In this document: in pieces, positions 1-32,326 of the stretch
Layout: each line of letters begins with the position of its first letter
Numbering within the stretch: the first letter of the stretch is position 1
DNA from: a virus
Reading direction: 5' to 3' (one strand)
IMG/VR virus record: IMGVR_UViG_3300047352_000034
Location: 1-32,326 of that record
DNA: 32,326 nt
Program-made: the position numbers and the translations under genes
The notes under the pieces: model-generated
The model's input: only the letters and a program-made list of their open reading frames with translations
Told to the model about the DNA's origin: nothing
Database searches by the model: none

Positions 1-127
1 TTAATTGCAGATACATCCAATCTATTACCAAAAGCAATATTAGGTATGTCTACTGTTCTGCAATAAGCAATAGGTTTAAGAGCTTCTACACCTATTCCTT
101 CTTCTTGTTCTACATATTCATTATTTA
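1..127. repeat. Left copy of 127-bp terminal direct repeat (circular assembly overlap)
   Basis: Bases 1-127 match 32200-32326 exactly. A repeat of exactly 127 bases at both ends is what a de Bruijn assembler with k=127 leaves on a circular or circularly permuted molecule, so it is most likely an assembly overlap and not a biological terminal repeat. The gene lying across it reads on in frame when the ends are joined, which supports a closed unit of about 32,199 bp. Confidence 0.95.
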
Positions 128-251
128 GGATCACGTTTATAGTTGCTGCTGTACCACCACTATTTGTATAAACTGCTGATACACCATGACCAAAATTGAT
201 ATCTAAATATCCAGCCATATCTAATTCAGTTTCTAATCTAAATTGAGACAT
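1..251 (-). CDS. Head-tail joining protein, second paralogue (5' part; continues at the right end)
   Basis: This is the N-terminal part of a 117-residue protein that crosses the contig ends; its last codons and TAG stop are at 32199-32097. The start ATG at 251 overlaps the TAA of the upstream gene (TAATG), so the two are probably translationally coupled. The sequence begins MSQFRLETELDMAGYLDINF and is clearly paralogous to the 134-residue protein just upstream: both share a Y-x-DIN-x-GHGV block, a D-[IV]-P block and a GNVLKA block, and both end in an LEE-type tail. Size and position between capsid and tail terminator match the lambda gpFII type of head-tail connector, which caps the portal vertex and receives the tail. 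The family assignment is by position and general appearance; the paralogy is seen directly. Confidence 0.75.
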   Translation of the reverse strand, partial: MSQFRLETELDMAGYLDINFGHGVSAVYTNSGGTAATINVILNNEYVEQEEGIGVEALKPIAYCRTVDIPNIAFGNRLDVSAI

Positions 252-655
252 TATTGCTCCTCTAAGACCAATGAAACTAAACCTGTATTATCAGGCTCAA
301 CTGTTTTGACTAAAAAAGTAGTCTCAGCTTTTAAAACATTACCTTGATTAGTTGTTATAGCATCTACAACTAATCTATCTTCTTGAGATATGTAAGGAAC
401 ATCACTTGATTTAACAATAGCTCTCGGTTGATAACCAGCTACAGGAACAGTACCGCCTTCAATATTAAAATATTCTTGATCAATAATAATATTAATATTT
501 GTACTATTACCTGAATCTATGTCATACCAAGTATCAATTAAACCAAGTCTTTGATCCCATAATGAATTTTGCACTTCAAAAAATGTAGCAGTAACACCAT
601 GACCAGTGTTTATGTCAACGTAAGAGTTAAAATCTGCTGCACTTTCTAAAGGCAT
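251..655 (-). CDS. Head-tail joining protein, first paralogue (gpFII-like)
   Basis: This 134-residue protein lies between the small post-capsid gene and its own paralogue. The order capsid, small protein, connector, tail terminator, tail tube is that of lambda (E, FI, FII, U, V), which suggests a neck protein that joins head and tail. Aligning it by eye with the next gene shows shared blocks: VDINTGHGV against LDINFGHGV, a D-V-P against D-I-P motif, QGNVLKAE against NGNVLKAA, and a matching LEE C-terminus. The first copy is longer by an insertion around residues 35-55 rich in W, D and N. The stop overlaps the ATG of the paralogue. No SD is obvious; the gene starts 3 bases after the previous stop. 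Tandem copies could form a mixed ring or have split into connector and tail-side partner. Confidence 0.65.
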   Translation of the reverse strand: MPLESAADFNSYVDINTGHGVTATFFEVQNSLWDQRLGLIDTWYDIDSGNSTNINIIIDQEYFNIEGGTVPVAGYQPRAIVKSSDVPYISQEDRLVVDAITTNQGNVLKAETTFLVKTVEPDNTGLVSLVLEEQ

Positions 656-657
656 AA

Positions 658-873
658 TTACTTCTTAGCTCTCTTTTTTGGAGCTTTAACTGCTGAAGTT
701 TCTAAACCAACACTTCTATCTACTTTTTTAGCTTTTGGTTTAACTGTTGTTTCTTCAGCTTTGTTATATGCACATAGCGTATGACCTTCATGCTCAGGTA
801 GTTCAACTATATCGCCAGCATGAACCTTTTGCCCATTTGCCATTGTGTCTTGTAATATTTTGTATTTTTTCAT
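658..873 (-). CDS. Small basic-tailed protein at the lambda FI position
   Basis: The 71-residue product starts MKKYKILQDT, then has a short beta-rich segment with AGDIVELPEHEG, resembling the small KOW/SH3-like proteins often found after phage capsid genes. The C-terminal third is very basic and ends in KKRAKK. An upstream ATG at 915 is in frame but would be translated through a strong GC hairpin and adds an atypical leader, so the ATG at 873 is preferred; neither start has a good SD. Its place between the major capsid protein and the connectors is that of lambda FI, a DNA-packaging accessory protein, but there is no visible homology to support that function. It could also be a minor capsid or head-completion protein. 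Confidence 0.6.
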   Translation of the reverse strand: MKKYKILQDTMANGQKVHAGDIVELPEHEGHTLCAYNKAEETTVKPKAKKVDRSVGLETSAVKAPKKRAKK

Positions 874-882
874 TTTTAAGTT

Positions 883-900
883 GGGGGTATTGCTACCCCC
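883..900 (-). promoter_or_regulatory. GC-rich hairpin after the capsid gene
   Basis: A perfect 7-bp stem GGGGGTA / TACCCCC with a GCAA tetraloop (minus strand) sits 23 bases after the capsid stop and 10 bases before the ATG at 873. It stands out in an AT-rich genome. No T-tract follows on the minus strand, so it does not look like an intrinsic terminator. It may protect the capsid mRNA 3' end or limit ribosome access to the next start. Confidence 0.6.
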
Positions 901-922
901 ATTCCATTTAAGCATCAGTTAA

Positions 923-3487
923 TTAGTCGCTTGATTTACAGAATGAAACTGCATGTCTTACAGCAACATCAACAGTTTGTAGAGCAACAATTCTTACTCC
1001 ACCTGAAGTTGATAATGCATAAGGGTCTACGGAAATATCTAAACCGCCATACATACCAATTAATAAGTCAGCAAAGTTTCCAAAGTAGAAATCACCACTT
1101 GTTACTTGATTACTTCTGATTACGTTATAACCATTCATTGTGTTATCAGGAGATACAACAAACTGAGCAGTACCAGTAGCCTTTTCAGTTGTTTTTAAAG
1201 TACCAAAGTCTGCTGGTCTACAGATATATCCTAATGAACCAGTTAAAGCGTTATCGTTAGCAACAGCACTTTCCATAGCTACAATTTCAGCCCATGTTGG
1301 GTTAGCAGCAGCAAATGTAGTTGTGTTAATACCTGAAGTATTAGCAATACCTGTTGGTTGACCACTTGAACCTGAACCAGCTAAAGCACCTAAGTCAATT
1401 GCAGTAGCGATTGATTTAGTTAAGTCATCTCTGATTAAGTTCTCAACATCTAATGAAGATTGTTGTAATAAGAGTCTTGTTGCATCAGTAAAAGCACCGA
1501 TTACTTTAGGAGACATTGTTACTGAACCTGAAGTAAATTCTGATTCAGCAGCAGCACTACCTTCTGTAGCAATCCAGCCAGCAGATGAAGCAGCAGTTTT
1601 CTTAGGTATAACCACTGATCCCTGCAATCCCCTTAATAATGTGCTTCCAGCTTGCATTACTGAAGATTCATTACGTAAGACATCAATATAATCCCCACCC
1701 CTGTAATCTTCAGCTATTAAAGTTGAATCATCAGATGAGTTGATGTCTCTTTTGCCCCAATTTTTTAGGACTTCAGCAGGTAACATAATACCAGTTGCAT
1801 CTTTACCATATTGTCTAGCAGCTTCAGCAGAACATTCAAATTCAAATTCTGCATCTTTTTGTGCTTGTCTGTCAGAAGGATTAGCCATAGCTCTAATTGC
1901 TTTTACTAGGCTAAAGTCTCTGACTTCTTCTTTAGTCATGCCAATTTCTGAAGGAGTTTCTAAAGGAGTGTTGTTAGAAATATTTTCTAATAATACACCT
2001 CTAAATTCTTCAACAGAGATACCATCACTAATCGCTTTGTCAGCTAAATCTCTTTTGTTGTGTTTTACAGCTAAATCTAAGATTTCTTTTGAATTTCTTT
2101 TAAATTCAGCTTTAGCTTCAGCAACAGTTTGTGATCTAACTTCATCAAGATTAATTTCTTGTTTTTCGTTTTCCATTATTTTCACCTTTGTTGTTTTTGT
2201 GTTTTGTTTATCTTTAGAACGACCAACTCCGACTAATCTGCTTTGGTCTGCTGGTACACTTACAGAAGAAACTTCCATAGGAGTCCATGCAGCCTTGTAG
2301 TAGACTTCATCTTCGTTATTCATTCTTGTTAAGTTATCGACTCTGTAGCCAACAGATATATTCATACGAATACCATCAACTACATCTTCAAACACTTCTC
2401 GAGCTAAAGCAGATTTACCAAATCTAACTACAGCAGTTGTCCTTTTTGCTGTCTCGTCTAGTTTGAATTCTTCAATTACACCTATTTGCTTGGTCATATC
2501 GTGATCCAAGAGAAGAGGTGCTCTACCGCTATTAATAAACTCCATGTTTATATCATCGGCTGAGTGTCCTAGCACTTCCATGCCAAAACTTCTCTCTACA
2601 GGTTCTTCGCTAGAGACACCTATACGAACCATTCTTTTTTCTTCATCTAAATAAGAGTGTTTTGATAAATCAATAGTTCTATATTTCATAGGCATATCAA
2701 TTACTTTTCTCTCTTCTTCAGATTCAGTCATAGAAACTTCGTCAGTTGCTTCTAGTTCTTCACCTTCATGTTCTACATCCTCATGCTTTGCAAATTCAAC
2801 AACTACAGAGTTGTCTGTCTCACTAACATTGAGGATATGTCTATCTTCTTTATTCATAGCTTTCTCCTCTTTATTTTTAGATAAAGGATGTTTTTCCAAT
2901 TCATTAGAATTGAAATCTTTAAAATCCCTAATGGGATTAATCTTTGTTAAAGTGCTAAATTTATGTCCTACTTCAATATCTGTAGGTTCACCACTTCTAT
3001 AAACTTGTATTAATGCTGCTGGATCATCTTCTGTACCTGTAATAGTTAATTCGCTGTTAGGTATATTTATTTTTCCATCTCGTTCTATTTTTATTATCTT
3101 TCCTCTAGCTCTACCACCAGCACTATTCCAACTTACAAAATCGCCTACTTTTAAAGCATCAGGCATAGCTCTATCTTCATTCTTCATTTGATTTACCTTT
3201 GTTTTTGACCATCTATAACCAGCATCGCCACCCCACAATGCCCATGCAATTCTTCCATTTGATGGATAACCTTCTTCACCTTGTTTAAAACCTTCTGCTT
3301 GCTTATCTACTTCATGTCTTGAGAAGAAGCTATACATTCTTTTGACTGTATCGTCAGATAGGTTTTCACCAGCTACTATTTGTCTTGCTCTTACAGCACC
3401 AACTCTAGTACCACCTCGACCATGCTCTTCTCGCCAGTCAAGACCTCTTTGAGCTTCTACTTTCATTCCTTCAGTTGGCTTAGGCAT
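923..3487 (-). CDS. Fused head maturation protease and HK97-fold major capsid protein
   Basis: One 854-codon frame carries four recognisable parts. Residues 1-100 hold a domain with R-G-G-T-x-V-G, an MYSFFSRHEVDK block and GYPSNGRIAWALWGG, seen in other capsid-associated proteins. Residues about 111-182 resemble the HVA1/DUF2945 Tudor-like domain (VGDFVSWNSAGGRARGKI). Residues about 265-425 are an HK97-type (U35) prohead protease with His329 in LLLDHD and Ser378 in NISVGYRV. Residues about 440-510 are helical and charged like a scaffold (delta) domain, and 595-854 are the HK97-fold capsid with IPKKTAASSAGWIATEG. The start ATG has a purine-rich SD and overlaps the portal stop by 8 bases. Internal ATGs at residues 101, 211 and 438 each follow an SD, and 211-437 and 438-854 match the sizes of stand-alone protease and capsid proteins. 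Whether it is made as a polyprotein, as nested products, or both is open. Confidence 0.9.
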   Translation of the reverse strand: MPKPTEGMKVEAQRGLDWREEHGRGGTRVGAVRARQIVAGENLSDDTVKRMYSFFSRHEVDKQAEGFKQGEEGYPSNGRIAWALWGGDAGYRWSKTKVNQMKNEDRAMPDALKVGDFVSWNSAGGRARGKIIKIERDGKINIPNSELTITGTEDDPAALIQVYRSGEPTDIEVGHKFSTLTKINPIRDFKDFNSNELEKHPLSKNKEEKAMNKEDRHILNVSETDNSVVVEFAKHEDVEHEGEELEATDEVSMTESEEERKVIDMPMKYRTIDLSKHSYLDEEKRMVRIGVSSEEPVERSFGMEVLGHSADDINMEFINSGRAPLLLDHDMTKQIGVIEEFKLDETAKRTTAVVRFGKSALAREVFEDVVDGIRMNISVGYRVDNLTRMNNEDEVYYKAAWTPMEVSSVSVPADQSRLVGVGRSKDKQNTKTTKVKIMENEKQEINLDEVRSQTVAEAKAEFKRNSKEILDLAVKHNKRDLADKAISDGISVEEFRGVLLENISNNTPLETPSEIGMTKEEVRDFSLVKAIRAMANPSDRQAQKDAEFEFECSAEAARQYGKDATGIMLPAEVLKNWGKRDINSSDDSTLIAEDYRGGDYIDVLRNESSVMQAGSTLLRGLQGSVVIPKKTAASSAGWIATEGSAAAESEFTSGSVTMSPKVIGAFTDATRLLLQQSSLDVENLIRDDLTKSIATAIDLGALAGSGSSGQPTGIANTSGINTTTFAAANPTWAEIVAMESAVANDNALTGSLGYICRPADFGTLKTTEKATGTAQFVVSPDNTMNGYNVIRSNQVTSGDFYFGNFADLLIGMYGGLDISVDPYALSTSGGVRIVALQTVDVAVRHAVSFCKSSD
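2174..2189 (-). promoter_or_regulatory. Internal ribosome site before the capsid part (Met438)
   Basis: AAAGGTGA lies 5 bases before an in-frame ATG, exactly where the protease part ends and the scaffold/capsid part begins. Starting here would give a 417-residue product, the normal size of an HK97-type capsid precursor. Confidence 0.55.
2855..2870 (-). promoter_or_regulatory. Internal ribosome site before the protease part (Met211)
   Basis: AGAGGAG lies 6 bases before the in-frame ATG of Met211. This is as strong as the SDs of separate genes in this genome. Initiation here would skip the N-terminal and Tudor-like domains. Confidence 0.55.
3185..3200 (-). promoter_or_regulatory. Possible internal ribosome site before the Tudor-like part (Met101)
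   Basis: AAAGGT lies 7 bases before the in-frame ATG of Met101, at the boundary between the first domain and the Tudor-like domain. It is weaker than the site before Met211. Confidence 0.35.
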
Positions 3488-4976
3488 CTTCTTCCTCTTC
3501 TCCGCCTTGTATCTTTGCTTCTACAGGAAGTTTCTGACCAAATGGTTGATAAGCTAGTTCTATATCGTATTGTTTGGCTAGTTCTATTTCTTTTTGATGT
3601 TGTTCAAATAATTCCTCAGTATCTCTACCATAAGAAGCAGAAATATCAGAATAGGTAAGTGTTCCATTTTGTAATCCTATTACGTTAGCTTGCATTTCTT
3701 TTAAAGGATCAATCCATGCAAAACTTCTTGGTATATAGTTGATTGACCTAGCAAACTTATCAAATTTACCCATAGGTAGATTGATATAACCTGTTGATAT
3801 AGCCATTTCTAACCAAGATTGGAATACTGGGTTTACAAAATGCTCAATTACAAACTGTTGATATATTTGATACATACTTCTATCTTCTAAAGCACCTTGT
3901 CTTATTGAGCTGTAATTAACTGATGTAAGGTCATTTGATAGCGAGTGATAAGAGATATTTAAACCTGAAGCAATACTTCTAAGTACGCTAGTTGTAAAAG
4001 AATCAAATGCAGATGTAGGATGCGTAGGATCAAATGCTTTGAAATCCATGCCTTGCGGTAATTGTTCAAATACACCAGCTTGAGCGTTCATTGTAGGATT
4101 AAAAGTGTCAGTAAATTCACCATCACCAACATAGCCATCACCATCAGGAGATGTGAAGAAACCCATTTTAGAGGCACCAACTCTTGCAGCTACAATTTCA
4201 GCTTCTAAATAACCATTTAACATCTTGACATTAGCCATAGCAGTAGCAACTAAAGAAACACCTCTAGTTTGTTCTGCTCGTTGCGGTAAATAGGCGTGTA
4301 TTATTTCGTCTGCTGGTACTCTTATATGTTGAGCTTGAGCTAAATAAACCCTATCGTATGGATGGTCTTTGTATAAATGATAAGCTACTGGTCTATCGTA
4401 CTTATCTACTTCAACACCCATCTTAATGCGGTTGCCTGTAGCTTTATAAAAATCGTTTTTTGTTTCGTCTAAATGATCAGCTTCTAAAAACTGTAAAGTA
4501 AAACCAAATGGTGATTTATTGTCTTTTATTTTTCTAATTAATACTTCACCATCTCTACATAAAGATTCAACAAATATCTTTTGACAATCTAAAAAAGATA
4601 ATCTTCCATTAGTTGTGCAATTACCAACTTGTCCCCATTCTTTCCATGCTCTTTCTATAAGTAAATTAGCACCTATGTCTAATGATTGGTTATCGTTTCT
4701 TGCTTTTGAAGATACTCTGATTCCATGTTTACCAATAACATTACTGACCATTAAATTGAGATATCTAGCGATATAAGAGTCATTTCTAGCTAGTTCTCTA
4801 GCTCTATCTCTTAATATTCTTATGTTATCTTTAATCTCAGCATCAGCACTTGTAGATGTAGTAACAAAATCTGCAAATAATCTACCTGTATTAGCTCCTG
4901 TGTAGCTTCTTCTAAATGCTTGTCTTTTTTTCTTCTTAGGTTCGTTGATTCCTAAGATTCTGTTATACCATGCCAT
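3480..4976 (-). CDS. Portal protein, lambda gpB type
   Basis: The 498-residue protein is a phage portal of the lambda family: a ring at one head vertex through which DNA is packaged and to which the tail connects. It has the family's basic N-terminus (KKKKRQAFRRSYTGA), a predicted helical region with NDSYIARYLNLMVSNVIG, a central FLEADHLDE block, then PADEIIHAYLPQRAEQTRGV with the conserved R-G-V turn, and a SYHSLSNDLTSVNYSS stretch typical of lambda-like portals. The C-terminus ends in EEEEDA. Its length is close to that of lambda gpB (533). The start ATG overlaps the stop of the connector gene (TAATG) and its stop overlaps the capsid frame by 8 bases, so the three are probably translated together. 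Confidence 0.93.
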   Translation of the reverse strand: MAWYNRILGINEPKKKKRQAFRRSYTGANTGRLFADFVTTSTSADAEIKDNIRILRDRARELARNDSYIARYLNLMVSNVIGKHGIRVSSKARNDNQSLDIGANLLIERAWKEWGQVGNCTTNGRLSFLDCQKIFVESLCRDGEVLIRKIKDNKSPFGFTLQFLEADHLDETKNDFYKATGNRIKMGVEVDKYDRPVAYHLYKDHPYDRVYLAQAQHIRVPADEIIHAYLPQRAEQTRGVSLVATAMANVKMLNGYLEAEIVAARVGASKMGFFTSPDGDGYVGDGEFTDTFNPTMNAQAGVFEQLPQGMDFKAFDPTHPTSAFDSFTTSVLRSIASGLNISYHSLSNDLTSVNYSSIRQGALEDRSMYQIYQQFVIEHFVNPVFQSWLEMAISTGYINLPMGKFDKFARSINYIPRSFAWIDPLKEMQANVIGLQNGTLTYSDISASYGRDTEELFEQHQKEIELAKQYDIELAYQPFGQKLPVEAKIQGGEEEEDA

Positions 4977-5572
4977 TATTTAGTAAACCTTACCTTTGGC
5001 GTGTTGCCAGTTCCTTGCCCATTTCTGATTCTTGCTAGTTTGATTTCTTTTAAATATTCAGCTTTGTATCTATCCCTAAACGTCATAAGTTCATCTATAG
5101 ACATTCTTGATAAAGACCTACCAGCTATAGACATAGAGCTTTGATCCATTGATGCTCTGTTTTCGATAACAGCTTCTATTGCATCTAATACTTTTTTTGC
5201 ATGACTTCTTAGATCAGCGTTAGTATCAGCTAGATTTTGAGTAATAGTTGTTCTTCCTGAATCAACCATAACCCTATTAGAGTCTGATGCTTTAGTTATA
5301 TATGCTTCCCAAATGTAATCGCCTACTGAATATCCAGTTGTAGAGGATGATGCAGCTTCTATGTAATATGTATCGTTTGCTTCAGTAGCGGTAAGTGTAA
5401 ATTTGTGTATACCGCCACCGCCTGAATCTTCGTGGAACTCATAAGTAAGTGCGTATGAGCCTATAGGATAGGTATCAGCTAAATCGTCACGTTTCCATGC
5501 CCAATAATCACCTAGAACAAGTGTACTTGGTTCTTTTTGTGGGTAATTTTCTCTATCAAATGCGTTAGACAA
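4976..5572 (-). CDS. Head-tail connector with gpW-like C-terminus and extra N-terminal domain
   Basis: This 198-residue protein lies between large terminase and portal, the place of lambda W. Residues from about 118 to the end (DLRSHAKKVLDAIEAVIENRA, then a SMSIAGRSLSRM block and a helix EYLKEIKLARIRNG) match the gpW-type pattern of two helices around a small hairpin with an Arg-rich tail; gpW alone is only 68 residues. The first ~115 residues form a beta-rich, Ig-like or jelly-roll-like segment with many T, S and Y (LGDYWAWKRDDL, TLTATEANDTYYIEAA), so this is a fusion or a longer relative. The start is a TTG at 5572: GAGG sits 7 bases before it and no in-frame ATG lies near. The gene follows a dyad and a recurrent intergenic motif, so it probably opens a transcription unit. 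Confidence 0.7.
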   Translation of the reverse strand: MSNAFDRENYPQKEPSTLVLGDYWAWKRDDLADTYPIGSYALTYEFHEDSGGGGIHKFTLTATEANDTYYIEAASSSTTGYSVGDYIWEAYITKASDSNRVMVDSGRTTITQNLADTNADLRSHAKKVLDAIEAVIENRASMDQSSMSIAGRSLSRMSIDELMTFRDRYKAEYLKEIKLARIRNGQGTGNTPKVRFTK

Positions 5573-5583
5573 GCAAAAACCTC

Positions 5584-5612
5584 GTTAATAATTAGATTAA
5601 TCTACTATTAAC
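5584..5612 (-). promoter_or_regulatory. 29-bp imperfect dyad in front of the connector gene
   Basis: Arms GTTAATA (5584-5590) and TATTAAC (5606-5612) flank a perfect 12-bp palindrome TAGATTAATCTA (5593-5604). The dyad touches the SD (GAGG, 5579-5582) of the TTG-started connector gene. A TTGACA reads on the minus strand at 5638-5633, but no good -10 lies 16-18 bases from it. This looks like an operator or a translational hairpin. Confidence 0.45.
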
Positions 5613-5645
5613 ACTAAGGTGCATAGCCTAATTGTCAATATATGG

Positions 5646-5659
5646 GTTTGATATTTATA
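5646..5659 (-). promoter_or_regulatory. Recurrent 14-bp intergenic motif, copy 1
   Basis: On the minus strand this reads TATAAATATCAAAC. The same 14 bases occur at 13914-13927 and 23823-23836, and with one change at 17397-17410. All copies lie in short gaps just after a stop codon and upstream of the next gene, in the same orientation. It may be a promoter element or a protein-binding site; its role is inferred. Confidence 0.5.
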
Positions 5660-5662
5660 TAT

Positions 5663-7483
5663 TTATTTCCAATTTGTAGCAAAATTACCTCTATTTATCC
5701 CTTTTTTTGGTGTATTTTGCTGTTTTTCTCTTGGTTTTGACTCTTGGGTAAGTATTTTGTTCTCAATTGAGTCGTAATTAGGGTTTAAGATGTAAATTGC
5801 TGCAAAATTGTAAACTAACGTATCTAATGCCTCGTTTCTTGCAGCTACTTGCTTCCAAACAAGCGTTTTTCTACCTCTAACGTACTTTGTTACTCTTTTT
5901 TCTGCTGTAAGCTGTTTAAAATACTCCTCATCTAGATCTGAGCAAAAATGTAGCGTTGTTTGTTCAGGATCAGCAGCTAATCTTGCAAAAATAGCTTCTT
6001 TTGCACTATCTGAGCCAACACCATAGAGTACAGCCTTGTTTTTACCAACAAATGTAGGTCTATTAGCTATTGGTTTACCTGCTGTTGATAAACCTTTGAC
6101 TGCAAACACCCTTCTTGCTTGTCGTGGTTTGGTAAATTGATAAACCATATTGGTATGATGTCCGCCTGAGTCGATTGTGCAACAAGATATAGGTATTAAT
6201 CTTTCAGATTCAGTTTTAAATCGTTTCTTTAGATAAGAATCCAAGTCATTCCAAACATTTAAAGCATTTGGATCACCCCAAAATATCTTGTAATCACATA
6301 CCCATGCTTCGTAATTTTTACCCCAACCAACTAATTGCAGTTCTAAACGATCTTTTTGCGTATCAACACCAGCAGTTAAAACTAAAACATCTTCAGGAAT
6401 AGTTGTGTAATCATAATTTAATCTACGCTGTAATAGTGTTTCATATTCAACAGTCTCACCTTGCTCCTCAAAACTTTCTGCAAGGGCGGTATTTATCCAA
6501 GTCTTTAGCATCTCAGGATTCTTTTTTGCTTCAAGAAAGTTTTTAGCCATATCTGCCCATGTAGACCAAACTGAATATAACTCTGATATATGAAATCCTG
6601 CTGTATTAGATTTTGGTGCTGATGCTATCCATTCACCATGTTTTAACATCCATTGTTTTTTTGATTCTTCTATTACTGAACCACAATGTTCGCAAGCATA
6701 AGAAGCTGTCTCAGGTTGTCCTTCATCCCAAACTACATTTTTCCATTTAAGAACTTGCTTTTCATTACATTCAGGACAAGGAACATGGTAGTAGCGTTTA
6801 TCTGATTCTTCAAAAGCAGTTTCTATTCTTGAAAGTCCTTTGATAGTTGGAGTAGAACACATATATATTTTTTTATTCCAAAAGGTAGTTGTTCTTTTGG
6901 TTGCTAATGATATTGGATCGCCCTCTGCTCCTGCTGATGCTTCATATCTGTCAACCTCATCTGCAAGTACACAACGTATGGCTCTTGAAGCGAGTGAGCT
7001 TGCACTATTGCTACCAGTTATAGTCAGGTTTCCACCTGCAAACTTTTTTGATAAAACTGTATTACCTGAATCACGACTTCTTGGATCTTTTACACAATTT
7101 CTAATTTTTTCAGTATCTCGAATCATCATAGCAAGTCTATCTTTACTAAATGCCTGAGCCATAGCTAAAGTTGGTTGCATAATTAACATTGGTGCTGGAT
7201 CTTGATCTATGTAGTAGCCAATGACGTTTAACAGTATTTCAGTAGCACCAACCTGAGCAGACTTCATAAATACTATTCTTTGTATATCAGGATCATTAAA
7301 AGCATCCATAATCTCTCGTTGATACTCTGCTCTATCAGTTCTCCATTGACCTGCTTCTGCTGATGCTTCAGGTGATAACTTTCTGAACTTATCAGCCCAA
7401 TCGCTAATCTTGAGATTGGGTGGTGGAGTCCATATTTGATTCGTCTCCTGTACCACTTTTTCTATATTTTTGAGGTATTCCAT
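5663..7483 (-). CDS. Terminase large subunit, lambda gpA (TerL) type
   Basis: The 606-residue motor cuts the concatemer and pumps DNA into the head. The ATPase has the GpA-type Walker A KSAQVGAT (74-81) and Walker B VLADEVD (172-178, with D175 and E176). Two Cys pairs, CPEC (236-239) and CEHC (264-267), could bind zinc. The RNase H-like nuclease shows D374 in TAGVDTQKD, D438 in CTIDSGG and D554 in NEALDTL, the three acidic residues expected for metal binding. The start lies inside the small terminase gene (80-base overlap) without a clear SD, so coupling to upstream translation is likely. Gp-A terminases usually cut at cos sites, which fits the unusual non-coding stretch upstream of the small subunit. 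The stop is followed at once by the recurrent intergenic motif. Confidence 0.95.
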   Translation of the reverse strand: MEYLKNIEKVVQETNQIWTPPPNLKISDWADKFRKLSPEASAEAGQWRTDRAEYQREIMDAFNDPDIQRIVFMKSAQVGATEILLNVIGYYIDQDPAPMLIMQPTLAMAQAFSKDRLAMMIRDTEKIRNCVKDPRSRDSGNTVLSKKFAGGNLTITGSNSASSLASRAIRCVLADEVDRYEASAGAEGDPISLATKRTTTFWNKKIYMCSTPTIKGLSRIETAFEESDKRYYHVPCPECNEKQVLKWKNVVWDEGQPETASYACEHCGSVIEESKKQWMLKHGEWIASAPKSNTAGFHISELYSVWSTWADMAKNFLEAKKNPEMLKTWINTALAESFEEQGETVEYETLLQRRLNYDYTTIPEDVLVLTAGVDTQKDRLELQLVGWGKNYEAWVCDYKIFWGDPNALNVWNDLDSYLKKRFKTESERLIPISCCTIDSGGHHTNMVYQFTKPRQARRVFAVKGLSTAGKPIANRPTFVGKNKAVLYGVGSDSAKEAIFARLAADPEQTTLHFCSDLDEEYFKQLTAEKRVTKYVRGRKTLVWKQVAARNEALDTLVYNFAAIYILNPNYDSIENKILTQESKPREKQQNTPKKGINRGNFATNWK

Positions 7484-7928
7484 TTTGAGCTAACTCGTTT
7501 AGTGCTTCATGCACTTGTTCTTTTATTATTAATTCTGCTTCTGCATATTTATCTACAGTTATAACTTGATGTGCGATTCTTGAAGGTAGTCCTAATAGCT
7601 TTGCTCTTGCATTAGCTACATAGTCAACCCAAGTATCTTCTACTAATTGTGCTGGTATTAAGCTACCTTCTAGTTCTTCTACTTCTAACTCTGCTTTTCT
7701 TGCTTGAGCAGCAGTTAGTTTGGTTTTTTCTTCTGCAATATCACCTGATCCGCTTCGTTTGTGATAACCGCCTAGCTTTCTAAGGTAAGAAATATATGAG
7801 ATTCTACAAACATCTATATTTAAAGGGCTTCTACCTTGTTTAGAGGGAAATATGCCATCTCTAATGAGTTCTGAGACTCTTTTGACCGATAAGTCCAAAT
7901 GGTCTGCAACTTCTCTTTGTGTAGCCAT
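7404..7928 (-). CDS. Terminase small subunit, Nu1-like
   Basis: The 174-residue protein begins with a winged helix-turn-helix (TQREVADHLDLSVKRVSELI, then a GIFPSKQGRSPLNIDVCR wing) as in the lambda gpNu1 family, which binds cosB and recruits the large subunit. The middle (residues about 60-85, EEKTKLTAAQARKAELEVEE) is the charged helix and following LIPAQLVEDTWVDY block typical of this family. The C-terminal helix is likely the contact with the large subunit. The length is close to gpNu1 (181). The start at 7928 has no obvious SD. The next gene overlaps by 80 bases, so the two are made together. Confidence 0.85.
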   Translation of the reverse strand: MATQREVADHLDLSVKRVSELIRDGIFPSKQGRSPLNIDVCRISYISYLRKLGGYHKRSGSGDIAEEKTKLTAAQARKAELEVEELEGSLIPAQLVEDTWVDYVANARAKLLGLPSRIAHQVITVDKYAEAELIIKEQVHEALNELAQNGIPQKYRKSGTGDESNMDSTTQSQD

Positions 7929-8038
7929 ACAGTCCGTTTATTACCCTATTAGATTTCGACTGTCGCTAGAAAAAAACTGTCGTCGCGCATAACCCATAAT
8001 AAATAGCCAAGAAGAACCTACACATGGGGGTGCATACC
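7929..8038. other. Non-coding stretch before terminase, possible cos region
   Basis: The 110 bases between the gpZ-like gene and small terminase carry no gene. They hold two ACTGTCG heptamers (7959-7965 and 7976-7982), a GTCGTCGCGC run right after the second, and a G-rich CATGGGGGTGCAT block near 8022-8035, all unusually GC-rich for this genome. In lambda, cosB/cosN sit at the Nu1 end, so position and composition fit a packaging site. No cut site can be proven from the sequence. Confidence 0.4.
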
Positions 8039-8707
8039 TCATTTGTATAAAATCCTTTTCATGTTTTTATCTAGCGATTTGTTAATAGTATTTCTTACAA
8101 CACCACCAACAGTCTTAAAGAAGTCTAACTGCTTGCGGAACTGTTGCGACTTAACTAAGTTAGCTACCTTTCTTATTCTATAACCTGATGTATCGCCTTT
8201 ACTTTGCCTACCATATCTTTCCCATACACCAAAGGTAGCACTAGGAAAACCTTTTGGTTTACCAACAAAATACTTCTCATTGTCGTTGAAGTATTTGGCT
8301 CTGTTACCAGCAGTGATATTACCAAACTTATTTAACTTAGTATTAGCAGTTGGAGTTATCACATATTCTTTTCTTGGTTGCTTCTTAGTTCCTTCAAGTA
8401 ATGGCTTCAAAAATTCTGCTGGGGTTCTACCTTTATTAGCAGCTTTACCCCAACTATTCTTAATAAATACTAATCCATTAAACTCACGTCTACTTAACTT
8501 AGCTGGAAAGAACATTACACTTTTTATTGTACTTGCAAGAGGTCTATCTAAGTTCTTAGCTATTTGTGTTCTCATAGCATTAGTAGCTCTTACTCCTGTT
8601 TCATTTACTGAATCAACAATTATTTCAGGTAAAAACTTTTTTTCTATTCTTGATAGCTTTCTTTCTACCTCTTTAATGTTTGATTGAATGTTTATCTTTA
8701 CAGTCAT
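8039..8707 (-). CDS. Putative minor tail or tail-completion protein (gpZ-like)
   Basis: The 222-residue basic protein starts MTVKINIQSNIKEVERKLSR. Its pattern (a helical N-terminus with SVNETGVRATNAMRTQIAKN, a mid-part with KSVMFFPAKLSRREFNGLVF, and a basic C-terminus) resembles the gpZ/HK97-gp10-like tail completion proteins, which sit at the head-proximal end of the tail. In lambda that gene lies after FII, whereas here it is upstream of terminase, which is odd. The start at 8707 is chosen because its ATG overlaps the TGA of the 52-residue HTH gene and follows GGAGAAAGCG; a longer in-frame start at 8719 would lie inside that gene. Family assignment is tentative. Confidence 0.5.
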   Translation of the reverse strand: MTVKINIQSNIKEVERKLSRIEKKFLPEIIVDSVNETGVRATNAMRTQIAKNLDRPLASTIKSVMFFPAKLSRREFNGLVFIKNSWGKAANKGRTPAEFLKPLLEGTKKQPRKEYVITPTANTKLNKFGNITAGNRAKYFNDNEKYFVGKPKGFPSATFGVWERYGRQSKGDTSGYRIRKVANLVKSQQFRKQLDFFKTVGGVVRNTINKSLDKNMKRILYK

Positions 8708-8862
8708 CGCTTTCTCCAATGTGTTTGTGTTTCAAACTTCAATCCAAACTGTTTAGCTTTACGCCTGACTGTAGATGGATGCACGTCATAAGTCATAGCT
8801 ATATCATGGCTAGACTTACCCTGTTTTATCTTCTGTTCCAATTTATCTTTATTAATTTTCAT
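8704..8862 (-). CDS. Small helix-turn-helix protein (52 aa)
   Basis: The product starts MKINKDKLEQKIKQGKSSHD. Residues about 17-40 (SHDIAMTYDVHPSTVRRKAK) form a plain homeodomain-like helix-turn-helix: a first helix with IA, a turn, then HPSTVRRKAKQFG as recognition helix. Similar short HTH proteins, often next to terminase in phages, act as DNA-binding regulators or packaging aids. The ATG at 8862 follows the DUF3310 stop by 9 bases, and the TGA overlaps the next ATG (ATGA), so it is coupled to the gpZ-like gene. The frame was read directly from the minus strand; it is too short for usual ORF cut-offs. Function is not known. Confidence 0.65.
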   Translation of the reverse strand: MKINKDKLEQKIKQGKSSHDIAMTYDVHPSTVRRKAKQFGLKFETQTHWRKR

Positions 8863-8871
8863 ATTTGATAA

Positions 8872-9093
8872 TTATAAATTTTTGTAGTGTTCTATCAAGC
8901 GATTGAGATACCAAACACACTTCTCTAAGTCTTGTATGTTGGCATCTTTATACTTATGTCTATGCAGATATTTAACTGCTGATCCTTCTAAGTAAGCTGG
9001 ATATTGTCCGCCTAACTGTTGCTTTATGTAGTCTATACATTCAACTCCACCCTTATTGTAGTGCGGTGGTTTGTTTACTAAATCTGCTTTCAT
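8872..9093 (-). CDS. DUF3310 protein
   Basis: The 73-residue protein is a typical DUF3310 member: VNKPPHYNKGGVECIDYI at the start, then AVKYLHRHKYKD and a C-terminal helix DLEKCVWYLNRLIEHY. Such proteins are common in phages, where they appear alone or joined to nucleotide kinases; the fold recalls MazG-like helical bundles, but no activity has been shown from the motif. The ATG at 9093 overlaps the stop of the upstream gene (ATGA) and follows GGAGAAGCAA. A longer in-frame start at 9105 would lie inside the upstream gene and is not needed. Confidence 0.85.
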   Translation of the reverse strand: MKADLVNKPPHYNKGGVECIDYIKQQLGGQYPAYLEGSAVKYLHRHKYKDANIQDLEKCVWYLNRLIEHYKNL

Positions 9094-9407
9094 TTGCTTC
9101 TCCAATAACCTTTATAACCAATTAAATACTTCATAGCTTGAATTGCATCTGCTATATCATCTGCTGTAATCCACTTCTTAGAATCTAAATGCATTAGACA
9201 ATGCCAAGTTTCTTTGTATGATGTACATCTCTCTAAATCTATTTCTGTTTTCCAATTACCATCTACTAATAATTCTAAAACCTGATGCTCTTTATCTAGC
9301 TTCCAATTACCCCAAGATGTTTTAGGTTCTTGTTTTCTAACGATTTCCTCTAACTCTTTTAAGCTATACCCAATTTTTGCTTTTTTATATGCATTTAATT
9401 TATTCAT
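9090..9407 (-). CDS. Hypothetical protein (105 aa)
   Basis: No family is recognised. The N-terminal ~30 residues are a charged helix (KAKIGYSLKELEEIVRKQEP), the middle has a W-rich segment (TSWGNWKLDKEHQVLELLVDG), and the C-terminus ITADDIADAIQAMKYLIGYK looks like a small helical domain. The start ATG overlaps the TGA of the upstream gene and has a GGAG SD 7 bases upstream; the stop overlaps the DUF3310 start. It belongs to a run of five coupled small genes after the primase-helicase, so a role in early takeover or nucleotide metabolism is possible but not shown. Confidence 0.7.
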   Translation of the reverse strand: MNKLNAYKKAKIGYSLKELEEIVRKQEPKTSWGNWKLDKEHQVLELLVDGNWKTEIDLERCTSYKETWHCLMHLDSKKWITADDIADAIQAMKYLIGYKGYWRSK

Positions 9408-9589
9408 TTTTTTCTCCTTTTAGTTATTTCGTTCTTACATTTTTGTATGACCTTTTTCTTAGCACTTGGTGATTCAATATAATCATTCAGCTCTTTTAGT
9501 GTCATACTCTTTAGATAGTAATGCTCAGTAGTTGTCCTACCTGTAGCTCTATCTCTTATCTTTTGGCTTGCTTTTAGTTTTGCTGGCAT
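9404..9589 (-). CDS. Small basic hypothetical protein (61 aa)
   Basis: The product MPAKLKASQKIRDRATGRTT is lysine- and arginine-rich throughout and ends in TKRRKK; the middle has LKSMTLKELNDYIESP, a likely helix. A longer frame upstream exists, but the ATG at 9589 has AGGAGAAAC just before it, so it is the better start. It overlaps the end of the 51-residue gene by 41 bases. The high basic charge would fit nucleic-acid binding. No family is recognised. Confidence 0.65.
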   Translation of the reverse strand: MPAKLKASQKIRDRATGRTTTEHYYLKSMTLKELNDYIESPSAKKKVIQKCKNEITKRRKK

Positions 9590-9704
9590 CTTTGTTTCTC
9601 CTTTTCTTTTTGCCAAATATTGCTTCAAAATTCTTATCAAACTGTTCTTGTTCTATTTGCATATCTCTCCTTTTGCTTCCTTTACCACCATGCCACTTAG
9701 TCAT
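9549..9704 (-). CDS. Small WHGGKGS-type phage protein (51 aa)
   Basis: The protein opens MTKWHGGKGSKRRDMQIEQE, the short [KN]-x-GGKGS-x-[RP]-R signature that recurs in tiny proteins of many marine and T7-like phages, and ends in a basic tail with KKKRRNKD and KPKDKR. Its ATG overlaps the TGA of the upstream 165-residue gene (ATGA). Its frame then overlaps the next gene by 41 bases. Role unknown; the conserved glycine-rich basic motif could contact nucleic acid. It was read directly from the minus strand and is below usual ORF cut-offs. Confidence 0.6.
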   Translation of the reverse strand: MTKWHGGKGSKRRDMQIEQEQFDKNFEAIFGKKKRRNKDASKTKSKPKDKR

Positions 9705-10198
9705 ACGAAACTAACCCTCTTAAAAGTTATATCCATATTCTTCTGCTTAAATGTTTCTTTAGCTTCAAGGTAATCAGGATGCATAAATCTAAATAGTTCT
9801 TCTACGCTAAAAAGCACTACATCTTTATCTGATCCATACAATTCTTTTAATCTAGGAATTTGTGCATCCATATCACAAACAATAGCTATCTTGTTGTTTC
9901 TGTATTTGTAGCAACGAAAATCATCCTCTAATTCTCTATAGCCATTTGCTTTAGCTTTATCAACCAATGCTTTATATGCTCGATACATCATCTGTATCAT
10001 TTCTATTTTCTTTTTTGTATGTCCTTCAATAAGTGTTTCATCAAACAACATTTGTGCTTTGCAGAACTTAATCTCTAATTGAGTATCAACACATTTGAGT
10101 AATCGTTTTTTACCACCCCATTGCTTTTCAATAGAAGATTCATAATCCCTGTAGACTTTTAATTGTTTATCTAATGTTTCTTCTAAATAATTTTTCAT
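9701..10198 (-). CDS. Hypothetical protein (165 aa)
   Basis: No family is recognised. The N-terminal half is helical and charged (DKQLKVYRDYESSIEKQWGG; MIQMMYRAYKALVDKAKANG), and the C-terminal half has alternating short strands and helices (YRNNKIAIVCDMDAQIPRLK, then VVLFSVEELFRFMHPDYLE). It contains five cysteines without a metal-binding pattern. It is the first gene after the iteron/hairpin region and its stop overlaps the next start. The ATG at 10198 follows TATTAGCAA with no SD. Its position after the primase-helicase suggests a replication-linked role, but this is only context. Confidence 0.7.
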   Translation of the reverse strand: MKNYLEETLDKQLKVYRDYESSIEKQWGGKKRLLKCVDTQLEIKFCKAQMLFDETLIEGHTKKKIEMIQMMYRAYKALVDKAKANGYRELEDDFRCYKYRNNKIAIVCDMDAQIPRLKELYGSDKDVVLFSVEELFRFMHPDYLEAKETFKQKNMDITFKRVSFV

Positions 10199-10225
10199 TT
10201 GCTAATACATATAGTGTGTATATGT

Positions 10226-10242
10226 GTAGTCCTACGGACTAC
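10226..10242. promoter_or_regulatory. Hairpin in the gap after the primase-helicase gene
   Basis: GTAGTCC (10226-10232) and GGACTAC (10236-10242) form a perfect 7-bp stem with a TAC loop. It sits beside the TACACAC array and an AT-rich tract (TATATAATGTAT, 10260-10271). Without a T-tract on the minus strand it is not a plain terminator; it may be part of an origin or regulate the downstream gene. Confidence 0.45.
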
Positions 10243-10273
10243 TACACACACAACACACATATATAATGTATGC

Positions 10274-10311
10274 TTACACACTTACACACCCATACACACT
10301 TGTTTACACAC
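10274..10311. repeat. Four TACACAC iterons, possible replication origin element
   Basis: [TA]TACACAC occurs at 10274-10281, 10282-10289, 10292-10299 and 10304-10311, starting directly behind the primase-helicase stop codon. More CA-rich sequence (ACACACAACACACAT) lies at 10244-10259. Short direct repeats beside an AT-rich stretch and a hairpin, next to the replication gene, fit an iteron-type origin; this role is inferred. Confidence 0.45.
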
Positions 10312-12237
10312 CTATACATCTTCATGGAGTTTATAATCCACTAATCTATAACCTGTATCTTTTTCTATTCCAGTTACAGTTTTCTTTTGTTCAACCAAAC
10401 CAGCATCAACAAGTCGATAAAAAGAATTATTTACATCATCTCTAGAAAAAGGTTTACCGCTTCCATTAAACACTGCCTGATGTCCAAATGTTTTATATGT
10501 AAACCATTTTTCTTCAGGTACAGGATCATCTTTAGCCATCCAATACATTAGGCTTAAAAGTTTTAAATCAACAATATGATTAATTTGTTTTTGCGTGACA
10601 ATATCCTCATTAGTTTCAATTAATAATCCTGAAGTAACCTCATATCCATCACCTGTTAATACCTCTTCGTGGAATTCAAACTTTTTCTCAGCCATGCCCA
10701 TTCCATCTTTATTTTTAGTCTGTTTCATAGTGACTAACATAGAATCTTCGTTATCAGACTTCGTACCTTTTCTTTCAACAATAAATTCACCATCAATACT
10801 GGCATCTAATACAGACGAACCTCTTGCTCTATTCTTATTACCTCTACCAGTGTGATGAACCATTAAAACAGTACAATTAAATGTTTGTATTAACTGATCT
10901 GCTGCTTTTATAAACTTATTGACCTCTTGAGCAGAGTTTTCGTCACCTGAGAAGCATCTTTGAAATGTATCTAATATAATTAAACCGATATTGCCCACAT
11001 CTTTTTGTAATATATTTATCTCTGCTTCAAGTTTTTCTAATTCTTCTTGTTCGTTTATTCTTGAACCTCTATTTGATAAAAACAAAGGTACGCCAGCTAA
11101 TGATCCACCATGAACAGACTGGTCATACGCTCCCAACCTTTTGCGTATGCCTGAAACACCCTCGCCAGCAAGATATACTACAGGAGCTTTCGTTGCTTTA
11201 TGTCCATAAAAATCACTACCTTTTGCAATAGCACATGCCATAGCAATAGCAATAAATGATTTACCTGACTTAGGATCACCAAATACTGTTACTAATTTTT
11301 GTTTCTCAAAACAATTTTCAATTAACCAATCAGGACTTTCAATTTGTGAAATAACTTGGTCAGCTCTTTCAAATCTTAATGCACCTTTTGGTATTTTTTC
11401 TTTTTGTTTGCTAACAAAAGTTTCAAAACCTTCAAAAATATCAAAGTAATTACTTTCTGCTGCATCCCATAAATCGTCTTTTTCTGCAAAATCATCAGGT
11501 GGCGTAATAATCTTTACATTAGTACAGTCATTTGCTCTTAAATGCTCAGCTATTTCATTCGCAGCTTTTTTACCAGCTTTATCATTATCAGGAAATATCC
11601 AAACAGTTCTATTAAAAATAGGTGACCAATCTGTTTTATTCCATCCTGTAGCACCGCCATGCCAACAACAAACATCATAATCCCAAATACGCTCTGCTCC
11701 TCGCATAGCTTTCTCACCCTCATTGACTATTACAGGTTTTTCAGGATATTTATTTGTTATATATAGTGGCAATAAACCTTCAGGTCTTTTCATTGACCAA
11801 GTGCCATTAGGATTTAGGCTAAAAGGTGCATATTTCATAGGCAACCCTTGATGCCTTAACACCATAAAGTTGTCTGCATATTTAACTTTCACTGATGATT
11901 GTCTATATAGATCAACCATTTGTTCTCTAGAAAATGACCTCACATTACTGGCAATGGGGGAATTGCCATTTTGTACGGAGTTATTATGTTTATGTAATGC
12001 AAGGTCATAACCAAACTGTTTTACGATTTCAGAGACATCTTTTCCATGCTGTTCGATTAGCCACTTAACACCACCGCCTATGCCTTCCTCAAAGTCATAG
12101 AACTGACCTGTTTCAAGATTAAATACTAGTGATCCTTTATTATTCCATCGCCATTCATTAGTCTTTTGGATTTTAGGTTCACCTAGTATTAGTCTTGCAA
12201 CATCAGGTGCTATTTTTTGCCAATCGTAATCTTGCAT
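10312..12237 (-). CDS. Toprim primase-helicase
   Basis: The 641-residue protein combines a primase-like front with a RecA-fold helicase. Residues 1-80 resemble a primase N-terminus (SLVFNLETGQFYDFEEGIGG) without zinc-binding cysteines. A Toprim domain spans about 165-245, with E173 in VNEGEK and the D-x-D of FPDNDKAG (217-219). The helicase part (305-500) is of the AAA_25/RepA type: Walker A GDPKSGKS (320-327), Walker B LIILDT (419-424) and the HHTGRG motif (461-466). A C-terminal winged helix (about 565-630) may bind DNA. Phage proteins of this type unwind the fork and may prime DNA. The start directly follows the stop of the SSB-like gene. No DNA polymerase is encoded, so the product must hand over to the host replisome. 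Confidence 0.88.
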   Translation of the reverse strand: MQDYDWQKIAPDVARLILGEPKIQKTNEWRWNNKGSLVFNLETGQFYDFEEGIGGGVKWLIEQHGKDVSEIVKQFGYDLALHKHNNSVQNGNSPIASNVRSFSREQMVDLYRQSSVKVKYADNFMVLRHQGLPMKYAPFSLNPNGTWSMKRPEGLLPLYITNKYPEKPVIVNEGEKAMRGAERIWDYDVCCWHGGATGWNKTDWSPIFNRTVWIFPDNDKAGKKAANEIAEHLRANDCTNVKIITPPDDFAEKDDLWDAAESNYFDIFEGFETFVSKQKEKIPKGALRFERADQVISQIESPDWLIENCFEKQKLVTVFGDPKSGKSFIAIAMACAIAKGSDFYGHKATKAPVVYLAGEGVSGIRKRLGAYDQSVHGGSLAGVPLFLSNRGSRINEQEELEKLEAEINILQKDVGNIGLIILDTFQRCFSGDENSAQEVNKFIKAADQLIQTFNCTVLMVHHTGRGNKNRARGSSVLDASIDGEFIVERKGTKSDNEDSMLVTMKQTKNKDGMGMAEKKFEFHEEVLTGDGYEVTSGLLIETNEDIVTQKQINHIVDLKLLSLMYWMAKDDPVPEEKWFTYKTFGHQAVFNGSGKPFSRDDVNNSFYRLVDAGLVEQKKTVTGIEKDTGYRLVDYKLHEDV

Positions 12238-12837
12238 CTAGAATGGTATATCGTCTTCAGTTAGTTCTTGTCTATCTATCTGAGCTTGAGTAGCTGCTGC
12301 CACTTGTTCGCTCATACTAACTTCGCCATCAGCAATCATTGGCTCTTCCCATACAGGAACAACAAAACCTGCTGGTCTATCTTTCCATCCTAAAAATTCA
12401 AATAAAGGTACGTTGATGTTTAATGCTTTAAGCTCAATAACCTCATATTTATTACTAAATTGAAATACAGGAACTTTGCCTTTATTAGCTTCTATGTCCT
12501 TATAGAACTGAACAGCCATCCTTTTAAATGCCTGATACTCACCAAAGCTAAACCTTGACCATAAGAATTGACGTTTATCATTGGTATAAAGATTAATGCT
12601 AAATGCTTCTTTATAACCATCTTCAGGCTTAGGCGTTACAATGAATGGTTTATCGCTGTATTCAGTGTTGTATGTACCATTCCACATACCCCAACCTGTT
12701 TTAATGGTATCAGGGCAAACCATAATCTTATCTAAGGTTATAGCTTCTTCATTTGAGTACCATGTTTTATCAGCGTTTTTGTGCATGATATAACTGATAC
12801 CGCTACCATTATTATCATTGGAAAAAATATCTTCCAT
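12238..12837 (-). CDS. Putative single-stranded DNA-binding protein
   Basis: The 199-residue protein has no clear family match by eye, but its features fit an SSB. The middle is beta-rich (PFIVTPKPEDGYKEAF, then RQFLWSRFSFGEYQAFKRM), a Pro/Glu-rich and Gln-rich linker follows (EEPMIADGEVSMSEQVAAAT), and the C-terminus ends ELTEDDIPF, the acidic-hydrophobic tip (DDDIPF in bacterial SSB) that recruits partner proteins. It sits immediately before the primase-helicase and right after a Hjc-like resolvase. GGAGAG lies 6 bases before the ATG. The linker plus tip are seen directly; the DNA-binding role is inferred from them and from gene order. Confidence 0.6.
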   Translation of the reverse strand: MEDIFSNDNNGSGISYIMHKNADKTWYSNEEAITLDKIMVCPDTIKTGWGMWNGTYNTEYSDKPFIVTPKPEDGYKEAFSINLYTNDKRQFLWSRFSFGEYQAFKRMAVQFYKDIEANKGKVPVFQFSNKYEVIELKALNINVPLFEFLGWKDRPAGFVVPVWEEPMIADGEVSMSEQVAAATQAQIDRQELTEDDIPF

Positions 12838-12851
12838 AATGCTCTCCTTTT

Positions 12852-13028
12852 TTAATGTATAGTTCTATCGTCTATACTGTTTATATAAATGCGTTCAAGA
12901 TATTCGTAATTAGACATCTTGTAGCTCTCGTAACTCTCATCATTAACAAAACCTAACAACTCTAGTGCTAGACATATTTTTTCGTATCTTTCTCGGCAAA
13001 ATCTTTCAAATTCATCATCCTGATACAT
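12852..13028 (-). CDS. Small acidic hypothetical protein (58 aa)
   Basis: Read directly from the minus strand: MYQDDEFERFCRERYEKICL, then a helix ALELLGFVNDESYE and a Tyr-rich end (MSNYEYLERIYINSIDDRTI). The composition is that of a real helical protein, and the frame fills the gap between resolvase and SSB genes. The ATG at 13028 overlaps the resolvase end by 14 bases, with GAGAAAG upstream as a modest SD. It may be an accessory partner of the resolvase or SSB. No family is recognised, and it is below usual ORF cut-offs. Confidence 0.6.
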   Translation of the reverse strand: MYQDDEFERFCRERYEKICLALELLGFVNDESYESYKMSNYEYLERIYINSIDDRTIH

Positions 13029-13434
13029 TTGCTTTCTCTAAAATATTTTTAATGTCCTTGCATATATCTTCTAAAGGACACATATAGGTAACTTGATTGT
13101 GCTTAGGTGCGTTACTAACTAAATAAGCTGGTATTACGCACATGATTGTTTTGCGATCAAACTTGTAAATCAGTAGAGGTATAAATTTATCGCCAGCACT
13201 TTTTAAAACCTGATCCCACCATTCTTGGCGATACATATTAGTATTTGATTGCTTGTATCTTTTACATTCAATAGCAAAGTTCTTGTAATAAATGTCTGCT
13301 AAACCACCTTTCCATGACTGGTCAAAGTTTCTTGAGACTCTATCTTCTATACCTACTCGTTCAAAACATTCATTAATCTTACGAACTATTAGACGTTCAA
13401 ATGTTGCACCTTTAGTTCTTGAATTGATAGGCAT
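13015..13434 (-). CDS. Hjc-type Holliday junction resolvase-like nuclease
   Basis: The 139-residue protein has the PD-(D/E)XK layout of archaeal Hjc and related phage resolvases: SRTKGATFERLIVRKINE with E13, then D47 in KGGLADIYY, and E56-x-K58 in FAIECKRYKQ, followed by a WWDQVLKSAGD helix. Such enzymes cut branched DNA and can clean up recombination or packaging intermediates. Its ATG overlaps the TAA of the membrane peptide gene (TAATG). A YqaJ-type exonuclease lies about 570 bases upstream in the same direction, so both may serve phage recombination. The three catalytic residues are all present. Confidence 0.8.
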   Translation of the reverse strand: MPINSRTKGATFERLIVRKINECFERVGIEDRVSRNFDQSWKGGLADIYYKNFAIECKRYKQSNTNMYRQEWWDQVLKSAGDKFIPLLIYKFDRKTIMCVIPAYLVSNAPKHNQVTYMCPLEDICKDIKNILEKANVSG

Positions 13435-13538
13435 TATTGATCCTTGTATAAGATGTAACCAATAAGTATTGCTAATAAAGCTAAAGTGCCTATTGTCATG
13501 GTAAACATATGAAATATAGTCTTAATAACCTCAAGCAT
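13434..13538 (-). CDS. Single-pass membrane peptide (34 aa)
   Basis: The frame was read directly: MLEVIKTIFHMFTMTIGTLA followed by LLAILIGYILYKDQ. Residues 8-30 form one hydrophobic stretch ended by YKDQ, a likely single transmembrane helix. Its ATG lies inside the last codons of the 55-residue gene and its TAA overlaps the resolvase ATG (TAATG), so it is tightly packed in the operon, which argues for a real gene despite its size. It lies far from the lysis genes. A role as a small early membrane protein that alters the host envelope is possible but unproven. Confidence 0.5.
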   Translation of the reverse strand: MLEVIKTIFHMFTMTIGTLALLAILIGYILYKDQ

Positions 13539-13698
13539 CTTGTAAGTTAATTAGTTCTTCTCTACCGCTTTGATACTTAATGTATCTGTACTCTTTTCCA
13601 GCACCTTTTTGGTAGTAATAAATGGCTATTGTTTTATCAGCTTTTTCTTCAGCTAATCGTTTTCTCTGCTCTTCAACTTTTGTAAAAAACTCAGTCAT
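13531..13698 (-). CDS. Small hypothetical protein (55 aa)
   Basis: Read from the minus strand: MTEFFTKVEEQRKRLAEEKA then a strand-rich half with TIAIYYYQKGAGKEYRYIKY. The N-terminal half is a charged helix, while the second half looks like a small beta hairpin with aromatic residues. The ATG overlaps the end of the ribbon-helix-helix gene by 8 bases, and the end overlaps the membrane peptide start by 8 bases. No family is recognised. The tight packing supports a real gene. Confidence 0.55.
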   Translation of the reverse strand: MTEFFTKVEEQRKRLAEEKADKTIAIYYYQKGAGKEYRYIKYQSGREELINLQDA

Positions 13699-13855
13699 TG
13701 TTCTTAGATTCTTTATGTGAACAAATACCTAGCTTGATTAAGAACTCGCCTGCTCCTTCAAGTTTCATGTAGTTTTTATCAGCAAACTCTTTTAATGCAG
13801 CGTGCATATCAGGTGTCAACCAAAGTGCCTTCTTTTCTTTAATATCTTTATTCAT
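13691..13855 (-). CDS. Ribbon-helix-helix-like small protein (54 aa)
   Basis: Read from the minus strand: MNKDIKEKKALWLTPDMHAA, then LKEFADKNYMKLEGAGEFLI. A short strand (KALWLTP) followed by two helices is the order of Arc/CopG-type proteins, in which two strands form the DNA-contacting ribbon. Most such proteins repress transcription from a nearby operator. It is the first gene after a recurrent intergenic motif and a long hairpin, so it may control its own operon, which runs on to the primase-helicase. GGAG in TGGAGAGTATAAATAAAT lies 14 bases before the ATG, rather far. It is below usual ORF cut-offs. Confidence 0.55.
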   Translation of the reverse strand: MNKDIKEKKALWLTPDMHAALKEFADKNYMKLEGAGEFLIKLGICSHKESKNND

Positions 13856-13913
13856 ATTTATTTATACTCTCCATTTTTTATTTTATAGATTTTTATAACT
13901 ATTACAATTACCA

Positions 13914-13927
13914 GTTTGATATTTATA
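13914..13927 (-). promoter_or_regulatory. Recurrent 14-bp intergenic motif, copy 2
   Basis: This is identical to copy 1 (minus strand TATAAATATCAAAC). It lies 59 bases upstream of the ribbon-helix-helix gene. A TTGTAA with TATAAA 14 bases on, or TAAAAT 16 bases on, follows at about 13909-13878 and could be a host-type promoter. Confidence 0.5.
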
Positions 13928-13943
13928 TAATATAATCAAAAGT

Positions 13944-14003
13944 GAAGGGCAAATGCTAAACTCTCCATATATCTAATACTCTCTAATTAGCTACTTGCCC
14001 TTC
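13944..14003 (-). terminator. Long hairpin after the YqaJ-type exonuclease gene
   Basis: Arms GAAGGGCAA (13944-13952) and TTGCCCTTC (13995-14003) form a 9-bp stem, with an inner 5-bp stem GCTAA/TTAGC (13955-13959 with 13987-13991). It starts 3 bases after the exonuclease stop. On the minus strand it is followed by ACTTTTG, a weak T-tract, so it is a poor intrinsic terminator or an mRNA-end stabiliser. The recurrent motif follows 17 bases later. Confidence 0.45.
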
Positions 14004-14005
14004 TT

Positions 14006-14947
14006 TTATCCAACTCTCTTTATCTTCACAAAACCAGCTCTACGTTCAGGTGCAGCTTTGTAAGTTACTTCTTTTACCTGTTCTTTCTTAGCTGGTAATG
14101 TTTTCCATTCCAACTCATATTCTGCAACCCTAGCTTTACTATGATTGCCCATAGCCATCATTAGATCAGTCATAAGCTCCTTCTCTTTTTCTTTTGCGAT
14201 CTTGATGGTTTCTTTTAATGCTTCAATTGTATCTACAATATCAACAGTATCAGCGTGCAATATCTTTACGTTTTCATCATTACCATCGCTAAAGATAGTC
14301 GCTGCGTGTTCAGGAGTCTCAGGCGGATAATAGTCCTCTTCTTCTATTCTTCTATCAAAGTCCAGCACTACTCTCGCCAGCTCGTCTTTATACGCTTCAT
14401 CTCTTTTGTAAACGTATATGCGTAAATCAGTTGATTGGTATAGCACAATCAAAATGCCATACTCAGCGTTTAGTATTTCCATGCTTGCGTGTAATTGATC
14501 TACGCCTAAGTATTTGGGTGGCTCTTCTGCTGATGGAAAGTCAGAGCTACATTTACATTCAATAGGTATATCTCCATTTAGGATCAGTTCTTTATGTCCT
14601 ACTACATAGATTCCATTATCAGGATTATGTTCTACTTTTACATTAACAACATTACACCTACCATCTAGTGATGCTTGTAAAGGTAATTCAGGGTGATCTA
14701 TTTTATAGTCCACTTCAGGCTCTACATTCTCTATTCCTAGCCTTCTTGCTGCTTCAGTAATTAATACAGGTTCTAGTAAGTCTCCTGTAGCTTGTCTATT
14801 AGTTTGCACAAAGTTATCTACTAGCGTTCCATTCTTCTCTGCTATCGCCTTCTTTAGACAACCATGCTTATCAAAGAATCTAGCTCTATCAAATAGTGAA
14901 CATACTATTGATGATGTTGCTCTATACCAAGTTAATTTGCCTACCAT
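14006..14947 (-). CDS. YqaJ-type recombination exonuclease
   Basis: The 313-residue protein is of the YqaJ/lambda-exonuclease family of PD-(D/E)XK nucleases, which chew double-stranded DNA ends from 5' so that a partner can anneal strands. Key residues are visible: E59 in GDLLEPV, D95 in QASLDGR, E130-x-K132 in IPIECKCSS, and Q151 in DQLHASMEI. After the nuclease (to about residue 190) there is a charged helical tail (EALKETIKIAKEKEKELMTD) and a basic C-terminus, usual in this family. The ATG has AAGGAG upstream and directly follows the previous stop. No annealing protein (RecT, Erf, Redbeta) is recognised beside it; the unknown 123-residue upstream neighbour would be the place to look. Confidence 0.85.
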   Translation of the reverse strand: MVGKLTWYRATSSIVCSLFDRARFFDKHGCLKKAIAEKNGTLVDNFVQTNRQATGDLLEPVLITEAARRLGIENVEPEVDYKIDHPELPLQASLDGRCNVVNVKVEHNPDNGIYVVGHKELILNGDIPIECKCSSDFPSAEEPPKYLGVDQLHASMEILNAEYGILIVLYQSTDLRIYVYKRDEAYKDELARVVLDFDRRIEEEDYYPPETPEHAATIFSDGNDENVKILHADTVDIVDTIEALKETIKIAKEKEKELMTDLMMAMGNHSKARVAEYELEWKTLPAKKEQVKEVTYKAAPERRAGFVKIKRVG

Positions 14948-15319
14948 TTATCTCTCCTTGTTAATCATTTTGTTTATTTCAAAAATAGAATCACGAACTT
15001 GAACTGGCTGACTCATGCCTGCTATTTCAATAAATGTTCCTATCTCGTTTTTGTAAAAAGATTTGAGTTTTTTAACTGGAATAGTTAGAATATTTGCACA
15101 ACCTAAAATGTTAAATCTAACAGTTCTGTCAGGTTGATCAGATTTATGTAACGACTTAGATAATTTAGCTAATTTGGTTAAATATATATTATGCGAAGTC
15201 ATAGAGTTCATAAAATTAAACTCTAGCTGTTTTGTAGCATAAGAACGTTGTTTGTACTCCACTGCTGTTCTACACATATTATTTTTATCATTTATAACTA
15301 TCATAGGATCACGTTGCAT
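14948..15319 (-). CDS. Hypothetical protein upstream of the exonuclease (123 aa)
   Basis: No family is recognised. The N-terminal half is basic and helical (AVEYKQRSYATKQLEFNF; NIYLTKLAKLSKSLHK), then a beta-rich part (VRFNILGCANILTIPVKKLK) and a C-terminal helix. The start is uncertain: the ATG at 15319 overlaps the upstream gene and a second in-frame ATG is at 15304; neither has an SD. It ends right before the exonuclease start. In phage recombination pairs the exonuclease neighbour is often a strand-annealing protein, but this one is short for that and shows no known motif. Confidence 0.55.
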   Translation of the reverse strand: MQRDPMIVINDKNNMCRTAVEYKQRSYATKQLEFNFMNSMTSHNIYLTKLAKLSKSLHKSDQPDRTVRFNILGCANILTIPVKKLKSFYKNEIGTFIEIAGMSQPVQVRDSIFEINKMINKER

Positions 15320-15548
15320 TTTTGTAGTAAGAACTTAAAGGTTTGCCAGTAGCTTTGCTTTTAAGTTCTGTATTCATATTCATAATTTCCAGTTGAGCTA
15401 TAAAAACTTTGTTACGTTCTGCGTTAGGCGATCTAGCAATTTTCTTAAAAGATTCGTGAAGTTGTAAAAAAACATCTCTTGCATTTTTTATTTGTTCATT
15501 AGTCTCTAAAGGTACTGTCAATCTTCTAGCACGTTTTTGATAACTCAT
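15309..15548 (-). CDS. Hypothetical protein (79 aa)
   Basis: The product starts MSYQKRARRLTVPLETNEQI, has a basic N-terminus, then helices with ARDVFLQLHESFKKIARSPN and IAQLEIMNMNTELKS. GAGGA lies about 6 bases before the ATG. It overlaps the next gene by 11 bases. Its N-terminal KRARR-x-TV recalls the start of ribbon-helix-helix proteins, but the rest does not decide it. It lies downstream of the winged-helix gene with an 82-base AT-rich gap in between. Confidence 0.6.
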   Translation of the reverse strand: MSYQKRARRLTVPLETNEQIKNARDVFLQLHESFKKIARSPNAERNKVFIAQLEIMNMNTELKSKATGKPLSSYYKNAT

Positions 15549-15630
15549 TACTGTCCTCTATTACTTTTTTAAATATATAAATTTATATTTATATGTACAA
15601 GTTTTTTTTACACATATTATACTAAACATT

Positions 15631-16161
15631 TTAGGCTAATTTTTTGTGGGTATTTTTATATCTATTTTTAAGATATTTGTAATCATCATTATAATTATCA
15701 AAATTATGTTCAGGAAAACTAGGATGATCCTCTAAACCAAACTCTTTATAAAAGTCTGCAAACATATCACTAAAAGCATCTCTAAAAGGTTCTGATATAT
15801 GTTCAGCAGTTTTTAGCTTAGCAGTAGCATCAACTATCATAAGGCGTTTTAAGAATTTTGTAGGTAATATTTTTTTTGTTCTACCATCACAACCACATTG
15901 ACAAATTTCAATAAGTTTTTGATCTAACAACTGTTTTAGTTTTGTTCTTATTGTATTTTCATTAGTAATAAGCGTATTAGATAGTATTGTCATAGTCACA
16001 TCCCTATCATTTATATGCTCTGTATAAATAAACTTCATTAGAAAATCAGTCATTTTATCTATCTTAAATCCAGTTTGTGCTTCAAACATAAATTGTGCTT
16101 TTGCACATTCAACTTCATATTCAGCTATTTTTTGCACTATATGCAAATACTTTACATCCAT
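15631..16161 (-). CDS. Winged-helix DNA-binding protein (176 aa)
   Basis: Residues about 40-105 have the order of a MarR-like winged helix: FLMKFIYTEHINDRDVT, a helix-turn-helix (MTILSNTLITNENTIRTKLK, then QLLDQKLIEICQ) and a wing with CGCDGRTKKILP. Two cysteines in CQCGC could bind metal, though no matching second pair is visible. The C-terminal part is acidic and helical. The start ATG lies 2 bases after the stop of the recombinase-like gene, with GGGATA in between as a weak SD. It could regulate early transcription or bind an origin. The pairing with a recombinase-like protein recalls a small regulatory module, but lysogeny genes are not otherwise visible. Confidence 0.6.
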   Translation of the reverse strand: MDVKYLHIVQKIAEYEVECAKAQFMFEAQTGFKIDKMTDFLMKFIYTEHINDRDVTMTILSNTLITNENTIRTKLKQLLDQKLIEICQCGCDGRTKKILPTKFLKRLMIVDATAKLKTAEHISEPFRDAFSDMFADFYKEFGLEDHPSFPEHNFDNYNDDYKYLKNRYKNTHKKLA

Positions 16162-16163
16162 AC

Positions 16164-16847
16164 TTATATCCCTAGCTCCTTAGCTTTTTTAAGTAAATTA
16201 GAGACTCCCATAGGAGTCCAAGTATTTTTCCCTCTTCGTGTCTTTATGTTTCGTGCCATAAGAGCATTAGCAATACCCTGAAGCGTTACTTTGCCATATC
16301 GCTGTATTTCTCTTATTACTGGTATGATTTCTCCACAATATTGATCTGCTTGCTCTATCCTGACTTTACTAGCATTTATAGTAGCTACATCTAAATTAAC
16401 TGGATTGCCAGCCTTCCAGCCACTTGCCCTCTTTTTGTTTAATGCTTTCTTTGCTGTCTCGCTATATAGCTTTATCTGATCAACACATTGTAAATACATT
16501 TGATGTGCATGATATTTCCAAACACTAACTGCATTATCTAATTCACGAATTGCATATATAAAAGGATCATTACCCTCTAGCTTCATTAATGCATTACAAA
16601 AAGCAAGACTTCTAGGTAGATGTCCTATATTTGGTATGATTAATTTAGCAGCTCTGCTGTTGCATTTCTTTACAGCTTTTTCTAGTTCAGGTTTATAGTT
16701 TTTACGCACACTGGTTTCAACAAATCTATCTATAATAGTTGCCCTACCATTTAGTGCTTTATGTAAAAGTGCTTCTCCCCTAACCACATCTTTTGTTGAT
16801 TTTATGTATACAACAAGTTTGCCATTAGCACTAATATTACTTCTCAT
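16164..16847 (-). CDS. Serine-recombinase-like protein with altered active site
   Basis: The 227-residue product follows the order of small serine recombinases. The first strand reads KLVVYIKSTKD where active enzymes have Y-x-R-x-S; the Arg is not kept and the Ser only fits with a one-residue shift. IPNIGHLPRSLAF matches the (D-R-L-x-)RS helix start. KKRASGWKAGNP matches the A-R-x-x-G-x-x-G-G-x-P turn after the long E helix. The C-terminal part (LQGIANALMARNIKTRRGKN, then TWTPMGVSNLLKKAKEL) is the helical DNA-binding module seen after the catalytic domain. The ATG at 16847 is preferred because AGGAGA lies 7 bases before it; an in-frame GTG at 16865 lacks this. It may have lost catalysis and work as a DNA-binding regulator, or be a diverged active enzyme. 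Confidence 0.6.
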   Translation of the reverse strand: MRSNISANGKLVVYIKSTKDVVRGEALLHKALNGRATIIDRFVETSVRKNYKPELEKAVKKCNSRAAKLIIPNIGHLPRSLAFCNALMKLEGNDPFIYAIRELDNAVSVWKYHAHQMYLQCVDQIKLYSETAKKALNKKRASGWKAGNPVNLDVATINASKVRIEQADQYCGEIIPVIREIQRYGKVTLQGIANALMARNIKTRRGKNTWTPMGVSNLLKKAKELGI

Positions 16848-16865
16848 TCTTTTATCTCCTGCCAC

Positions 16866-16960
16866 CCATTAGAATGACAATTATATTTAACATATACATA
16901 ATATATAGGAATATATATTTATATACAAATATCTAACCTATAAAATTATAAAACCTGATC
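16866..16960. other. AT-rich gap before the recombinase-like gene
   Basis: This 95-base gap is made mostly of ATATATTTATATAC-type sequence (16898-16930). It resembles the recurrent motif only loosely. No gene or hairpin is seen; a promoter for the recombinase-like gene is plausible. Confidence 0.3.
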
Positions 16961-17128
16961 CTATCTGACCAATCGTTTATCGTAATGCAACCTATTCTCA
17001 AAGTTGCCTTGACATGCCCATTTAGCTCTTCTCTTACGAAAAGCTAGATACATAGCTGTTTTTATATGTATTATTCTTAGGACTTTGAAACTTATAAATC
17101 CTAGTACAAAAAATATTAGATTTTCCAT
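16961..17128 (-). CDS. Small membrane-anchored basic protein (55 aa)
   Basis: Read directly from the minus strand: MENLIFFVLGFISFKVLRII, then a basic half with AFRKRRAKWACQGNFENRLH. Residues 4-22 are a hydrophobic segment, followed by a positively charged tail, as in one-pass proteins with a cytoplasmic basic end. Its ATG overlaps the TAA of the upstream gene (TAATG). No family is recognised. It is below usual ORF cut-offs, so it is easily missed. Confidence 0.5.
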   Translation of the reverse strand: MENLIFFVLGFISFKVLRIIHIKTAMYLAFRKRRAKWACQGNFENRLHYDKRLVR

Positions 17129-17325
17129 TATTTACTCTCCTCTTCTTTTAAAATTTCAATAGCAAAATTGATCGCATTAACAGTTTCTTGATTTGCTACC
17201 TTGTTAAGATATTCTCTGATTAAAGGTATAACATCTTTTGGATTTGTAATTTCTACTTGCTCCACTTCGTTACCCCAACCAGCAAAATCTCTGCTATCAG
17301 TGTGTATTTTGAATATTGTTTCCAT
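17128..17325 (-). CDS. Hypothetical protein (65 aa)
   Basis: The product begins METIFKIHTDSRDFAGWGNE and has a VEQVEITNPKDVIPLIREYL segment and an acidic helical end. Longer in-frame starts exist at 17370 and 17340, but the ATG at 17325 has GGAG 9 bases upstream, so it is preferred. The gene lies 72 bases after a recurrent intergenic motif copy and probably opens the early block. Function unknown. Confidence 0.6.
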   Translation of the reverse strand: METIFKIHTDSRDFAGWGNEVEQVEITNPKDVIPLIREYLNKVANQETVNAINFAIEILKEEESK

Positions 17326-17396
17326 GTTATTTAACTCCATATTTATAATTAACATACCCTTATTATACATATTTATATATAAATGTATATATTTAG

Positions 17397-17410
17397 GTAT
17401 GATATTTATA
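17397..17410 (-). promoter_or_regulatory. Recurrent 14-bp intergenic motif, copy 3 (one mismatch)
   Basis: Minus strand TATAAATATCATAC, one base off the other copies. It begins 2 bases after the nuclease stop at 17413. A perfect TATAAT lies 35-40 bases further on (minus strand), upstream of the 65-residue gene, and could be its -10 box. Confidence 0.45.
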
Positions 17411-17412
17411 AA

Positions 17413-17862
17413 TTAATTTGATAGGGGATTTAACACTGGCACTGAGCTTAAAGTGTTAAGAGTTTCTTGAAGTGAATCTAATTCCATAGAATCAGTAATA
17501 ATCTTTTTATCAAAAGTAAAATAGTTTTGTGAGGTAGTGTTAGGTTTAAACATGATCCTTTTATGTTCATCATAGAAAAAAACAAAGGCGAGAATATCGC
17601 AAGTGTATTGTTTGTAAGTTTCAGACATTGATCTTGAGTTCTCAGCAGCAAATACAAACTTCTTTTCTTTAGTTGCCCTTCTGCTCTTTACTTGCACTGT
17701 ATATTTAGCATTACCAAACTCAACCATTAAATCTGCTGGATGTTTCTCTTGCGTTGGATAACAAAAGTCAGCGTATTCAAGTAGGAATGTTTGCGTTAAT
17801 GATTCGCCTAATGCACCAAGTCTTGAATTAGCTTGATGTTGATCTGATGTTTTTCTTGGCAT
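17413..17862 (-). CDS. PD-(D/E)XK nuclease
   Basis: The 149-residue protein has the pattern of restriction-type PD-(D/E)XK nucleases: GALGESLTQTF with E20, D44 in HPADLMVEF, and Q57-V-K59 in YTVQVKSRR, where Gln replaces the usual Glu, as in some group I intron and very-short-patch families. The rest alternates strands and helices to residue ~125. The start overlaps the end of the lysozyme gene by 35 bases and has no SD, so coupling is likely. Possible jobs are host DNA breakdown, recombination or a homing-like activity; the sequence does not choose between them. It is a third nuclease of this fold in the genome. Confidence 0.7.
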   Translation of the reverse strand: MPRKTSDQHQANSRLGALGESLTQTFLLEYADFCYPTQEKHPADLMVEFGNAKYTVQVKSRRATKEKKFVFAAENSRSMSETYKQYTCDILAFVFFYDEHKRIMFKPNTTSQNYFTFDKKIITDSMELDSLQETLNTLSSVPVLNPLSN

Positions 17863-18271
17863 TTTGACATAAGGCTAGTTGCCTTGAATTGTAAGCTGCT
17901 CTATTTGGGGTCTGATGACTATAACGAGAACGTAAAATCTCCTCACTTGCTTCTAACCATGCTCCCATCTCCATCAATGCTCTTGTTCTTCTAAAATTCA
18001 TAAATCCAGTGATCCCCATTTGAAAACACATATCTATACAAACTAATCGTGCTTTACTTGGCATAACCTTCCATGCTGGAAATATCTTATCTAAATTGTT
18101 TATGACTCTATCTATATCGTTATCAAGCAAATACATAGCTTCTTCTTCGCTAATACCATTTGCTTCTAGGTTTCTACCTATTCCTATAGTTAATTTATCT
18201 TCACTGCATTTATAAGGGTGTACTCTTATACCCTCATGCTTGATAAGCATTGCTTTTGCTTCTTTAAGCAT
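17828..18271 (-). CDS. Endolysin, GH24 (T4-type) lysozyme
   Basis: The 147-residue enzyme cuts the peptidoglycan glycan at lysis. The catalytic region reads KHEGIRVHPYKCSEDKLTIG: E13, then C22, then T28, with 8 and 5 residues between, the E-8-D/C-5-T pattern of this family, so the usual Asp is replaced by Cys. IGIGRN follows as expected. The helical lobe continues to residue ~135. The ATG at 18271 lies one base after the holin stop; a longer frame from 18367 would lie inside the holin gene. There is no signal sequence at the chosen start, so export would depend on the holin next door. Length is near that of T4 lysozyme (164). Confidence 0.87.
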   Translation of the reverse strand: MLKEAKAMLIKHEGIRVHPYKCSEDKLTIGIGRNLEANGISEEEAMYLLDNDIDRVINNLDKIFPAWKVMPSKARLVCIDMCFQMGITGFMNFRRTRALMEMGAWLEASEEILRSRYSHQTPNRAAYNSRQLALCQNAKKNIRSTSS

Positions 18272-18272
18272 T

Positions 18273-18665
18273 TTATTTGGTGTGAACACCTTTGACCTTC
18301 TCAAACGTCCTAAGTGAGGACATTCCCAAAAGTGATAAAAGAATTGTAGTAAGTTGTGAAAAATCAAACTGTAGATGTTCTAGCTGTAGATCAACACCAC
18401 TAACAACTGCTATCCAAGTTGCTGTAGGCAATACAATGTAGTGTATGCACAAAGAAAAACCGCAAGAATATCCAATGAAGGGTCGCCAAGATTGTACAAA
18501 CCAGTTCCCGTTTTTCGCTTCTTCAGCATTGAGACTAATTTGTGCTTTATCCAGTGATATAAGTTCTTTTTGTAAGTCATGCGATAATTGTTCTTTTAAA
18601 TCCTTATCTTGGACGAATTTATCCAAGACGTTATTTGCCACTTCAGCTATTTTTATAATGCTCAT
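18273..18665 (-). CDS. Holin, three-TM GTA-type
   Basis: The 130-residue protein is of the 3TM holin family known from gene transfer agents and many phages. After a charged N-terminal part (residues 1-50, DKDLKEQLSHDLQKELIS) comes the family's SWRPFIGYSCGFSLCIHYIV, then a second hydrophobic segment (LPTATWIAVVSGV) and a third (FSQLTTILLSLLGMSSLRTF) with a basic end. It makes membrane holes that let the endolysin through. The lysozyme follows with one base between stop and start, and a small membrane protein precedes it, so the three form the lysis cassette. Confidence 0.8.
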   Translation of the reverse strand: MSIIKIAEVANNVLDKFVQDKDLKEQLSHDLQKELISLDKAQISLNAEEAKNGNWFVQSWRPFIGYSCGFSLCIHYIVLPTATWIAVVSGVDLQLEHLQFDFSQLTTILLSLLGMSSLRTFEKVKGVHTK

Positions 18666-18668
18666 AAA

Positions 18669-18869
18669 TTAAATTATGTAGTCTTTCAATAAAATTAATA
18701 ACATTGAAATAACTATTGTTGTAAGACCGCCTTTTATCCAGCTATTTAAACCTTTGATATCATCATCTAACTTTTCAAAATGTTTAAATGCTGTAGTCCA
18801 TCTCTCACTGCATTGTATTTCATGATTTTTCAAATCATGTGCAACGTCATGAGCGGTCTTTCTAGGCAT
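18669..18869 (-). CDS. Small C-terminally anchored membrane protein of the lysis cassette (66 aa)
   Basis: The protein has a charged helical N-terminal part (HDLKNHEIQCSERWTTAFKH, then FEKLDDDIKGLNSW) and a C-terminal hydrophobic segment GLTTIVISMLLILL ended by KDYII. The layout resembles XhlA-type hemolysin or holin-associated proteins: a coiled N-terminus and one membrane helix. It directly precedes the holin gene and its ATG overlaps the TAA of the upstream gene (TAATG). It may help the holin or act as antiholin; no spanin-like lipoprotein is seen in the cassette. Confidence 0.6.
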   Translation of the reverse strand: MPRKTAHDVAHDLKNHEIQCSERWTTAFKHFEKLDDDIKGLNSWIKGGLTTIVISMLLILLKDYII

Positions 18870-19126
18870 TATTTCTCCTCTACCACTTCTACTTCTTCTT
18901 CAGCGTTGATTGCTCTATCAAACGATTCAATACAAAGATTCTTGTATTCATTTGTTATGACATAATCATCATATGCTTCTTGAAGTCTAGCTAATTTTCT
19001 ACCAGCTACGTTTAATTTAGCAGCTATAGCCATTTGTTCCTCATTTAGATCAGCAGCTCTATACTGCTTATCGTTATAAGTAATAATTACCTGATCTTCA
19101 GGTTTTTTCGTTTCAGTGTTTTCCAT
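18869..19126 (-). CDS. Hypothetical protein, DUF6447-like (85 aa)
   Basis: The acidic 85-residue protein has VIITYNDKQYRAADLNEEQM, then a long helix with KLNVAGRKLARLQEAYDDYV and an acidic tail EEEVEVVEEK. This resembles a small family seen in marine phages after the tail genes (the DUF number is from memory and tentative). AAAGG lies some bases before the ATG, and the stop overlaps the next start. The 44-base gap upstream holds a degenerate copy of the recurrent motif (19144-19157, 12 of 14 bases), so it may begin a unit with the lysis genes. Confidence 0.6.
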   Translation of the reverse strand: MENTETKKPEDQVIITYNDKQYRAADLNEEQMAIAAKLNVAGRKLARLQEAYDDYVITNEYKNLCIESFDRAINAEEEVEVVEEK

Positions 19127-19170
19127 ATATAAATACCTTTTGGGTTTGTTAATTATAAATTAATTATATA

Positions 19171-19485
19171 CTAAGAATCCAATGTTATTACATCAGATAC
19201 AGGATTTTTTTCACTTTCTAATTGTGCATCTAAATTTGTTTCTAAATCAGCAACAGCTTCTTCACCCATAGCACTAATAACCCATGCTTCTACATCTGAA
19301 GATGTAACAGAATCTAAAGGAATAAAATTATCTATTTCTTCACTGTTTAAAGTTTGTGTACCATAAGTAGAAGCCGAGTAATCTCCATCTTCCTTTGTTA
19401 CTCTCCAATGCACATTCCATATAACACCAGTATGACCATTGTGTTCTTGAGTATATACTTCTATTGTTTTGCAATCCCAATTCAT
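19171..19485 (-). CDS. Hypothetical protein after the tail fibre, DUF7936-like (104 aa)
   Basis: The product starts MNWDCKTIEVYTQEHNGHTG, then VIWNVHWRVTKEDGDYSAST, and ends in an acidic helix with NLDAQLESEK. The W-x-V-x-W-R strand pattern and the D-V-E-A-W-V block fit a small family common beside tail fibres of marine phages; the family number is from memory. The gene starts 2 bases after the fibre stop. A fibre accessory or tail-associated role is suggested by position only. Confidence 0.6.
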   Translation of the reverse strand: MNWDCKTIEVYTQEHNGHTGVIWNVHWRVTKEDGDYSASTYGTQTLNSEEIDNFIPLDSVTSSDVEAWVISAMGEEAVADLETNLDAQLESEKNPVSDVITLDS

Positions 19486-19487
19486 TT

Positions 19488-22400
19488 TTATTCTCTTTTT
19501 AATAAGTTAATTTCAGACTGTAAGGCTTCAATCTGTGCTTGTTGTTCTTGTATAGCTTTAGTTAAAAGAGGTACAAGTTTGCTTTGATCTATTCCTTGAT
19601 ATTCAGGATTGCCTTCATCATCAACTGCATCTTTTTCACCAGTAATAGCTTCAGGAACTATGTCTTGTACTTCGTGAGCTAAGAAACCATCAACTGTTGT
19701 ATCTGCATCAGCTATAAAGTTAAATCTAGCTGGTTTTAGCTGTACAACTCTATCAAGAGCATTAAATTCATAATCTACATTTTCTTTTAATCTGTAGTCT
19801 GAAGATGTGTTGAAAGATGTTGATGAACCACTTGTTCTAATACTGCCTACTGTTCCGTTAGGATTTTGAAATACTGCGACACCTGTGCCTGATGTGGTAG
19901 AAGTTCCTAAAAATAAAACCATCCTGTCATTAGATGCTGAAGAAAAATAAGCATGAGTAGTTCCTTTAGTCGTAGTACCCACCAACACGTTGCCTTCACT
20001 ATCAATACGTAGCCTTTCATTTACATCATTTGAAACAATTCTAAGCGAATCAGTAGATTCTTCATTTTGTATTCTCCACCATTGACCTCTACCTGAATCA
20101 GATAATACAACGGAAGCATTTGTAGCTTCAACGTGTAATGGTGCATCAGGAGTACTTGTTCCAATTCCAAGTCTAGTATTAGTTAAATCAAAAACAGAAT
20201 GTACACCAGTTGATGCTGTATCTGTACCTTTTAATAATCTTAAATAGTCTGCCCCACCTGTAGAATATGCATCCAAATGTGCAGCTAAAGAGCCGTTAGT
20301 TGATGATTGTAAAACTAATTGTCCGCCTTCAGCACCACCAGCACCTGAAGGTTTACCAATATGTAGAGTTGATTCTGTGCCTAAACTTGTTGTACCTATG
20401 CCTACTGCACCTAAACCATCAATACGGACTCTTTCTATAAAGCTAGTAGTGCCTTTATAATAACCACCAAATATCATGTCTGATGTTCTAGAAGCTGTTG
20501 TTGTATTCCCAAAATAAATAGTTCCAGAACTTCTGTTTGTGTTTGTTTGTGACGGAGTATTAGAATTAGCAAACAATAAGTTGGAAGATATACCACCATT
20601 TAATGCATCTCCTGATGACCATAAAGAAACACCATTCATTACTCCGTTATTTGTAGTGCCACCATAAAAAACTGTAGCAACATTTGTATAAGTAGGAGCT
20701 ACTCCAGAAACGTGTAATATAGCCTGTGGTGAAGTAACTCCAATTCCAACGTTGCCATTACTACCTTCAATTTTAACTTTTGTAGCACCACCTGATTGTA
20801 AATAAATATCAGGCGTTCCACTTTCACCAGCATCTAAAATTAAATCATTTACACCACCAGCACGAATAGTACCACCAGCAGTCATAATTAAGTTGCCTAA
20901 TGAATCAACACGGAGTCTTTCTATTGAACTTGCACCACCTGATGCTGTTCTAAATGCAAACTCTCCACCAGTTCCACTAGCACCATAAGAAACAAATCTT
21001 GTTACGCCACCTGAAAAGTCCATAGCAGCAGTAGATGTTCTGTCATCTACTAAAGCACCTGTTATAGCTAATGCACCATTGACTGTTAGTTTTTCAGTAG
21101 GACTACTCGTACCAATTCCAACCCTATTATTGGTAGAATCAACAACTAAAGTAGAGGTATCAACAGTTAAACCATCAGCCACAACTGTACCTGTTACGTC
21201 TATGCCTGTTGAGGTTGTATTAAGAACTGTTGAGCCTAAATGTTTTAAAGCAACAGTTCCACCATTACCTCCATCGGTACAAGTTAAATAGTCATAACCG
21301 TCTGAATCTTGTAATTGTAAGTTTGTTCCTCTAACTAAAAGGCTACCAGTTCCAGCTTCTTGTATTCTTGAATTAGAACCATCGTGATAAATCTGTAAAT
21401 CTGAACCTGCTCCAAAGATGGCTTTATCACTATCAGCAAATAATATGTCATTACCATTAGATGCTAAATCACCACCAAGCTGAGGAGTTGTATCTTCTAC
21501 AACATTGTTAATAGAAACAGCTTGTACTCTAGCATCAGTGTAATAAAGATTAGAGCCTTCTGATAAATCGCCAGTATCTTTTGTTGCAAGTCTTGTATCA
21601 AAATCAGAGTTAGCTCTTGCACTTGTATAATATAAATTACTACCCTCAGATAAATCAGATGTAGATTTACCGCTAAAAGCAGAATTAAATCTAGTTGTTG
21701 TGTAGTAAAGATTGCTTGATCCCTCAGATAGATCGTCAGTATCTTTTGTTCCAAGTCTTGTATCAAATCTTGCATCAGTGTAATAAAGATTAGTTCCTTC
21801 TGATAAGTCTGATGTTGAATGATTGCTAATGCTTGAAACTGTACCTGTAACTGCTCCAGTAACATCACCTTCAATATTAGCAACTAAAGTACCAAGCGAG
21901 CTTAATGTAATATTACCTGTAGAAGTACCATCTGCTGTTGTTAATCCTAGTGTAAATTTATCAACAGACTCATCCCACATAAATATACCATTATGCTGAT
22001 CACCCCTATTGATTAACATACCTGAGTCATTAACTGGTGATCCTGTTAATCCTGCATTAAGTTGGAATAAGTTATCTTCTATATCTAGGTTAGTAGTATC
22101 AAGAGAAGTAAGAGTTCCATTGACTGTTAGATTACCTGCTACTGTTAAGCTATCTGCAATCTGAACATCATCAGGTAGCGATAGTGTTATAGCTGCAGAC
22201 TCACTTCCACTACCTGATACTGAAACCTTATTTGCTGTACCTGTAATAGTTGCAACATAGTTACCTGTAGTGTCAGTACCTAATGCAACTGAATTAGCAT
22301 CTACACTTGATGCTTGTATTCCTAGTGCATCAACAAATGCTTTAGTAACTCTTGTATCAATAGCACTATTAGCTCTAGTGTCTGTATAGTAAAAATTAGC

Positions 22401-23789
22401 TGAACCCTCAGAAACATCATCAGTATCTAATACGACAGCACCAGTTTGAGTATTTACACTTGTTACAGGAGCAGTAGATTGTGTAAAACTTATAACACCT
22501 GTTGAGCTATCATAAGAAATATCTCCGCTTGCAGATATTGCACTTCTTGATCTTGCATCAGTGTAGTAAACATTAGTAGAGCCTTCACTTAAATCGTCTG
22601 TATCTTTTCCTGCAAATGCAGAATCAAATCTTGTTGTTGTGTAATATAAATTAGTACCTTCTGATAAATCTGATGTAGATTTAGTTGCAAGTCTTGTATC
22701 AAAATCTGCATTAGCTCTAGCACTTGTATAGTATAAATTTGATGATCCTTCGCTAACTGTATCTGTATCGCCTTGAGTAAAAGATAAAACACCTGTTGTT
22801 GAGTTATAAGATAATTGTGTTGAATCTTCGCTTATAGAAGCTCTTGCTCTAGCATCAGTATAATAAAGGTTAGTACCTTCAGATAAATCGCTTGTTGATT
22901 TAGCAGTAAAAGCAGAATCAAAACGTGTTTGAGTGTAATAAAGATTGCTTGTACCTTCGCTTAAATCATCAGTATCTTTTGTAGCTAATCTTGTATCAAA
23001 AACAGTATTTGCTCTTGCATCTGTATAGTAAAGGTTAGTCGAACCCTCTCCAATATCATCAGTATCTAAAGTTAATGTTCCGCCTAAAGATAATGCATTA
23101 GAATTTATTGTTACGCTTGCATTAACTAGTTTTGCATTTGCTATTGATCCAGCAAGCATAGCATTAGTTATTCCTAATGCTTTTACTTGTAATGCATCGC
23201 TATCAATTTCTATTGAAGAATCGTCAACTGCTACATTTAAAGTAACAGTTCCAGCAGTTCCGCCACCAGTTAAACCATTACCTGCAACAACACCTGTAAT
23301 ATCGGCATCGTTTGTATTAGCTATAGTTAGAGTGCCAGCAGTATCATCATAAGTAAGTTGTATACCTGTACCAGCTTGTAATAATGTATTTACTTGATCA
23401 TCTACTCTTTCATTTGTGAAATATAAGTTTGATGATCCTTCACTAACTGAATCAGTATCAAATGATATGTTGGCACTACCATCAAATGATGTTCCATTAA
23501 TTGTTCTTGCAGTTGCTAAAGTTGTAGCTGTATCTGCATTACCAGTTATATTTCCTGTAAATGTATTAGATGCAGTAATACTTACGCCTGTTGTAATCCA
23601 ATCGTTGTTTGCAGCGTTTCTTATCTTTAATACATTACTTGATGTATCTACCCATAATTGATGTGCAAATGTAGTAGATGGCTCAGTAGCTCCGCTATTA
23701 ACAGTTGCAATAGCAGATAAAGCATTATTTAAATCTGCTCTAAAATCCGCACCTGATTGGTTTGCTAAGTTGTAATCGTGTTGTGCCAT
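19488..23789 (-). CDS. Long tail fibre with S74 intramolecular chaperone
   Basis: The 1433-residue fibre has three parts. Residues ~1-110 (NLANQSGADFRADLNNALSA, then HQLWVDTSSNVLKIRN) are a domain found at the base of marine phage fibres. Residues ~118-790 carry 12 copies of a [VIL]-x-EG-[ST]-NLYYT-x-[AT]-R unit, probably trimeric coiled shafts, with a TVAGNLTVNGTL beta-helix-like segment in between. Residues ~790-1310 hold more beta repeats (DSTNNRVGIGTSSP, NGNVGIG), like receptor-binding fibre shafts. The last ~110 residues are the S74 chaperone that trims itself off: SDYRLKENV contains the Ser and Lys dyad, and the protein ends in a helix with KAIQEQQAQIEALQSEINLL. It follows a 65-base gap with a recurrent motif. 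Confidence 0.88.
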   Translation of the reverse strand: MAQHDYNLANQSGADFRADLNNALSAIATVNSGATEPSTTFAHQLWVDTSSNVLKIRNAANNDWITTGVSITASNTFTGNITGNADTATTLATARTINGTSFDGSANISFDTDSVSEGSSNLYFTNERVDDQVNTLLQAGTGIQLTYDDTAGTLTIANTNDADITGVVAGNGLTGGGTAGTVTLNVAVDDSSIEIDSDALQVKALGITNAMLAGSIANAKLVNASVTINSNALSLGGTLTLDTDDIGEGSTNLYYTDARANTVFDTRLATKDTDDLSEGTSNLYYTQTRFDSAFTAKSTSDLSEGTNLYYTDARARASISEDSTQLSYNSTTGVLSFTQGDTDTVSEGSSNLYYTSARANADFDTRLATKSTSDLSEGTNLYYTTTRFDSAFAGKDTDDLSEGSTNVYYTDARSRSAISASGDISYDSSTGVISFTQSTAPVTSVNTQTGAVVLDTDDVSEGSANFYYTDTRANSAIDTRVTKAFVDALGIQASSVDANSVALGTDTTGNYVATITGTANKVSVSGSGSESAAITLSLPDDVQIADSLTVAGNLTVNGTLTSLDTTNLDIEDNLFQLNAGLTGSPVNDSGMLINRGDQHNGIFMWDESVDKFTLGLTTADGTSTGNITLSSLGTLVANIEGDVTGAVTGTVSSISNHSTSDLSEGTNLYYTDARFDTRLGTKDTDDLSEGSSNLYYTTTRFNSAFSGKSTSDLSEGSNLYYTSARANSDFDTRLATKDTGDLSEGSNLYYTDARVQAVSINNVVEDTTPQLGGDLASNGNDILFADSDKAIFGAGSDLQIYHDGSNSRIQEAGTGSLLVRGTNLQLQDSDGYDYLTCTDGGNGGTVALKHLGSTVLNTTSTGIDVTGTVVADGLTVDTSTLVVDSTNNRVGIGTSSPTEKLTVNGALAITGALVDDRTSTAAMDFSGGVTRFVSYGASGTGGEFAFRTASGGASSIERLRVDSLGNLIMTAGGTIRAGGVNDLILDAGESGTPDIYLQSGGATKVKIEGSNGNVGIGVTSPQAILHVSGVAPTYTNVATVFYGGTTNNGVMNGVSLWSSGDALNGGISSNLLFANSNTPSQTNTNRSSGTIYFGNTTTASRTSDMIFGGYYKGTTSFIERVRIDGLGAVGIGTTSLGTESTLHIGKPSGAGGAEGGQLVLQSSTNGSLAAHLDAYSTGGADYLRLLKGTDTASTGVHSVFDLTNTRLGIGTSTPDAPLHVEATNASVVLSDSGRGQWWRIQNEESTDSLRIVSNDVNERLRIDSEGNVLVGTTTKGTTHAYFSSASNDRMVLFLGTSTTSGTGVAVFQNPNGTVGSIRTSGSSTSFNTSSDYRLKENVDYEFNALDRVVQLKPARFNFIADADTTVDGFLAHEVQDIVPEAITGEKDAVDDEGNPEYQGIDQSKLVPLLTKAIQEQQAQIEALQSEINLLKRE
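21500..23450 (-). repeat. Twelve SEG-NLYYT repeats in the fibre gene
   Basis: The unit is about 25-30 codons: SEG-[ST]-(S)-NLYYT-x-x-R, then about 8-15 residues with DTRLATK or SAF-x-K and DTDDL or STSDL. The first is VSEGSSNLYFTNERVDD and the last LSEGSNLYYTDARVQAV. Spacing is irregular, with two longer insertions. Such units can recombine and vary in number. Confidence 0.8.
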
Positions 23790-23822
23790 ATTAAAATCCT
23801 ATTTTATTAATTTTATACCTAT

Positions 23823-23836
23823 GTTTGATATTTATA
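23823..23836 (-). promoter_or_regulatory. Recurrent 14-bp intergenic motif, copy 4
   Basis: Identical to copies 1 and 2 (minus strand TATAAATATCAAAC). It lies 34 bases upstream of the fibre ATG; TATAAA follows 5 bases later and could be a -10 box. It suggests that the fibre has its own promoter or regulatory site. Confidence 0.5.
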
Positions 23837-23854
23837 AATCATTTGAACAAAAAA

Positions 23855-24097
23855 TCATGTTGGTTTATTAGGAAAATGCCAATCCATAATAGAACCATCA
23901 AAAGGATGACTTTCTTCATCACTTATATAGTTTTCATGGTTTCTTAGATTATTTGGTATATCTCTAAGCTCTTGTCTATATGTTGCCCATTCTGCTTTTT
24001 CACTATCTGTTAATGGAGAGTCAGGCATTTGAGTCCAATCAGAATCTTTTAATTTTCTGTTACGTTTATCTATAACTTCTTGCCAATATATATTCAT
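23855..24097 (-). CDS. Tail assembly chaperone-like protein (Phage_tail_APC type, 80 aa)
   Basis: The protein has the family's D-W-T-Q-[ML]-P-D-[ST]-P-L core (KDSDWTQMPDSPLTDSEKAE), then WATYRQELRDIPNN, as in small chaperones found between hub and fibre genes in many phages. The final part (DEESHPFDGSIMDWHFPNKP) is specific to this phage. Its ATG overlaps the hub stop (TAATG). It probably helps fold or attach the fibre. Confidence 0.8.
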   Translation of the reverse strand: MNIYWQEVIDKRNRKLKDSDWTQMPDSPLTDSEKAEWATYRQELRDIPNNLRNHENYISDEESHPFDGSIMDWHFPNKPT

Positions 24098-27000
24098 TAT
24101 TTATTTAATCCATAAACTGTTATTGCACCATGATCAAAAGATGAAGTACCAGCAGTATTAGAACCACCAACATCATCTGTTGCTCCAAAACACCAAACTG
24201 TAATTGTTGTATTTCCTGCAACTGTAATTTTTGCATTGACACCCCTATTTCCTAAAGCATAACTGCCTGAAGCACTAAAATGTTCTGATGCTAAATAATC
24301 ACTTGCACTTGTACTTGTATAATCGTTTAAATTAGAGGTTTGTTTGACTGACATTACAAATAAGGTTTCTGTAGCACTACTGCTACTCCCTTCATAATCT
24401 ACTTCACCATGAATGATAAATGTTCTAGTGCCACTATAATTAGCTGTAGTAAATTGATGGCTAAATAAAGGAACATCTCCTGTTACTGTAGTTACAGACG
24501 ACGAACCTAAAACATCTCCGACAGCATAACTACCACTACTAGCTATGCTTGCAATATGATATGGCTCTGCTACTGTATAACCTGTTCTATATAATTCATT
24601 AAATTCTGTAACATCGCCTGATTCACCAGCAGTACCATCAATAATACCAATGCTTCCTGCATTAGCATTGGTAAAAGCATTAAAGTTTCCTAGTATTAAA
24701 TTACCACTTCCATCAGTGTCAATAGTGACTCCATCAATTAATATTTTATCTGCTGAAAGATTATTAATTGTTGCATTATCAATAAGTACAGAGCCACCAC
24801 TTACGACAAAAGGACTCACACTAGAACCGGCATCATTATCAATTTTAAAAGTATCAGCTAAGAAAGCTATCGTACTTGTAGCACCTGATCCTGAATCTGC
24901 ATTACTTTCAAGAACCATTTGTGCAACTTTTCCATTTGCATTTAGTTGTAAAACATAAGATGCAGATGCGTTGTCATTAATATCTGTTATTGCTGTTGCA
25001 TTTGTTGTTATAGATGCAGTATTGCCATTAACTGAAGAAGTTAAGCTAGTTATATCTGAAGCTAGAGCTGAATCTGCATTTGCCCTTGTAACTGCTTCAG
25101 AAGTTATATCTGCTGTATTTGAATTAACTGTAGAGGTTAATGATGTAATGTCTGCTGCTAAAGCAGAATCAGCACTTGCTCTAGTGGCTGCTTCTGAGCT
25201 TATTGATGCAGTATTTCCATTAACTGTAGAGGTCAAACTAGTTATGTCTGCTGCTAGTGCTGTATCAGCATTTGCTCTAGTTACAGATTCAGAAGTGATA
25301 TCTGCTGTATTTCCATTAACTGTAGAAGTTAATGAAGTAATATCTGCTGCTAGTGCTGTATCTGCGTTTGCTCTAGTTGTAGCTTCACTAGTAATAGATG
25401 CAGTGTTGCCATTAACTGTGGAGGTTAAAGAAGTAATATCTGCTGCTAAAGCAGAATCAGCGTTTGCTCTTGTTGTTTGCTCGGTAGTTATAGCTGAAGT
25501 ATTGCTATTAACTGTAGAAGTTAAGTTAGTTATAGCTGTTGTATTGGCTGAAGTATCAGTTGTAAGAGTAACTATATCACTTTGAGCTGTAGCTATGTTT
25601 GAGCTGTTAGTTGTTACAGTAGAGCTTAATGAATTATATAAAGTTACTAATGAAGAATCTCTAGCTTTTTCCCAACCATTATTAGATGAGTTTCTTACAT
25701 ATATCTGATTGTCATCATCAGTGTCCACCCATAAATCTTGAGCTTGTAATGCAGAGCTATCGGTTCTTGTTGTTGGAGCTGTTGTAGATTTTATTAATTG
25801 TGTTGAGTTTACACCACCAGCATCAATTGCAGATTGTACTTCTGCTGCTAATGCATCAAGATCAACTGCACCATCTTGTATATCTCCTGAACCTGTTGGC
25901 GGAGTTCCAACAGTAAAATTACCTGTAGCTGGAAATCTTGCTGGACTAGATTCAACACCTAAAGTATTTAAAGAAGTAATATTGGCAACAAATGAACCAG
26001 TTGGTATAAAAGTTAAATCGCAACTATCTACATCTACTATTCTGTTCATTAGCTGATTACCTGAACTATCTACAACATTAACTCTATATTGATAATCAGG
26101 AAAATCTGTTGGTTCATCCCAAGATAAAAAAGGTCTACCTGTAGAACTAGAATCACTATCAGTAAAACTAATATTGGTTGGAGCTTTTACTGCATAAGCA
26201 GAGGGTAAGTTAGATAATTCTTCTACTGGTTCTTGAGGTGGTACTTCCCATGTATAAACATCAAAGTATTCTATTAAGCTAACAGCGACCAATCCATTAG
26301 GTTGTAATTCTAATGCTTCAACTCTTGATATCTTTCCAGTAAATCCTAAAGGCGTATATGCAAGAGTAACAATATCGCCAACATTAAGTTTATACATCTC
26401 AGGAGTACCTAAGAACTGCATAGTTGTTTGGTTTCTGCTTCTTGTAAGAATAGCTTTAGCCATGTTATAGGCTATATAAGGATCAGTTACATAAGGAAAC
26501 TCAGCTTTTATTTCTAATATTTCATCACCATCATCTGAGTAATATTGAGGACTAGCATCATGTAAAACTGTAGCTGTATCTAATTCATACTTTTTATTGG
26601 CGTTAAAAAACTCAACAATAACTTTGTTTGCTTTTTTGTCTTTGTTTCCATAATCAACCGATATACCAGCATCAGAGATAATATGATCATCAGTAATAGT
26701 AAAAGTAGATGTACCTGTATCTTCTATTTGTAATTCATATTGCCCATCAACATAAAGAAAAACACCTCGCATATTTGCAAGAAGCTCTTTAGCATTATCC
26801 ATTACATTTTTATTAGTATCTAAATAACCATTACAATGAAATCTTTTAACCTTTAGTAAAGTAGAACCGCCAACTGAAGAATAGTTACTACTAAAATAAT
26901 CATTAATAAATATTACAAACTCTTGGTTTGTATCAAAGAAATTAGTTCTTTGTATGTCTGTTATCTCTTTATTAGTTAAGACATCATCACCATTTTGGTC

Positions 27001-28023
27001 ATAAATACTAATTACTTCGTCTACTTTATTTTGCCACCAAATATCATTTGCACCTGTACCTGTAATAGTAAAGAAATTATCTCCGCTATTAGCTGACCAT
27101 GTAACTGATTGTGCTGTTCCATTAAAGTAAGGCTGGTCTACCTTAGTATCACAAACAGTAGCAGCAGAGCTAAAGGTTGACATATTAAGTTGTGATGCGG
27201 TTAGACCTTTTCCATACTCATTGTTTGTAATCAGATCCAGAAAACATAAAGCTGGATTACTTGAATGTTTATAAGTTGAAGGAGTACCAAATGTTTGAGT
27301 ATTATCTCTAGGATCATAAACCCTCTTACCTTTGACTTGTACTGTTAATTGGGGAACACCACCAAACATTCCTTTTTTATCATATTTATAATGTGCTGCT
27401 ATGTAACAAACACCATTTAATTTATGTGATGAAGTCCAATTAGGCATGGAAGCAACAAGCATAGGATCAGCACTTTGCGTTGGCTCTCCATGATGTAAAT
27501 TAAATGTGATTCTATATCTTGATGTTGAGCTAGTACCAAATCCACCATTACCAGCACTAGTAGTTGAGCCTATCTGACTAACAGTATTTAAAGCTCTATG
27601 TCCGCTATAACCTGTTTCACCATTTCTATCTGAACCAACATAACAGCCATATCTAAATCTTTTAGGATCTGTTATGGGGTTGCCATCAAGTTCAATAGTT
27701 CTACCAAGTATTTCATCACATTCACCAACTGATAAAGCATAGACTACAAATAGATGTCTTGAATCATTGTTAGATACGTCCATATAGATGACTTGAGCAC
27801 CTACTCTTCTAGTACCATAGATGACTGGTATCTTGCCACCAGCAGAAGTTTTATTAGCTAAAATGTCTTGACCTTTTGCAAGCATTTGCCTTGCTTGTAA
27901 AAATCCTTTTACACCAACTACTAATGAAGTAATTTGTAAAACAGTCGTTATAGCCTGTAATACTTTACTACCTTCGTAAACACCTTTAGCCCATTGAAAA
28001 AACTGAACAACCTTATCTAACAT
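24097..28023 (-). CDS. Tail hub and host-specificity protein, gpJ-like
   Basis: The 1308-residue tip protein starts with a hydrophobic helical segment (TTVLQITSLVVGVKGFLQ), then GKIPVIYGTRRVGAQVIYMD and the HLFVVYALSVGECDEI-type beta domain of the gpJ/T4 gp27-like hub. Residues ~430-620 carry the second hub domain (KKANKVIVEFFNANKKYEL; MAKAILTRSRNQTTMQF), followed by fibronectin-type modules near 630-720. A central stretch has five 32-residue repeats, and the C-terminus is a beta-rich receptor domain (ASIASSGSYAVGDVLGS). Such proteins close the tail tube and contact the host. Start and stop both overlap neighbours (TAATG), so the tail tip genes are coupled. Confidence 0.9.
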   Translation of the reverse strand: MLDKVVQFFQWAKGVYEGSKVLQAITTVLQITSLVVGVKGFLQARQMLAKGQDILANKTSAGGKIPVIYGTRRVGAQVIYMDVSNNDSRHLFVVYALSVGECDEILGRTIELDGNPITDPKRFRYGCYVGSDRNGETGYSGHRALNTVSQIGSTTSAGNGGFGTSSTSRYRITFNLHHGEPTQSADPMLVASMPNWTSSHKLNGVCYIAAHYKYDKKGMFGGVPQLTVQVKGKRVYDPRDNTQTFGTPSTYKHSSNPALCFLDLITNNEYGKGLTASQLNMSTFSSAATVCDTKVDQPYFNGTAQSVTWSANSGDNFFTITGTGANDIWWQNKVDEVISIYDQNGDDVLTNKEITDIQRTNFFDTNQEFVIFINDYFSSNYSSVGGSTLLKVKRFHCNGYLDTNKNVMDNAKELLANMRGVFLYVDGQYELQIEDTGTSTFTITDDHIISDAGISVDYGNKDKKANKVIVEFFNANKKYELDTATVLHDASPQYYSDDGDEILEIKAEFPYVTDPYIAYNMAKAILTRSRNQTTMQFLGTPEMYKLNVGDIVTLAYTPLGFTGKISRVEALELQPNGLVAVSLIEYFDVYTWEVPPQEPVEELSNLPSAYAVKAPTNISFTDSDSSSTGRPFLSWDEPTDFPDYQYRVNVVDSSGNQLMNRIVDVDSCDLTFIPTGSFVANITSLNTLGVESSPARFPATGNFTVGTPPTGSGDIQDGAVDLDALAAEVQSAIDAGGVNSTQLIKSTTAPTTRTDSSALQAQDLWVDTDDDNQIYVRNSSNNGWEKARDSSLVTLYNSLSSTVTTNSSNIATAQSDIVTLTTDTSANTTAITNLTSTVNSNTSAITTEQTTRANADSALAADITSLTSTVNGNTASITSEATTRANADTALAADITSLTSTVNGNTADITSESVTRANADTALAADITSLTSTVNGNTASISSEAATRASADSALAADITSLTSTVNSNTADITSEAVTRANADSALASDITSLTSSVNGNTASITTNATAITDINDNASASYVLQLNANGKVAQMVLESNADSGSGATSTIAFLADTFKIDNDAGSSVSPFVVSGGSVLIDNATINNLSADKILIDGVTIDTDGSGNLILGNFNAFTNANAGSIGIIDGTAGESGDVTEFNELYRTGYTVAEPYHIASIASSGSYAVGDVLGSSSVTTVTGDVPLFSHQFTTANYSGTRTFIIHGEVDYEGSSSSATETLFVMSVKQTSNLNDYTSTSASDYLASEHFSASGSYALGNRGVNAKITVAGNTTITVWCFGATDDVGGSNTAGTSSFDHGAITVYGLNK
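24990..25536 (-). repeat. 96-bp tandem repeats in the hub gene
   Basis: Five units and a partial sixth of 32 codons, consensus DITSLTSTVNGNTA-[SD]-I-[TS]-SE followed by TRANAD-[ST]-ALA. The repeats differ at silent and a few amino-acid sites. They likely form a trimeric coiled shaft between the hub and the tip domain. The 96-bp period makes copy-number change by slippage or recombination possible. Confidence 0.85.
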
Positions 28024-28571
28024 TATCTACCCCACCTAACGTCTGATTTAACTTGAGTAGCAAATTCCATGCCTTTATCTCCTGAACTAAATGATTGTTG
28101 TGATTCATCAGAGTAATGTCTGCCTTTAGTTAGATTCCAATTTGCCCAATGTGATGCCACTGTCATTGATAGTGTTGAATCACTTATGTTTTCTGCTATA
28201 GCAACATTTCTAATTTGACCAGTAAAATAATTAATAGCACCCACAATAGATTCACTAGCATCAAAGTAAGCAATATAAACATCTACTGTTTTATCAGTAA
28301 AAGAACCATCTTCTACTAAAGACCTAACTTGATCTGTAATATTTGAAAAACCTAAGTTGATTTCATTAACCTGTAATTGACCTGTTTCTGTAGTTGTGCC
28401 AATTGATAAAAAAGAACCACCAGCTTCATAGTTATTGGAATTATAAGTTATATCAGAATACCAATCAGTTAATCTGATAGTTGACGATAGATTTAACTCA
28501 ACTAAAAAAGCTGTCTTAGTTGCTGTTGATGATACTTGGGTTTGTAAAGCAGTAGATAGACTTCTAGGCAT
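28023..28571 (-). CDS. Minor tail protein, DUF2163/gpL-like (182 aa)
   Basis: The product has the pattern of this tail-tip family: ALQTQVSSTATKTAFLVELN, RLTDWYSDITYNSNNYEAGG, then SFLSIG and GQLQVNEINLGFSN, and a beta-rich remainder with FTGQIRNVAI. These proteins sit between the tape-measure end of the tube and the hub. The family's usual C-terminal part is short here, ending in GMEFATQVKSDVRWGR. Both ends overlap neighbours by TAATG. Confidence 0.75.
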   Translation of the reverse strand: MPRSLSTALQTQVSSTATKTAFLVELNLSSTIRLTDWYSDITYNSNNYEAGGSFLSIGTTTETGQLQVNEINLGFSNITDQVRSLVEDGSFTDKTVDVYIAYFDASESIVGAINYFTGQIRNVAIAENISDSTLSMTVASHWANWNLTKGRHYSDESQQSFSSGDKGMEFATQVKSDVRWGR

Positions 28572-29182
28572 TAGGTTATAACCTCTCTAACATCAAATGA
28601 AATACTATAAAAACCACTAGCATCTGTTGAATACATAATCTCATCACTTTCAAGATAGACTTTAAATTTGGGTTTGTTTACAACTACTTCTTCATTATCT
28701 GCTAGAGATGTTACAAGATTAGGTGATATTAAAAGATCCAATGATCCATCAGCATTTGAATCAATAGTTGATCTGACCATATAAACTTTACTATGACCAT
28801 TAAACCTTACTAGATCACCAGCTTTTAGTGCATTAGCCTGACTTGAAGCAAAACCATCTAAATTAATAGATGCATCTCCTGCAACATGAGAACCTACTAC
28901 TTGTATATCTGTTTCTGCTTTACCAGCACCTAAATTATCTAGTGGTGAACCAATGGTAAAGTCTCCTGATGATCCTTTTTGTTTCTGTAAAAATGCAAAT
29001 ACTTCTTGAGCCTTTTCTTGCTGTAGAGGTGGCATTTGTACTGTAAAAGAAAAATATTGACTACCTATTTGTCTAACTTGCCTTCTACCTGATAGTGTCT
29101 GATTTAATAAAGTAGGTCTATTATCTTTAAAATTTAAACTTCTAAAATTAGGGTTAGTAGGAAATTCAGGTATATCAGCCAT
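28571..29182 (-). CDS. Minor tail protein, distal-tail-like (203 aa)
   Basis: No family is certain. The order ..tape measure, this gene, gpL-like, gpJ-like.. is that of lambda H, M, L, (K, I), J, so it takes the place of gpM or a distal tail protein. It is beta-rich: RRQVRQIGSQYFSFTVQMPP, a helix QQEKAQEVFAFLQKQK, then SGDFTIGSPLDNLG, a middle domain with HVAGDASINLDGF, and the end GFYSISFDVREVIT. The final strand pattern is common to Dit-like rings. TAATG overlaps occur at both ends. Confidence 0.65.
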   Translation of the reverse strand: MADIPEFPTNPNFRSLNFKDNRPTLLNQTLSGRRQVRQIGSQYFSFTVQMPPLQQEKAQEVFAFLQKQKGSSGDFTIGSPLDNLGAGKAETDIQVVGSHVAGDASINLDGFASSQANALKAGDLVRFNGHSKVYMVRSTIDSNADGSLDLLISPNLVTSLADNEEVVVNKPKFKVYLESDEIMYSTDASGFYSISFDVREVIT

Positions 29183-30621
29183 TACACTACTCCCATTTTG
29201 CCTTGATTATTCATGGCATTATTTATGATTGATGTTATCAATCCTTTTCTTGATGTTAGCAACTGATCAAATCCAGCAGCATCTACTGTTGATATATTGA
29301 AGTTGACTGTAGCTCCCATACCTTGTCCTTTTGTATGGTCAATAACAGTTTCATTAGGATGTAATATAGCAGGGAATCCACCTCTTCCATCTACACCACC
29401 TGCTCTAACACCCATACCTGTAAAACCACCACCTTCCATACTATCAGCAGCAGTTTGAAATACCTTACCTATTGTAGATTCAGCACCAAAAGCTGTAGCA
29501 CCAAATCCTAATAATTTTTTAATAACATGAACTCTAATTAATTCATCTATAATTGATTTGACAACTTGAGTAGCAAGGTTTTTAAAATTTAAAAATTCTT
29601 TATTAGTAAAGTCAAAAAATGTTTTGAAAGATGAAGTTAATGTAGAAGATATTGCGTTCATACTCTTAACACTATCAACAGCACCACTAAAATCTTTAGC
29701 AGCTTCTAAAGCAACTTTTTCTCTTAACTTTTCTGCTTTTTCTAATGTTGCAATTTCTTGTTTAATTATGTCTATTTTATCTTGATGATTTTGCAATCCA
29801 TGTCTTGCTCTTCTTCTTGAATTTGCTTCATTATATTTTTCTTGTTTTACAAGTAATTCATCTAACTCTTCTTGTAATTCAGGAATAGTTTTAGGTATAT
29901 CTATTAAACCTAATGAATCCATAAACATTAATACTGAATTAGCAGCACTAATAAACATATCCTGCATAGGAGCTAATATTTGTCTTTTAAGAATATTCAT
30001 AGTGTCATTGAATCTTTCTGCTCTTCTTATAGTTTCTTCATCAAGAACACCTGTAGCTGACTCAGCTAATTCTTTCATAGCTTCAGCACCATCTTTACCC
30101 ATAACAGCAAGTTTTACACCTGCTCTACCCATAAGGTCGGCTAAGATAGCATTTTTCTCAAACTGACTACCAACACCATCAAGAGCTTCAAATAAATCAA
30201 CAAATACTTCTTCTGAACTTCTAACAGAACCATCGGTATTTTTAACTTGCACTCCGAGTTTTTGAAGTGACCTACCAGCTTCAGAAGTTCTAAGTTGTGC
30301 CTGACCTACCATCTTGGTAAAGTTCTGCATCCCTTTATTAAATTCTTCAGTAGTTAGACCTGCTTGTTGTGCAGCAAATTGATATTTTTGTAAAAATTCT
30401 GTATTGACACCAATAGAATCAGCAACTTTACCAATAGTATCTGCTAGCTCTAATGCTTCATTACCAAATTGAACAATTTGTCTAATTGCAAATGCACCAG
30501 CAAAAGCACCAGCTAACTTCTTCATAGCTGACTGCGTTGTACTGATATTTTTATTTAATTGCTTAAATTGTTTACCAGTCTCGTTTGTTGCTTGTATTCT
30601 TAACTTGTAATTAGTTGCCAT
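29182..30621 (-). CDS. Tail tape measure protein (479 aa)
   Basis: The protein sets tail length. The N-terminal half is helical with the tape-measure pattern NTEFLQKYQFAAQQAGLTTE, then FNKGMQNFTKMVGQAQ and ADLMGRAGVKLAVMG, followed by a coiled coil (PELQEELDELLVKQEKYNEA). A hydrophobic segment near HVIKKLLGFGATAFGAES may insert in the membrane. The Gly-rich end (GGVDGRGGFPAILHPNETVI) is usual for these proteins. At about 0.15 nm per residue it would fit a tail of roughly 70 nm, short for a siphovirus; this is an estimate. The gene's start overlaps the end of the frameshifted chaperone. Confidence 0.88.
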   Translation of the reverse strand: MATNYKLRIQATNETGKQFKQLNKNISTTQSAMKKLAGAFAGAFAIRQIVQFGNEALELADTIGKVADSIGVNTEFLQKYQFAAQQAGLTTEEFNKGMQNFTKMVGQAQLRTSEAGRSLQKLGVQVKNTDGSVRSSEEVFVDLFEALDGVGSQFEKNAILADLMGRAGVKLAVMGKDGAEAMKELAESATGVLDEETIRRAERFNDTMNILKRQILAPMQDMFISAANSVLMFMDSLGLIDIPKTIPELQEELDELLVKQEKYNEANSRRRARHGLQNHQDKIDIIKQEIATLEKAEKLREKVALEAAKDFSGAVDSVKSMNAISSTLTSSFKTFFDFTNKEFLNFKNLATQVVKSIIDELIRVHVIKKLLGFGATAFGAESTIGKVFQTAADSMEGGGFTGMGVRAGGVDGRGGFPAILHPNETVIDHTKGQGMGATVNFNISTVDAAGFDQLLTSRKGLITSIINNAMNNQGKMGVV

Positions 30622-31098
30622 TTCTTATCTGCCTATTCTTTTCCTCTAAATATGCTAACCATCCTGTATATTCGGATAAGGTCATTCTTTCTTCTAGTTC
30701 CTGAACTGTACAATGCAACATTTCAGCTAGATAGTATTTAGCAAATAAGTCCTTATCCTCTGCTACTTTTTTGCTTGTTGTTCTACACTTGGAGTAGACA
30801 TGATTTCAGTTGCAACTCTTGCGAGTACATCTTTATCTACACCATTCATAAGTGTATGTTTATCTGATAGGTCAAATACTTTTTCACCATCAGAATCTAA
30901 GGCTTTATATATTAAGCAATAAGCCATCAATGCCACATCATCATCTTTTGCATATCGTTGCAATTTAGACATTTCAGCAAGCGTTAATGGCTTTGCATAT
31001 ACTTTAAGAACCTCATCTCCATCACTCCATTCAGGTATCTCTATCTCTTTGATTTCTAAAGAATCAAAATGAGCTTTTGCCTTATCTATAAGTTTCAT
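30611..31098 (-). CDS. Tail assembly chaperone fusion made by -1 frameshift (gpGT-like, 162 aa)
   Basis: The 111-codon chaperone ends GCA AAA AAG TAG. The heptamer A AAA AAG (30772-30766) is a classical -1 slip site right before the stop. In the -1 frame an open stretch continues for 51 codons (VAEDKDLFAKYYLAEMLHCT, then a T-domain-like end with EYTGWLAYLEEKNRQIR), stopping at 30611, just inside the tape-measure start. This is the lambda G/GT arrangement: the short form and a small amount of the long form line the tape measure while the tube grows. After the slip site, TAGCA and TGCTA about 17 bases apart, with ATAAG/CTTAT between, could form a weak stimulating hairpin. Slippage frequency cannot be read from the sequence. 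Confidence 0.8.
30763..31098 (-). CDS. Tail assembly chaperone, short form (gpG-like)
   Basis: The 111-residue protein has the small helical pattern of tail chaperones in this position: MKLIDKAKAHFDSLEIKEIE, PEWSDGDEVLKVYAKPLTLA, then EMSKLQRYAKDDDVALMAYC and a C-terminal helix. The segment PLTLAEMSKLQ is typical of this family. It follows the tail tube gene by 4 bases. Its last codons form the slip site for the longer fusion described at 30611-31098. Confidence 0.85.
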   Translation of the reverse strand: MKLIDKAKAHFDSLEIKEIEIPEWSDGDEVLKVYAKPLTLAEMSKLQRYAKDDDVALMAYCLIYKALDSDGEKVFDLSDKHTLMNGVDKDVLARVATEIMSTPSVEQQAKK

Positions 31099-31102
31099 GC
31101 TC

Positions 31103-31492
31103 TTATACTGTTGTTGATGTTAATGCACCATTGCCCTGTACTGATATGCTTGCTTCAATAAGACCATCAAAACTCGCACTTCTTGAAACACCAGTAACAA
31201 TAGCTGAACCTGTATAGTACACATCTCCTGATGCATCTCCTTCAGGATATACATTAAGAGTTACTTCTGACCCAATGGTTAAAGCACCTTGACCTGAAGT
31301 GTCAGTCTCATCCCAAAATACATCCAAACTTCCTGAGAAAGAAGTCAATGATGATTTATACGTTCTAGCAGAATCACCCATTGAAGTATCTTCTAAAGTA
31401 TCAGCAGATTCTTCAATTGAATATGATCTTATTTCAGCTACAGCATTAGAACCGACTTTTACAGTTCCTTCACTTCCTTTATGTGTTGCCAT
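31103..31492 (-). CDS. Major tail tube protein (129 aa)
   Basis: The 129-residue protein is a beta-rich tube subunit of the HK97/lambda gpV type: HKGSEGTVKVGSNAVAEIRS, SYSIEESADTLEDTSMGDSA, a TSFSGSLDVFWDETD strand pair, then VTLNVYPEGDASGDVYYTGS and SRSASFDGLIEASISVQGNG. Alternating strands and the DTS-M-GD-S-A-R-T motif are usual for tube proteins that stack into the tail. It follows the tail terminator and a 55-residue gene, whose end overlaps its start by 14 bases. Confidence 0.85.
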   Translation of the reverse strand: MATHKGSEGTVKVGSNAVAEIRSYSIEESADTLEDTSMGDSARTYKSSLTSFSGSLDVFWDETDTSGQGALTIGSEVTLNVYPEGDASGDVYYTGSAIVTGVSRSASFDGLIEASISVQGNGALTSTTV

Positions 31493-31646
31493 TTTCTACC
31501 TCGTCTTTCGACTTTTTCTTAGAAGAAGATTTAACTTTATCTTGCGAATGGACTGCTTCCTCTTTCCAACCCATATTCAATAAACTCTCAACCTTAGAAG
31601 GATGAGCTTTTATAGAAACTTTGCCATCAGGACTAATCATTTTCAT
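31479..31646 (-). CDS. Small protein between terminator and tube genes (55 aa)
   Basis: Read directly from the minus strand: MKMISPDGKVSIKAHPSKVE, then SLLNMGWKEEAVHSQDKVKS and a Lys/Ser-rich tail. The opening M-x-x-PDG-x-V-x-[IV]-x-x-x-x-SKVE-x-x-x-x-x-GW pattern recurs in small proteins of phage structural operons, where it may be a virion or neck accessory. AAGGAG lies 6 bases before the ATG, a strong SD. It overlaps the tail tube start by 14 bases. Below usual ORF cut-offs. Confidence 0.65.
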   Translation of the reverse strand: MKMISPDGKVSIKAHPSKVESLLNMGWKEEAVHSQDKVKSSSKKKSKDEVENGNT

Positions 31647-31656
31647 AATTGTCTCC

Positions 31657-32097
31657 TTATACTGCTACATCAGGATTAGTTTCCTGAACGTAGTAATTAG
31701 TTAAGAAGGTCATTGAGACATAGCCCAATGGTTTTTCACCTTCCGCGTTAAATTCAATTTCAGTTGACTCAAGATATGTATCTTTAGCCAATCCACCTAA
31801 AGTTCTATCAGCAGCTATAGCTTCCTCAACTTCTTTACTTATTGTGTCTATTGTGTCGTCAAAGTTGCTTGTAGCTTTTGCATAACCTTCTACTACTACA
31901 CTCAAATCTCTACTCATTAACCTATCAGTTCCAATAACGATAGGTTCTGATGTTTCTGATTTAGTGTAGATAGCTAATGCTGGTACTGTTTCTAATGGAT
32001 AAACCCTAGACTCATAAACTCTTGTACCAGTAGTTGTTAAATTATTTAGAGTTGTTCCAAAGTATTCTCTAATTTGTTGTCTGATATGATTCGCCAC
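31657..32097 (-). CDS. Tail terminator, gpU-like (146 aa)
   Basis: The protein begins with a helix (NHIRQQIREYFGTTLNNLTT), then TRVYESRVYPLETVPALAIY, a segment SRDLSVVVEGYAKA, a helix with FDDTIDTISKEVEEAIAAD, and LESTEIEFNAEGEKPLGYVS at the end, the order of lambda gpU and HK97 tail terminators, which cap the finished tube and join it to the head. The start is a GTG at 32097 that overlaps the TAG of the upstream connector (TAGTG); no ATG lies at a comparable position. Confidence 0.8.
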   Translation of the reverse strand: MANHIRQQIREYFGTTLNNLTTTGTRVYESRVYPLETVPALAIYTKSETSEPIVIGTDRLMSRDLSVVVEGYAKATSNFDDTIDTISKEVEEAIAADRTLGGLAKDTYLESTEIEFNAEGEKPLGYVSMTFLTNYYVQETNPDVAV

Positions 32098-32326
32098 TAT
32101 ATTTCCTCTAACATCAATGCAGAAAAACCAGTGCGATCAGACTGAATATTAACAACTGTATAACTTTGTGCTGCTTTCAACACGTTACCATTTACATCTT
32201 TAATTGCAGATACATCCAATCTATTACCAAAAGCAATATTAGGTATGTCTACTGTTCTGCAATAAGCAATAGGTTTAAGAGCTTCTACACCTATTCCTTC
32301 TTCTTGTTCTACATATTCATTATTTA
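32097..32326 (-). CDS. Head-tail joining protein, second paralogue (3' part; begins at 251 across the join)
   Basis: This is the C-terminal part of the 117-residue protein that starts at 251. Bases 32200-32326 repeat 1-127; the unique part (32097-32199) encodes VNGNVLKAAQSYTVVNIQSD and RTGFSALMLEEI before the TAG. The segment GNVLKA and the final LEE match the end of its upstream paralogue. The TAG overlaps the GTG of the tail terminator gene. The frame is unbroken across the join, which supports the circular unit. Confidence 0.75.
   Translation of the reverse strand, partial: NNEYVEQEEGIGVEALKPIAYCRTVDIPNIAFGNRLDVSAIKDVNGNVLKAAQSYTVVNIQSDRTGFSALMLEEI
32200..32326. repeat. Right copy of 127-bp terminal direct repeat
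   Basis: Identical to bases 1-127. See the left copy; one of the two should be removed when the genome is closed. Confidence 0.95.

Follow-up and report, generated by a model that had tools for sequence, protein, structure and literature searches.

The window analysed is the whole of an IMG/VR virus record, 32,326 bases in length. On its minus strand, a single uninterrupted frame of 854 codons runs from an ATG at 3487 to position 923, and its 5' end overlaps the end of the portal gene. An earlier note on this DNA had read the frame as a joined protease and capsid protein, which is verified by the frame and its translation. The parts of this marine phage gene, indicated below as the query gene, are reported in Table 1.

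Table 1. Features of the fused gene, listed in the direction of translation, with the evidence on which each is based.
Feature	Position	Strand	Basis
Fused frame: N-module, TUDOR, protease, scaffold-like segment, capsid protein	923..3487	-	open frame, translation, domain matches
N-module, residues 1-105, predicted helical	3173..3487	-	phrog_2859 match, predicted model
SD-like AAAGGT before codon 101, unconserved	3195..3200	-	sequence, relatives
ATG codon 101, Met lost in several relatives	3185..3187	-	relatives
TUDOR domain, residues 115-166; absent or replaced in relatives	2990..3145	-	PF11160 match
Codons 196-218, raised synonymous conservation around site 211	2834..2902	-	close-relative alignment
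SD AGAGGAG before codon 211	2864..2870	-	sequence, relatives
ATG codon 211, putative protease-scaffold-capsid start (644 aa, 70.2 kDa)	2855..2857	-	relatives, model ranking
Protease domain core, about residues 286-423, ending with the PAD..VGVGR motif	2219..2632	-	phrog_617, alignment, predicted model
SD AAAGGTGA before codon 438	2182..2189	-	sequence, relatives, survey
ATG codon 438, putative scaffold-capsid precursor start (417 aa, 44.4 kDa)	2174..2176	-	relatives, survey, ranking
Scaffold-like (delta-type) segment, about residues 438-588, mostly helical at 447-560 (predicted)	1724..2176	-	model; HK97 analogy
HK97-fold capsid protein, residues 589-854, and stop codon	923..1723	-	PF05065 at 600-851; 8gta_A at 589-848

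Residues 268-852 match positions 9-621 of the 626 of profile phrog_617, annotated as major head protein (E=2.3e-145), a single match extending from the protease to the end of the capsid protein. The HK97 fold of the C-terminal part is indicated by PF05065 (E=1.4e-41) and by PDB chain 8gta_A (E=2.4e-45); since the latter is a solved capsid chain, the mature shell protein probably corresponds to the last ~265 residues. The upstream domain is a predicted head-maturation protease, in which the conserved H and S columns of alignments A1 and A2 are present. The predicted full-length structure is of low confidence (mean pLDDT 56.4) and served for disorder and domain limits only; disorder (pLDDT<50) is predicted at residues 188-277 and 411-454.

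The segment between N-module and protease (2834-3173) is a hotspot of shuffling: in seven loci, 85-96% identical in the remaining protein, the TUDOR domain is present, missing or swapped for a DUF5824-like (PF19141) module. The N-module also opens a 657-codon, coil-containing and otherwise unrelated-looking protein of Vibrio phage 1.013.O (L104, 4001-4309), encoded upstream of the capsid gene, and has a match in a capsid maturation protease of phage DSL-LC01. It could be a module used repeatedly in head assembly. A locus 93% identical across protease and capsid is found in the SAR86 single-cell genome AG-390-L11, which hints at SAR86 as a possible host.

Within the query gene, in-frame ATGs follow SD-like sequences at codons 101 (AAAGGT, 7 nt spacer), 211 (AGAGGAG, 6 nt) and 438 (AAAGGTGA, 5 nt), as the earlier note had reported. 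According to the predicted disorder, 211 and 438 sit in linkers; 101 is located by the model inside the last helix of the N-module. The 25 in-frame ATGs were ranked by a simplified start-strength model of our own, based on SD pairing, spacing and local folding, and codons 1, 438, 101 and 211 occupied ranks 1 to 4, in this order. This single-sequence ranking is partly circular, because the sites had originally been picked by their SD. For this reason relatives were surveyed, and the comparative survey provides the independent evidence.

Close relatives were represented by 80 viral loci, 62-100% identical in their best segments. At site 438, an SD followed by ATG is kept in nearly all of them, although the encoded residues differ, as in the variants TKVKIMENE (aaaggtgaaaataATG), NIEVKLMENE (gaggtaaaactaATG), FKEIKMSEDK (aaggagataaaaATG) and NKEIIMTEE (aaggaaattattATG). 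Because of these differences between haplotypes, a synonymous-rate test was replaced at this site by tests of SD occurrence and by shuffling. Strong boundary sites are found in the Roseobacter phages CRP-811, CRP-406 and CRP-823/831 (taaggag, ggagg and aaaggag). The site is also present in the fused genes of coliphage ep3, Enterobacter phage Arya, Acinetobacter phage Alexa, E. coli phage Bas97, Pseudomonas phages Persinger and PPpW-3, Achromobacter phage Mano, Burkholderia phage Mica, VP882, phiHAP-1, RcCronus and Stenotrophomonas phage S1. In Bas97 (HeidiAbel_Bas97), it is located at codon 217.

Alignment A1 was used to scan bacterial genomes and viral contigs for a wider set, to which the above phages were added. 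The resulting 246 fused loci were reduced to 109 representatives, less than 80% identical to each other, from many hosts and ranging from GC-poor to GC-rich. A boundary hit was defined as an SD of at least 4 nt, spaced 4-11 nt from an ATG located no more than 60 codons past the protease motif. Such hits were detected in 99 of the 109 fusions, the 10 representatives in which a 4-nt SD is missing at the boundary including the cyanophages and Xanthomonas FoX2. Other windows inside the protease and capsid domains contain an SD-ATG mostly in 6-27% of cases; windows further upstream score higher, because the gene's own start falls within them. Synonymous shuffles, preserving protein and codon usage, yielded 55.6+/-4.0 hits, with a maximum of 66. 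Related sequences in the survey are not fully independent; the excess persists after clustering at 50% identity, where 30 of 35 are observed and 17.3 expected.

Local mRNA folding is weakest at the boundary ATG, and GG is found at -10 in 57% of the first ATGs past the motif, compared with 7% of other in-frame ATGs. In 102 of 109 fusions (10.9 expected), no other start within protease core and capsid ranks above the boundary ATG. The signal is independent of GC content (20/23, 27/29 and 52/57 in the low, middle and high classes), and the SDs use all three reading phases, with linkers of 1-58 codons. In Faecalibacterium phage FP_Epona and Dulem virus 34, protease and capsid are encoded by separate genes, the latter of which opens at the same boundary, after AGGAGG or GAGGAGG; the internal start of the fusions thus occupies the position of a gene start.

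The combination of an SD-ATG kept while residues and SD phase change, an excess over shuffling, low mRNA structure and coincidence with the starts of split genes strongly supports codon 438 as an internal translation start. Analogous sites are found in other fusions: the 629-codon gene of roseophage R4C contains GGAGG-ATG at codon 189, and in the fused gene of Gifsy-2, annotated as Clp protease, AGGAG-N9-ATG at codon 221 is the best-scoring start of the gene. In a second capsid family, the best-scoring ATG is again at the boundary in RcKvothe, B8b, Shewanella phage 1/44 and S1 (codons 214, 198, 205 and 207, respectively), a 4-nt SD being absent in Shewanella phage 1/44. This second set is small and lies outside the shuffle tests; together, the data point to a hidden capsid start as a general property of protease-capsid fusions. 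Spectra from B8b virions cover 42.7% of the 685-aa fusion, a share similar to that of the mature capsid part, and are compatible with either a nested start or proteolysis (PMC4294664).

At site 211, gaggag or aaggag followed by ATG is present in nearly all of the 80 close loci, and codons 196-218 rank with the windows of highest synonymous conservation in the gene. An SD-ATG at the start of the protease module is also found in CRP-406, CRP-823/831 and cyanophage S-CBS3. As judged from the alignments, the site is conserved and under synonymous constraint in relatives bearing extra N-terminal modules, and it is probably a nested start. Four frame breaks were seen among the relatives, one of them in CRP-823; all precede the protease module, and the SD-ATG of 211 is intact in each. 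Three consist of a single inserted or deleted base, in at least two cases at a short homopolymer, and may be sequencing errors; the breaks were used only as a hint. Initiation at 211 would yield residues 211-854 and not the 211-437 product anticipated in the earlier note: no stop codon is present at 437, and a free protease of this size would need proteolysis. In other branches, four loci carry an additional SD-ATG immediately before the TUDOR module (e.g. MTDEVRAEPDEL; at codon 130 in L082), suggesting a further internal start there.

Codon 101 was rejected as a conserved start. Its SD is degenerate or missing in most close relatives, Met is changed to TTA, CTA or TTG in three of the loci as well as in CRP-811 and CRP-406, and synonymous conservation is below average. 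The nested translation proposed in the earlier note is accordingly retained strongly for 438 and as probable for 211, and is unsupported for 101.

The same observations bear on other explanations. The SD-like sequences could be a by-product of linkers rich in Lys and Glu, whose codons spell SD-like DNA. K or E do often precede the Met, and synonymous shuffles still yield about half of the cases; 99 sites were nevertheless observed against the 55.6+/-4.0 of the shuffles, genes of high GC content show the signal equally, and first rank goes to the boundary ATG in 102 of 109. Chance composition is considered very unlikely. SD-like pausing at domain boundaries has been proposed in the literature, and the full-length fusion might be the sole product, its SD-like sequences slowing ribosomes for folding without any initiation. 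The location of the sites in predicted disordered linkers between domains would suit such a role. Pausing, however, requires neither a fixed spacing nor openness of the RNA at an ATG, whereas the distance from SD to ATG is fixed in spite of linkers of very different length, RNA structure is minimal at the ATG, and the capsid genes of split-gene relatives begin at the same boundary. This explanation is regarded as improbable.

The sites could also be functionless relics of a recent gene fusion, as the earlier note had suggested as an option. Separate protease and capsid genes do exist, in FP_Epona and Dulem virus 34, and close relatives show evident shuffling of the N-terminal modules. At 438, however, fusions that share only about 35-40% identity with the query still carry the signal, more often than synonymous shuffles predict and with flanking residues changed; neutral relics would decay over such distances, and the option is unsupported for this site. 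A relic, or a recombination boundary, is less firmly excluded at 211, because the clade in which this site is conserved is younger. Overall, a relic origin is considered very unlikely.

The reading preferred here, and held to be highly probable, is that the fused frame consists of in-frame nested genes, in which a plain scaffold-capsid protein made from codon 438 co-assembles with few protease-bearing subunits. Ribosomes starting at codon 1 would make the full fusion with its protease (93.8 kDa, as computed), those starting at 211 a protease-scaffold-capsid protein devoid of the N-terminal modules, and those starting at 438 an ordinary scaffold-capsid precursor, the bulk subunit of the shell. 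The minority of protease-bearing subunits would co-assemble through the common scaffold-capsid part, placing the protease inside the procapsid at a low ratio, set by the nested starts; the protease would then trim the N-terminal parts of the precursors, producing the mature capsid protein. The sites themselves are observed, as is a strong and widespread comparative signature of initiation at 438, seen for 211 in the clade with the N-module; use of the sites, ratio, co-assembly and processing are inferred.

A quantitative consideration is compatible with such a mixed population. The shell of R4C is described as T=7 with 415 copies of the capsid protein (PMC10276861; PDB 8GTA). Residues 1-437 of the query amount to 49.4 kDa and, if present on all 415 copies, would add ~20 MDa of protein, by a rough estimate near the inner volume of a T=7 procapsid, given a geometry which is that of R4C and may not be that of the query phage. 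Crowding of this order would follow from a full fusion in every subunit, and a mixed population would avoid it.

It is also likely, with somewhat less confidence, that fused phages generally keep a hidden capsid start across protease types, one frame giving both protease-bearing and plain subunits, and that the query clade has several nested starts. If this is true, the main start is wrongly annotated for many major capsid proteins in databases, and in many phages and prophages the main capsid precursor is predicted to begin ~150-440 codons further downstream than annotated. If used, the internal starts would explain how fusion phages avoid hundreds of proteases per procapsid, a puzzle of stoichiometry, and in-frame nested initiation would reach beyond scaffolds to the shell protein itself.

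In lambda, the scaffold Nu3 is nested in frame in the head-protease gene C (Shaw and Murialdo 1980, cited in PMC8508860). As in C/Nu3, the query has a putative internal in-frame start with a ribosome-binding site in a head-protease gene, recognized by its sequence and comparative signature, and the C-terminal product would share its end with the long form. Unlike lambda, where the inner start yields the scaffold and the capsid protein has a gene of its own, the query frame runs through the capsid protein to the stop, so that the inner product would be a scaffold-capsid precursor, with further nested starts. The protease gene of phage Mu (I/Z) likewise has a nested in-frame scaffold start; there, in contrast to the query, only the scaffold is made from the inner start and the capsid protein is encoded separately. 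In MD8-like phages, gp5 combines protease, scaffold and capsid protein in a single gene, for which an internal start is not described in the MD8 paper (PMC8508860). This single-gene arrangement, shared by the tripartite capsid gene of Gifsy-2, is that of the query; in both, however, the protease is of Clp type, by annotation or modelling, and the N-terminal modules of the query are absent. A 'tripartite capsid gene' that is the subject of a paper cited in the literature is presumably that of Gifsy-2. The putative inner products of the query match in size and order HK97 gp4 (protease) and gp5 (delta domain plus capsid), which are encoded by separate genes in HK97 and fused in the query. The R4C capsid protein (PDB 8GTA) is homologous to that of the query, the R4C fusion being without N-terminal modules; the covered parts of the R4C paper mention neither a protease fusion nor an internal start (PMC10276861). 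An internal capsid start in protease-capsid fusions was not found in a literature search, which covered few subscription journals and is therefore weak proof. In-frame nesting of scaffolds and single genes for protease, scaffold and capsid are thus known; the new element, as suggested by the comparative data, would be the capsid protein as the nested inner product.
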